Shown piece by piece: positions 1-64,000 of a DNA stretch of 64,000 nucleotides (positions are counted from its first letter, which is position 1; every line of letters starts with the position of its first letter). The DNA is from Batrachochytrium dendrobatidis JAM81. Its lineage: Eukaryota > Chytridiomycota > Chytridiomycetes > Rhizophydiales. The stretch covers positions 656,888-720,887 of the forward strand of contig NW_006281111.1 of NCBI RefSeq assembly GCF_000203795.2, written 5' to 3'. The position numbers and the translations under genes are program-made. The notes under the pieces are model-generated. The model did no database searches. It was not told the DNA's origin and was given only the letters and a program-made list of their open reading frames with translations.

Positions 1-437
1 AGCAATTTGGTATAAAGCAGACCAGTCGAGTGTATTGAAATGGTTGATGAACAAAAGCTAGATGAAATCTCAGTGTTTATGCCAAGAACAGCAACATGGA
101 ATTATAGCAACAACTTGATATTACAAACTCCAGTAACAACTCGATATCAAACTCCAGTAACAACTCGATATCACAAACTCTCCAGTAACAACAGTGAGCA
201 TCAACCACTCATTGATGGTCATTCGATAGTCTAACCTTTTCGTCCTTTTTCTGGTCTCCAGGACCACCGGGAGGACCTCCCATTCCAGACTGATTCTGAC
301 CCTATAGCAGTAGAATGCACAACACCACAGTTGAACCAGGGTTGTTGTGAGAAACAGTTGAATTCAAAGTTAGTATTCATTTAATAGACACTATGTTCTG
401 CTTGTACACTCTGACATGAACAGTAAAGACCAACCAT
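1..437 (-). CDS. RPT2: 26S proteasome regulatory ATPase subunit 4 (Rpt2), N-terminal fragment, runs off left edge
   Basis: Reading the minus strand, an ATG at 437-435 is followed directly by a GT donor. A 133-nt intron ends in CTATAG at 302, and exon 2 (301-236) continues with GQNQSGMGGPPGGPGDQKKD before a second donor at 235. The joined start (MG, then a Gly/Pro stretch, then an acidic/lysine run) matches the N-terminus of fungal Rpt2, whose initial MG is a known N-myristoylation signal that helps place proteasomes at the nuclear envelope. Only 23 residues are visible. The AAA+ ATPase body lies beyond position 1. The second intron occupies 1-235 and contains a 24-nt tandem repeat. The assignment rests on this short but distinctive segment, so it is good but not certain. 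Confidence 0.68.
125..192. repeat. 24-nt tandem repeat inside RPT2 intron 2
   Basis: Two adjacent copies of a 24-nt unit (125-148 and 149-172, containing CTCCAGTAACAACTCGATAT) are followed by a diverged third partial copy up to about 192. The array lies entirely inside the predicted second RPT2 intron. It also keeps a 64-codon ORF open on the plus strand (40-234), which I regard as a by-product of the repeat. Confidence 0.75.
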
Positions 438-573
438 GTGTAGATTTGGTTGATAAAAGTTGACAGACGGACAAAGTAAATTTGCACAAATTCCTGTTTA
501 TTATGTTGCCTAGATGGCAGAATGTTTTACTCAAAGCACACAGAAGGAAGAATTTTGACTATTAAAAAACAGT

Positions 574-3500
574 TTATTTCCTGTTGTGAGTGTTCATGCC
601 ATATTGGTATTCTTTAAACTCGGAACTAACGCGACGTTGCAAGTATCCGTGAGGTGTTCCTGGTTGAGGCGAGCCTATTTCATTGGCATTACTGTTTCGA
701 TCTTCTTGTGAATACTCTCGATATGGGTATGTTTCTTGCAAATAACCTTGCTGCGTGGGTTGGTAGTATCTTTCTCCTATTTGTGAAGGTGAATGGTTTT
801 GTGGTGGTGGAACTAATGGAATTAATGGAATCGACCCCAGTTGTCGCATTCCTGGATATTGTTTGTCCATCATCCACTCACTTGTATCTTTTAAAGATTG
901 TTGTTCATCAATACTTCCTTGACTGGATCGTGTCGGATGTATACTCGCATCTTCATGAGTGTTGTACAATGGTAAAACATGTGCTCTTGATTGCTGTTTA
1001 GATGGTGAAAATACAGATCCAATAGATCGAAATTCTTGCGTACGTTGCAATGGTGGTTTCAAAGACCCTGGAGGTGGTGTTTCTTGCCATGAGTGGTGAT
1101 GATTCAATTGAGGATAATACATCTGATGTCCGTGTTCGCCTTGTCGTGACGGCGTACCATCGCGAAGCTCCGCTGGGTGACGAGGTGGTGCATAGGGCGT
1201 AGGAGCATGTTCATTTTCATGCTGATATCTGCCTGGTCGACGTCGAAGGGGATAGTCATAAAAACCACCAGCAGCATCTTGTATAGGTTGGTCATAGTAT
1301 TCTTGTGGCTGGCGATGTGAAAACCCTGATGGACTACTCGGATCATAATAGGCTTGCAAAGATGGATTGGGTTTCGTATGCAAAGTATTGGTATGTTGTT
1401 GCATATAGCCAGAGTGCGTCGATCCACTTGCATGATGATGACTAGGCTGCTCAGATATGAGGCTCATATCACTTGGTGTATAACTGTTACTAGAAAACAA
1501 TCGGTTGTCATGCACAGGCAATTCATGGCGATAAGGATCTGTACCAGATAATAAAGGTTGCTTCTGAGATCGCACCCTCATATACTCGTTGGGAAACTGA
1601 TTTGTATAATGCAAGGCTTGAGTTGGATGATAATTGAATGCATAAGGAGCCGGTCCTGGTTCTACTGAAGAATATCTTGGCCTCATACGAGTGTTATCTT
1701 CGTGTATATACACAGGCTCACGTTTTGGTTGAAAATAAGGGTTTAAAGAGGCATCCGAATTGGTAGATTCATGTCCATGATACCCGCCTGCATACTTGTA
1801 TTCATTCAAGTGCACGTCTGCGTGTTGGTCCAGTGCATGAGGATACATTGGACCAACATGCGGGATTTGTTCGTAATTGTGCATCTTTGCATGTCGGTGG
1901 CTATCCACATCAGATCCATAGAGTGATCCGCTTGAACTCAAAGGTCTAAAAGGCTTGTTTGAATGCAAACTCCTTGGTAAATAAAGCTCAGCATGATCGG
2001 CTTTTCGTTTTAGAACCTTCATTGGGAAATCAAGATTTGCGGCCCCATCAGGATTTATGCGCTCGAGTGTTGGAATCATATCGTTTGGTTGTGCAGAAGA
2101 TATCCTTGATGCATGCTTTGATAATGGCTCGTTTTGATTATAGGTAGTAGGACGAGAGTTGATATACTGAATGGATTGAGTATCCAACTCATCTCTTGGT
2201 ATAGCTGGACGCTCATGAAGCAATGTCGTGTCTGGCCTATAAACTGGAATCAAATGCTGATTGTGATGCCCATCCAAAATAGGCAAAGAACTAACAAATG
2301 TATCATTGTTAGATAATGGCATCGGTGTTGAAGCGTCCTGTCCAGCCAAAGATTTCTCTATTTGATCCGCATCAATAGTTCTTTTCACAGACGATGCTGG
2401 TGGTGAATGGCGCATATGAAGCGTGTCCATATTATTTGAATAATTCTCAGATGTACCTGTAGCTTCTACAAGAGGTATAGACTCTTGTAGTGTTGACGAG
2501 GCAAGTGGAGTGTGTTCAGAATGAGATGATTCTGCCAACGTGTTCCTGGCAGCAGCAGCTTCCATATAGGTACGCCTATCTGCACTGACCAATCCATCCC
2601 ACCACATTTTCACAACGTCATTAGAGGACATGTTGGGATACTTTTGACAGAGAGCCAAGGCATTAGCAAGATGCTCCTCACAAAACACATCAAATCCATC
2701 ATCCCCAATTGTGTACGACAGTGCGCGAGATTTCGGAGCTTGTTTAGACTTTCTAAGCAATTTTTGGCGGTGGATCAAATGTGTTTCATAGATATGATCA
2801 AACAGTGAAATCGTGGCAGGGATGGAGATATGGCAGTCAGAGTAATGACATCCATTTGATTGTGATCCAAATTTAGTCAATTTAAATCCTTGAGGATTAG
2901 GAATTTCTGGAAATCTCGTTTGCCCCATAAACAAATTTGTAACCTGCGTAGCAGCACGAAATCCACTAATTATTGCACCTATACAAAAAATAAGCAATAT
3001 CATCACATAGATATGTCAGATACTACTACCGTAGCTTATTTAAAAAAATCAAAGAGTTGTACTAAGGAACTGTACCTGGAACAGTCGCTGGATAGTCTTT
3101 ACACGTAGCCTCACCAGCCCAAAACATCCGTTCAAAACAAGTCTCTGCCAGTCGATCATAATCCATGTTGGTAGCATTTTTTCCAATAAACGAGTAGCTG
3201 CCTTTGATATTTGGCTGATCCTCCCACCGAGTTACAAAATACTCGATGGGTTGAGGAAACGGTGACACATTAGCAAATATACGCATAAGCACCTTGACAG
3301 CTCCATTTACCAACTCTTCATCGGTATGCATTGCCATATCCAAAGCGGCTTGACCTGACACAAACGCTGAAAGAACTGGAAGCTTGGTTGTTTGATACAG
3401 GTTCCAAAACATAAAGCACTGCCCTCTCACATCCGAATATTCGTCGCTATTGATATCGTTTTTGGTTTGATTCATGGAACTATGTGGTGGCCAAACAGGT

Positions 3501-6500
3501 GAAGATGGATCAACAAGCGCGCCAAAGAGATCCATATGTTCATCCCAGAATCGATTAGGAAAGACGAGAATAATCTTGTTTAAAATGCCCATACCCAACG
3601 CATCAATCGACTCTTGCTTCCAGGTCGGCAATGGTGGCTCAAACTGGATGGTATTGGCTTTTATAACGCCAAGTGGGAGAGCCATCACAACAGCATCACA
3701 TTCGTACACTGACCCATCTTCGCATTGAACTTTTCCATAGTGTGTAGTTTGAGCATTGGAAAATACCGACTCTTGAGGTTTAGAGCCATCCCAAGAAACT
3801 GGAAAAGTTACCTTGCATACTTTTTTATCAAGCAAAATAGGCAGCTTAAAATGTTCAGGAGATGCTCCGTACGCATACGCATACGGTACCTGATTCAACC
3901 CACCAGAAACCAAAGCATGAGTTCCTGTAAACTCGTGCCCATCACCCTGATTCAAAAAATTGGCAGAAACGTTTGCTAAAGGAGCAGCATTTGCAAACTC
4001 CAAATGTGCAATGTGCCAGTGAATCATTCTCAAATAATTCTTGCCAAGCTGGGGATAGACGGGATGAGATAAAAGATGATGATTGAGGAGTTTTTCGAGC
4101 GATGGTGCATCAGTGCGACGAGACCGCCGCTGTTCGTCCTGCCATTTCTGCAAGTTCTTCGAGTTCAATACTCGTTTTTCACCATCAATGATTACGGTAG
4201 AGCACGCACGATCAAAAATCTCGTTGAAAAGATCTTGCGCAAACTTGTCGGGAAGCTCCTCCATTTGATATCCGTCAATATCATACAGGTGACAGTTGTC
4301 AGAATGATACAAATGATGAATCGGAAGTTTTAACTGCGAATTAATAATGACATCAAGAGGATTGCCACTTTTAAACCCAGCCACAACCTGTGCACCAAGA
4401 TCTACAGTCGCATGAGGAAAGTCGGCTCCTCTGGACGAACTCAATGGATGGGATGCAATCCGACCGCCAACGTAATCCGATGCCTCCAACACTACAATCT
4501 CGGGAATACTCAAAGTTGGCGATTCTCCATAAATATTGATAATTTCTCTAGCAGCAGTTAGTCCAGCTATACCAGCTCCAATGACAACAATCTTGGGCCG
4601 GCGACAATCGGTAACAGGTGGATTAACAAGATGTTCTGGCAGCCCAGACATCAACCCAAAGTTGATGTATCTATAACGATGTAAAAACTTGAATGCATTG
4701 GATACTACAGTTTTGTCAAAAATGTTGTAGTTCATAAAGACTTGTCCTGTATCAAGCACGTTTTCGATTGTTAGAAAGATTTGTGGATTGAATAGCCATA
4801 TAGACAAAATCCAATTTCGTGCACGCAAATAGCGCTGACTAAGTCTGATATTATTGCCATAGATTGGAAATGAAGCTGCTTCTTCAGTCGTGATTTCATT
4901 GGGTGGTAGTCTAGAGGCAACAGCAGCTTCAATGTGATCTGCATGAATAGCAGATGAAGAATGATAATGCTTATTCATAATTCGAGACCGCTTGATTGCT
5001 TGTAATTTGTCTTTTACTGACGAATCTGCTATAGAGTATGTAACTTGAGATGCTGCTCTTGATCCAGATAAAGTGGAATTGCGCGTAACGGGCGACGAAA
5101 GAATTGCAGTGGTAGATGTAGCAAGTTGATTATCTGTGGTTGGAGTAGATTGTACTATACCAGGTATATCTGCGCCAGCTTCGGAAGTCAACAAACCAGA
5201 GGTGGTTTGATCAGTATTGACTGTGGAAACTATATCCTCGGATGCTTTAGCCCCTTGAGCTTCAACAGCATCAAATGCTTGATTATCATCACCAATTGTA
5301 GAAGTTATGGCCGTAATGGAGTTGTTAGCAACTTCAAAATTTACACTTGAAAGCGATTCAGAGCCGCTAATAGGCGATCCGTTGGCAGAATTGAGTTTGG
5401 GAGTAGTTCGTGACGATACATCTTGATACCGCAAATGTGGTCGAACGCGAAGGCGTTTACTTGAAAGTACATTATGATCTGTCAAGTCTTTATCTGATTC
5501 ATTTTCGGAAATACTATCCTTGAATGCTTGATGAGATGAAATGGTATCCCTTTGGTTATTATTTCTTATTGGTTTTTCAGTAGCGGTAGTCTGAGTGTCA
5601 AAAAGATCAGAGTTGTGATGGGTTGTCACATCAGAGGATAAAACTCTTACTGGAGTGTCAATTGGTACAGAAGACGAACGAGACTCTGACAATGCTTGAT
5701 CTGCAGTTGGATTTGTCAAAGGTGATGGATCTTCAAATAATTTGTGATGTAAAGTCAAGTCAGATAGCTGCTGATACTCTGAATCCAAATCATCAGACTT
5801 TTTGTTGTTGTGTTTTGAAGTTGATGCTGCAGCCGTCAAAGATTTATCCATGTTTCGAGTTCTAGCTAAAAGCCTGGTGGTTACTCTACCAGACTTTGCT
5901 GATAAAGTCCCACTAGACACATTCCTAGTTTTATTCACGGTTGTTTTTTTAAGCCTAGATAAATGCCTTTTGCCAGACCCAAGATTAGTATTTTCAATTG
6001 ATCTATGCTTTGACTTATTTACAGATGCATGAGCAGGCAATGTGGTGCATGGGTCTTGTTCAGGAAAAGATTGCTCAGAATTATTTGTAGTGGCCATATT
6101 TGAGTCATCGGAATCAAACACTTGCGCATCGACAGTCACACTCAAAGTCGAATTATTTGACAAACTTGTAGGTGTGGATCTGGTAGTGATTGCAGATTTT
6201 TCGCCTAAACTGGATGATACTGTGTTAGTAGATGTGTGCTTGCCAGTAAGTTTTGTCGAAAAATTAGATGGCATATTGTGAGAGTTTTGACCTGTCTGTT
6301 TAGAAATAGCAGTAGATCCAAACGACTTTCGCGTAACCCTGTCTGATGCAGTACTTTTACTGTAGATGCGATACATCAGTTGGTCATCGGTCAAGTCTTT
6401 TTTTGCTTTTTTCCTGGTATTCATGTTGATTGGATTTGCTTCTATGTGTTCTACATTTGGCTGATTCTGTGTACTGCCCTTTGCTAATCTATCAACATCA

Positions 6501-7387
6501 TGTGTTCCTTTTAGCTCAGATGTACTAGAAATTCCAGTTACTGAAGAAGCATCTGACAAAAAAGAGCTTTTCAGGGGTGGTATTTCAATACCAGTACTAG
6601 CTTTGAACGAGTCGAGTTTTGGCGTTTCTAGATCTGCCATATCAACATCCTCTTTGGACTGCATATTTACAGGATTCAAAAGTTCCTCATTTGACACATT
6701 TTCCAAGAGTTGAGTTGGTGCATGTATAGATGTGCAGTCTGATATGGACAATAAAGGATCAGGATTAGTCTGCAAAGAAAATTCGGTTCCAAGTGAATTT
6801 CGAGGAGATTTGAGCACAGAGACTGAATCTGAAAAAACAGGTACTTGGTTCAATAGATTAGCATCAGTGCAAGTTAACATTGAATCAGGGAGTGTGGTAG
6901 CTGATGAAGTTGCAGGTGGTTTTGAGTTCAAATTCAGACGTGTATGGATTGGAGTTGCGGTAACGGGATTGCTTGTAAAGGACAAAGTGATGGCAGACTG
7001 AGTTGGAGATATAGCATTCGATTTGCTTGAACTATCTGCAATAGAAGCAATGCAATGTTTGCTCTCTGCTTCTAGTGATTCGGTGGTAAGTGTCTAAATA
7101 TATTCAACAAAACAATACTTGAAATAAGTCCAAAATATTACTATAGCTGACACAACATTGGTTACAGCAATGTCAATACTATCAAATGAAGAGTAATTTA
7201 CATGTAAAGGCTGCACACATTGATTAACAGAGTTGATGATATTATGTGCAACGATGGTAGTTGAAGTGTCTGTGGGCAGAGTGATAGATATTGCTGGTTT
7301 GGCACATGCGGGCCCAGCCAGAGTCTTTGAAAAGTCCAGTAGTTCTGTTCCAGCATCCAGAATATCTAATAGAATAGACTGATCCAT
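574..7387 (-). CDS. LSD1: LSD1-type lysine-specific histone demethylase: SWIRM, FAD amine oxidase and C-terminal HMG-like region (about 2,222 aa)
   Basis: Exons 7387-7142, 7093-3076 and 2978-574 join in frame to 2,222 codons. The second intron (3075-2979) splits the conserved amine-oxidase end: exon 2 stops in DYPATVP and exon 3 resumes with GAIISGFRAATQV. Order of parts: long low-complexity Ser/Thr-rich N-terminus; SWIRM domain near residues 805-895; dinucleotide-binding VVIGAGIAGLTAAREI near 915, starting a flavin amine oxidase that ends near 1,430; an HMG-box-like segment (CQKYPNMSSNDVVKMWWD) near 1,515-1,560; then about 650 residues of His/Tyr/Pro/Ser-rich sequence. The flavin-domain lysine in ILNKIILVFPNRFWD is present. 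Fission-yeast Lsd proteins also carry an HMG box after the oxidase. The role is expected to be nuclear, FAD-dependent removal of mono/dimethyl marks from histone H3. Far larger than animal LSD1 (about 850 aa). The first exon is the least certain part. Confidence 0.85.
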
Positions 7388-7915
7388 CAAGGCAAGTCAA
7401 CTATGCAATAACTCAAAAAGCAGAAATGTAGTCCAAATTTAAAACTATCCAGTCAAGTCCAACGAGTCTTGAAACCAGATTCACATAAAATGTTATTTTG
7501 CTTCAGAATGAATAATTCTCAAACACTCGTTCAGCATGTTCAATTCTTTAGTGTTTATCGTGTAATACAAATTATGGCTTTAAACTGAGATTGTCTTTGA
7601 TATACTCTTTACAAAACTGTATTTTAGTATCCTTATTTAGTGATCCGTTTACGTGAATACAAAGTCAGGTTCTAGTATTGATGGCATGCTTGAATCTTGA
7701 TTGTTTACACTCATCCAACTTGGTTTCTTGAATACTATCAATTATGAAATAAGTATACTTTGAATAAAGTCATTCATCGCTGTTAGACATTGGTAGTGTG
7801 AAACCTGATTTTTGTACATTACCAAATAGCTGTTATTCAATGATTTCTATTTCGAGTTTTGTCTACTTTTGCTCGAGTGTCGCATTGGTTCAATACTTTA
7901 TCACAACTAAAAATC
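7388..7915. promoter_or_regulatory. Divergent intergenic region between LSD1 and ADE8, containing a MITE-like copy
   Basis: The 528 bp between the two start codons must hold both promoters. About 190 bp of it (7475-7666) is a copy of the dispersed repeat described separately. The rest is AT-rich, with no other gene and no recognised motif. Confidence 0.5.
7475..7666 (+). mobile_element. MITE-like dispersed repeat, copy 1 (plus orientation)
   Basis: The left end carries ATTCACATAAAATG and the right end GTTTACGTGAATACAA. The inner 140 nt from CACTCGTTCAGCATG (7524) to the right end is nearly identical to the copy at 8686-8826. No protein is encoded, so mobilisation in trans is inferred. Confidence 0.7.
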
Positions 7916-8593
7916 ATGTCGACTCCTACTATTGCATGTCCTAGAATCGTAGTGCTGATCTCGGGAAATGGATCGAATCTGCAAGCCATCATAGATGCAG
8001 TGGCTGCTGGTCATATTCAGGCACAGATTTCACTGGTGGTATCCAACAAAACTAAAGCCTACGGTTTGGAGAGAGCAGCTCAAGCAGGAATCCCAACCAT
8101 GATTAAAACATTGAAACCATACAGAGATGCTGGCAAGACTCGTATTCAATATGATCATGATCTTGCATTGGATATCAAGTCGACTCTTGCTTCTCAGAAA
8201 CCGAATACCAGTCAAGACTCTTTGATGCCTGACCTGATTGTTCTTGCTGGGTTTATGCATATTCTCTCTCCAGAGTTTTTGTCACACTTTTATCCAGGAA
8301 GGATCATCAACTTACATCCTGCACTGCCAGGTCAGTTTGACGGTGCACATGCCATTGAACGAGCATTCGATAGTTTTCAAAAAGGAGAAATCCAGCATAC
8401 AGGCATCATGGTCCACAAGGTTATTGCAGAGGTTGATCGAGGTCAAGTTGTACTGCAGAAACAAGTACCAATCCTAGAATCCGATACTGTCGAATCTCTT
8501 CAAACTCGGATACACGCATCTGAGCATGTACTGTTAGTTGACGGTATAATTGCCATGCTGGCTGAACATGCACCTCATCACGAATCGCACTGA
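7916..8593 (+). CDS. ADE8: Phosphoribosylglycinamide formyltransferase (GAR transformylase)
   Basis: A single exon from the ATG at 7916 gives 225 aa, the usual size of monofunctional PurN/Ade8 enzymes. The open frame extends upstream only through a non-ATG start. It transfers a formyl group from 10-formyl-tetrahydrofolate to GAR, the third step of purine synthesis, in the cytosol. Visible signatures are the N-terminal nucleotide-binding strand and loop VVLISGNGSNLQAIID, the catalytic Asn/His segment IINLHPALPGQFDGAHA, and the conserved Asp in MVHKVIAEVDRGQVV. Unlike the animal trifunctional GART, only this domain is present. The stop is 26 nt before a MITE-like element. Confidence 0.95.
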   Translation: MSTPTIACPRIVVLISGNGSNLQAIIDAVAAGHIQAQISLVVSNKTKAYGLERAAQAGIPTMIKTLKPYRDAGKTRIQYDHDLALDIKSTLASQKPNTSQDSLMPDLIVLAGFMHILSPEFLSHFYPGRIINLHPALPGQFDGAHAIERAFDSFQKGEIQHTGIMVHKVIAEVDRGQVVLQKQVPILESDTVESLQTRIHASEHVLLVDGIIAMLAEHAPHHESH

Positions 8594-8619
8594 TCACTTT
8601 TATTCCATCAGATTTACTA

Positions 8620-8826
8620 CAGTATTCATGTAAAATGGATCACTTTTGTAGCTGTTTCAAATAAATAATGATTGAATATTTGTTGCACTCGTTCAGCATG
8701 TTCAATCTTTTAGTGTTTATCGTGTAATACAAACTATGGTTTTAAACTGAGATTGTCTTTGACATACTCTTTACAAAACTGTATTTTAGTATCCTTATTT
8801 AGTGATCCGTTTACGTGAATACAACA
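8620..8826 (+). mobile_element. MITE-like dispersed repeat, copy 2, filling the ADE8 - MerT/HMA spacer
   Basis: The left terminus CAGTATTCATGTAAAATGG begins 27 nt after the ADE8 stop. The right terminus GTTTACGTGAATACAACA ends 15 nt before the next start codon. The right 140 nt match copy 1 almost base for base. The element therefore is nearly the entire intergenic spacer and must contain or replace the 3' end of one gene and the promoter of the next. Confidence 0.78.
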
Positions 8827-8841
8827 GTCAAGTCCTAGTAA

Positions 8842-9620
8842 ATGAAGCAATTCAAGTCCAGATGGATCCAGACAGTGTTGTTACCACTGCTCACCACCAT
8901 AGCAAGTCTACTATCAAGCTCATGCTGTGTGATCCAGCTGGTTTTAAATTACCTTTCGTTGGGTTGTGCTGGGTGAGTTGATGCTATTTCATGTTAGATA
9001 TCCGCATGGATTCAATCATGGATTCAATCATGGATGCTCTAACCTAGTTCTTGTAAAGATTTGCAGTGTTTACACCCTATAGATCCCTGTTTACATCAAC
9101 ATGTGCTGTTCTCATGGCAATCACCATCTGGCTTGCTGGTTGGTCGTGGCGGACTCTCATCACTTTCTGCATTTCCATCACACTTGTCGTCAGCCAAGAC
9201 CTAGTCTCAGCTCACAATGATGGCAGACTATCTGAATGGATTAATCAGATCAACTCACACTGGTCAAGCATGATCTATTCAAACTATAACCCATTAAACT
9301 CGGTGGTTTCACTGACACACCATCAAGACAGTAACTTTGATGTCCCCTGTCAGCCCATTCTGACGCTCAGCTTTCAAATTGTAGGATTAAAATGTGAAGG
9401 ATGTGCTGGACTAGTCAAAAACTCTATCAGTAAACTTGCTTATATTCATGACGTTCGGGTATCTTTTGAAAGCAAAATGGTCATGGTGTCCTACGTTGCA
9501 GCAGACAACACCGATTCAACAGCAGTTTCTAGATCCGTACTGGAAGCCATTTCCAAAGTAGATCTGACATATCGTGCTTGGCTAGTTAAATCTGAGCAAA
9601 CTGGATGTCGAGATAAATAA
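8842..9620 (+). CDS. MerT-like membrane protein fused to a heavy-metal-associated (HMA) domain (230 aa)
   Basis: Exon 1 (8842-8972) and exon 2 (9059-9620) join in phase through a GTGAGT donor and a TAAAG acceptor, giving ...LGCAG-FAVFTPYRS.... The first 90 residues hold hydrophobic segments with a vicinal cysteine pair (SSSCCVIQLVLN), a Gly/Cys turn and an F..L/FTPYR motif. This layout resembles bacterial MerT mercuric transporters, where a Cys pair in the first helix passes Hg(II). The C-terminal domain (about residues 145-220) has the HMA metal motif GLKCEGCAG, equivalent to MerP. Bacterial MerT-P fusions are known. A role in metal ion transfer across a membrane is inferred and the substrate is unknown. 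It could also be an unrelated Cys-containing membrane protein with an HMA tail. Confidence 0.7.
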
Positions 9621-9801
9621 AATTTAATCATGATAAAGTCGGGTTGATTTATAAAAAGCTATCTGAACCCAATGGGTTCTACTCTATTCAGCCGATCTCG
9701 CTCTTCAGATAGTAGTATACTATCCAACGATACCAATGATTCTGATCCTAATCTACTTGCAGTCTATGATTTTTTGGCAATGCAGACAGTATTGAATGAT
9801 T

Positions 9802-10954
9802 TTAAAAGCAGTCATAGCTTGAATCGTCAGTTTTGTGTATCCAACTACTACAACGTATTTCATCACATATGCAAGCAGTAGTTATTACCTCGATCATATC
9901 AATCAATGTGCTGGGCTCCAAACTACCCTTTCCAGTTTTTTGTACTCCACAGATACAGCCAGATGCATTCACAAATACCGTGATCTTGGAAGAAGAACAC
10001 ATGTCTTCCAATGGCGATGCATCAACAATATGTCCAGATCCGATACGACTCAGCGTCAATGCAACGGGAATATTCTCCCTTCCACATAATACCTCTGTCT
10101 CGTCATCTGCAATATCAAATTCAAAATGACCATCCGTTTCTTCCACTTTGGTTTTGGGAAGTCGGGTATTGTGTAAAGCACCACGAACAGCCATAAGGAC
10201 AGTGTCAAGCACATTTCCGCCATAGTCCATGATAAGCACATCAACACTAACAACCCAGCAGGTTGATCCAGGAATAATGCATAGTTTTTGGAGATCAATA
10301 CCGCCATGAGGACCATTGAGTGTTCGATTAAGAACCTGAGTGTATTCATTGCACATGTCTTCGATTGCCCTTGAATCTAAAATAATACTTGCTGCAGGCG
10401 AGCTGTATGAAAAACAAGTCGTTTCAAAAATGTCAATTAGGAAATCATCCAAGACTAGTTTGTAGATCCACCGCCTTGCACTGAACGTGTTTTTGCAACA
10501 TCAAAATAACTGCTTACCATTCTACTGAGCACACAATGCGTCCTACATTTCCCCTGTTGGAAAATCCATTTCCATCAGCAAGACTGGTGTTTAAATCGTC
10601 AGCGACTTCTGTACCAGTTTGTTCTACAATATCACCTGTATATTGCTCGACTCGACCTTCAACATCTGCAACCTGTACTTTGACTCCAGCAAGCACATCC
10701 GTGCCGTGGTCAATAGTGACTCTACATGATCCAGATGCTTGAGTGATCATTCCTGTTTCCAGAAATACCGGACGAGAATCGAATGATCCTCTGCCGTCTG
10801 CTCGAATACCGCATTGAATTCCTTTAGTAATATAATCTCTAGAAATAGTTGAATGGGTTTAAAATCAAAAGCCACTGGTTAGTTGACTACATGTCAAACA
10901 CTGTCCATGCTCAGTCAATTTTGATTGGCAATACCTTTCACTGACAGCAACCAT
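9802..10954 (-). CDS. RRP42: Exosome complex component Rrp42 (RNase PH-like, 313 aa)
   Basis: Three exons (10954-10935, 10838-10518, 10402-9802) join in frame. The 20-nt first exon encodes MVAVSER and leads into DYITKGIQCGIRADGRG, the conserved opening of archaeal-type RNase PH exosome subunits. Later landmarks are GSCRVTIDHGTDVLAGVKV, the IILDSRAIEDMC helix, LCIIPGSTCWVVSVDVLI and GSLEPSTLIDMI, all in Rrp42/EXOSC7 order. The protein forms part of the six-subunit RNase PH ring of the 3'-5' RNA exosome in nucleus and cytoplasm; the eukaryotic ring is catalytically inert. The gene is head-to-head with TFIIS, with 117 bp between starts. The third exon was placed at the CATACAG acceptor because it restores VECSPAAS. 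Confidence 0.9.
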
Positions 10955-11071
10955 TGTTTAAACAGATAAAATGGGCTAAATGCAGACCAAGAAAACCAAA
11001 ATGAATTATCGCTTCATCACATGACAATAAATATAATTTGCAAAACCAAATCAATTCGACTTTACATCATC
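10955..11071. promoter_or_regulatory. Bidirectional promoter between RRP42 and TFIIS
   Basis: Only 117 bp separates the two divergent start codons, so the promoters must share it. The TFIIS side is AT-rich (ACAATAAATATAATT). I see no other motif I would defend. Confidence 0.5.
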
Positions 11072-12568
11072 ATGGACGGACCTGGATTACTTATTACTCA
11101 AATTCCTAAACTCAAGGAACACTTGACAAAGGCATTGGCTGATAACAAAGAGCAGGTATGCTGTTTTTTTATTCGGATAAGCTGAATTCCTGCCATTTGA
11201 TGTTCAAACCCAATGAATATTGAACTAATTGTGTTGAATAGATTGTTATTCAGCTTCTTACCACACTACGCACATTCAAAGCAACAACAGAAACACTCAA
11301 GGTGAATTCTACTCTTGTGTTCAAAACTCTCGACTTTTTATCGTATTTGGGGTTGGTGAAATCTTGGAGCTAATGTGCTGTTTATCCTGCACATTATATT
11401 CCATGTCCATTCATACACTAGGTCTAGACCGAATCACCAGTGTGAATCTGTGCTACATGTCAGCGTCTGCAAAGTCCTCCATCTTATCGTTGGAATCTTG
11501 CAAAATGGCCACCTATAAAACATGATTTAACCTTTGCATTGATGTGTATACTTGATGGACATTTAATAGAGCACACGCATTGGAGTATTTGCAACGGAAT
11601 TAAGAAAGCATCCAAATGCAACTGAAAAAATCAAGCAGCTCTCTCGGGAACTTGTATACAAATGGAAAACAGACATTGGTCGAGTATCCATGTCAGAATC
11701 GTCAGAATCGGAAAAAAAACAGATAGATACTCCAAAAACATCTACATCTTCAAGTGTATCTACTCCAACATCAACCACTCATACTGCACCAAGAACGCTG
11801 GCATCAGATAATGTTACGTTGAGCTCTACTCGAGATAAAATCAGAGATGGATGTGCTGGAATGTTGTACTCTTCGTTGGCTTCTGGTACAGATGCAGGTA
11901 CATCTTTTATCACTACTCGGCTCAATCTGCCGATAAAGCCAGATGGTTTTCAAACTATTGTGTTTCTGTTTTTATTCTCCGCCGTCAAGTCTTGTCTAAC
12001 CCCAACACTTTAATTTTTGATAGTTGCAAGCGTAGTTGCCAAGATTGCATCCTCGATTGAAAAACATATATTTGCTGCCTGTGAATGTACAGATGCCAAG
12101 TACAAGAGCAGAATTCGCACGCTGACATCCAATTTAAAACTAAATGCTTCGTTAAGATCACAGGTTCTGGGTGGGAAAATCTCTACGGACCGATTTGCCA
12201 TGATGACTGCAGAGGTACTACACATATATGCTCAAGTATTATGCAAGCATGTACTAATTCCATTGCAATGGTAGGAAATGATGTCCGAAGAGCGTGTTTT
12301 GGAGGTTGAAAAGGCAAAAAAGAATAGCATGGCAGATGCAGTGTCTGCTGCTAACCAGGAGGCCGAGACAGACATGTTTAGATGCGGTCGCTGTAAACAG
12401 CGTAAAGCCACATATTATCAAATGCAGACTCGCTCTGCGGATGAACCGATGGTGAGCTGATTTGATTGCTTCTAATGTCAAGTAGATCAACTTGTCTAAC
12501 CTTTTTACACGCTCCAGACTACATTTGTAACCTGCTGTCACTGTGGAAACAAATGGAAATTCTGCTGA
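11072..12568 (+). CDS. DST1: Transcription elongation factor TFIIS (296 aa)
   Basis: Six exons: 11072-11155, 11242-11301, 11570-11897, 12024-12214, 12275-12451 and 12518-12568. All phases close. Domain I (LW/TFIIS N) covers the first three exons, including STRIGVFATELRKHPN. A Ser/Thr-rich linker follows. Domain II starts at RDKIRDGCAGMLYSSLAS and includes KYKSRIRTLTSNLK and the LGGKISTDRFAMMTAEEM helix. The C-terminal zinc ribbon has CGRC...CCHC and the acidic hairpin RSADEPM, whose Asp-Glu pair enters the RNA polymerase II active site and stimulates transcript cleavage during arrest rescue. Its length matches yeast Dst1 (309 aa). The last exon is only 51 nt and carries the final zinc ligands. 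Confidence 0.95.
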
Positions 12569-12704
12569 GCTCAGTCTTGTTTAGGATCGTTTGTCTTGAT
12601 ATAGCATTTATACTCATTATAGTTTATTCATTTTGAAACCAATCTAAACCAACTCGGAAATAAAGGACACACTCATTTTCAAAACCATGACAATCATTAC
12701 TGTT

Positions 12705-14123
12705 TTAAAAGTTTATAATAGGATAGAGTTGGTTATGCATCACTGCTTGTCTGCATAATGGGCATTCTGGCTTATTACGACACCAATCTCCGATGCACTT
12801 CCAACAAAACAAGTGTCCACATGGTGTAGCCGTAGTTTGCTTTCGCTCACCTAAACACAATGTACATTTTTGCAACTGACCTACGACATGATCGTCCAGA
12901 GTGTCCAAATCGTCATCTCTACAATTCATGATTGGATGCATACAAGGTATCAGCAATATGATCTACTCAGCCAACTCAGATCTGTAAACCTATTGGCTGT
13001 TAAAACTAGATTCAAGCAAGTTTCAAAAATGCGTACTTGTATTCCAATTCGTCAGATACGATTTCTTTACGTTTTTTCCATCCATGATAAGCTTGAATGA
13101 TCAATTGGATATAAATTAGAAACCCAAGAACCTCGTATCCACCTTCTTGTTCTCCATCACGTAGCCGTTTCAACAGAGTATACCGGATCCCTGTGAACCG
13201 TTTTGCCAAATGATAGTAGGTTCCAAATATATAAAAACTGGCAAGATGAAGAGAAGTAAGTGGTCCTTTGATGGCTTTTGATATTTGAATCAATTTACTT
13301 TTGAGTCTTGGTGAAATCTGCTGTAATGATCCATCTATGCAGCAAAATAAACTCGTTAGACTATGCAGACTCGAATAAAATAGCGAGGTCAATATTACCT
13401 GTTTCTGATTTCTTGATCCGCTTCACAGACAAATGTAAAAAGTATGGACCGAGTACATACATCAATACACTCACTACTCTCCACTAGTTTAATGGCAATT
13501 TTAGTAAGAAACATGAAAAGGGTTAGATACACCACTCATAATCCCGATTGTAGTTGATCCAATACAAGAGTAATATCGACTTGCATGAGATGGTACAGTT
13601 GCACCATTCAACACTTGGACAATATCGCAATACTCTTCTCCAAGCGTCTGAGTTCCTATCAAACATGAATTCATAAAATGTCAAGACTCCAGATTCAAAC
13701 TAAGCGATTCAACACAATCGATTGATGAATTTGAATGAAATACCAGCAACAGTAGTTAATCCATAATACAAGGCTTGGCTTGTCAGTTGAATTTCATGAG
13801 AAAGCTTGTTTTGAAATCTGCTTCCTAACATAAAATATTGAGACGGGTTAATCAAGAATATAAGAAACTTTGACCAGTACAGTGGTAATTCAAGCAGGAA
13901 TAACAGTAGATTTACCCCATAGACTAGCAATAATTTCGTTAAGAGTGGATTGTAATTGGTAGAGATAATACAAATCCTTTTGAGTTGCACGAATAATATC
14001 TGGAGGCGAGGCAAAAGGAAACGAGATGTGTGTCAGTGTAGCTGGAACAGATGCATCCACAGATTCATTCACAGATGCATTCGCAGATTCATTCGCAGAT
14101 GGTTGCGGTGCAATGTCTGGCAT
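12705..14123 (-). CDS. PEX10: Peroxisome biogenesis E3 ligase Pex10 (336 aa)
   Basis: Six exons (14123-13916, 13824-13744, 13655-13531, 13483-13399, 13334-13037, 12918-12705) give 336 aa, the normal Pex10 size. After a short Asn/Ser/Ala-rich start come the conserved membrane-domain segments: [51 protein letters not shown] and a later LLKRLRDG. The C-terminal C3HC4 RING is CTLC-(x11)[14 protein letters not shown](x5)-CPLC. Pex10 acts with Pex2 and Pex12 as the peroxisomal membrane ubiquitin ligase that recycles the import receptor Pex5. Start codons of this gene and MAP1 lie 145 bp apart. The donor of exon 3 could shift by a few bases; I chose GGT|gtatct because it keeps phase 0. Confidence 0.9.
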
Positions 14124-14268
14124 TTGCGATTCAAAGTTTGGATTGAAATTGAAATTGAAATCATATGACAGATCACGTGTAGTTGGTTTGCTTTTTGCCT
14201 ACAAATGCGCTTGACAATTTGGATTTATTTTTATATTCCAACCATCAATACGGCATTCTATCTGGCCA
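14124..14268. promoter_or_regulatory. Bidirectional promoter between PEX10 and MAP1
   Basis: A spacer of 145 bp lies between divergent start codons. It includes a short repeated stretch (TTGAAATTGAAATTGAAATC at 14143-14162) of unknown meaning. Confidence 0.45.
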
Positions 14269-16005
14269 ATGTCCGTGTGCAAAGTGTGTGGAAACCCTGC
14301 AAAACTCAAGTGTCCTACTTGCATCAAGAAGGGTTTGCCTGATGCTCACTTTTGCTCTCAGGATTGCTTCAAACTAAATTGGACTTTGCATAAAGCTGTC
14401 CACTCAACTGCCACCAATACTGGTAAATAAGCATTGATTTGAGTCTGATATTTGCCTCGTAAAAGCAATCTGAAGGCTGTTTATTCAAGTTTTCAAAAGC
14501 TTTCAATTGAATTGGCTGTTGGCTTGGTATAAACAACTACTACATTGCAGGCAGTCAATACATACACATCAATATCTGTTGATAGATATCCATTGACCAA
14601 AGTCTATAAATATTAGTCTGTACTATATAAATTGACTCTGTATTACAAGCCATCAAACTAAACCTCAATTCGCCCATTTTAATCAAATATTTTGTTAGGT
14701 CCGTTCAACCCTTGGCCGAATCACAAATATACTGGATCATTGCGTCCAGTTTATCCCATCTCCCCAAAACGATTTGTTCCAGAACATATTCAACGTCCAG
14801 ATTATGCTGATGATCTCAAAGGTAGTTTTCAAGTTGTTTTGTAAATCAAGACTCGGTGTTTAGTGTCTTGATTAGACTTGTTACTATTATCGCACATGCG
14901 GTTTATACTCGACTTCTATTTGATGATGGCTGGCTTATTGAAAATTAAACTTGTAGGATATCCATACAGTGAGATGAGCACGCGTGGAAGCACAACAATT
15001 CAGATCCTTAAACCTGACGAGATTGAAAAGATGAGGATTGTATGCAAGGTAAGATACCTGATTTCAACACTACACTGTTTTTTTCATATTGCTTGACTGG
15101 TCTGACATGGTTTCACACTTGGTTTAGCTGGGTCGAGAAATTTTAGAGGAGGGAAAAAAGGCAGTCAAGGTTGGTGTTACTACCGATGAGATTGATCGTG
15201 TCATTCATGAAGCATGCATGGGTAAGGATAATTTAACGATTGTAAATTCTGTGGCTGGCTGATTTCTATCATCTCAGTATACTGACTTTATTTTGTGGTA
15301 GAGAGAGACGTGTATCCATCGCCATTGAACTACTACAACTTTCCCAAATCAGTCTGCACTTCTGTCAACGAAGTCATTTGCCACGGTTGGTTACTTATGC
15401 TTATATCATTACCGAGTATAGACATTGAATGTCTTGGCCCAATACATGATTATGATGCTAACCAGATGGTTTGAATCTGCTGATTAGGCATCCCTGACAA
15501 ATATGAGCTTCAAGATGGCGATATTGTTAATTTGGATGTGACTGCGTACAAGCATGGCTTTCACGGTGATTTGAATGACACCGTTTTAGTAGGAAACGTA
15601 GATTCTCAAGGTCGAAAGCTTGTAGCCAGCGCTCGAAAGTGTTTGGACGAGGCAATCAAAATGGTTCGACCTGGCACACTCTATCGCGATTTGGGAAACA
15701 CAATCCAAAAAATTGCTACTGAAGATGGGTTTTCTGTTGTTCGAACATACTGTGGACACGGAATCAATCAACTCTTTCATTGCGCTCCAAGCATTCCTCA
15801 TTATGCACGAAACAAGGCTGTTGGAAGTATGAAACCTGGACACACATTTACTATCGAACCCATGATTTCGGAAGGTGTTTGGCAGGACGATCAATGGCCT
15901 GATGGATGGACTGCTGTAACAAGAGATGGAAAACGATCAGCACAATTTGAGGAGTCTTTGCTAGTTACGGAAACTGGTGTAGAAATCTTGACAGGGAAAT
16001 TATAA
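14269..16005 (+). CDS. MAP1: Methionine aminopeptidase 1 with N-terminal zinc finger (354 aa)
   Basis: Six exons: 14269-14422, 14699-14821, 14957-15048, 15128-15221, 15302-15385 and 15488-16005. The first encodes a MYND-like zinc finger (CKVCG...CPTC...HFCSQDC, with downstream His) that tethers eukaryotic type 1 enzymes to the ribosome. A linker with [20 protein letters not shown] follows, then the pita-bread catalytic domain. Metal ligands are visible: Asp in [19 protein letters not shown] (two Asp), His in [11 protein letters not shown], Glu in TIEPM and Glu in QFEESLLVT. It removes the initiator methionine from nascent proteins whose second residue is small. The length matches yeast Map1 (387 aa) closely. 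Confidence 0.96.
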
Positions 16006-16497
16006 TGTTGGATTACTTTCTATCAGTAACTGATTTAGGAATTAAATAAACTATAATTGCTTTGGTATCGACTAAAAAATGGTGTTGATTCGAATGCAAA
16101 CTAACAGCCTAGTTGGCTGGTTTTTTGGTGATTGGCATGTCGAGTTGCATTTCTAAAATGTGCAATCAGTTTTTTGGACTATAATATAGACACGGATTTT
16201 TAGGATACAATAAAAAGGTTGGTAGCAGTCAAACCCAATATTTGGATTGTAATGGACAGCATATGCAGATCGCGCAATGCATGACTACCAAAAGTGGAGA
16301 AAACCAAGTTCAAAACTATAGTTTGATGTTGTGTTTGAAAGAATTGAGAGAGAAATCCATCTCATTAGAAAAGCACAAGTATTTAACCATTATTTATTCC
16401 AAAGCAAAATAGAGTCAGTCAATGCAAGATAAATACAAAGTGTTCCATTTTACGTGAATACGGCTGTAATTCATCTTGTCCAAGCCAGTCGAAAAGA
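16006..16497. other. Convergent intergenic region MAP1 - TIM23
   Basis: This 492-bp spacer between two 3' ends has no coding signal. Its right part (16380-16467) is one end of the dispersed MITE-like repeat, ending about 30 bp from the TIM23 stop. The remainder is AT-rich sequence in which I recognise nothing. Confidence 0.6.
16380..16467 (-). mobile_element. MITE-like repeat, partial copy (minus orientation)
   Basis: The segment starts TATTTAACCATTATTTATTCC and ends CATTTTACGTGAATACGGCTG. It closely matches 58121-58210 and is the reverse complement of the left ends of the plus-oriented copies. The other terminus is not recognisable. Confidence 0.65.
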
Positions 16498-17456
16498 TTA
16501 TGCAGTAGCAGCTTTTCTTAGTTGAAGAGCTGGGAGTTTCAACTCATTGCTTTGCTTTGAGGTGGATAATGTACTGTCATGAGTTTTGCTTGCCATAGCA
16601 TATTCAAATATACCATAACCCGACACAATGGAAGCAAGAATGGATCCAGTAATAACAGCAGGACGGATACCAGCAGTGGATTTGAATAAAATACCAGATG
16701 CAAAAGCAGCTGAAATGTGATTAAAGTAATCAGACTTGCCACGGATCATGGATAATGTGTTGTCCATGATTGCCCATGTCATTGCTGGTAAAAAATGACA
16801 AAGTTAGATTTTGAATAAAGTTGATCTGCAAGAGCAATTTGAAAACCTACTCATGACACCGAGTGAATTGGCTGCCCATGGACCATATCTGGTAGTTTGA
16901 TTGACAATGCTATTCATTCTAACTTTAAAATTGGGAACTTGTGCTGTTTGAAGACCACGGATCACACCATATACAGCACCATACGAGAGACCTGCATGGC
17001 ATTAATAAGAGCGACATGGTTAAAAAACAGTCAATGTGTTAGCTCCAAAATAAAATGGCGGTTCAATCCTACAATTATAATGACCTGAAAGTGATCAATA
17101 GTAAATATTTCAGACCACTCACCAGACAAATATGATACACCAGTTCCATACAGCAACTTGTCATATCCAGTGCGCATTGGAATAGGTCCGAAATAGCCTC
17201 GCTGACGAGGAGTAGGATTTTTCATGTGTGGATGTTCATCAATAAATATCAGCTCGATAGGCTCATGCTCAGGTTTAACTGTCGCATTGCTATGACTGAT
17301 AGATTGTGCTGGTGGTAAAAAGGCAGATGTCTCGGCATATTGCGAGAGTGAAGGTTCGGACGGCTCAGGGGTATCAGGCAAGAATTCAGATACTGGAGCA
17401 GCAGATTCAGTCGTTGCAGTAGAATTTGAAGATCCAAATCCAAAAAGTCCAGCCAT
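16498..17456 (-). CDS. TIM23: Mitochondrial inner-membrane translocase subunit Tim23 (253 aa)
   Basis: Three exons (17456-17123, 16991-16851, 16784-16498) join in phase. The N-terminal third is hydrophilic (Ser/Thr/Pro-rich intermembrane-space part). The Tim17/22/23 domain begins near YDKLLYGTGVSYLSG and runs through VRMNSIVNQTTRYGPWAANS and MTWAIMDNTLSM to FASGILFKSTAGIRP, with the glycine-rich helices typical of the family. Tim23 forms the presequence translocase of the inner membrane with Tim17 and Tim50. The size matches the family (about 220-250 aa). Divergent from the GPATCH11-like gene, with 189 bp between starts. Confidence 0.92.
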
Positions 17457-17645
17457 GTCGAGATGTATAAACGAATAGTCCAGCAAATGTTCAAGAGTTG
17501 AATTCAAAACGATCGCAAAAAAAATATAATTTCGGTCAAGTGAATTTATGGCCAATTGTATGAATTTATGGCTAAATAATTTGGGAAAATGATGTTTGGC
17601 TTGGAATTGAACGTACTCTCTAATTGTAATAGCCATACCAGTCAA
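17457..17645. promoter_or_regulatory. Bidirectional promoter between TIM23 and GPATCH11-like gene
   Basis: There are 189 bp between divergent starts. An in-frame upstream ATG at 17589 could extend the plus-strand gene by 19 codons, which would shorten the spacer to 132 bp. Two near-copies of TGAATTTATGGC lie around 17540-17570. Confidence 0.4.
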
Positions 17646-18852
17646 ATGAGTGATAAAGGCTGTGATTTGGATGAAGACGACTATATGTCAGAAGCATTTT
17701 TAAAATCGCTTCAAGAACCATCTGGATCTAAAAAAAGAAGTCTAGACTCTTCTGCTCTGACATATTCTGAGCGACGAAGGGAAGCGCTTGCTCGACAAAA
17801 AACTAAAGGATATAATATGCCTGTCAAGGAGCAAGGTAGACTTTACAGTATATTTATCAGCCAATCCAGTCTTGATGGCCAACTATTGATTTATACAAAT
17901 CTGATGGTGATTTTTGGAACAAATTCAACATGTTTGATGAATAAACTTTTAGCACAACAACAGTTTGAGCTAGGTCTGCAAACTCATATTCCAGAATCCA
18001 ATGTCGGCTACAAGATGCTTCTTAAAATGGGATACCAGTTGAGTGCACGCCATGTCTAACAGTTTATTTGATTGGCGGTGTTGTAACATGTATTTGTCTG
18101 CTAGAAAGGGAGAATCTCTGGGTACATCAGAAAATGGACTAGTTGAGCCCATCCAAGTAGCAATCAAAGCAAGTATGTCGACTTTTTACTTGAGCTATTT
18201 ATATGTTGAATTGAAATCATTATGTTTGGATACTAAAAAGCAACCAATCCATATTGCATCTGTACTTAGATAAATCCGGTTTAGGAACCGAAGATGAAGT
18301 AGCAACAAAACGAAAACGAACAGATGCGGAAGCATTGCAGATAGATCAGGAGCAAACCCACGCACGAAACTCGTTTAGGAGCAAAATGAATGAGCAGTTT
18401 GATTTAAAACGGATTGAATCTGATTTGAAAAAGGCTCGCATGAGTGTCATGACAATGGATGAACGTGCCAAAGTACCATATCATGCGTATTGGCCTGTGC
18501 AAAAGGAGACATGTGTAGAGTTGAAGGATGAAGAGTTTGATCGTGTCTTGACTGATCCTGATCAACCCAATCTCTGCGATGTTGAAACCCCAGAATCCAT
18601 TTTCGATGGTCTCGATGTAGGTTTAATATCATTTTTTGATCAAGTGGCGAATTTACTGATCTCTATTCAATTTCTATACATGTGTGATTTACCTTTTAAA
18701 TATTGTAGATCCACGAACGGTTACGACTTGTTAACGAGTATCTACGAACGCAGTATTACTATTGTCTGTGGTGCGGGTCAGTGTATGCAGACTATGATGA
18801 TTTAATAGCACAATGCCCGGGTGATACATTTCAATGTCACGAAAATGAATAG
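17646..18852 (+). CDS. GPATCH11: G-patch domain protein, GPATCH11-like (277 aa)
   Basis: Five exons (17646-17835, 17953-18037, 18105-18172, 18270-18616, 18709-18852). It opens with the acidic DEDDYMSEAFLK segment and a basic ERRREALARQK region. The G-patch follows: NVGYKMLLKMGYQ-KGESLG-TSENGLVEPIQVAIK-KSGLGTE, split by two introns. The C-terminal part ends in RLRLVNEYLRTQYYYCLWCG and ADYDDLIAQCPGDT, a conserved C-terminal domain (DUF4187 type) of GPATCH11 with a Cys-x2-Cys pair. G-patch proteins usually activate DEAH-box RNA helicases in RNA processing, and animal GPATCH11 is also kinetochore-associated. The precise role here is inferred. I chose the ATG at 17646, where similarity starts. Confidence 0.88.
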
Positions 18853-19071
18853 TTTGTATAGGATTCCAATAGCAGCCCAAAAGAACCCAAAGAAACTATA
18901 AAAGCTCAAATATAACTCATGTGTAGTTTAACCACAATATTTTAAAATTTATTCGCTTTCTTCAAACTCGATCTAGGCTAGTTAAATCAAGAACAATCGG
19001 ACGAGAAAACCGCTGAAATGTTGCCGCATAAAGTCACACAACAGCCCAGATTACGAATAAAAGCACTTTGC

Positions 19072-21010
19072 TCATGTGTCGTCGTCACTACTTGCATACC
19101 CAGATACAAGTGCAGAAACAGCGGCAGCGGCCGGCGCAGTTTTTGGTTTCTCTATGTCATGATTAGAGCCATTTTTGACTTGTTCTAACGAATCTACAAG
19201 GCCTTCTGTAGCAACTTTTTTTTTCAATGGAATTGCATATGCAGAACTACCGCTCTGTTCCAAAACCGGTGCAGCAGGAGTCGCGGTAGATCCTATACGC
19301 GAAGGATCATATACAAACGACTTGCCATCAGCAGAAGGAAAGTACCCATACTGAGCATAATAAGCATAATATATTGTAGCTTGGTTAGCCTGCATATCGG
19401 TTGTAAACTGTGGAACACCTTGTATCTGCATCGCTTGTGCATTTTGATATGCTGCAACTTGGCCTGCAGTAGGAGCAGATGTATCAAGACGCTGGTTATT
19501 GAATGATCTTTCGTAATCAGCAATCGTGCCGTTAGGTCCAATTGTGGGGAGACGGGCTTTAATTGCCTTTTCTACCATAGCCTCTGCCTTGCGTTTGTTA
19601 CGAGCAATCACTCCTGGGTTAGGATCATCGGTCGCCCATCGAACATTCAAAACCTGATTCATGTCAAACAACATGTCAGTTGGTTAGCAGCAATCAACTA
19701 AAATTGGTTTTGAATCGAGTAGATACAATCTACCTCTCCAGAATCGAGTGACTGTGCATTCATGGCCTCCTTGGCAAACTCGGCATTTGGAATATCAACA
19801 TATCGAACAAAAGCCACGCCCTTGTCTTGTAAAATATTGACTAGAGATTGACAAAAACCAAAGAGTTGCAACAAAATGAGTTGATACGGTTTTTTACAAA
19901 TACCAACAAGTGGATGATCAGATAATAAGCCAAACTTACTGTGCTCAACATCACCCCATTCACTAAAATGTCTAGAGACTGATCCCTAATTGATGGTGTT
20001 GCATTTTCAAATTGTTAAAAATACAGTTGGAATAGCATTTACAGCAGATATGGTCAACAGTCAGCAAACCTGCATATCATCGTCAATGCTGACATGGCCA
20101 ACATAAAGAGTCGAGTTTAAACGATCAAAAGATCCGATGCCGCCCATATCATCACGGTCCAGACTAATCAAATTAGACCGTAAAAATAATTAGTTAGTCG
20201 ACAAATCTGTTCAACACCTTTCGAGTATTTGCCATGTTTATAACATGACAGCACAACTCACCGATGTTTGTCTCGTCCAAAGCAGTCCAATGTTGTTTCT
20301 GTACGATCTCCTGGCATTGGAATCCGGTGTAAAAACTACAGATCAAAGAAAACAATATTGGTATTTAAAAGGCTCATTATAGCTGAGTGCATCAAGCATA
20401 GTACACAGAATACTCACAGTGCAATCATTTCCTTTTGAGCAGCATCCGCGAGCAAAGTGCAGGCAAAACAATCCCTTCTTTCCAGCCTTGGTTTTACCAG
20501 CATCTCGCTCCAAAATGCATCGATGTGCTGCCTTTTCGAGTCTTCAAGATTACAAAACATAGTTAATATAATGAACTATGCGTATCTAGTAGTGTTGGAC
20601 TGGAAAATAATGCAGTATTTTGAACAGATCATGCAGAACCCAAGTGTTACAACTAGAATTCTATTCAGCAGATGTTGCATGATCTGCCAACAGGATTACA
20701 CTGTTGGTTAAAATAAAAAGTAATTCCCAAGACCGCCTATTGGCAATTAACAAAGCAACTGTTTACCCTTTTCCAAACCGATTGCCATCTCCAGAAAATC
20801 GACTATACCAGATATTATATGTTCCAGTATTCTCAATGGACTGACTTTGTGCATATTCGACCTAGTTGAAACCCATTACATGTTCATGATTAGCAAAATA
20901 GCACTCGTATTGAAAAGTAGTCAAGATTAAGATACGGTTACCTGCTTTCTAGCAGGTCTGTCTTGATAGTCTTTCTCGTAATTCCGTTTTAAGCCAACGG
21001 CCCCCTTCAT
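19072..21010 (-). CDS. CWC2: Pre-mRNA splicing factor Cwc2 (CCCH zinc finger, RRM; 396 aa)
   Basis: Eight exons: 21010-20942, 20861-20767, 20541-20418, 20335-20262, 20163-20070, 19985-19940, 19840-19734 and 19653-19072. The joined protein has the Torus/CCCH zinc-finger region (CLHFARGCCSKGNDC-TFLHRIP) after ERDAGKTKAGKKG. Then come the linker DCFGRDKHR-LDRDDMGGIGSF, an RRM with STLYVGHVSID as RNP2 region and GVAFVRYVDIPNAEFAKEAM as RNP1 region, and NVRWATDDPNP. The C-terminal third is Ala/Gln-rich with an acidic end. Cwc2 belongs to the Prp19/NineTeen complex and contacts U6 snRNA at the spliceosome catalytic centre. Intron density is the highest in the window; the 226-nt second intron holds an unrelated short ORF. 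Confidence 0.93.
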
Positions 21011-21209
21011 CCAGTTTTAATTGTAAGCAAAGGTTGAGTGCAAACTTGAATATAATTCGAGAAAGAACGAACACGATCAGATCATTGATTTGATGGCAAA
21101 TCTAGCCCAACAAGACCAAATGTAGCCATACAACTGGATCCAGCTTATAAATTGCCATGTAGAAAGGTTCAAACCAAGTTTATTTCAATACGACCAAATC
21201 GTATCGTTT

Positions 21210-22128
21210 TTAAAGATGAAGTACACGTTCCATAGCAGTATGAGGGCTCAAATCGTTGATTGGAGCTCTGGTTTCTATTAGCAGCATTACACATTCAGAT
21301 TGGTCAGTGTCTTGATAACCTCATTACTCAGTGCAAAAACTAGTATACCTCCAAGGAAATCTTCAAATTCAATCGTATCGTTTCTACCACTCAGCACATC
21401 GAGAGCAAGATTGCGACTGGGCATCACTGGAATTACATGAATATGCTGTAGATGTAGTCAGATATCAAATCAATCAAATCTGGGTGGTCAGCAACTAGAC
21501 CCAAGATCTTGCCAATACAAAAACACATTGGATCTTGGACTCGACAAAATATACCTCTTTAATCAAAGCCTGTTCCATTTTCAAGCGCAAAGGCATATGG
21601 ATGCCAAATGTATTACGGAGAACAGTGGTCTTGAGTTGTTCTTGGGTTTGGTCCCACTACAGTAGATACGCAGTTGAGTAAAATAGGCATACGACACCTT
21701 CTGTAAGCCTCATAGTATTCAACCAAAGAGGACAATATAGACATGACACTGCATCACAAGAGCAGATTCCGGTATGAAGATTGCCATTAAACAAGTGTAC
21801 CTGTTCCAAATGAGATTCAAGTGGATGTCCTTGGGTGATATTGGCACGCATTACGTTGAATCCATGGCGGAAAGTATCATGAGTGCCAAACTCGGTGTTC
21901 TCTCCCAAGCTTTGAGGAGGTTTGTTGGGCAAGGAAGCAGGTACCAGTCGAAGTGACTAATATATGAGCGTGAAAGTAAGTGTAAGTTGGTATTGTTTTA
22001 TATCTACTAGTGTTCAACATGAATAGACTCGAGGTTTAAGCAGCAGCTAGTTTCTAAAACAGATTTACAATCCTAAACCATTCAAAAGAATCAAGCATGA
22101 ATAAAGTGAAGAGCAATGCACCAACCAT
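21210..22128 (-). CDS. UMP1: Proteasome maturation factor Ump1/POMP (140 aa)
   Basis: Coding exons 21956-21801, 21656-21555, 21445-21349 and 21274-21210 are clear. They contain HDTFRHGFNVMR, the HPLE motif, TTVLRNTFGIHMPLRLKMEQ, PSRNLALDVLSGRNDTIEFE and a C-terminal end in RVLHL, which is Ump1/POMP order and size. Exon 2 begins with TCACTTCGACTG at a TATATTAG acceptor and has no ATG in frame. The initiator must therefore come from an upstream exon consisting of just ATG before a GT donor. Candidates are ATG|gttggt at 22128-22126 and ATG|gtttag at 22081-22079; I used the first. Ump1 is the short-lived chaperone of 20S proteasome assembly, degraded on completion. Confidence 0.85.
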
Positions 22129-22493
22129 TTGACAGTAGTTGGATGTATAGCAAACACTGGAAACCAATAGCAAGGGTTTGATTGGTTTTACCTTGAGAAA
22201 GTGAAATCATATGCACGTGTCTGGACAGTGTCGACTAGCCAGATCTGGACAGTAGCAGCAATCAAGACTACTACAGATCTTGATTCCAAACGGTAGATAT
22301 ATATATGCTTTTATATAAAATATATAGGGAAATAGATTTTATTCGCTCTAGTACGGATCAATCAGTTGTTTGACATTTATTGTAAATTTGCAGAGCCGGC
22401 ACAAATCACTTTTCTTGACTCGCATAAACTTTTATAGGATTCTGGCTGAATAAAAGAAATAGCCAACCTGTGGCTATTGAGAATCTATTTATA
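22129..22493. promoter_or_regulatory. Divergent spacer between UMP1 and the BUGZ-like gene
   Basis: This 365-bp AT-rich spacer has no coding signal. A run of TATATATATGCTTTTATATAAAATATATA lies near 22290-22325. It is plausible core-promoter-like sequence, but I cannot assign it to a gene. Confidence 0.35.
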
Positions 22494-24855
22494 ATGGGAA
22501 AGGTACAACTCGGCCTGCTTTCTTTATTTTATTGGTTATTGTGTGTGCTAACTCAGTGACCACTTGACCAACTTGGATGCTGTCATGAATACCAAACTTT
22601 TTCTGATCCCATCGACTCTGGCTGCTCTGGCCTGTCCAATCATTGATTTAACATTATAATACATTCATACTCCAACTGGATATCTGCTATTGCTGCACTT
22701 GAATCGTTGTCTATACTGGGCGGTTGTTTTTTGGTTGGATATTGGACATGTCTTTTTTATCGGTCGGCATCAATCATGATGAACTGGCACTTTGAATACA
22801 CTGGACTTGCTATGGTTTATTTTATAGAAAAAAAGGAAGGAACTCAAGCCATGGTGCTGGTGCGTATTTTTTAAAGTCCACTATATTAGTTGGACAGTAC
22901 ACCACTAGGAACTATAAAGAATAGATTTGTAGATATCTGCACCACTTTTTATTCCCTCATACACCACAATTACATACATGATTACAGATTCACTTTCCCA
23001 GCCATATCATGTTTAAAACTTTTAGTGTAATTGTTTAATTAATTGCACTGGAGGCACTATTCAGTATACCAATGATGGTGCTAGTTTTACGATTTGATTC
23101 AACCATGACATTTCCATCCTGATGTTTGTTTTTGCTAAAACTCTTGTTGGCTTTTGTATTTCCTACAATGGATGGCTTCGCTTACAATTACTTGAAGGCT
23201 AGTTTCAAACTTGAATATGTGAATGTATGTTTTTGTGGTGTATATGGCGGTCTAAATTTGGAAGCAGCCATTTTAGTCCTCTTTTGAAATCGCTAATCTT
23301 TTTGAAATCAATCATGCTGGCTGACAATAGGTATTGTGATCGCGAATTTGAGGATGAAAAGGTGCTTATTAACCATCAAAAAGCCAAGCATTTCAAGTGC
23401 GATCTCTGCACAAAAAGACTAAATACCGCTGGTGGGATGGTAATTCATGGTCAACAAGTGCACAAGGAGGTTTTTAAAAAGTATATAATCTAGAGTGCTA
23501 CTAGATGCACGTTGATCATTTACTCATGATTTACTTTGAATGGCCAGAGTTGCGAATGCGCTTCCAGGACGAGACTCGGTTGCAATCGAGATATTTGGTA
23601 TGGAAGGAGTGCCTGAAGCAGATCTGCAAGCCCATATTGCAGAGGTAGAAGTGCACAGTGAGCAACAGACAAAGCGTACAAAGGTTGACATGGTAGTAGA
23701 TCAGGATGCATTAACAAGGCAACTGGAAGAATTTAGGCAGAAACAGCAAGCATCGCAAGTCATGGTACATGGTGGAGTATCTGGTGGGATGATGTCTCAT
23801 GGTATGCAAGCAGGAATGATGCCAGGCATGCCTCCTGAAATAGCTCATGGAATGAGACCTCAGCAGCATAATATGGTCCACCATGTGCCTCCTAATCTAC
23901 AGATGCAACCTGGTATGCCACAACTACTCCCTCCAGGAATGCCGCCAAATATGCCTCCAGGAATGCATCTAAGAGCTCCTCACGGTATGCCGCCCAGGAT
24001 GCCACCAGGCATGTTTAATCCAAATGGAATGCCACCTAATTTTCCTGCAAGTATGCCTTTTCCACAAGGTCGAGGACCATCACAGTATCCTGGCGGTCCA
24101 CCATTGTAAGGCAGTATGATGTGGCAAGAATGCAGATTAAGCATAGATTGGATCTAACCGTAATCTGTTTTTGAATCTGATACCAATTAGTATGCCATTT
24201 GGGAGCAATGTAATGCCACTACCGTGGCCCCCTATGGCTGGAATGCCTCAAGGAATGCCTATGCCCGGTATGCCTCAAGGTATGCCTCAAGGAATGCCTA
24301 TGCAACCTTTTCCAGGTGGTTTGCCTCCACCACCACAACAGTTTAGTGGTGCATACTCAAGCGGCATTACACACTCTGTATCCAATGCACCAACTGTAGG
24401 ATCAATGTCCAACGCACCGCCAAATAAACTTTCCGATTTTTCTAGTGCTGCTCCTCCGTCAGGAGCTCTTGGACAAGTCACGGCTCCTTTGCAGCAAGCG
24501 CTTGCTGTCTCTACTGGAAATATGACGTTTGATGGCAATACTCTTGCAGATACAACATCAGCAGCATCGATCTCAACACTAGTCACACCCCTCAATCCTG
24601 TCCCTGCCGTGGCTTCAACTCAGGCACCTAAAAAGGCTACAGACAAGCCGACTCGTCTCGTGTATGTGGATACAGTGTCATTGGTAAGTTGGTGTGCTAT
24701 GATGTCAGGTTGGAAAATGTAATTTATTTTAAATTAGGCGTATGCAATGACGATGAATTAATTGCAAACTCTGGTCACATGTATAACACAAACAGGAGGA
24801 ACGCAGAGCATTGCTCACCAAGCATCGATACGATGATACAGAAGGAGGGCATTAA
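22494..24855 (+). CDS. BUGZ/ZNF207-like zinc-finger protein with GLEBS-type C-terminus (433 aa)
   Basis: Six exons: 22494-22502, 22828-22859, 23331-23480, 23548-24105, 24191-24683 and 24796-24855. The first two are 9 and 32 nt and give [14 protein letters not shown], continuing into [20 protein letters not shown] and [20 protein letters not shown], the two conserved zinc fingers of BUGZ. PNALPGR-type and [12 protein letters not shown] segments follow. Next is a long Met/Pro/Gly-rich low-complexity region of the kind that drives BUGZ phase separation, then the end [23 protein letters not shown], resembling the Bub3-binding GLEBS motif. The expected role is binding Bub3 and spindle microtubules in mitosis. 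The last exon was chosen over a nearer acceptor (24739, AYAMTMN) because it restores the GLEBS glutamates. Confidence 0.85.
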
Positions 24856-25187
24856 TAAAAACAATACTGGATCAAGTACTCCATTCCAATTTCGTTCAAA
24901 ACAGGTGTTTACAAAGCCTAGATATGGGTGCTTGAAAATTGGAATGAACAAACCTGACCACAACATAAAGCCAACTGGCGATTCAAACGCACCTCAATGG
25001 GAGTAGATCCAAAGAGCCAATATATGTATAGTCCAAACCAATCAAAAGCAATGTGCCGAAGATTTATTTCATTTACAAGGGGATGAAGACTCGAAAGAGA
25101 CCATCCATAAGACGGATCAAAAGGCTCTATCTGGGTGTCAGATTCCAAAAATGCGCAATGACTAGACGGATGCTTTAGCAGTTTTCC
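24856..25187. other. Convergent spacer BUGZ-like - Ecl1-like, no gene seen
   Basis: This 332-bp spacer between two gene ends has only short ORFs that look fortuitous. I see no repeat or RNA signature. Confidence 0.5.
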
Positions 25188-25659
25188 TCACAGCACAAAA
25201 TAAGGAACAGGCTGTTGCGAATGTAAATGGTGACGCTTATTGCCATGGGTATAGGAGCGGTTCCTGAATTCAAGCGAATAGGAAGAGTTCTGTGTAATGT
25301 TGGCGGCAAGTAACATGGGTGAAGGAGGAGACAAGGTGCCAGTTGAAGATGTGGCCGAGAGGGCTGGTGAAACTGGTAGTGTATTGGAGGTTGCGCCAAG
25401 AGTGCTACTGCAATGGCTGTGAGTAGAGTTGGTATGATGGCCGAGACTAAGCGATTCGAATGCATGCGATACATCCTGTGTAGAGTGGTCGCATTGTGAA
25501 TGAGCCGAGTGTAGACAGTAAGATGAGCAGTACAATGACCCCTGTTGATTCAATTGATTAGACAAATGGTATCGAGTGTTGGCAGTCGTAAAAATAAAAA
25601 CTTACTAGCTGGCATCTTTTGCCACATCCATTCATGCACCAATCCAGGTCGAGACTCAT
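25188..25659 (-). CDS. Small Cys-rich protein, Ecl1 (chronological lifespan) family candidate (135 aa)
   Basis: Exons 25659-25606 and 25541-25188 join in phase 0. The N-terminus reads MSLDLDWCMNGCGKRCQL, then GSLYCSSYCLHS. A C-x3-C...YCS-x2-C zinc-binding arrangement within the first 30 residues, followed by a Ser/Thr/His-rich tail, is what the fungal Ecl1 family shows; these are small zinc-responsive regulators that extend chronological lifespan in yeasts. The tail here has a TGTLSPPSP segment and no other domain. The family assignment rests mainly on the short cysteine motif and small size. Confidence 0.6.
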
Positions 25660-26504
25660 TCTGGAAGTGTTTACAGGCAAAGAAAGATATCGACTATTAC
25701 AAAAGACTAGCGACTGCAGGAATCAGATGAGCGAGTTGGAAACCTTGTAGAATTATTTGACAGATGGCAGGTAGCAACCGAGACAGCAGTCACTGAGTAG
25801 CAGACAGATCGAGTACAGGTTAGATTAGAAGCTGTAGAAGCGCGCAGAAAGCGGGTGAAAGCTGCAGTTTAAATAGGATGTAGTAAATGGTCCCGCTTGG
25901 AAATAGCTCGGGGTAGGGAAGGGAGGAGGTCTGTGTCAGATGAGAATGTTTCGAATTATTGTTTGCTATACAGAAGCCTATCAAGTGGAAAGTATTCACG
26001 GGACTAGTGATGGTCCGAGGCGGAGGTGGGGCAACACAGCAATAACAAAGTGCGGATTAGTGCAGGAAGGATTGACAACGTGGCAAAGCACAGGACTGTT
26101 CAGATATTGATTGGTTGAGGAGCAGTCCATAGCAAACTAAACATTTCATTCTGCTAATCACAGGTCGACTGTATTTTTCACAGTCCCTTAAAGTTTTATT
26201 CAGCCTGAATTATATTGTGACCAGTCAATCACACTCGTGCAAAGCTCGATAACCAAGCCACACGCTCTATGGTCTGATGTAAGTGGTTGGGCATTGTAGC
26301 TGATTGGCTGCATGCATCCAACGCTGCACTTCCCATTCACTCAACCTACTCCTTGTTTCAACAGTCTGATTGATTGCTGCATCGTCTTGTAGTTCAATTC
26401 TCTCTACCAACAGTATCAAATCCAATGTTTAGATAGCCGCACCGTTCAGGACGAGTAGACAGTAATTGGCTGGCAAAAAGAAATATCCGTCATGGATTTC
26501 ATTA

Positions 26505-27005
26505 CAGCCGTATTCACGTCGAATGAATCACTAAATAAGGGTGTCTGCAGAATAAGCAGCCAGTCTCATCATAGAGTGATAATTTCCACCAAATTTGCTA
26601 GTCAATACTGTTGTGAACTTTTTAGTTTTCTGGTCTTTCTCACAGCGATTGATATAGAGGTGAATTGGATTCTGGAAAATGCGATCTTGTTCTCTTGAAT
26701 TAGAGCATACGCATGTGTGATTTTAAAATAGAAAGCGAGGTTTGTCAAGTTGTATCGAGAACAGTCGAATCCAATGTTTAGATTGTAATGGATGGATCTA
26801 GTGATCGTACAATGATCATATCAAATGACAATCTCAATTCAAACTATAGTTTGTACTAATAGGAAGCTATGCTATTCAAGAAGTAAAGTGGTCGATGAAA
26901 AAATTGATCGCTAATAGAAAAATGAACAAGTACTCAATCATTGCTTATCCCAAAGCAGTGACTGCAAGGTAATACAACTGCTTCATTTTACGTCAACACG
27001 ACTGT
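26505..27005 (-). mobile_element. MITE-like repeat, about 500-bp copy (minus orientation)
   Basis: It starts CAGCCGTATTCACGTCGAATG and ends TTCATTTTACGTCAACACG. The start followed by ATCACTAAATAAGGGTG is the reverse complement of the right ends seen at 7640-7666 (CCTTATTTAGTGATCC...). This shows the copy is inverted relative to those. Confidence 0.72.
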
Positions 27006-29380
27006 AAAGGCAGGTACCGCTTGGAAGTGCAAACTTCAAGCACGCGTAAAAATAGTGAGTTTGGTCCACTCAATATATGAAATCGACAGTATATTGTAAA
27101 GCCCCATCTGGTTAATTAGATGTGTTTGATACATGATTCAACCCCATATACCACAATCATTTGACTTGCAAGCTGATTGATCTAGTCAACTCTTGAACCA
27201 TACTCTACCACTGATGCAGGATATCAATAGATTGCCCCTTGCAATAGAGTTAATCGATCATAACGACTTGGAAATCTGACGAATACAATAGTGGCGCTTT
27301 GGACATTAGCGGAAACAACAGATGCCGTTCTTGCTAGAATACTGTATATCGTTTGTCCATATTCTGGAATCAGTATTTTGGATAAATGTTCATTGAAACA
27401 TGGTCCCATATTGATACTCTACTCTCTTTTGTAATATAGCCGATCTAGGTATTTGCATTGATATCCAGTGATGAGGTTTGATTCATGCAGGCTCTTTTTT
27501 TTGGATACACTCCTTTGGTATATGCGGCTTGATTTAATTCCGAAACGGCCTAGTCTAACCACTCGTTGCATGCCATAATATAGTCATGTAATAATGGTCC
27601 AATGACTCGAGTTTAGCCCTGACTCCCTATTAATCTGTCAAATGTCATGATGCAGTTCGGAATGAAGCCGGTTCCGAAAAGTGACACTGCAGGGTTGCTG
27701 TTCTAATGAGCTTATTTGACGCCTTCACTCCCTACTTTCTATAATTTTTTCATTGGTCTTCCCCACTATGAAACACATTTGAACCACCGCTAAACAAAAA
27801 GCGCAGCAAGAGAAGGGATCCAGATCCAGATGCAGTGTAGGCTTTGAGATATCTTGGCGCAAATGTCTTGCAGCTTTTATCAACGCAGCCATGGCCCTTT
27901 AGTTTGGTATAGGCTTGCTGAAAAAATATGCAAGTATCCATACGTCTGTCAATACATCTGCTTTCAAAATGCATTTGTCGCGTTTGGTTTATCTTGTGCT
28001 CCAAGGGCAATCAAGATGGACATGGAGAAAAAGTATGGTTGGCAAGAAACAATTCTTGGTGAAATGAGTGGACAAGTGAGTAGAACTGCAGCATCTTGTG
28101 GATCACCACATGCCTGTTTCATGGTTGAGTGTATGAACTCACAAAAGGACGTGTGTATCAACATGATCAATCAACACATGTGCATCAAGAAGAAAGCAGG
28201 TCAGTGGATCATCAACCAAACGCTTGTTGAGTACCAGTATAAAGTGCACCTTTTTCCAACTGGATGCTAGTATCATGATGGGATGATGGCTAGATATGAA
28301 TATATGGCATTCGTGGACGTTGAAGCAAACGACAACTCGAGCCAAAAACGTCCAATAGCGTTTGTTGCTTACAAACGTGAATGGTTGTTTGCGCTTTTAA
28401 AGCGTCTACACGTTATGCAGGTTAATGCTGAACAAAAACAAGCAACGACCGCTCTTGTGGGCGGTAACACTTGCACAAGATCTCAAATACAGAATAGCGA
28501 TGCACAATGTGTTTCCGATTACTGACAACATTCCTGGCCACATCATGTGCACCAGAGCAGCTGATGCTCACGCGTGGACGGACTATCTAGACAAGTTTGG
28601 TATAACAGGATTGCTTAAAATCCGCGCATCTATACGACTGGGTGCAGCTGTTTGGCCAATTGCCTTGATTTTGAAAAAAACAGCAAACTGATTCTGTAAA
28701 TGTATGTTTACGCAACAAGTAACAACAGATTAGGTGTTGTCCTGTCTGTTTGAAACATCCGTCAAAGGGTAAAACAACTGCTTCAATACCTTCCATGCAG
28801 TACGTTACATGTCAACAGCAAGTCGCTTGAGTAAATGGATAGTGCCACTATAGTCATGTTTGTCGAACCAGACTAAATCAACACATATGTGAAATGCTTT
28901 TCAATGTATCAGTTGCGAAATATAGTGGACAGTAGACACTCAAATATGGTTGACTCGATCAACAACAGTTGGACAAACCATTTTCCAGCCTTTTGATAAT
29001 CGCAACATTCATGGCAAGTATAGATCTAGAGTATTGAAAGCGCGTTTATCAGAGTCGATCTTGGCATCACCAAGGAAAAGGCTTACATTTGCAAAACAAA
29101 ACACTCGGTTGCGTAGCCGTTTGCAACAAGTGGAACTGTTGTACCGTGAAACTGCTGGGCTGATTGAGACATTTGACAGCTGCATTGCCATCACTCAACA
29201 ATAGTCTGAAAACGTTGTTCATTTCTTCCACATGACGCAAAATAATCGACTGAAGGCAATTAATGCACCTTTTCCTATAACGACCTATGCAAGAACGTAC
29301 TGGAAAATCGCCTCGATACGTCAAGTGCGTGCAAAACAACGAATGTTCCATCAAACCCTCGGTCAATTACTGATATTTCA

Positions 29381-29803
29381 CAGTCGTATTCACGTAAAAT
29401 GAAACACTATCTTGTGGTGATTGCTTCAGATTATACAATGGTTAAATGACTGTTGTTTTCTCACTACAAATTCACTGGGATAGAAAGTCTGGGCTCAATA
29501 AACACAACCAATCTATAACTTTAAACTGGAATTATTCATTTTTTAGTAGTCATGCATTGTACACTACCAGATTCATTGATTGCAATCCAGATATTGAATT
29601 CGACTTTAAATCTGTACAAATTCGTGCATTTAAAACTTGATACGCTCGCACTTCAAGACTGCATGTTTTAGAAATGCAACCATACACACCAATCACTCAA
29701 TGTTTACTTGTAGGAAAGGATATGGACTGGGAATGTGGTGTGAATATCACTTTAAACATTCGGCTAGTTTTTATCCAGTGTTTTATTTTACATGAATACG
29801 GCG
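29381..29803 (+). mobile_element. MITE-like repeat, about 420-bp copy upstream of PAN6
   Basis: The left terminus is CAGTCGTATTCACGTAAAATG and the right terminus TTTTACATGAATACGGCGG. The internal part shares short blocks with the copies at 38622 and 41474 (for example AGTCATGCATTGTAC and CCAGATATTGAA). The right end is 175 bp before the PAN6 start. Confidence 0.75.
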
Positions 29804-29977
29804 GTGAAATCAAATTTGATTCGAAACCAATCTGAATCGGAAGATGTTGAAAAGTTTACAGACTTTGAGAGGTTCAGCAATGGCAGCTTGTAGATACTCT
29901 GTATCAGCATCATTCTCACAGACTGCTGCATTGACAAACAAAAAGCTATCGTCCTTGTTCATTGCTCATACAACGCT

Positions 29978-31256
29978 ATGCGAGGCTCAATAGCACTCAG
30001 CAAGCGTGCGCTGCCGTCTGGGCCCTCGTTTCCCGGGCAGTGTTTCTCTATCCATCGTCCGTTGGTGCATGGTGTAAGGATGCAACACTCCAAGAGTAGC
30101 CCAAGAGTGGTTCGAACTATTTCAGAGTATCGACAGTTGCGCCAAGAATGGTTCAAGCAAGGAGCTCTTGTTGGATTTGTTCCAACTATGGTGAGTTGGT
30201 CATATCTCGATCTTACTCAGTGATTGCTTGTAGCACAGATGCAGCCACAATAATAGCATCAGTAACCCTAACAGATGGGCCGAGTAGTTTTATTCACATG
30301 AGATGCTATGAAATCTATTTAGGGTGCACTGCACAGTGGACATGCATCACTAGGTAAATGCCACCATGTGAACACAAGCATCGTCCCTTACTTATACATG
30401 CCATCTTGTAATATCTAATGCAGCCAAAGAAGCTCGCATTGTTTGTGATCAAGTGGTTGCCAGTGTTTTTGTAAACCCAGCTCAGTTTGCTCCTACTGAG
30501 GATCTAGACAAGTATCCTCGTACTGAAAAAGATGACATTGCTTTGCTTGCTGCCGAGGGTGTTGATGTGGTATTTGCTCCATCCGTCACCGAAATGTATC
30601 CTGCTGGTATTTCACTCAATGTAAAAGAACAGGTTGGCACGTTTGTTCATGTCATGGGCAAATCTCATCAAATGTAATGTATATCAAGTGAATTCTATCC
30701 ATTTCTATGTCATGATCTCGAATCCTTACTTGATGCATTTAGGGAAGGATCAATCCGCCCACACTTTTTCCGTGGTGTGGCTACAGTGGTCTCCAAGCTA
30801 TTCAACATTATCCAGCCCACACATGCATTTTTCGGACAAAAGGACATTCAACAGTGTTCGGTCGTCCGCACTATGGTCCGCGATCTGATGTTTCCAACTG
30901 AAATAGTGGTGGTTCCCACAGTGCGTGAACATGATGGCCTTGCCAAGAGTTCTCGTAATCGCTATCTTTCTCAAAATGAGCGTGCTATTGCACCTGTTCT
31001 GTACCAAGCTCTTTTTGCTGCATCAAAAGAGTATGAATTGGGAGAGCGTAATCGCAATAAGCTTCTAGCTGCTGCCGAATCTGTGATAGCGCAAACTCCT
31101 GCTGTCAAACTGGAATATATTAGTCTCGTTGAACCCATAGGTTTGGAAGAAGTGGACACTGTAGAACAAGGAGCAATTCTTTCTGGAGCAATCCGTGTTG
31201 GAAATACTCGCATCATTGACAACATCTTGCTGGGAATGTCCTTGTATAACATCTGA
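29978..31256 (+). CDS. PAN6: Pantothenate synthetase (pantoate-beta-alanine ligase, 335 aa)
   Basis: Four exons: 29978-30190, 30323-30353, 30424-30673 and 30743-31256. The enzyme joins pantoate and beta-alanine with ATP to make pantothenate, the vitamin B5 precursor of CoA. The ATP-binding HIGH-like motif is assembled across introns: VGFVPTM / [10 protein letters not shown] / [53 protein letters not shown] and the KMSKS-like SSRNRYLS complete the family signature. About 45 N-terminal residues before VVRTISEY are extra compared with bacterial PanC and are basic and Ser-rich, so organelle targeting is possible but unproven. Exon 2 is only 31 nt. Confidence 0.95.
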
Positions 31257-31518
31257 CAATAAACGATCGAGTGTCTAATCATGAATGGTTTTTGTATGTT
31301 TATTAGTTTGCGACAATGGGAATAAAGAGTCTTGATTTTGGGTCATCCCAAGGCAATTGTGTAGTTTTACAAAAGATTGTAACAGCAGTCTATAATCAGA
31401 ATGGGTTCAAATGTCGAAATTGAATTTTTCATATAACCAAAAAAAAATTCTTTTGTTCTCATCCCGATTGTCGCCAACATTAGATATTGTAATCCATCGT
31501 TACTAGACATTGATAAGA

Positions 31519-32577
31519 ATGGGACTCAAAGACAATGATTTGGGTGACAAAAATTCTAGTATTGATGAGAGGACACAAAGCAAGGCAGACTTTAAACGCT
31601 CGGTCAAAGTAGCTGTACAATCCGATTCCCAATCCACCAAACCCACATTTGCTGTTGATTCTCGGTTTATCTTGACTAGTGAATGTCAAGATGATGAAAA
31701 CAATAGCCATGGCAAGAGTGATGAAAGCAACGATGAAGAGACGGATGACGAAGGGTCGGTCGATCAAGGGGAAACGGATGACGAAGAGGAAGAGGAAGCG
31801 AATGACACCGAAACGGATGCCATCCAACTCATCAAACAATCTCAAACTGCCAAACCGCTTACACTCGATTCTCTCAAAAAGTTTCAGGACAAAATCAATC
31901 GTACTGGTGTAGTCTATCTTTCTCGTATTCCTCCATTTATGAAGGCTACCAAGATGCGCTCTCTCCTTGCCCGATATGGACAAATTGGTCGTATCTTTCT
32001 CAATCCAGAAGATGCAAAAGTAGCAGCAAGACGTCGTAAATACAAACACAACAAGCGACAAAACTTTAAAGAAGGATGGATTGAATTTCTAGATAAAGAT
32101 CAGGCAAAACGTACTGCTGCAACATTGAATAATACCATCATAGGCGGCAAAAAACGAAGTCGGTTCTATGATGATATCTGGAATATCAAATACTTGCCAA
32201 GATTCAAGTGGAATCATTTGACAGAGCAACTGGCATACGAACTCAAGGTTAAAGAGCAACGGGTCCAGACGGAAATGGCACAGGCCAAACGAGAGAATAA
32301 AGTTTATCTCAAAAACGTAAGCAAGGCAAAGATGATTCAAGCAATGGAAGCCAAAAAGAGTCTAAAAAGAGATCGTGAGGCAAACGATGATGAAACCAAA
32401 GCTAGCCAGGCTTCTTCTGCCATTGTGGCTTCTCAGCCTGCTACCCATCCCATACCAGACACTCTGCTTGTTCGTAGATCTTTCAAGCAGCGCAAAGTGA
32501 TCGACTCTCATCCTGTATCCACCTCAAAGCCCTCTACATCTACCAAAAAACAATCCCTCTTTTCAAAGATTTTCTAA
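31519..32577 (+). CDS. ESF2: Ribosome biogenesis RRM protein Esf2/ABT1 (352 aa)
   Basis: A single exon. An acidic N-terminus (many Asp/Glu between residues 60 and 105) precedes the conserved GVVYLSRIPPFMKATKMRSL, then an RRM-like fold with GRIFLNPEDAKVAARRRKYK, EGWIEFLDKDQAK and ALNNTIIGGKKR-type helix NNTIIGGKKRSRFYDD. The family hallmark WNIKYLPRFKWNHLTEQLAY follows. A Lys/Arg-rich coiled tail with AKMIQAMEAKK finishes it. Esf2/ABT1 works in the small-subunit processome for 18S rRNA maturation in the nucleolus and stimulates the helicase Dbp8 in yeast. I chose the ATG at 31519; the frame is open 9 nt further only through a non-ATG codon. Confidence 0.94.
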   Translation: MGLKDNDLGDKNSSIDERTQSKADFKRSVKVAVQSDSQSTKPTFAVDSRFILTSECQDDENNSHGKSDESNDEETDDEGSVDQGETDDEEEEEANDTETDAIQLIKQSQTAKPLTLDSLKKFQDKINRTGVVYLSRIPPFMKATKMRSLLARYGQIGRIFLNPEDAKVAARRRKYKHNKRQNFKEGWIEFLDKDQAKRTAATLNNTIIGGKKRSRFYDDIWNIKYLPRFKWNHLTEQLAYELKVKEQRVQTEMAQAKRENKVYLKNVSKAKMIQAMEAKKSLKRDREANDDETKASQASSAIVASQPATHPIPDTLLVRRSFKQRKVIDSHPVSTSKPSTSTKKQSLFSKIF

Positions 32578-32689
32578 TACATCCTCACTTGAAACCCCAT
32601 TCTTGGTCTAAAATATATCTAGTCTGTCATTGTTGTATTGTGAGATATGCTAGATCAAAAAAGCGACAACTGAGACAGTCGTAATAAAA

Positions 32690-33151
32690 TTATAGGTTGG
32701 CTCTTGAAACTGTTGCAGCATGTTGAAGAGCCGCAGAAGCATCTTCGACTGCATCGTTGATGTGATAATCGTCCAAAAAAGTTGCATCCAAATCCTGCCA
32801 TTTTCCAGATTCGATAATGGGTTGCTCATCGGTTCCATACACTACAAGCAATACAGACTGGAATAAATCGCTACTCTAAAACACCATCCAGTCTGACTCA
32901 AACTCTAGAAACAACATACCCTCATCTTGAGTATCGCTGGATCCTATGGGCGGCATTCGACTCTCGATGATTTTTTCTAAACCAGCCAAGTTTGGGTGAG
33001 TGCTGTATTATGGAAATTCATACGATTGCATACTTGTGATGGAAAGTAAATTACCATCGCATCCCAACTGTTCTAGTTGCCAATCCCTATCAACTATATC
33101 CACCAGCTTGGCATTCCCATGTAGGTTAAGAGAAAAGTTGGAGTCCGACAT
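32690..33151 (-). CDS. APC13: Anaphase-promoting complex subunit Apc13/Swm1 (101 aa)
   Basis: Exons 33151-33055, 32976-32920 and 32841-32690 join in phase. The product contains NAKLVDIVDRDWQLEQL, a short IIESRMPPIG segment, a DTQDEG stretch and SGKWQDLDATFLDD. This order matches ANAPC13, where human has ILDLIDDAWREDKLP, a variable proline-containing linker and a KWTDLAL block. Apc13 is a small structural subunit stabilising the TPR lobe of the APC/C, the mitotic ubiquitin ligase. The C-terminal Ala/Asp-rich tail extends past the usual end by about 25 residues. Such small spliced genes are often missed by annotation pipelines. Confidence 0.82.
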
Positions 33152-33293
33152 TCTCAAATTCGTCTGAAAGTTGGATGCAAACTTTGGAAAAACATCATAT
33201 TTCACTTGTCCAAATAGAAAAATTATAAAAATAAAATTAGTCAGTTTATTGATTGTACAGAGAAATGTGGTGTATAAAGATGATGCGTTTGAA

Positions 33294-34292
33294 TCAGAAT
33301 CGCTCCTTCATACGTGAGCTAATGGAACGCAACTGGGAATAAACCTTTCCAGGAGACGATCCCAAAATAAGTGACACTATGGCATCTCGTGCAATCTTGA
33401 TGTTTTGAAATGATCCAAGAATATGTATCTTGCAATCAGCAACAACAATGCGTGTTCGAGATACATTCTCAATGGTGAATCGAGTTTTGCCATCCTTGCC
33501 AACAATTCGACCAATGGCTCGGGAAAGATTTTCGCCATGCAATGTCTTGACATCCTTGATTTCAAATGTGTCGACATAAAGATCCTCCAAACGCAACAGT
33601 GCAAGTGCATCATCTACTTCAAAACCAAGACCGTATGCCTTGACAAAGTCTGCCCCTTTTTGAACTGCACCAATATCTTCAGTTTCAGAGCACGACTAAA
33701 AATACAAAAGGTGTCAAAAAGCAGTTTTGATCAGCAACAACAACCAGGCATATACATACCCGAATCTCTACTGCTTTCGCTTTTGGATTCATACGAACTT
33801 GCAGTTTCATGTGCTCTACAAGCGGTGTGTAAATCTTTAACCAATCTTTTCTTAATGGAGTCATTCTGTGAGGTGGAATCGGAATTTTGCGAGCATCTGC
33901 TTTAGTGGTCTATAGTCACAAACCATTCAAAGTATATCAAAACAAAAGTGGATTAAAATCTGCGGCTGCAACATCAATTAAAAAAAAGTAGTTTTCTCAG
34001 GTATAAAGATCATGCATCACGACATCATCCCCACTTATTTAAAAAGGATGAAGCCAAAACTTCAGGGCTTGACTCTATATAGTAATCATCACTGAAAACC
34101 AAACACAATAGGAATATATACAACAGTTGAACCAACATATTTTGTAAAATTCGGCAACAAAACCATATATACCATTAAATCCTTTCGTGAAAGAGCAGGA
34201 AAGTCTGGCTTTTCTGAAACAACTGGAGCATCTAATTTCATTGGCTCTAAAGCCTGCTTTTGGAACATGGCAGCATCGAGTATTTGGGTCAT
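33294..34292 (-). CDS. DIM2: KH-domain pre-40S assembly factor Dim2/Pno1 (223 aa)
   Basis: Three exons: 34292-34173, 33909-33760 and 33695-33294. After a short Met/Ala/Lys start come [79 protein letters not shown] and [20 protein letters not shown], ending in [13 protein letters not shown]. These are the diagnostic blocks of Pno1/Dim2, a two-KH protein that binds the 3' region of 18S rRNA, recruits the dimethylase Dim1 and activates Nob1 cleavage. Length is close to human PNO1 (252 aa). It lies 142 bp upstream of APC13 on the same strand. Confidence 0.95.
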
Positions 34293-34946
34293 GATTAGAA
34301 AAATAAACCGAATGGATGGCTTGATGAAGAAGAAAAAAAATTGTATTAAAGAAGCAAATTCACGTGACGTATACTTGAAAATTGGATCGTCTACGTTCTT
34401 TCATATTGCATTGTTGAATCAGTCAGCCATTTGTAAAACGAATCGCTAAATAAGAGTGTCTGCAGAAAAACTGCCAGTCTCATGAAATGAGTGCCAATTT
34501 ACTAAACAGAATTGTTTTTTAAACTCATTAAATTTTTAGCAGCAAATTGCAATCAGCATTCAGCCATTGTTTATTCCAAAAATCATCACTGCATAGTAAA
34601 ACATTTCATTTTACACGAATACAGCCAAGACACGTTGTCAACCAGTCCATCATTTGATAGTATTTAAAATTGGATCAGAATTCATGGTCACAACACTGAA
34701 ATCAAGATAGTATGCATTGTCTTTATTTAAAGCTGACAATAGAAGCAACTCCAAACCTATTTGAATAAATGCAATCAAACAAATCAAAAAATATGGGAGA
34801 AAATCGAATCAATAGGGAGAATTGACAATATTGGATCTTGATTTGAGTGTTTTTGTGGGCGTTTGAAGTGTACGCTAATCAGTCATAGTGGTGCACGGAT
34901 TTCAAAATTGTTGATTAGCAAATCTACGAATCAACTCTATACTAAT
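34293..34946. other. Spacer between DIM2 and VID27 with a short MITE-like copy
   Basis: This 654-bp region contains one repeat copy at 34425-34626. The rest is AT-rich. Past the VID27 stop at 34947, a possible alternative 3' exon (acceptor AAATTAG near 34921) would replace the last five VID27 residues with another short tail. Confidence 0.5.
34425..34626 (-). mobile_element. MITE-like repeat, about 200-bp copy (minus orientation)
   Basis: It starts CAGCCATTTGTAAAACGAATC and ends TTCATTTTACACGAATACAGC. The left 70 nt (CGCTAAATAAGAGTGTCTGCAG...CCAGTCTCAT) match the copy at 26505, showing the same family and orientation with an internal deletion. Confidence 0.7.
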
Positions 34947-37481
34947 TTACACACACATAATTACCTTGGAAACCATTTCGACATTTTCGGGAAGTGCAAC
35001 AATAATTGAGCGATCACCGCCATACTTGAAGTTATCCGCAACAACATTTTCTGAATATCTTTTGATGGAGTATTCGGGTTGCTTTCCACTTCTACTGAGT
35101 TTAACCTGGCGAAAGTTCCATGTAATCACATACGGACCAGTGGAAGTAATGATGGTTTTTTCCAAAGAGTCGCCGGTATTGAAACGCGCAGGAGTAAAGG
35201 AAACATTCTCGCCCATCCATGCTACATGCTCAGGACGAAGTTGAAGTCGCTTTGGTACTGGTTTTTTATCACCCATGCCTTTTTGATAGCCATTTTTACC
35301 TCCAGCTTCGCCTTCAATCTCAGTATCCACTAACAGTAGATATGTACTGCATGTAGCGAGCAAATACTTGCCATTCTCTGTAGAGTCAATGCCAATAATG
35401 GGGTCACCAAGACCTGGAAGTAAAGTTTTGGCACGAATATTGAGCTTATTGTAAAGACGAATATCGCCCTTGTCAGATGCAACAGCTAGTTCACCGTTTC
35501 CTGTAGTAGATGCAACGCTAAACTGGTTAGAAGTCTTGTACACGTTGGACTGTGCTTCGACGCGCTTGTTGCCAGCCAAGCGAGGATCAATTCTGAAAAT
35601 AGCATTGCTGTTGATACCAATGACAGTTTTTTCTTGAGTCAACTGAGCGTATTTTTTGTCAGGGATAATTTCATTCACGTCCATGTCATCGTCCACTTTC
35701 CATTCTTCAATGACTTTACCACGCTCAAGATCCATACGAAATATCTTGCGTTTATCATCGGGATTCATAAGCAGCATAGACGATTCTTGTTCGTGAAGCA
35801 TGACTCGACGCGGGGAAAAGAGTGTACCATCCATTGTGCCAACATTGTTGATGGTAGTGGAAAACTCGAGTCCTTGGTCATCAGTGTGTTTAAAAACTCC
35901 AATGCGGTTGCCTCGAACGACAAAAGATCTGTCATGCTTATATCCCACAGCAAGTAGACTGTTTTTGCTTTGAGTTGAAGTATCAGCCGATTCAAATCTA
36001 GCACAAGAATTTGGGTTGTCTTCCTCCTCATCTTCACCCTCTTCTAGTAAATCTTCCTCCGCAGCCTCTGCCTCGCGCTCATCATCGCGTGCATCGGTCA
36101 TTTCCACATCTTCTTGAAACGCACGAGTGATGTATTTCTGATCTGATTCGGTGAGTTTTGAAAAATCACGCTTATGACTGGTTTCGTTCATGCATTGGGA
36201 AAAGATTTGCATAAAGTGGTTTAAATCCTGAGCATTATTAGGTTCAAACTTGAGAGACCACGAAATCAATGGAGTGCCAGTCGTCAGATCAAGCCAAACC
36301 CAGACAAATGACAGATGTTCGTTGTTAAAAATAGGGTTCATGCTTGCATTTATGGCTTGTACAATATAGGGCTGATTGTTTACAGTGACAACCAATTGAA
36401 ACTCGTACGCGCCAGTTTCTACAATCGAGGCAGTAACATTGGAAGATGCCAATTCGAATTGTAAATCAGAAACACTATAAAGATATAAATCAGTGCGAAC
36501 AACAGCCAAAGTTTTGCCAACTGGGATTTCTACGGCAGGAATTTGTGGTAAAGTTGACAAAAAGGGATTTTTGTCGTCTGCAGCTTTAACAGAGTTTTTA
36601 TCCGACTCAGCCTTGACAATCATGGCAGGAGAGGGAGTTGCAGGAGAAGAAGGGCCAGTAGACATGGGCTGTGGAGAGAATGTAGATTCAGTATTGCGGA
36701 GATGAGCACTTGCAAGAACACTTTTTTTGACAGGAGTCTGGATTGAATTTAATATGCAAAGACGATTAGAAAAATAAATACTAGTCTAATCTTGAAGGGA
36801 TACTAGACACTATAGAGTCCGAATCATGCATAGAATAGTTGAATTGATATGAATTACCTTTAAAGGAGCTTTCCAGACTCCAATGCTTGACTCTTCAGCA
36901 AGTTTCTTGACATCTGCAACGTAGTCCTGCAACTCTTGTTCAGTAGACTGCGACTTGGGTTTGTTCATGGCTCGTTCAAACATGCAAGTGTAAGCAATCT
37001 CTTCCAGTAGTTTACAGGAAACATCATTGACTTGAGTTGCGTCTGGTACAAACTCCCATCCACAAGTACCGGTTTCATCGTCCGGATCGGCCCAAATCAA
37101 ACCAGGCGGCAGTCCAGACGTAGAAGTTGAGTTCTGTGCAGCCTTTTTCGGTTTACCGGACACTGCAGCAGTCGTTCCTTTTGAAACCAGTCTAAACTGC
37201 AGTAGACTGTCCAATAAAAACGAATGTTCATCGTCTAAATCGTCTTGATCCGCAGCATCCAGTTCAGCTTCACCTTCTTCATAAATGCGAGTAACAACCA
37301 ATTGATAATTGAACTTGGTAGTAGTACGACGAACACTCAGCGATGCATCTCTAAATATCAGCAAGCGAGATGACTTTGTACTGCTGGGATCAAGATAAAA
37401 CAACTGACCAGACTTGAGTTCAATCAAACTACTTTCGTTTTCTCCAAACACAATATTCCCCAAAGACTTGAGTAAGAACAT
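34947..37481 (-). CDS. VID27: Vacuolar import/degradation protein Vid27 (804 aa)
   Basis: Exons 37481-36858 and 36737-34947. The N-terminus MFLLKSLGNIVFGENESSLI starts the Vid27 N-terminal domain. A middle PH-like domain follows (TLAVVRTDLYLYSVSDLQFELA). Next comes an acidic stretch rich in Glu/Asp near residues 420-445. The C-terminal WD40-like Vid27 propeller contains SLLAVGYKHDRSFVVRGN, IGVFKHTDDQGLEF, IDPRLAGNKRVE and RPEHVAWMGENVSFTPARFN. The size and order match fungal and plant Vid27. Its cellular role is poorly defined; it was linked in yeast to vacuolar import and degradation of gluconeogenic enzymes. A GT donor three codons before the open-frame stop makes the extreme C-terminus uncertain. 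The start is 99 bp from the IRE1 start, on opposite strands. Confidence 0.92.
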
Positions 37482-37580
37482 TTTATGTAAAGTAATAATC
37501 ACGACAAAGTTGTTTAAAACAATTGAATCGATTCTTTATAATGATTTTATTCTTTATAAAAGTTTAAACTCGCAAGTTGA
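37482..37580. promoter_or_regulatory. Very short bidirectional promoter between VID27 and IRE1
   Basis: Only 99 bp separate the divergent start codons. The spacer is AT-rich, with TTTATAATGATTTTATTCTTTATAAAAG on the IRE1 side. I see no recognisable unfolded-protein-response element. Confidence 0.5.
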
Positions 37581-40500
37581 ATGAAAACATTCCAAACAAT
37601 GGCTTCTGCCATTCAATCAACTGTTACTGTCATTGCATTCATTATTTTATTTAATACTGCAACTCTATTCAATTCATACAAAGGAGTCTCTGCAGACACT
37701 TTGGTTCCTCATTGGTTCAAGGACACTGACCAGCCATCCATCACCAACATCAAACAGGACTCGAATGACCTTGTGATCGTAACCACTCTCGATGGAGAGT
37801 TGCATGGCATTCAAAAGTCTACCGGAATCAAAGTCTGGACCACTTCCCTTGGTTGGGGTCCATTGGTTCATGTCAGCACTTCAACTACTACTGACTCGGT
37901 GTGCAGCTCAAAACATTGCAATGCCATGGATCATTCTCATGAAAACGCTGATGCTTCTGTGTCGGACACTATCAACCAACACAATGGCCATGAAGAATCT
38001 GCTATTAGACCTGTGCCTGCATACAGCAATGTAAAGGCTTGCAATGGTTTTATTATCAAATCATCGGGAATTAGTGACATGTTCTTGTTTACCAGCAGTG
38101 ATGGCATCGAGGTAATTCGTTTGATTCATTCAATTTGTAAATTCATCTCATACTGAAACGTTTGATTATTCAGAAATTCAGATTATCTCTTAAAGACGTT
38201 GTCGATCAACGTCCATCCTTTGTCTATCGCAACTATGCATTCACCAGTAGCAAATACTCGCAAATCATTGCATTGGATCCTTTTACTGGAAGTATTTATC
38301 AAACACTCGACTCACAATCAGGATCAAACAGTCTACCTAATCGTATACCGTCCAACGCTCTGTATTTGACTTGTACAAAGTATTCATTGAGCATATTTGA
38401 CCAACAATCATTCAAAATGCTAGGAAATGTTTCGTTTAGTGAATTTGGTACTGCAACAATGCCCGGATCTGACGTGAATGATGAATATGACGATGAGGGT
38501 TTTATAGATGGTGGTTCAGACTCGTCAACTACTAACCCAAAACCACTTCAAATTCAAGTTGATGCAGACGGTTTTCTTTTGATTGAAAACCAATCATCTG
38601 GTACGTTTATTCATTTTTATTCAGTCGTATTCATATAAAATGGACCATTATCTCGCGATACCTGCTTGAGAATACACAGTGGTTAAATATGTATTGCGTT
38701 TTCCTACTAAAAATTGGATGCATTGTTTCTTTAATAGAAACAATGTTCACCATACGATGCATACACAATCAACCTATATTTTTGAACGGAGATTCTTTTT
38801 TGACATACATTGTACAATTACCTGATCCATTCATTGTAATTCATGGTGTTTGACTGTTTTCAATACAACTCTACAAACTCATGTATCCTAGAATCTCACA
38901 GATATGCTCTAGTTCAAAAGAACAATTTTTGGAATACAATTGTTGTTTTCATGTCATTCATCAAAAGAATATTGTCCAGTCAATCCAACACCCGTTATTT
39001 CACGACTGTTTATCATGTATTTTGGCATCCTTATTGAATGTTGTTTTACATGAATACGGCTTTAATTACGATCGTCTTTTATTTAAAGTTGTAACTTACA
39101 TTTTATATGAACCATATATTGATCATCTAGATACATCAGATACTGTGGAGACTAAATTTAAAACTCAACCAGTGTCTGTGTTTCAGATTTCTACTGGTAA
39201 AAGTGGCGATACACATATCTCCAAAGTCAGTTTACCACTGCCACACTCTTACCACAATCGTATCAGTCCTGGCTTGAAAAAATCAGGCAACGAATCTCCA
39301 GATAAACATCATTTTGATAATGTTGATGACTTGAATGATATCATATCTGATAACCACCAAGACCAATATGATGGCTATGCTTTAGATCAGCCCTCTAGTG
39401 CCAAGAGTGACGATAAAGATCTGGATTGCACTCTTGAATCAAATTTTGCTCGTTGCTTCAATGTTCATGATGGCAAATTCTCTAATGCGAGTTCATCCAC
39501 CCACTTGTTTCAGTTTCTATTATTTTCTGGAATCACCACTGCAATAGGCTTAATTGCTGCTGCATACATCTTTCACAAGCAATATTTGAATTTGATTGCC
39601 GGTATTTGGTCATACACATCTACCCATCGTCAATCATTGAGTTCCAGTATACCTGACTCTTTGATCAATTCACTGAAAGATGTTTCCAATTCAACAGATT
39701 CAAATACACAAAGCTCTTCAACATACGTCGCACTTGATGGTAAGGCAACTATCAGTCAAACATCTATAGAGATTAAAATTTTAAACATGTTCATGCCACT
39801 TTTACAATAATGACTGATGAACTTTTTATTTTAATTCCAGATCTGGGTTTTACCATATCAAAGTCTAGCGAGTTGCATAAAGCCGGAGCGATTTTGGATA
39901 GTATCAGCGACAATAGAGACGATGATGCATTACTTGCTGGTGATGAAACCAGCTCAAATCCAGCCGAGTATGAGCACTACCCATTGTCAGAAACATCTAG
40001 CAAAAGCTCATCATGGTCAATATCACAAGCTAATCCAAGTGCATTAAAAGTTTTGTCGGTTTCAGATACCATCCTTGGCTATGGTAGTCATGGCACAATA
40101 GTATATAAAGGACAATTTGAAGGACGAGAGGTGGCCATCAAGCGCTTATTGGTGGACTTTTATGAGATTGCAGATCATGAAGTCAAGATATTGCAAGAGT
40201 CGGATCATCATCCCAACGTGGTACGGTATTATTATCGAGAAAAATGTGATGGATTTATGTATATAGCGCTCGAGTTGTGCTCGGCCACATTGCAAGATAT
40301 TATTGAGCGATGTAGCATACCACAGTATGATGAAATGAGACGTCAGCTTAAACCCAACCATCTACTACGTGAAATCATGGCTGGTGTTCAGCATTTGCAC
40401 TCGATGAAGATTGTGCATCGGGATTTAAAACCTCAGAATATTCTTATTAGCAAGTCTAACAGCAAGAAAAGTTTGAAGCCGCGTATTTTGATTTCTGATT

Positions 40501-41449
40501 TTGGATTAGGAAAGCGGCTGGCAGACGATCAATCATCATTTCACAACACAGCTGGGTTTGGAGGTGGAACAGTGGGTTGGAGAGCACCCGAGTGTTTGCT
40601 TGAACTTGCAAACTCAGTTGGTTCAAAAAATCAAGACTCTATTGCTGGTATTGCGTCTATGTCGACACAGGACTCTTTAATACGAATCACTCGTTCTATG
40701 GACATTTTCTCGGTCGGGTGTATATTTTTTTATATTCTAACTCAAGGCGGACATCCATTTGGAGATAAATTTGTTCGAGAATCCAATGTTCTTCGTGGAA
40801 ACTATCGATTGGATGCGTTGGATGCCTTGAAACATGAAAGTCTGTTGGCCAAAGACATGATCAAACGCATGATTGCCAAAGATCCTTCCAAACGGTAATT
40901 CGTTTAGTATTCAATTTCCATGTGATTATTGATCCTGTCTGCTTTTATACTGATTTTAACTTGATTTATTTGAAATGGCATTTATGTCTGCGCAGACCAG
41001 ATGCAGTATCATTAATGTTTCATCCATACTTTTGGACGTCGACACAGAAGCTGGCGTTTATGCAAGAGTTGTCAGATCGTATTGAAATAGAAAGCAGAGA
41101 CCCGCCATCAGCACTTATCAAGCATTTGGAAAGAGGAACAACAAAAATAACAGGAGGAGATTGGTGTCGTCGATTCACTCGAAATGTGATGGATGATTTG
41201 CGACTGCGTCGCAGGTATGATGGAAGTAGTGTGCAAGATTTGTTGCGAGCAGTCCGTAACACCAAACACCATTATCAGGAACTATCGATTGAATCTAGAA
41301 ACTCACTCGGAGTATTGCCAGAAGAGTTTGTAGTGAATCTTGAGAGCAAATTTCCAGGACTTTTACTGCACTGTTTTAATTTAGTCACAGATAGCAAGGC
41401 ATTACGTAATGATCCAACACTGATGAGTTATTTGACACCGATTGGATAA
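37581..41449 (+). CDS. IRE1: ER stress sensor Ire1: transmembrane kinase/endoribonuclease (1,024 aa)
   Basis: Five exons: 37581-38111, 38174-38600, 39131-39739, 39841-40894 and 40996-41449. A signal peptide (hydrophobic residues 10-35) leads to a luminal sensor domain with DGELHGIQKSTGIKVW and SSKYSQIIALDPFTG, the pyrrolo-quinoline-like beta repeats of Ire1. A transmembrane helix (FLLFSGITTAIGLIAAAYIF) follows. Cytosolic kinase motifs are LGYGSHGTIVYKGQF, VAIKRL, IVHRDLKPQNIL, ISDFGLGKRL and GWRAPE. The KEN RNase domain starts near FMQELSDRIEIESRDPPS and includes GDWCRRFTRNVMDDLRLRRRYDGSS and LLRAVRNTKHHY. Ire1 oligomerises when unfolded proteins accumulate and splices HAC1/XBP1-type mRNA. 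Intron 2 (530 nt) holds a MITE-like insertion. Confidence 0.96.
38622..39063 (+). mobile_element. MITE-like repeat inserted in IRE1 intron 2 (about 440 bp)
   Basis: Left terminus CAGTCGTATTCATATAAAATG and right terminus TTTTACATGAATACGGC bound the insertion. They lie 22 nt after the donor and 67 nt before the acceptor. Without it the intron would be about 90 nt, like its neighbours. Confidence 0.8.
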
Positions 41450-42172
41450 AAGCAACAAGGTTATTGTGATTTACAGCTATATTCAGTAAATAAAATATTC
41501 TTTTGTAATTTATCAATGATTGTCTCCGAAACAGACAATAGTTGAATATTCAGTGTACTTTTCTACTACACATTGACTTTAATAGACAATGTTCATGAAA
41601 AATCAAACTAGTTTTGAACTGGAATTACGCACTTTTGGTAGTCATACATTGTACCATCTTTATACTTTCCATTACAACCCAGATATTGAAGTTGACTATT
41701 CTGATGTTACAAAACTCTATAAACTTGGATACATTTGCGCTCTAGTTCAAAAACAGTCTTGGAAATGCAGCTGTTGTTTTTATGCAGATCATTCAATGTC
41801 TGTTTTTTGAAGTGATGGATCCTGATCTAATTCATGTACAACCACTGATTGTCTAGCTCAATATGTATACTCTTGACAGATATGAAAGCTGTCACCCAGT
41901 TTATACCTAGCACATTTGATGTTTAAAAAAGCATCCCATCTCAATTCTTTCAAAATGTCCAAACAATCACCAAAAAAAACTTATTTATTCGAGGTTGAAA
42001 AATAAGCTTTATCCTAAAAAATCAAGTTGGGTTGAATGAATCAACACGGATGTTGTTTCAAAATACAGTAGGTAAAATTCAGCTACCTTTGTCAAGGTAT
42101 ACAATAAATGATGAGGTGGTATTGGCTCTGGTAATGTGGTAATCAGTCAGGTAGTCGCTGATTAAAGAGCAA
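41450..42172. other. Spacer between IRE1 and repetitive secreted protein, with degraded repeat
   Basis: This region holds a decayed MITE-like copy (41474 to about 41800), starting CAGCTATATTCAGTAAATAAAAT and sharing internal blocks with 29381-29803 and 38622-39063. The rest has no gene or recognisable signal. Confidence 0.5.
41474..41800 (+). mobile_element. MITE-like repeat, decayed copy after IRE1
   Basis: The left end lies 25 bp after the IRE1 stop. Shared blocks include AGTCATACATTGTAC, CCCAGATATTGAA and GCTCTAGTTCAAAA. The right terminus is not recognisable. Confidence 0.55.
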
Positions 42173-43390
42173 TCAGAATCTACCTTGAATTTTTGGTCGA
42201 GCTCCTCCGCTGGGTGATTCACTGCTTGGTGAGAATGTAGTGGTACTGCTTGGTGAGAGTGTAGTAGTACTGCTTGGTGAGAATGTAGTAGTGCCGACTG
42301 GTGAGAGTGTAGTAGTACCGACTGGTGAGAGTGTAGTAGTACCGACTGGTGAGAATGTAGTAGTACCGACTGGTGAGAATGTAGTGGTAGTTTTAACAGA
42401 AGTAGTTCGACGAGATGGTCGACGTGCAGTTCGACCACCTCTTTGTCTGGGTAATCTTGAGCGTCTTGGACTAGGACGTCTAGTTTTAGTTGAGGTGCTA
42501 CTAGTCGTAGTTGTAGTCGAAATGCTACTGGCTGGTGTTGGGAATCCGGTCGTAGTTGTAGTCGAAATACTACTGGCTGGTGTTGGGAATCCGGTCGTAG
42601 TTGTAGTCGAAATACTACTGGCTGGTGTTGGGAATCCGGTCGTAGTTGTAGTCGAAATACTACTGTCTGGTGTTGGGAATCCGGTCGTAGTTGTAGTCGA
42701 AATACTACTGGCTGGTGTTGGGAATCCGGTCGTAGTTGTAGTCGAAATACTACTGGCTGGTGTTGGGAATCCGGTCGTAGTTGTAGTCGAAATACTACTG
42801 GCTGGTGTTGGGAATCCGGTCGTAGTTGTAGTCGAAATACTACTGTCTGGTGTTGGGAGTCCGGTTGTAGTTGTAGTCGAAATGCTACTGGCTGGTGTTG
42901 GGAATCCGGTCGTAGTTGTAGTCGAAATACTACTGTCTGGTGTTGGGAATCCGGTCGTAGACGAAGGCTCGCTAGCTTCGGTACCAGGGAAACTTGGATC
43001 TTCTGAACCTCCTGAACCTCCACCAGGGAAACTTGAACCTCCACCAGGGAAACGTGGATTTTCTGGACCTTCTGGACCTCCACCAGGGAAGCCTGTACCT
43101 CCACCAGGGAAACCTGTACCTCCACCAGGGAAACGTGGACCTCCACCAGGGAAACCTGAACCTCCACCAGGGAAACGTGGACCTCCACCGGGGAAACCTG
43201 AACCTCCACCACGACCTCCTGAACCATTAGCTCCCTGCTCTAACCTTTTAATAAATCCTTCGAGCCCGCCATCGAATCTACCTCCTTGTGGGGACCGTTT
43301 TTCGAGGGTAAAATCAGTATCGGCCTGAGCAATGACGGCCTGAGAGGCAGCAATTAAAATAGAAAGCAGCGAAAGTACAGAAAATTTCAT
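42173..43390 (-). CDS. Predicted secreted repetitive Gly/Pro/Ser/Thr-rich (mucin-like) protein (405 aa)
   Basis: Single-exon model from the ATG at 43390. A signal peptide (MKFSVLSLLSILIAASQAV...AQA) and a LEKR dibasic site begin it. Four low-complexity blocks follow. First, a GFPGGG/RFPGGG array at 43000-43215. Second, ten copies of a 15-residue unit (GFPTPASSISTTTTT) from 45-nt repeats at about 42500-42960. Third, a basic RRPSPRRSRLPRQRGGRTARRP segment in which positively charged residues cluster. Fourth, 8-residue SPVGTTTF/L and SPSSTTTF units. The Thr/Ser tracts are likely O-glycosylated, as in fungal cell-surface mucins. The function is unknown. A donor GTAGAT four codons from the stop leaves the C-terminus uncertain. 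No known catalytic domain is present. Confidence 0.75.
   Translation of the reverse strand: MKFSVLSLLSILIAASQAVIAQADTDFTLEKRSPQGGRFDGGLEGFIKRLEQGANGSGGRGGGSGFPGGGPRFPGGGSGFPGGGPRFPGGGTGFPGGGTGFPGGGPEGPENPRFPGGGSSFPGGGSGGSEDPSFPGTEASEPSSTTGFPTPDSSISTTTTTGFPTPASSISTTTTTGLPTPDSSISTTTTTGFPTPASSISTTTTTGFPTPASSISTTTTTGFPTPASSISTTTTTGFPTPDSSISTTTTTGFPTPASSISTTTTTGFPTPASSISTTTTTGFPTPASSISTTTTTSSTSTKTRRPSPRRSRLPRQRGGRTARRPSRRTTSVKTTTTFSPVGTTTFSPVGTTTLSPVGTTTLSPVGTTTFSPSSTTTLSPSSTTTFSPSSESPSGGARPKIQGRF
42500..42960. repeat. 45-bp tandem repeat array (about ten units)
   Basis: About ten near-identical 45-bp units encode the 15-residue Thr/Ser repeat. Most changes are at a single codon (GCC/GAC: Ala/Asp alternation, T(G/C)TCTGG vs T(G/C)GCTGG on the plus strand). 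High identity between units implies recent homogenisation. Confidence 0.9.
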
Positions 43391-43734
43391 AATTGACAAA
43401 CTGGAAAATGTAAAAATAAACAAGGCACAAAAAGTATGTTGACAGTTGACCAATTCAAAACAAGAGTTATTTGACAAGATATGTCTGGGATGAGCATTGA
43501 GAACAAAGAGTCGAGTCTAGATTTTATAGTTTTTGTGGTGGCGTGAGCAGATCAAGTATATATTTGAGTTGAACTATGATACAATTTGTAAATAATACAA
43601 AGCTGTGTAGAACAATACATCCCCGAATCTATAGTGGCAATATGGTGATGGAGAAGACAGCAAATTGATTGATTTGATCGTATTGTCTGCCGCACTGAGT
43701 CGGTATCCACATCGGAGCCCCTTACACTGGTAGC
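43391..43734. promoter_or_regulatory. Spacer upstream of the secreted repetitive protein
   Basis: This AT-rich stretch should hold the promoter of the minus-strand secreted gene. It may also hold a missing 5' exon of the plus-strand gene beginning near 43735. I could not identify that exon. Confidence 0.3.
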
Positions 43735-44412
43735 AATGTGCGGCTTACTCTAGTCTTGCATATATTCCCTCTGCCACTGCTTTTGGTATGCGGTGAAGAC
43801 AATTCGGAATCTTTTAGAGTTGGAAACAGATTTTTGGTGTCCAAGCTTCACTTGTTACATTTCAATGTGGCACAATTTATGAATTTTCACGGCTCTGCCC
43901 ATTTAATTTTAAAATTGACAGGTGGCTGCATTGCATTATTGTATATCTATAACCTATCAAAAACACTCATGTTTCACAGATAGATGCTTTGATAATCGAG
44001 CAAACTGAACAAAACATCAAACATCTTTCCGAAGAGTGCCATGCACGATCTAATGGCTCCATTCATTTCTTAATGCAATATTGTAATACAGTAGTAAAAC
44101 CATCCATACAGCAGTATATAGATCAAGTAACCAGTTTGGCCATACTGTTGAACCATGTAATCTCATTAAAAGGAAAGCATCTCAATCTATGTCACCAGTG
44201 TTATGGAAATAGCGTATACTAAACACTTCAAGGCAGAACTAAAAACAGTAAACCAAACATTAAAACAGACAAATGACAAAATACAAGAGCGATCTATGGC
44301 CATCGACAATTTTCATTTGATTTCTTTATTCCTTTTGTCAATAGCCATCACCAGTGTATATCATGTATCTGAAAAGCACTCGCAAATTTTACTTGATCAC
44401 ACTTGTGTGTAG
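43735..44412 (+). CDS. Unassigned spliced gene with coiled coil and C-terminal membrane segment (5' end missing)
   Basis: Three blocks join with matching phases and good splice sites: up to 43921 (ACA G|gtggct), 43984-44156 (GATAG|AT GCT TTG ... CAT|gtaatc) and 44233-44412 (CTTCAAG|GCA GAA). The joined protein includes RVGNRFLVSKLHLLHFN, ALIIEQTEQNIKHLSEECHA, a charged AELKTVNQTLKQTNDKIQER heptad-like stretch and a hydrophobic FHLISLFLLSIAITSVY helix close to the C-terminus. I do not recognise the family. No in-frame ATG lies between the upstream stop (43696) and the first block, so a 5' exon is missing or the gene is partly decayed. The phase agreement at both introns is the main argument that it is real. 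Confidence 0.38.
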
Positions 44413-45202
44413 TCGGGCTTGTTTGTTTTGGTAACTGCGACTTTCACCACCACCTGCGCACGTATCTGTTTGGAGGTCAACAAGAGAGTTTGAAAAATTG
44501 GCTTTACGCTTGTCAGTTTTTCGGAGAAATGATAGCTGGCATAACAGCAACAATAAAAGGACGTTCGCCAACTCCCCTTGTTGCGACCACAACCAGCGCA
44601 TATGTAGCAGGGAATTGTGACAAATGTTTTATTTCAATATCAGAGACGATTGTATGATGAGCAATATTAAACCTACGGCTTTTGGTTTCCGCTGTTGCAA
44701 CTGCTTCTTTCCTTTGCCGGCAATCTGAAACCGCTTCAACATTGCAATAGTCGTGTGAAAGCTATCGTCCATTCATCTAGAAAAGAATTGGATCAGGAGA
44801 TTTACAGCAGTTTTTGTACTCGTACAGCTGCTTTCCATCTAGTCTATAGATCCAAAACAATCGTGCAGTTTTACAAAAATTCGTTTTGAAATGCCGTAAC
44901 AGCCGCTTGTTTGATACTATCAGAATGTTCCCAAAACATGGTGAAAATAGTTTTATTACCAAATAATATTCTCCCATTCTCATGCTTAGACACCAGTTAT
45001 AATAAACAAAGCATGCAGGACATTTCAAAACGTGTTTATTCAGAAAAGGTCTACACAAAAATAATCATGGATGCAAGGTAACAGATGATGAGTGCAATAT
45101 TTTAAAAATCCTGGCAACAAGGCGAAAGAAACAATAATAGTCGAGATTGCCCAATGCTGCAGCCTATAGCGACGAGCAGCACTCTCGGTATAAGCCAAGT
45201 GT
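44413..45202. other. Spacer with no recognisable gene
   Basis: It contains a plus-strand ORF (44403-44657, 84 codons) without any family signature and several short opposite-strand ORFs. It could hold a further exon of the unassigned gene before it. I see no repeat copy here. Confidence 0.35.
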
Positions 45203-45430
45203 TTAAGCACATGTTCCAGCTCCGGGGCTATACCACGCTCGCCGGCAGAAACCACCGTCGCAGTCGCTTGAATCATAGCATCTGACGGATTTGCGTCCCC
45301 AGGTCCATTGTGGTGCAGGCTCTGGATTGGGAGCCGGATTGGGGACTGGGTTGGGAGCCGGATTGGGCATAGGATTGGCCATTGCGAGCGAAAGCGCAGA
45401 GAATAAAACAAATATAATTGAAGTTTGCAT
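45203..45430 (-). CDS. Small secreted Cys-containing peptide with Asn-Pro repeat (75 aa)
   Basis: ATG at 45430, single exon. Residues 1-18 are a clear signal peptide (TSIIFVLFSALSLAMA). A Pro/Asn dipeptide-rich repeat (NPMPNPAPNPVPNPAPNPEP) follows, then a compact domain with four cysteines spaced C-x5-C-x4-C-x11-C and an acidic/aromatic composition. The size, signal peptide and even cysteine count are typical of small secreted proteins that pathogenic fungi use at the host interface; that role is inference. I do not recognise the family. A longer ORF overlaps it in another frame (45040-45411), but this one has the better start and signal peptide. Confidence 0.65.
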   Translation of the reverse strand: MQTSIIFVLFSALSLAMANPMPNPAPNPVPNPAPNPEPAPQWTWGRKSVRCYDSSDCDGGFCRRAWYSPGAGTCA

Positions 45431-47122
45431 ATTGGACGTTTTAAAACAAGAGTGACTGATAATGAAAGACAGCTATGTACTTAAAAAGTAATGTATGTAT
45501 GGTGGAAGAATCTACGAGCTTAAAAAGCTAAAAAGGTGTAAAGACAATAAATAGTTGAACTGGGGATTGGAAGCCTGAAGCGGTATGCAGAGAGAATTAT
45601 CCACCGGGTTTATATACAAATCGATCAGGAAGTATAGACTACACAAAATTACACCTCTATAAGCATTACCGTACAAAGTGGTGCGCAGCATCAACAATCA
45701 ACAACGCGATAATCAAGCCTATTCACATTTATTTGAAGAGCAGACTAATCAGCCACCATAAAACTTGGGCTTGAAGCATTGACCCCTACTCATCAATATC
45801 ATACAAAGGTGCAAAACATTACTTTGGAAACTACAAGGCCACCACTCTCAAGTGCCGCATTTTCAAAAAATCGAGGTTGTAAAGGCTTTTGAAGTTTATT
45901 TATATTATGATGGCACCAAGATTCATGTCATCATTGATAATCTATTTGAATATATCGGTGTAGATACTAAACATAGACACAACTGCTATACTAACAAAAC
46001 AAGCGTTTTAGGAAATCGGTTTAAAAAGTTTGTATACTTGTAGCAGCTACTCAAGTGGCTGAAGTTTATTCAACAGCCGTATTCACGTAAAATGAAACAT
46101 GAGTTTATCTTGCAATTGGAGCCTCTTGCTTCAAAATAGACAAGGACTGAATATTCGTTGTTTCCTACTAGAAATGGATTGCCTTTTCAATAAACATTTC
46201 CAATTATCTGTGTCTGGAGTTCAAACGAATTTATTTTTTATTATACTCGAGTTATTTTTAGTAGGGTTCAAGAATCGATAGTATTAGAGTTCTAATCCTC
46301 ATGCTGCTTGTTGAATAGTTGGTAAACCATGTCCAATTAGAGTTGTCTTGTTGAGTGAGATGGCAGTTTGGAAATGATGCATGCCGTCTAGAAGGTTAAT
46401 ATTGCAGCATTGACAGTTTCCTTGAACAGCGATTGTCATGAATCATACACTACTAGACTATAGTTTTAAACTGCTTAAACTGCACTTTTTCTCTTGTTTG
46501 AATAGCCATATATTGTCCAGTAAATCCGACACCAATTAAACATGACTGGTTGTTTATCATGTATTTTATCCTTTTTGATTAGTGTTGCATTTTACTAAAT
46601 ACGGTTATCATACCATGCAAAATTTGATATTCAAAATACAATTTCGAATATTCATACACTTGAAAATATCTTGTGCTGCAACTATACAAAACACGGCAAA
46701 ATTTTGAATAGTCGACTATTGAGAATTGGGCAAGAGTTTATAACCAACTTTTGAAATTACGTACAAACTACTGTTTAATCAGCCAAAATAGCTTTAATTT
46801 TTTTAGTTCAAACCTATTCAGATTCAAACTTGGTGATCGCGTAATACATGGTTATGCCAAGTGAGGTCAATCTCAGATTCAAAACTAGAGTTTGATTGTG
46901 TGTATCATATGGATGCTGTAGGTTAAAGAATTGTGTTTATTAAAGTCAATTTGTAATAAAAAAGTGCAACGAATGTTTAAACTCTTAAACATCACATTTG
47001 CAGTTGTATTCATGTAAAGTGCAACGCTTGTAGTTTATTTTGTACTAATTTTATTTTGCTTTGAAATAAATAATATCGACATTTTTAAAATACATTGGGC
47101 TTGGAAATAACAATGGGTATCA
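45431..47122. other. Gene-poor 1.7-kb spacer between secreted-protein genes, with a MITE-like copy
   Basis: It holds a 530-bp MITE-like copy (46074-46606). A further isolated terminus-like sequence (GTATTCATGTAAAGTGCAAC) lies near 47003. No convincing coding sequence is visible on either strand. Confidence 0.5.
46074..46606 (+). mobile_element. MITE-like repeat, about 530-bp copy
   Basis: The left terminus is CAGCCGTATTCACGTAAAATG and the right GCATTTTACTAAATACGG. It includes the blocks TATCTTGCAATTG, GACTGAATATTCGTTG and TGTTTATCATGTATTTT seen in other copies. Confidence 0.72.
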
Positions 47123-47689
47123 TTAGACACCCCCAAAGATTCCACCTAGACCACCGCCACCTTTACCCCCAAAGATTCCACCTAGACCACCGCCATCTTT
47201 ACCCCCAAAGATTCCACCAATGGTATCGATTATCTTTTTTCCAGTTTTTGAAGGAGATGAGTCGGTATTCCCATCGGTTGGAGCGGGAGTGTCGCCGGTA
47301 CCATCACCGGTAGAAGCTGGATCAACATTTCCATCGGCTGGAGCGGGAGTGTCGCCGGTACCATCACCGGTAGAAGCTGGATCAGCATTTCCATCTGTAT
47401 TTGGATCAGCGTTACCAACACCATCACCACTAGCGGGATCAGCCTCGATGCCTTTACCGCCTTTTTTTCCAATCTTGTCGATAATGGTTTTGACTCCACT
47501 GAAAATGTCCCCAATGCTAAAGTTGTTCTTGGGTTCAGCTGTAGCATTGCTATCGTCCGACGCATCGCCCTTGTCAGCAATAGACCGCTTACTTAGTTTG
47601 AGAGTAGACAATGGATCGGTTGATGGAATAACAGCAGCAGTGGCTGCTGCCACAAACGTACATACAGTTGCAAGAATGTAAAGTTTCAT
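47123..47689 (-). CDS. Predicted secreted protein with dibasic site, acidic repeats and Gly-rich amphipathic tail (188 aa)
   Basis: ATG at 47689. A signal peptide (YILATVCTFVAAATAAV) and a KLSKRS dibasic processing site begin it. Then comes a segment with FSIGDIFSGVKTIIDKIGKK. Two 20-residue repeats of the form ADPASTGDGTGDTPAP..DG follow. The C-terminus has IIDTIGGIFGGK and two GGGLGGIFGG units. The tail alternates Gly with Leu/Ile/Phe, which suggests an aggregating or membrane-active peptide; that is inference. No known domain. The dibasic site resembles propeptide processing by Kex2-type proteases. Together with 42173-43390 and 45203-45430 it makes three secreted, repetitive proteins on the same strand. 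Confidence 0.7.
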   Translation of the reverse strand: MKLYILATVCTFVAAATAAVIPSTDPLSTLKLSKRSIADKGDASDDSNATAEPKNNFSIGDIFSGVKTIIDKIGKKGGKGIEADPASGDGVGNADPNTDGNADPASTGDGTGDTPAPADGNVDPASTGDGTGDTPAPTDGNTDSSPSKTGKKIIDTIGGIFGGKDGGGLGGIFGGKGGGGLGGIFGGV

Positions 47690-49242
47690 GGAGAATGAAT
47701 GTTTTTGAAAATATTACTGCTAAATATGTGCAAAGGTACAAAGGTTGAGTTATTTTTGAGCTGGGTAGATTGGGAAATTCATTTGAATTTATATCCAGAA
47801 AGTGGCTTAGGTATAGCAGGTTGAATGAAATGTATCAGATCGATGGCGGGGTTTCCTGTTTTTGAAAATCAAATACATTGCACTTGAATGTGTGGCAATC
47901 ACGGTAAACTCGAGTTTGGTTTCATGTTCAAGTGGCAATTTCATTTGTCAAGCATGAGAATTTCTGACGTTTCAAAATGTCGTAGCAGTTCATCAACATT
48001 ATAATTAAATTCAAAGATACTTGCATAAACCAAGGCTGGTGTTGGAGTGCATCAGCTGTTTTGCAATTACGATTTTTGATACAATTATTCACAATAAACT
48101 CATTGCCTCCATCATGCAGCTTGGTTTTACAGTTGACGACAAAGGGCGTGAAAATGAAAAAGTATTTATTTCAACCCACCTTCATTGTGTTTTGAAAACA
48201 TTCTAATGGCATCAAACAAGCAGCTGTTGCAGCATTTTGAAAACAAAAGTTTTTGGTTGGTAAAGTTTCACGATCGTTTTTGGTTAGCGTAGACTATATA
48301 GGCGGAATGCCAATATATCAAGAATTGTGATATGGTTTCAATAAACCAGCAACAACTGAACAAATGACATTGCAATGATTATTCATAGAACAAGGCAATC
48401 AAACGACAATGTTAGCGACAATTATGTTGGACAATATTCATGATTCAAATATCGACAGTCAAACATTGGTTAACCAACAGTTGTACGATTATACAACTGA
48501 CCCGTGTATTGACAAGTGATCAACATCGATCCGGTCATGGTTGAAACAGTGTATCACAGGACTTGAAAGTTGACAGTATTGCTGTGGTGTAATATTAGCA
48601 ACTACGCACAACTTGACATGAATACAATGTTGATGTTGAGACTGTCAATGTATTACAATGTATTGGTCAACAGTGACTGAGATCAATGACAATATTGCAG
48701 TCGATCCAATCCAATTGTTGATTGGAACAATCATTATTCACTTGTCAGATTCAGCATGTAAATGCATGTTTTGTAACATATTTACTAATCCAACAATTGA
48801 CTGATTAACAATAATTGAATATTAAAATGTTGAATAAAAGACTCGAGTCATTATATGAATGACGTAATCAATTGTCGAGTTGAATTGACACTCGATTGAA
48901 CAATACAAATAAACACATGACAAATGTTTAATTTGATTTTAATTTCACACAAAATTGCTTAATTTAAGCACTTCAAAATGTGAATTTGAATACATGACAA
49001 ATTAATACAATTTGACAGTTTTAATTTCACAAAAATGCTTAATTTGACAGTTTTAATTTCACACAAAATTGCTTAATTTAAACAATATTCAGTGTGTGAA
49101 TTTGTTTCACATGACATTAAATTTTGGATTTAAAGTCGAATTTTTTCCTTTCTTTTCTTCATTACATTTCATTCCACTCTATTCTATTACATTTCCTTTT
49201 GCTCTTTCTTCTACTCTATTCCTTTCTCTTCAGTAAACTCTA
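47690..49242. promoter_or_regulatory. AT-rich region upstream of the Crinkler gene with repeated 30-nt unit and pyrimidine-rich leader
   Basis: No gene is seen. From about 48400 the sequence is rich in TTGACA/TGTCAA words. Three copies of a 27-30-nt unit (TTTTAATTTCAC...GCTTAATTT) lie at 48937-48966, 49019-49045 and 49051-49080. A strongly pyrimidine-rich strand (TTTCCTTTCTTTTC...) follows from 49141 to 49232, ending in CTTCAG just before the CRN start. That end could be a 5'UTR intron acceptor. Confidence 0.5.
48937..49080. repeat. Triplicated 27-30-nt unit upstream of Crinkler
   Basis: Units at 48937-48966 and 49051-49080 are identical over 30 nt. The middle one (49019-49045) differs by a short deletion. 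The units at 49019 and 49051 are each preceded by TTTGACAG. Confidence 0.8.
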
Positions 49243-51552
49243 ATGGAAAACATACCATTCTACATTCAATACCTCCACAACCAGCCAGTGAAAATTGAAA
49301 CCCACTTCAATGGAGAACTAGAAAGAAGAAGGCCACTGACTGACGTTGGTGGCCTGGTTGCAGCAGTCAAACAAGCACTTCCATCGAAACTTGGTGCTAT
49401 AGACCCTGACGAGCTCACCATCCATTATGTGGTGAATGGGGTGGAGACCAACTACAACTCCTGGGACCCCATTGCTGCTCTCGGAACAAATGGGACTGTT
49501 GGGTCCAGTCCACTCATCATTAAATCACGCAGTGGTACCGGGCAAGGCGTCGCTAGCTCAGTGCCAGGAGCTCCAGTAGGTTCGAATACCGGAATGGTTT
49601 CAGGAACATTTGAAGAAACTGCAGATACCGAAACCACTGTGTCACTTTTAAAGTATCATCACATTGCCGATTCTTTAAAAGATGACAACTGTGTTGTGCA
49701 AATTGTAAAAATTATCCTTGCAGTCACAGCTGGAGAATTTTCGGGGTCAAGCTTCAAAAATTTACCGTTTACATTTCTCGAGGGCTCATCTGGCTCAGGA
49801 AAGAGTCAGATGGGCTTTAATATCAAAGCCAATATTGGTGATCGGAGGAGAGTGCATTATCTCCTGTTCGATCCTCCCGGTTCGACATCACAAAGAATCT
49901 ACCGCAACTTTGAAAACATTTCAAAGTTGTTCAGCAAATGTTATGTAGAAGATGAGCAAATGTATAGCCCTGAAGCTTCATCTCCAAGCTGTGGTTCGCT
50001 GTTCAAAGAAAGTCTATATATGTATGGATTTATTTTTGAACTGCTATCCAACAAAATTCAGTCACCCACAGTCAGTATTGGCCCAAAGACTGGCAAAGAT
50101 GTCCAAGAGCTGATGACTTCCAAAGGAATCCATCAACACAGACCAGTGTTTATTCTGGACGAGTGTATTGCTATTTCAGACCAGTCCTTAAAAAAAGTGC
50201 GATTTGTGCGAAATTGCTTCCGCTCATTGGGTCTGGGACTCGTTATGATGGGAACAGATTCCAGAGCAGCCAAACTGCAGCTCAACATTGGAAGCAGCAG
50301 TCGAAGTGCGACTCCAAGACCGTGGTGTCATGTGTTTGGGGAATTTCCAGCAGTAAAACTAGAACTAACAGGATTGCCACAAACACTACCAAGATATCTC
50401 AAATCTATCATACTCAACTCAAGGCCACTTTTTGCGCAGCTTGTCGCAGAAGAAATCGCAAACAAGGTTTCAGATTTTGACGAATTGATGAAAGCAGCGT
50501 TTATTAAACTGAAATCAGTCAAAAAGATATTTGGAAATCTTTACGGACAACTTGGACAGGTTCGGCTGCTTCATAACGCTCACTGTCAACTGACCGATTT
50601 GGAAAGCCAATCGACCAATCTGGAAAACCAATCGACTCCATTGATTCACTCACACTTTGCCCAGCTAAATGGAGAAAAAAACTTTATATTGATGAATGAT
50701 GGATGTATTCAAGACCATTCTGCTTCTTGGAGACCGTCTTCGGTGTTTCCAGAGCTAAAGAACGACATTTTGCTTTACCTGCTGTTGATGGGTGGAAAGG
50801 GATTTTCCGCCTGTTATGCAGGGGATGGCAAGCAGGTGCCATATGCACATTTTTTGATGAAAGCCAAGAGTAATCCGGATTATCGCAGCCATATTCTATA
50901 CTTTTCGAATGCTGTACAGGATAGCAATGATGGAATGTTTCTCGAGTCTTTGCTATGTTCGACAGTCTGTTTGGCCTCACATTCTAATGGCGTCAAGGGA
51001 ATTGATCTAAAACCGTTTCTGTTGAATTTGGTATACCAGCTTCAGATTGATAAACCTGATTCCGAAGACGTCTCTATACTCGATCTGAACAAACTCGATG
51101 GCATAAAATTTACTGTACCTTTTCTTTCACCGCCAAACCAAAAGTGGCCCGATTTTGTTCAAATACCTGGTTTGAACTTTGATTGGTTATCAAGAGCTCG
51201 AAACTCGGAAAGTATTGATTTGAAGACTTCCTGTGGACTTTTTGGAGAATCCAAAGATCACAAAGGTGTAATCAGCCTTGAAACAATGGTGAATATCATT
51301 GGTAGGATTCCTGAAGCAGCAAAGGTGGAACTAGTTTTTACACGAAAACTTCAAGATTCGTACTTTAATCCTCCAGCTCCATCGTTTGAAGTTCAATTCC
51401 AAAGAAGCCATGTTCTGAAAAAGGCTTACTACAAGATTGACGCTTCAAAGCCCAAGACTTTGCTTGAACCAATCGAGGGTCTTCCGTGCGACCAGCCTGA
51501 TATGGATGGAGTTGTTATTTTCTTTGAGATCAATGACAAGCTTATTATTTAA
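49243..51552 (+). CDS. Crinkler (CRN) family protein with P-loop NTPase core (769 aa)
   Basis: A single uninterrupted exon, unlike most genes here. Residues 1-100 form a CRN-type header: a ubiquitin-like region (YIQYLHNQPVKIETHF, LVAAVKQALPSKLGAI, DPDELTIHYVVNG), then DPIAALGTNGTVGSSPLIIK, comparable to headers of chytrid CRN proteins. There is no classical signal peptide. A P-loop follows near residue 179-190 (EGSSGSGKSQMGFN) and a Walker B-like strand near 303 (VFILDECI). The central part is a likely NTPase. The last 250 residues hold no motif I recognise. CRNs were described in oomycetes as host-nucleus-targeted effectors and are expanded in Batrachochytrium. Many pair a header with an NTPase and a nuclease domain. 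A host-directed or intragenomic-conflict role is inferred. It stands alone in an AT-rich island. Confidence 0.82.
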   Translation: MENIPFYIQYLHNQPVKIETHFNGELERRRPLTDVGGLVAAVKQALPSKLGAIDPDELTIHYVVNGVETNYNSWDPIAALGTNGTVGSSPLIIKSRSGTGQGVASSVPGAPVGSNTGMVSGTFEETADTETTVSLLKYHHIADSLKDDNCVVQIVKIILAVTAGEFSGSSFKNLPFTFLEGSSGSGKSQMGFNIKANIGDRRRVHYLLFDPPGSTSQRIYRNFENISKLFSKCYVEDEQMYSPEASSPSCGSLFKESLYMYGFIFELLSNKIQSPTVSIGPKTGKDVQELMTSKGIHQHRPVFILDECIAISDQSLKKVRFVRNCFRSLGLGLVMMGTDSRAAKLQLNIGSSSRSATPRPWCHVFGEFPAVKLELTGLPQTLPRYLKSIILNSRPLFAQLVAEEIANKVSDFDELMKAAFIKLKSVKKIFGNLYGQLGQVRLLHNAHCQLTDLESQSTNLENQSTPLIHSHFAQLNGEKNFILMNDGCIQDHSASWRPSSVFPELKNDILLYLLLMGGKGFSACYAGDGKQVPYAHFLMKAKSNPDYRSHILYFSNAVQDSNDGMFLESLLCSTVCLASHSNGVKGIDLKPFLLNLVYQLQIDKPDSEDVSILDLNKLDGIKFTVPFLSPPNQKWPDFVQIPGLNFDWLSRARNSESIDLKTSCGLFGESKDHKGVISLETMVNIIGRIPEAAKVELVFTRKLQDSYFNPPAPSFEVQFQRSHVLKKAYYKIDASKPKTLLEPIEGLPCDQPDMDGVVIFFEINDKLII

Positions 51553-54500
51553 TGAGCATTGATATTTCCTTCCAATAAATATATTTATTAATTTGTACAA
51601 ATCTATAATAACTCGATCGAATTGAGCAGGTTGTTTTTGGATAAATATCAGTAATGATTACACAATCATTTAACAATCTATCCAGTTTCAAGGATATTGT
51701 TACAATTATGGGCAAGATATACAACAATCCAATCGTGTTCATTGTGTTCATTGTGCTATCGAGTATGAATACTGCACAAAACTATCCATCATTCAAACTA
51801 CAGACTATCCACTGTTGCACCTCGAGACTTTTGTCCATAATGACCCATTTTTGGTAGATTGCTGTTTTTGACAAGCTTGGACAAATCTAATAGTAATTAT
51901 TGGCCAACAAAACTGGTATCATTTGGTGCCTTGTCTACACTGTTATAATTGACAGTTTTGGTGTTTCAAGTAGTGTATATTGAGAACATTGCATTATGGA
52001 ACCATTGCAATGTACGACACAAAGTTGGATGATGTGCGCAATGACGTACATCATATCGGCTATAAATGGATCAATGCATACCTTTGTAATAAATAACCAG
52101 CTTTGTTACTACACCTGTCGAGTCTCTAGTTTCACAATAGTCTTTGATTTCCAACATGAATACCGCTACATTCAAAATGCACAACACGCTTGATATGGAA
52201 CAAAAACAGCACTATTGTTCACGTTGCTACAAGTATATTGGGATCATCATTGAATCACACACTGCTGGTAGCTGTAAATCGGACGACAAAAACACAAACA
52301 GTGATGTTGAACATGATGAGTAAACCTAGTTGTATTGGTTGCTGTTGCACAAAATCAGCTGTTTTTAACAGTACATTTTGAATATCGTAATGTTGATCAA
52401 TCACAAATATATGGGTTTTGATGGGTCCGGTAGATCAATTCAGTGTATAGTAGTGATTAGTGCAATATGATCAATTCAAGCATGCCATGTCGTGTCGTGT
52501 CATTGTATTGGTAATGAATGATGTTATTGAATGGATGAGATTGAATGCAAGATAAATAAGTAAACCATCATGCAATACACGCTGGATTGTAGCATATCCT
52601 ACTCGAGACTGTTGATGGTCCACTTTGAGCTGTAGCAATGTGTCGGGTCTGGTTCAAGAGTTTGTTGTTCGCACCAGAATCTTGAGCAACTGCACCATGC
52701 TCAGATTGTGACAATCATTGAAATACAACATTGTAGAACGAACCGAATCAAACCACTGCATTACCAGTTGATCCGAGATGCATCATATGGTCAAGTTATA
52801 CCAGACTGAACAACATCCAAGTAGTGTTGCTTGAATCCAGTTTTGTAAAACTGATATTTCCAAACCATATTTGTCGCAACCCAAGTGTTTTTGATGTTCA
52901 ATCTCAAGTCGAGTCTTGTGAATCGGACTGGATTGTTGTTGGTTTCCGGTATTCATGCTCTAAATCGGCAAGGTTTTCACTCGCCGAGTTGCCAATTCAT
53001 AATGAACAATAGGTTCAGTCACTGTCAAGTTGAACACTAAACTTGTTATGTTGGCATCATGACCATTTGCTGCGTAATTTGTGATTAAAACATTCCATTC
53101 ACTGAAATTGAACTAGAATTGAACTAGAATTGGACTAGAATCAACTACATATACATCATCTAGATCACCTGGATTAAAATCTGTCAACAGACTGGATCCA
53201 GTATTTGTAGTCACACTGAGTTAGTGTCGCATATACTGAACACACTAACTACAGTGACAGACTATTACAGTAAACAACTAGAGTGTCGTTTTACTGGATC
53301 CAAGCAAGTTGTCATTCAACAGGTAGAGTCTTGTATTGTATTTATGCTATCGAGTACGATCAAAAGCATGCTACTAGTATATCAATAGCACCATACAACA
53401 CCGGCTCATTCAAATGATATTTGTTTGTTCATATAAACTATAAAACTGAATTTCAATTTGAATGGCTGTTGGAATTATCAGCTATAGATTTGCTACGTTT
53501 TGCGACACCGATTCCACAAAAATGACAACTCTGGATCAAACTCGGGTGAAACAACGCAAGAGTTTCTACAAGACTGCACAGATGTGATGACTTTAAATTA
53601 AACAATGAGTTATCATCAAGACTTGGCTATTACAGTGCTGACCAACTCTCACTTTGACTGACTGATCGAGGACCTCCTTTACAACCATACTGCCCATTTC
53701 TTGTTCAAAATACTGGAAATCATCATTTATTCATTACAATTACAGCAACTTGTAATCAACGTCGGATCAAATATCTCACAACTGGAGTCGCCATTGTCTG
53801 AATCGAACTTTAAAATATCCCATTCTAAACAAAAAAGTATGAGAGCAACTCGATCAAATACTTGAAAAGAACAAAGTCAACCCCCACTGATTCAACACTT
53901 GTATGTATGTTTGTTGGAATCAGGTCAAGCCTGTGCTGTAAACTAGTTACATCAATCGTCAAAAACAATCCCAGAAAACAAATTCAATATTTCACACTAT
54001 TTGTCGTTTGCTACAACATGCTTTGGTTCAGTTACATCAGGCAATGAGTCTCGGACTTTATTCGATTGCTCCACTCATCATTTGTCTGTTTTTACCCAAA
54101 ACGGCCAAACACAAGTGGAAAAAGATTGGATGGTGATTTCTTAAAGGTTCATGGTCACTTTGAATGTTTTACATCGCAGAAAGAGTTTATATTACTGAAG
54201 CAAACAAGGATGACATGAGACTGGAAATGTCACAGGACTTGATTGGATGTAAAGTTGCAGCAGAGATTAGTCATTTGAACTCGGTGTATGGAATTGTTAC
54301 AAACTATATGCAGTTGAATTTCTTGCATAGTCTTGATGAAAAGATTGGATTGGACGAGTGAGTTGTGGATATGGATACGACTGGACCTAGTACAGATTAT
54401 CTTGTCGATATCACTGCCAAAATCTATACAATATTATCTGATGAATGACATGGAGTTGATAAGTATATTGGGCTACAGACAAACAAGTACCAATGTTTTG

Positions 54501-56344
54501 ACTAAACTGATATTGAAGGATGCTCTTGTTTTAATTTTGCCATTTCTATCTGAGCGTTGCAACAATGGAAAATGTGTAATATTACAACTGTAATGTCTGG
54601 ACAACTGACTGTCTGAATAACAGTAACTATTTCCAGTGATGCTGATTTGTAAAAACTCGAATTATTCAACAACACTCCATCAATGCATTTGCAAGAGTCA
54701 TTGGACGTATCTGTTGTTTGAAAGTTGATTCTCATACATTCAGAAGTGGAAGTTATGAAGCTTATTTCCATGCAGACACGATCAATGTATTACTTTTTGT
54801 TGGATAGACTGTATCATCTGTCATCAATTCAGACACACTTGTCAGTCCTGTTCCGTATACAATGAGTCACATATGGATACATATGGACACCAATGCAATA
54901 ATCAAGAATCAATTGTCATTTACAAGTCCGAATTGACAACCAACAATCGTACTAATGGACCAACGGACCAATGCCAAAACACCTGCACATCAGACAGTTT
55001 ATTGGACATGACTTGATTGTTCTTGAAACTGTTTGAAAACTGATTGATGACTCGAGTAATCCAATCACACATTGCTGGCAATTAAATGGAACTATACAAT
55101 GTGTCATGTATACATTGGATACCATCAGTTTATCAGTGACTATCTGGTGTTTGTTTATGCATGATTACTTGGACTACTATTTGCAATCAATGCAATCACT
55201 GGTGTCAATGACTGATAACAATGAAACCAAACGATTGACCACATCATATTATACACATTCATTCTGGAATGCAACTTTGCATCGATATTGTAAATATCAA
55301 CCAGAATCCGAGCCAAACGAGTCAAGCGAGTGTCGCAAGCTTGCATTCATTTGAAAATACTCGATATCAGGCTAAAGTTGCATGTGAAATGGTCATTTGT
55401 ACAAGGTTAAACAACATCGACATTTACAATCAATGTGATGTTGGAACAGAGCTGCTATTTCCGAATTTAAAAGTCCAAATCGTACACATTGTTATCAAGT
55501 CTAATCTACACCCTTCATGCCATACCATGTCATGCTTGATAGTTTCATACACTGCTGCAAGAGTTGTATTGTGTGTATTTCGAGTATTTCCATCACTCCA
55601 TCACACTGTATTGGCTCAAACAACTCGAACAGATTGTCATAATCTGACATGATTCCAAAATAATTGCAATCGGTTATATTTGACATGATCGGATCATTGT
55701 AAACCATCTGATTTCAGTAATTCAAGATTAAACAAGCCAATGTTACTTTTTCCAAATTTGAATCAGCATGTTGTTGTAATATCGTCAATATTGTGAGCAA
55801 CTCTGAGCAGACACTTGGACATTCAGTATCAAGTGATATTGGATACTTTCAAATATGTATCCGGTGATAAATGAGCGGTGATGTGTTTGAAATCAATTTA
55901 CCATTACAAACCATTGTGTATTTGCCAATACACTTGATGGTATCAATGACCACTAATGGATTCAACTCGTATTCCGAATGAGCCATCATGTGGTAACCCA
56001 ATTGTTTAGTATTGGTTGTTATTTGATAATGTCACATTTTGTGTCCTGCCATGAGATTGATTTCATCTGAACATTTGACAACCGTGCAAGAAACATTGAT
56101 TGAACTCGTACAGTTTCATATGCAAGTGCATCAGTAGTGTATCAACCAACGAGACCAATTTTGTTGGTTGATACTCGTTGATACTCACTGGTAACTTGAT
56201 GAAAATGTGCCAAACCATGACTTTTATGACAACACTACAAACTGTACGAGTTTAAAAGATTATTGGTGAATATTGTCCAATTTGATTGTTGACTGCAATT
56301 ATTTTGGTTGGTTCGAGTTTCATTCTTTTGTCAAAAAACATCAA
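51553..56344. other. AT-rich gene-poor island between CRN and HNH genes
   Basis: These 4.8 kb have only short ORFs (under 130 codons), none with recognisable similarity. It is rich in TTGACA/TGTCAA and CAATTGT words, like the DNA upstream of the Crinkler. An 11-bp tandem triplication is at 53106-53138. I see no MITE-like terminus here, in contrast to the gene-rich parts of the window. I cannot tell whether decayed CRN-type genes once lay here. Confidence 0.45.
53106..53138. repeat. 11-bp tandem repeat, three copies
   Basis: AATTGAACTAG repeated three times, the last with one substitution (AATTGGACTAG). Confidence 0.85.
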
Positions 56345-57367
56345 ATGAATATTGAAACAACAAAGACAGCAACAACACAACTGTTGAATGAATACTACCA
56401 AATCAGCACTCAAGCCATACCAACACAGAGAGTCAAGTCTGAATGGCAGGATGACAACAAACGAGGTTTGTTTTTGGGAATCATCCAAGAGGGAGAAACC
56501 TCACACATCACTCGACTGCACAACCTGCTGACTGCCAACCAATTTGCAGAGCAGCAGGAATTCTCAACCAAGATCCAGTTGGCAGACCCAGAACATCATT
56601 GTACATTCATTGATGACATGTTTGGGTATTACATACTGCCATTCCACAAAGACTACAACGATTCATCCAGCTGCCACACTCCAGTTTCATCAAACCCAAC
56701 ATCAAGAACCAACTCTGCTGATGATCTGGACTATGTTGCAGAAGTGAGTGAGCTACAGCACAAGGACTTGAACAAGGCGGTTGAGAAGAGAGACAGTGTC
56801 TGCTTGTTTTGCTGGGATAAGCTGTCCTTGCAAGGAGCACACATCATATCCCAAAAGAACATTGGAATGGCATACAACGAACCATCCATCTTGCTACGAT
56901 CTGGTTTGACGCAGAAACATCAAATACAGAACGGACTGTTGTTGTGTATCAATTGCCATGACCAATTTGGTAAACTAAAGCAATATGTGGATGTAGTGGA
57001 TGACAAACTGGTGATCAATGATCCAACAAGTGACAAGCACAAGAAGTGGATTGAGACAATTGAAGATTTGAAAGTTATCCGCAGAACAAGGCAAAAGAGA
57101 TGGACTGACAATCGACAAACAGTCGAATCCAACAGTGAAATGACATTGTATTTCATTCACAACAATCCAACTCGACTACCAAACAGGAACGCACTAGAAT
57201 TCCACAAGACAGCATGTCTCATTTGGTGTATTGCTGGTGGTGTAGAATCTGATGATGAATATTGTCCATATGATGATAATGGCTGTACTCCTGTCGATTA
57301 CCAGAGTAAGAATATCGAGAAATGGATGGAATCGAGTACTACCTTGATCATTGAAAATACTCGATAA
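56345..57367 (+). CDS. HNH endonuclease-domain protein (340 aa)
   Basis: ATG at 56345; the open frame extends 24 codons upstream only through a non-ATG start, so a 5' exon is possible. Residues 150-220 hold the nuclease: VCLFCWDKLSLQGAHIISQ, then NGLLLCINCHDQFGKL. The CxxC...GAHII and CxxCHxxF pattern fits HNH_2-type domains common in fungal genomes, with the paired cysteines as structural zinc ligands and His as the catalytic base. The remaining sequence has no recognised domain. The N-terminus lacks a CRN header. The neighbouring CRN gene lies 4.8 kb upstream on the same strand. It may be a self-standing nuclease, a decapitated CRN C-terminal domain, or a remnant of a mobile element. Confidence 0.75.
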   Translation: MNIETTKTATTQLLNEYYQISTQAIPTQRVKSEWQDDNKRGLFLGIIQEGETSHITRLHNLLTANQFAEQQEFSTKIQLADPEHHCTFIDDMFGYYILPFHKDYNDSSSCHTPVSSNPTSRTNSADDLDYVAEVSELQHKDLNKAVEKRDSVCLFCWDKLSLQGAHIISQKNIGMAYNEPSILLRSGLTQKHQIQNGLLLCINCHDQFGKLKQYVDVVDDKLVINDPTSDKHKKWIETIEDLKVIRRTRQKRWTDNRQTVESNSEMTLYFIHNNPTRLPNRNALEFHKTACLIWCIAGGVESDDEYCPYDDNGCTPVDYQSKNIEKWMESSTTLIIENTR

Positions 57368-58226
57368 AATTGTGTATTCATTACAAGAGACTGGTTTCTG
57401 TTACAGCAATAGTTGTGTCGAGTCAATGTCATGGTGTAATGGCTTCAAAAAACACCATTTTGATGATCAATACTGCATCAATATGATCGTTTTACAACCG
57501 ATATATTGAAACTTGTTGATATTGAAACCAGTATTGATATTGGTAGTGGATGATGTATAATCAAAAAGAAATTCCATCGGAACGTTCCTTGCTCTCGTTT
57601 GTGATTGTTTTCCGTGGATTGTTCTGGTATTTTATGTAGCTCACTTTCTGCCTTGCACGCATGTAAGCAGCAACCACGAATAGTTGAAACACAGATGGCA
57701 CAAGTCAATACATTCTGATGACATTTGGAATATAACAAGACACAAGTGGTGACCAAAGTTTAATTCACAATCCATGAATGAACACGATCGCGTTGCCGAC
57801 TGGATCAAATAACAACGCAGGTGTTTGGAACATGTCTTGAATACATGAATCGACCAGATTGACAACATACTTGTGTAGTCGATAATCAATGGAATTGACC
57901 AAAACCTTTTGACCCAAAGATTTATAGTTTGAAAGTATTTGGTTACCTCGAATCTTTTGACACATTAATCAATTTATACGTCAAAAGACATTTTTTGAAT
58001 TCCAATAAACCTTGCTGAAAATTCTTTGTGTAATAAACAATAATGTCTGTCAAGCAATTCCAACACTGAAAGAACGGAGAATGCACGTCAAAAGCAATGT
58101 CTAGTAGAAAGTACAACAAATATTTAACCATTGTTTATTCCAAAGTAGAATAGACGCAGTCATTGCAAGATAAATACAAAAGTGTCTCATTTTACGTGAA
58201 TAGGGTTGTAGAGTAACCAAAACTAG
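57368..58226. other. Spacer between HNH gene and RabGAP gene
   Basis: No supported gene; overlapping short minus-strand ORFs (57478-58131) lack any signature. The right end (58121-58210) is a partial MITE-like copy that stops 16 bp from the RabGAP stop codon. Confidence 0.5.
58121..58210 (-). mobile_element. MITE-like repeat end adjacent to RabGAP 3' end
   Basis: TATTTAACCATTGTTTATTCC...CATTTTACGTGAATAGGG matches 16380-16467 closely. Only one terminus is visible. Confidence 0.65.
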
Positions 58227-60598
58227 TCAAGCACCTAACGCCTTACGCAAGTTGTCCAACTTTTTTTTCAATTCTTCTTTATCTGTCTCGCTTTGTACCA
58301 GCCGTAATTTTGTATCTGCCAATTGTGCAGTAATATCGTCTAGGTCATCTTGTAGTTCTGCGTTGGCTCTGACCAGATCACTGTTGCGCTCTGCTAATCT
58401 ATTCATCTCGCTACGCACTTCGTTTTCTGCATGTTTTCGGTCAGTTGATAGAATCAGTTTTAGAGCTTTTACTTGTTGCTCCAACTCTTCTTCTCGCTCA
58501 CAGTGTATGTCACGATCACCACTGACATCACCGAGATGGTTGGCAAGATCTACATGTTCTCTATTCAGAATTTCGTAATTAGATTCCAAGACTTTGTACT
58601 CTTCAACAAGTTGGCGATATTGTGATTTGGCATGTTCAGCCTCCATGACTTCTGGAGATTGTTTGTACATCATTTCGTTAAACTCTGTAGTCCATTTATC
58701 TAGTTTAGATTTTGATAGGCGAATGGCAGATGCATCTGCTACAAGTTGGTTGGTGTTTGTGATATATTGATCAAAAAGCCCAGATTTAAGAAACTCGAGA
58801 AGGGGTTCAAAATCAAGCGTGATGATGGTTTCTGCATTGTGTTTGATGAGTGCAACAGCAAAACGAAGGACAGACTCGGGACCTTCTGCAAAAACAATAT
58901 CCAGAATTCTGAATACCATGTCTAGTGGAAATCTATAAGCAAACAGAGTCATAAACCTGTACAAGTTAAAAAAGTAATGGAATACAGAGTTGGGTCATGT
59001 AGTTAGTGGTGCACAAGTAAAATTCAAATGCAAAGCCAACCGAGTTTAAATGTAACTTACCATTGTGAAGCATACATGGTTGACTTGATATCTTGGTTTT
59101 CCAAATGCTTTGCAACAATAGGAAATTGCTCGTCGATAAGTTTATCAAACTGATAGTTTCTCTGCTGCAGTCCAATCATTTTTGGTGAAAACAAATCCCG
59201 AAACCCGTAGTCGCGCATCATTCGAACAAGAACACAGAATGCCTGTTCTTCGGGCATATTCAATAGTAACGGACCAACAACAAACGCGATACCTTGACAG
59301 TATCCAATTTCTTGATCATAAATGGAATAAGCTTTTAAAACATTAAATAAAGAATTTTGACCGGGTCCAGTAGCATCCTTGAAGTGTGGATGATTGGGAA
59401 ATGTTCTGGCAAGATCTCTCTGAATGATCTTTTCATGACGAGTGTGACGAGTAAGAAGCTGCAAGTACTCTTCCTCGAGCATCTCACTCTTGCTACTCGT
59501 CATAAGTTGCCACATCATGCCTCGAATAGGTTCTGGAATTCCTTGATGGAGTCGTTTAGTAAACTGTCTAGGAAACTTGCGCAGTTGACCCTCGTAGTCG
59601 TTGATGACCTTTCCCCAAAAGTCCCAGTCAATACCATGTTCATCTACAGTAGTCGAGGGTTCTTTTGAGCCCAAGACCGAATCCTTGACAGAAGCAAAAC
59701 TCATTTGAACATGAGTACTAAGCCAATGAGCAGCAGCTTGATGTGATCTAGCTAGCGAAGCAGCAGCAGCACTGACTGTTCCACTGCTTGTGTTGGGCAA
59801 GACTTGAGTGTGATGGTGGATTGGACTCAAATTGACATCAGTGGATGGCTGTCGTGAGTGATGAGCAAGTCTAGCCAACAACATTTCATCTTCTTCATCC
59901 TCAGCATTCATCTGAATATCAGTGGATGCAACAGAAGCCGAGCCAGACACAGAGTCGATACGATTCATTCTTTGTGGTCCAGCCGCTGCAGAAGAATTTC
60001 CTACAAGAGATGCAGACGAATCATCAAAGGAATTGATACTGGCAGTTGAACTACTGGATATGGATCTAAACACATATGAAGATAGACTGGCACCAACTGT
60101 AGATGGATTGCTCTGAGTAGAATTTAAATTGCTGCCATCACCACCAGTTAAAAAGGAAGAGAATAGCGATGATGCAGCCATAGTAGTAGGAGATGAATCT
60201 GAATCAGCAACGACTTGGTTGCCATTATGAACTGTGGAAGCGCTTAAACCACTAACGCCTCTTATACTATCAAGTGATCCAACGTAACGTATGGCTTTTT
60301 CTACCCCATTGGCAAAAGATGAAGCAGCGCTTACAGCAGTGTTATTCATAGTATGATTAATAGAAACATTGGCGGCATTATTGGTAGTAACATTGGTGAC
60401 AGTAGGAGAAACGGGAGAGAGTTCGCTTGGAATGTTCGTTACTGCTGGATTCAAAGGTTTGGCTATCAGGAATGCATTGTGTTCATGAATGCTGCTGTAT
60501 ACAGTATGAGATCCAATGCTAGAACCAGTAGTAGGCGATGAAGGATGTGTAGAACGTTTCTTTTTAAACTGCAGTTTTTGTGGAGTAGTCGATGACAT
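58227..60598 (-). CDS. TBC-domain Rab GTPase-activating protein with C-terminal coiled coil (755 aa; Gyp5/Evi5-like)
   Basis: Exons 60598-59061 and 58956-58227 join in phase inside the TBC domain (YASQ-W-FMTLFAYRFP). The first 340 residues are Ser/Asn/Thr-rich and unstructured. The TBC domain spans about 345-560 with IPEPIRGMMWQLM, the arginine-finger motif IIQRDLARTFPNHP and the glutamine-finger motif GYCQGIAF, so both catalytic fingers are intact. From about 600 to the end a charged heptad-rich segment (EELEQQVKALKLIL, LAERNSDLVRANAELQDDL) forms a coiled coil. TBC plus C-terminal coiled coil resembles yeast Gyp5 and animal Evi5, which act on Rab proteins of the secretory and recycling pathways. 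The exact Rab target cannot be read from sequence. Confidence 0.92.
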
Positions 60599-60673
60599 GA
60601 CAGCAACTCGAATCGACTTTCTGGTAAACCGCGACGAACTTTAAAATCCAATCTCGACTTTATTTCAATTCAT

Positions 60674-63238
60674 TCACTTGCGTCCTCCCCACAATCCTCC
60701 AAGCATTCCCAACAGTCCTTGGCCTGTTGCTTCACTAGAATTATACGGAGAATCTGACTTGTTTTCTGCGTCACTCCTTGTACTCTCCATATACACATCC
60801 TCAGTCTGCACTGCATTCACTCCTTCAATTTCTTGCGTGATTCGATCCATTCTTGATCTTCCCTGCGCGAGTTCTGAAATATTCCACAGTGGAAACTCCA
60901 TTCCTAAATATGCTAAATCATAAAACATGGGCTTGAATGAAACTGGTTCAAATGCTGGTGGAATACTCTGAACCACTGGGATGACCCCTTCACTGGGCTG
61001 GAAAAACACCTTCATATGCTCCGCTCGACCTACGCCCATCTGGTTGATCTTGTGCGTACCAATTGACATATCTTGAACTGTTTTTGAAAGTGAAACATAC
61101 GGCACTTTGTCATCATTCTCAAAATAAACCTTTGCTTTGGTAATCAAAGATCGATTACAAATGGATTGGCTCAAAACATCCAACAATTTGGTCATGTTTA
61201 CTGCCATCTGTTGGTCGTGCTTGATAATCTTTCGTTTGAATTCTACAACCGATGTTCGAGAAAGATGCACCTGCTCCATTGCCTTGTTTAAAAGAACTAG
61301 AGCTTCGGCATATTTTTGATCTGCAGTGTAGATATCTGCCGTGTGCGCCAGACTGTAATGTATTATACACGTTTGTAAGAGTCAATTATGGTCAGATTTT
61401 AATAGGATTCAATTAAACAATGTGCAAGATTTAAATTGCATGCACTTACCGTTGAGCAACTACAAAAAATCCCTTTGAAGATACAAGATGACCTAGTGCA
61501 AGATCAGTCTCGATAATATCAAGCTCCTTCATTTCATTTACAACCTAAATGCATCAAAAGTAAAGATGGTCAGTTCAAATAATCGTATTGAGCTTCCATG
61601 TCAATCATTTTATACCTGAAGCATAGTTATATCCAACTGGATCAACTCTTCGCGGCGTTGACTGGGTCGCTTTTCAACACTACCACTGGAATGAACAAGA
61701 TTTTTAAGACGCATAGAAGTAGCCTGCTCAAGCAAAATATCACGATCAAATGTATGCTCTAGTCGAGTATAGGTCACGTATTCTTTGATGAGCTTCAACA
61801 TTGCAGAATGCATATCGCTTTTGGATGACTTGACTTTCATAACAGCAACCAAATCTTCCTTGATGTCGCGCTCAGAAAGTTTGGCAGCATCCCATCCAAG
61901 TCCTAAAAGCTTATCATACTCGGCCATGATACCAGCAAATTGAGATTCATCCACACGTCCATCCACAACAATGCCATTGCCTTGAACTTCACCATTAATC
62001 TTGGCTGAAATTTCCTGCATTTCCATTATCATGGCCATAAGGTCCTCATTATGAATATCCATGCTGTATCCATGCCACTCCATGGTGTGAATGGCTCTTG
62101 CTTTAACGTGCATGCGTTCTGTGACAAGCAAGTCAATTTTGGCACTGAGAAGATCGTTTCCTGGACCACCGCTTGTTTTACGCAGCTCAAGAAGCGACTC
62201 AATATCATCGGTTTGATTGCCTTTGAACTTGAGATTGTAAGCACAGTATCGGATATTTGGATCAATCTCATCCATAGCTGCTTGACAGAGTGTTGCATGC
62301 GATGCAGTAACAGCAACATGCGCTAGCTTATCATATATAGATCTATTTATAAACACCAGGTGATCATGTACAATAAAAGTTGGTATCAAATAGTACACAT
62401 TTATCCAAAACAACGATATCAGAAGCATTACCGAGATGAAGCAAACACATCCAGAGCAGATTGCCATTCTTGACGTTCAAAATGAACATACGCAGCCAGT
62501 CTTAAAGCATACGCCTTGTTTTCAAATCAATCCAGCACATGTTAAATATACGTCAAGACCCAACATTTGAATAAACTGCATTACCTGAGTTTCAAGTGAG
62601 GTTTGATGATCAATGGATTCCAATTGACATAGTTCATGCAACTGATTAGCAGAAGAAACTGCTCTACAAAGTCGTTTAATTGAATGATGTTTTTTTCGAG
62701 GTTCATACTGAGAATCAGCCTTGAGTTGCATTGCATATGCCCAAGATCTCTCGGCTTCAAATAACAAGATCTGCAATGATCTAGCCAGGTTTGAAGTTAC
62801 AAGTTAGGATTGATGGTTACCAGTACGAATAAAAGACTGTTATCAATTCATATACTTTGAAAGATGTAATGAAATACAAACTGCAGTTGTCTAGGACATA
62901 CCTTGGATCCACCAACGAGGTTGGTGTAACAGGCTTCTTTTCATAACGCTTCTTTCCTTGAATCATGTCAGTATTCTTCCTAACTCGACGAATTCTACGA
63001 GCACAGTATTCTCTAATACAACACTCATCAGCAAGTCAAAATAATCCAGTGGATAAGTGAAGGGTGAGATGAATCACCTGTATCGCTGATAATCCTGTTG
63101 ACGCAGTCCATATGTGCTACGAGCATCATTCGTCAATGAAAGAACTGTTTATGAATTAGTTGTAGATTCGATCCAACTCTACTGAATTGAACACATACCG
63201 TCCAAGCTCACAGTCTCTGTAACAGACATGTCAGTCAT
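60674..63238 (-). CDS. SRP68: Signal recognition particle subunit SRP68 (665 aa)
   Basis: Eight exons: 63238-63199, 63144-63078, 63012-62902, 62780-62585, 62514-62432, 62342-61616, 61544-61450 and 61352-60674. All phases close. The N-terminal RNA-binding domain contains ARSTYGLRQQDYQRYREYC, the basic ARRIRRVRK and a KKRYEKK stretch, then LLFEAERSWAYAMQLK and RLAAYVHFERQEWQSAL. The middle has DEIDPNIRYCAYNLK. The C-terminus ends in a Gly/Leu-rich GLLGMLGGLWGG, as in SRP68 proteins, where it lies next to the SRP72-binding part. SRP68 with SRP72 binds the SRP RNA and supports translational arrest and targeting of secretory proteins to the ER. It lies 76 bp upstream of the RabGAP start, on the same strand. 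Confidence 0.93.
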
Positions 63239-63768
63239 TGAATCTGCTGACAATTCTGTAAAAATGAAAACTTTGAAACTCGGTTGTTTTCAAGATGAGT
63301 TTGTCATTACCAACTCATGTTCAGTCTTTTAAATCGAGTTGTTTAATAGATTGACTTGTTATTTCATTCTAAACTTATTCATATTGGTTTTACTGCTGTA
63401 TTCACGTAAAATGAAACGCTAGTTGAACGAATGTTCATATCGCAAGTCGAGTAAATCTCACTTGTTTAATCTTCAATTCTTGCTACACATTAAATAGTTG
63501 ATGAATGGCATCGAAGCAACACTGTGCAATCTTGGACTAGAACGCACGAGTTTATACAGGTGTCGTGTGGAATTACTGGAACACTGCTTTAAACATTCAT
63601 TCAGTTTTTTGTACAAAAATGAGCACAAAGACCAGTGACTTTGTCGAGGAATTTAGAGGACGCAACGTTGTCCAGCAAACTGGTACCAATCATTTCATGA
63701 GATTGGCTGTTTATTATGTATTTTGGCACCGCTATTTAGTGTTTCATTTACGTGGATGCAACAGTGAC
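63239..63768. other. Spacer SRP68 - kinase, mostly a MITE-like element
   Basis: About 375 of 530 bp is the element at 63392-63766. The remainder next to SRP68 must hold the SRP68 promoter. I see no further gene. Confidence 0.5.
63392..63766 (+). mobile_element. MITE-like repeat abutting the kinase stop codon (about 375 bp)
   Basis: The left terminus is CTGCTGTATTCACGTAAAATG and the right TTTCATTTACGTGGATGCAAC. It contains the block TTATGTATTTTGGCACCGCTATTTAGTG in line with other right ends. It ends about 3 bp from the stop codon of the minus-strand kinase gene, so it would supply that gene's 3'UTR and poly(A) signal. Confidence 0.7.
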
Positions 63769-64000
63769 TCAAATGGTCACATCTTTCAGCCATTCGTGTC
63801 TGAGTAGCTCCGCAGCTGTCGCTCTAAATAGTAGTAATCAAATAGTAGTTGGCAAATGTACAACTAGATTCATCAATTTCAAAGAGTAGTTGATGCTTTA
63901 CCTTTTTAAAGGATTGATTTCCAGCATGGGTAGAATAAAAGATGAAATAGCAGTAGCATCTGCCACTGAAAAATGATACTTTTCGTGCAATACGTCTTGT
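63769..64000 (-). CDS. SRPK/Sky1-type serine/threonine protein kinase, C-terminal fragment, runs off right edge
   Basis: Two exons are visible: 64000-63902 (partial) and 63823-63769. They join in phase to give DVLHEKYHFSVADATAISSF, ILPMLEINPLKR and ATAAELLRHEWLKDV, ending in a stop at 63769. This is the end of a kinase domain; the DVL.EKY.FS and F.LPML...P.KRATA blocks are characteristic of SR-protein kinases, which phosphorylate RS-domain splicing and RNA-transport factors. Only 50 residues are in the window, so the SRPK subfamily call is probable rather than certain. Confidence 0.8.

What the first reader, a model, noticed from the sequence alone, without database searches (positions are those of the whole stretch)
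49243..57367. AT-rich island carrying a Crinkler with NTPase core and, downstream, an HNH nuclease
The sequence shows a CRN-type header joined to a P-loop NTPase (GSSGSGKSQ, ILDEC) in one uninterrupted exon. An HNH_2-like nuclease lies 4.8 kb further on the same strand. Both sit in a 10-kb AT-rich stretch with no MITE-like copies and no housekeeping genes, while every neighbouring block is dense and intron-rich. Known CRN effectors often combine header, NTPase and nuclease in one protein. Here the NTPase and nuclease are separate genes. They could be a split two-component system, or two independent arrivals; the grouping is inference.
Basis: partly seen in the sequence, partly recalled or inferred. 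Interest (0 to 1): 0.75.

Follow-up and report, generated by a model that had tools for sequence, protein, structure and literature searches.

The report
Nuclease genes paired with Crinkler genes
In a frog-killing chytrid fungus, HNH nuclease genes are often found back-to-back with genes of the Crinkler effector family, and the pair appears to have been copied as a unit whose effector half is reshuffled at a fixed point, which hints at where this gene family's diversity comes from.

Summary
Window 49243-51552 is one open frame with a Batrachochytrium dendrobatidis (Bd) type-2 CRN header and a STAND/AAA+-like NTPase. Window 56345-57367 is an intact HNH_2 gene. The 'split NTPase plus nuclease' idea is not supported: the CRN has its own conserved D...ExK C-terminus, and HNH genes also pair with other CRN C-termini.

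The grouping is still more than chance. Of 38 merged HNH places in this genome, 10 lie within 1 kb of a type-2 CRN header, all 10 head-to-head and seven with a 369-376 bp gap; none lies within 6 kb of 53 type-1 headers (nearest 7.8 kb). Between head-to-head loci of two C-terminal classes, similarity runs from HNH through the intergenic DNA and stops at the end of the CRN header in 12 of 12 comparisons. The window carries the two halves of that intergenic region 7 kb apart, inside a 9.6-kb duplicated block. CRN headers are three-block mosaics.

Best reading: a duplicated HNH-CRN-header cassette reshaped by ectopic recombination. Whether the nuclease drives it is open. The places are partly duplicates of each other, 20 of 38 have no type-2 header within 7 kb, and no relative's genome could be searched.

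The parts
48311..57903 (+). 9.6-kb duplicated block holding the CRN and the HNH gene; in C21 the same parts form a tandem array with a period of about 11.4 kb
   Evidence: Edges of similarity to C21, C6, C31 and C12 copies; array period from coordinates
48864..49242 (+). CRN-side half of the HNH-CRN head-to-head intergenic region, here without an HNH gene upstream
   Evidence: Matches the CRN side of head-to-head loci up to their junction with the HNH-side half
49243..51552 (+). CRN gene, 769 aa, one exon
   Evidence: ten further places cover query residues 6-586 or more at 83-94% identity
49243..49530 (+). CRN type-2 header (residues 1-96), a three-block mosaic (1-36, 38-62, 66-96)
49627..50970 (+). 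STAND/AAA+-like NTPase (residues 129-576)
51073..51549 (+). C-terminal domain with conserved D659...E669-x-K671, PD-(D/E)XK-like (inference)
   Evidence: D 36/37, E 37/39, K 36/38 non-gap rows; strands and helix in the model; not folded or searched alone
51553..56134 (.). Spacer of the duplicated block; 52469-56039 is 97.8% identical to C15, where a type-1 CRN gene follows instead of HNH
56135..56344 (+). HNH-side half of the head-to-head intergenic region, with an 11-bp inverted repeat near its 5' end in the window copy
   Evidence: Shared boundary at 56133-56135 with several different flanks; three copies (L018, L019, L022) start elsewhere; sequence
56345..57367 (+). HNH_2 nuclease gene, 340 aa, one exon
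57370..57416 (+). 47-bp 3' tail, near-invariant, found in this genome only behind HNH genes
   Evidence: 28 places at up to 3 mismatches (18 exact), each directly behind an HNH match; 0 in the reversed-pattern control
57417..57903 (+). Downstream flank A, near full length behind HNH at 9 places; the other 19 tails are followed by flank B

Best explanation
The pair belongs to a recurrent gene association in Bd. An HNH_2 nuclease gene and a type-2 CRN header stand head-to-head over a shared ~370-bp intergenic region, and this cassette has been copied around the genome as a unit. Ectopic recombination or gene conversion then replaces what lies beyond the header's end, so one cassette comes to head different CRN C-termini, and also swaps blocks inside the header. 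The window holds a rearranged tandem form: the CRN keeps its half of the intergenic region, the HNH keeps the other half, and the two lie inside a duplicated block. Each protein is probably made separately. The CRN would be a stand-alone header-NTPase-nuclease protein; the HNH protein would be a DNA-cutting enzyme that selection maintains. Shown: linkage, orientation, shared intergenic DNA, breakpoints at the header end, mosaic headers, purifying selection on intact HNH copies, intact catalytic motifs. Inferred: that recombination between dispersed copies is the process, shared regulation, and any activity of either protein.
For: Linkage: 10 of 38 HNH places within 1 kb of one of 76 type-2 headers (about 1% expected per place), all 10 head-to-head; 16 of 38 within 6 kb; 0 of 38 within 6 kb of 53 type-1 headers. 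17 of 76 type-2 against 0 of 53 type-1 headers have HNH within 6 kb, Fisher P 8e-5. The intergenic DNA of seven head-to-head loci is 93-98% identical. In 12 of 12 comparisons between two C-terminal classes, similarity from HNH through the header stops 285-293 bp after the CRN start. Header mosaic: 18 of 136 pairs of 17 headers have one block >=95% and another <=70% identical in DNA; 0 of 500 codon shuffles reach the observed unevenness. HNH dN/dS median 0.35 (0.29-0.64) over 36 pairs of 9 intact copies. Window halves begin at 48864 and 56135.
Confidence: 0.6

Rival explanations
1. Passive hitchhiking: one HNH gene landed beside a type-2 CRN long ago and repeat-rich segmental duplication multiplied the neighbourhood, with no functional tie between the two genes. 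(It overlaps the best explanation, which is silent on a functional tie.)
For: The intergenic DNA is 93-98% identical among seven loci; C21 holds a tandem array; 20 of 38 HNH places lie more than 7 kb from a type-2 header.
Against: Several spacings and orientations occur; intact HNH copies keep dN/dS about 0.35; type-1 CRN headers, 53 places, have no HNH within 6 kb.
Confidence: 0.45
2. The HNH protein is itself a host- or rival-directed nuclease, expressed together with the neighbouring CRN from one bidirectional promoter.
For: Shared intergenic region with a near-fixed gap in seven loci; intact Cys4/HNH residues; a Bd CRN with an HNH-like motif, BdCRN13, is reported to interact with DNA and trigger a DNA-damage response in plants (review passage).
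Against: No CRN header on the HNH protein; no expression data for HNH seen; the window copy no longer shares its intergenic region with the CRN.
Confidence: 0.25
3. The HNH gene is a mobile or homing-type element whose cuts bring it and neighbouring DNA to new places.
For: A 5' boundary at 56133-56135 with at least four different flanks; a 47-bp tail identical in the five divergent copies compared with L014, although synonymous divergence from the window copy is 0.46-0.53 for four of them; 28 tails, all behind HNH.
Against: No terminal inverted repeats or target duplication seen by eye at the window junctions; three copies start elsewhere; only two downstream flanks, A behind 9 and B behind 19 of 28 tails; no full empty site for either (two weak partial matches to A, and one partial copy of B at C1:2580178, lie away from HNH). 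Gene conversion would also keep tails alike.
Confidence: 0.2
4. Split two-component system: the NTPase of the CRN drives the separate HNH nuclease.
For: The same CRN-to-HNH order, with a header-to-HNH gap of about 6.8 kb, recurs at four places: C5, C4 and twice in C21 (coordinates).
Against: These four look like duplicates of one block; the CRN has its own D...ExK C-terminus; C15 keeps the CRN and spacer without HNH; HNH also pairs with other CRN C-termini.
Confidence: 0.04

Closest known systems
Bd CRN-like family, type 2 (Farrer 2017, PMC5364385; passages)
   Same: Header fits the published second N-terminal motif; a family of over a hundred genes with long intergenic regions
   Different: HNH is not mentioned in the main text of the five Bd papers searched for the word: PMC5364385, PMC11797018, PMC12204190, PMC3161006, PMC3207900
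Crinkler header-NTPase-REase proteins (Zhang 2016, not held; seen only through the review PMC5289972, passages)
   Same: Header, P-loop NTPase and a D...ExK end in one protein; a metagenome protein with a Pfam Crinkler header (P0166) resembles the NTPase (28% identity over 52% of the query, E 1.8e-25)
   Different: Bd header not recognised by PF20147; REase end not proven by fold
Fragment recombination in Phytophthora sojae CRNs (PMC3726527, passages) and crossover enrichment in Bd CRN-like genes (PMC3744429, passages)
   Same: Exchange of header and C-terminus with a fixed demarcation; short exchanged fragments
   Different: Here the recombined unit includes a linked HNH nuclease gene, and the header itself is built of three exchangeable blocks
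HNH-motif CRN13 of Bd and Aphanomyces (review PMC5289972, passages)
   Same: HNH-type nuclease motif among the CRNs of Bd
   Different: There the HNH motif is reported inside the CRN; here HNH is a separate gene without a header

Membership tests
Crinkler (CRN) | Pfam PF20147 Crinkler header | tested here: not met
   No hit at E<=1 in the window protein. A 2025 paper also reports PF20147 unsuccessful in Bd (passage). Comparison of header profiles gave probability 5.4%
Bd CRN-like type 2 | Published Bd N-terminal motif (YI[QK]YL; extended form ME..FYI) | tested here: met
   The window protein starts MENIPFYIQYL, which fits the motif quoted
Bd CRN-like type 2 | Header joined to varied C-termini with a break at the header end | tested here: met
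CRN header-NTPase-REase | STAND/AAA+ P-loop NTPase | tested here: met
   Walker motifs and fold matches of modest strength
CRN header-NTPase-REase | C-terminal PD-(D/E)XK nuclease fold | tested here: inconclusive
   Conserved D...ExK; the domain was not folded or searched alone; no REase Pfam family among the 20 that matched members of the alignment
HNH_2 nuclease | Pfam PF13391 above its cut-off | tested here: met
   29.2 bits against 21; 46 of 46 aligned members match at E<=0.1
HNH_2 nuclease | Catalytic H...N...H and four Cys | tested here: met
   H166, N196, C153, C156, C201 in 46/46; C204 and H205 in 45/46; roles of these residues recalled
Mobile element | Terminal repeats, target duplication, empty site | tested here: inconclusive
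   A defined 5' edge and tail, but none of the three seen; looked for by eye and
Secreted effector | Secretion and entry into host cells | not testable with these tools
   No signal-peptide program was run; two papers report signal peptides in at most one of the Bd CRNs (passages)

The most novel reading that the evidence does not exclude
The linked HNH enzyme is a dedicated, endogenous recombination nuclease: by cutting at or near CRN loci it drives gene conversion that swaps header blocks and C-termini, a combinatorial diversity generator for a pathogen's effector family, comparable in logic to endonuclease-driven mating-type switching. It would explain why CRN-like genes stand out in Bd for crossovers.
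Probability: 0.15. Interest if true: 0.88.

Novelty: new variant of a known kind. Interest (0 to 1): 0.55.

Why it matters
Farrer et al. 2013 (PMC3744429, passages) found CRN-like genes to be the only Bd gene group significantly enriched for crossovers after correction, in two of three lineages, and asked whether these genes have features that favour recombination. A nuclease gene that sits head-to-head with one of the two CRN header types, and has not been found within 6 kb of the other, is a concrete candidate. It makes the question testable with existing crossover maps and assemblies: HNH-linked type-2 CRNs should recombine more than type-1 CRNs. It also gives a first genomic context to an HNH family that the five Bd papers searched for the word do not mention.

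Tried and rejected
Split two-component reading: weakened, see rivals. Helitron or terminal-repeat transposon: no matching ends seen by eye. Conserved RNA: no Rfam match at gathering score in 48000-58300. PADLOC: no hit at E<=0.1 for either protein. PHROGs: none for the CRN; for HNH two weak matches (E about 0.009), one of them named HNH endonuclease. PDB by sequence: no chain for HNH at E<=1; 42 chains for the CRN at E 0.09-0.98, FlhF, G-protein and caspase entries, taken as chance. Reverse transcriptase as a repeat control gave only 2 matches and was useless, so type-1 CRN headers served as control. dN/dS of CRN paralogues (header 0.43, NTPase 0.52, C-terminus 1.20 in the median) is not used: headers are mosaic, and the C-terminal means (dN 0.23, dS 0.015) look wrong, perhaps one shifted frame.

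Rows dropped: of 131 type-2 header matches, the 83 with E up to 8.5e-9 entered the count (76 after merging); 48 weaker ones were left out, a few of which sit in long open frames. Of 54 type-1 rows, 53 entered. One search used 18 genome headers, one of them cut short by a stop (L016), and 14 protein records; one search used 17 genome headers. L020, L021 (800-bp gap) and L036 (HNH broken at its start) are outside the 12 comparisons; their similarity to the others breaks at other points, in the intergenic region or inside the header; behind the header, 5 of 8 head-to-head CRN frames have no match to the window CRN at E<=1, three have short chance-level ones (E 0.05-0.95).

Literature searches for an HNH-CRN link: 25 of 40 listed; 10 of 1,509 listed; no listed title or abstract start describes one. 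Only the passages named were read; the library lacks most subscription papers.
Full report
What the window is. The window lies at C5:656888-720887 of a 23.49-Mb, 33-contig genome.

The HNH gene. 56345-57367 encodes 340 aa with HNH_2 above cut-off. The 120 listed of 137 relatives share 42-94% identity over 34-100% of the query and include Bd, Globomyces, Boothiomyces, Gorgonomyces and unnamed metagenome proteins. In this genome 58 matches merge to 38 places, fragments included. Nine intact copies give a median dN/dS of 0.35 over 36 pairs, so the protein is kept. The gene is itself uneven: its first fifth is most alike and its fourth fifth most divergent in most pairs shown (0 of 300 codon shuffles reach the observed unevenness).

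Linkage. Of 38 HNH places, 10 are within 1 kb of one of 76 type-2 CRN headers, all head-to-head, with gaps of 313, 369-376 (seven), 800 and 805 bp; 16 are within 6 kb; 0 are within 6 kb of any of 53 type-1 headers, the nearest being 7.8, 8.1 and 9.8 kb away. 17 of 76 type-2 but 0 of 53 type-1 headers have HNH within 6 kb. Head-to-head orientation in 10 of 10 has P 1e-6 if places were independent, but they are in part duplicates, so the evidence is weaker than that. 20 of 38 HNH places have no type-2 header within 7 kb. They include two inverted HNH-HNH pairs whose spacers share short stretches of about 80% identity with the CRN-side upstream DNA.

Shared DNA and breakpoints. The 368-375 bp between the start codons of seven pairs is 93-98% identical. 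The seven pairs fall into two C-terminal classes (L032/L033/L035 and L014/L016/L017/L034). In 12 of 12 comparisons between classes the alignment, which covers the whole HNH gene at 91-94% identity, ends 285-293 bp after the CRN start, that is at the end of the header. In 9 of 9 comparisons within a class it runs on past the header. So cassette plus header is the unit, and the C-terminus is what changed. Neither class resembles the window CRN behind the header. L020, L021 and L036 break elsewhere.

The window's form. The DNA 5' of the window CRN (48864-49242) is the CRN-side half of that intergenic region, and the DNA 5' of the window HNH (56135-56344) is the other half; each begins at the same junction. 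Here the two halves are about 7 kb apart in tandem. The block 48311-57903 is flanked by DNA not shared with the copies compared; in C21 the same parts recur with a period of about 11.4 kb (coordinates). The CRN-to-HNH order with a header-to-HNH gap of about 6.8 kb is seen at C5, C4 and twice in C21 (coordinates). In C15 a 94% CRN paralogue and a 97.8% identical spacer are followed, after the equivalent of 56039, by a type-1 CRN gene and no HNH; C31 shows the same break.

The 3' tail. 47 bp behind HNH (57370-57416) occur at 28 places with up to 3 mismatches, 18 of them exact, each directly behind an HNH match, and at 0 in the reversed control. It is identical in the five divergent copies compared with L014, though synonymous divergence of four of them from the window copy is 0.46-0.53; downstream flank B is also only 1.4-2.8% diverged. 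Flank A follows 9 and flank B 19 of the 28 tails. A functional 3' element or gene conversion of the ends would both fit.

Header mosaic. 17 genome headers, cut into blocks 1-36, 38-62 and 66-96 (borders chosen by eye), give 18 of 136 pairs with one block at least 95% and another at most 70% identical in DNA (for example L003/L006: 0.99, 0.53, 0.31; L001/L006: 0.46, 0.97, 0.31; L001/L003: 0.46, 0.52, 1.00). The mean range of block identity is 0.316 against 0.102 (maximum 0.165) in 500 codon shuffles. With protein records included, 32 headers show 23 block combinations at a 75% cut, and all three block pairs show four-gamete violations (2, 1 and 3). Fragment exchange is known in P. sojae CRNs, and crossover enrichment in Bd CRN-like genes.

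Verdict. The grouping is best read as a rearranged copy of a recurrent HNH-CRN-header unit, not a split NTPase-nuclease. What is shown is duplication, mosaic structure and a breakpoint at the header end; the role of the nuclease in it is a hypothesis.

Noticed in passing
window 46066-46191, 58091-58216, 16343-16468, 29374-29471: A dispersed ~100-120-bp repeat (70-87% identical) occurs at least four times in the window, two copies standing in opposite orientation outside the two ends of the CRN-HNH block.
   Followed up: partly
window 48303-48310 and L010/L011/L015/L021/L033 behind flank A: The 8 bases CGGAATGC end the unique DNA at the left edge of the duplicated block and also begin the DNA that follows flank A in five other copies; they occur once in the window, both strands counted.
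   Followed up: no
window 47123-47689, minus strand: A 188-aa frame with a signal-peptide-like start (by eye) and internal direct repeats beside the block; no Pfam match at E<=1. L039 and L040 hold frames of another family with a signal-peptide-like start.
   Followed up: no
L037, L038, L039, L040: Four places carry DNA from upstream of HNH up to window-equivalent 56280 but no HNH gene; L038:1885-2883 has a 332-aa frame whose N-terminal part looks by eye like another CRN-type header.
   Followed up: partly
genome C1:3618574/3621058 and C6:94032/96073: Inverted HNH-HNH pairs sharing spacer stretches with the CRN-side upstream DNA.
   Followed up: partly
genome C27:739806, C27:930159-932341, C26:938597, C1:2533799: A 60-65% identical HNH subfamily without the 47-bp tail, two copies in tandem.
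   Followed up: no
genome, e.g. C33:1034408, C10:488447, C12:1798461, C21:88688, C11:59248, C1:4378767: Header remnants (query residues 57-100, one TAA each) recur at many places beside an antisense match, as if a header piece had become part of a dispersed repeat.
   Followed up: no
window 58227-60598, minus strand: RabGAP/TBC gene in two open stretches beside the block, an ordinary cellular gene.
   Followed up: no
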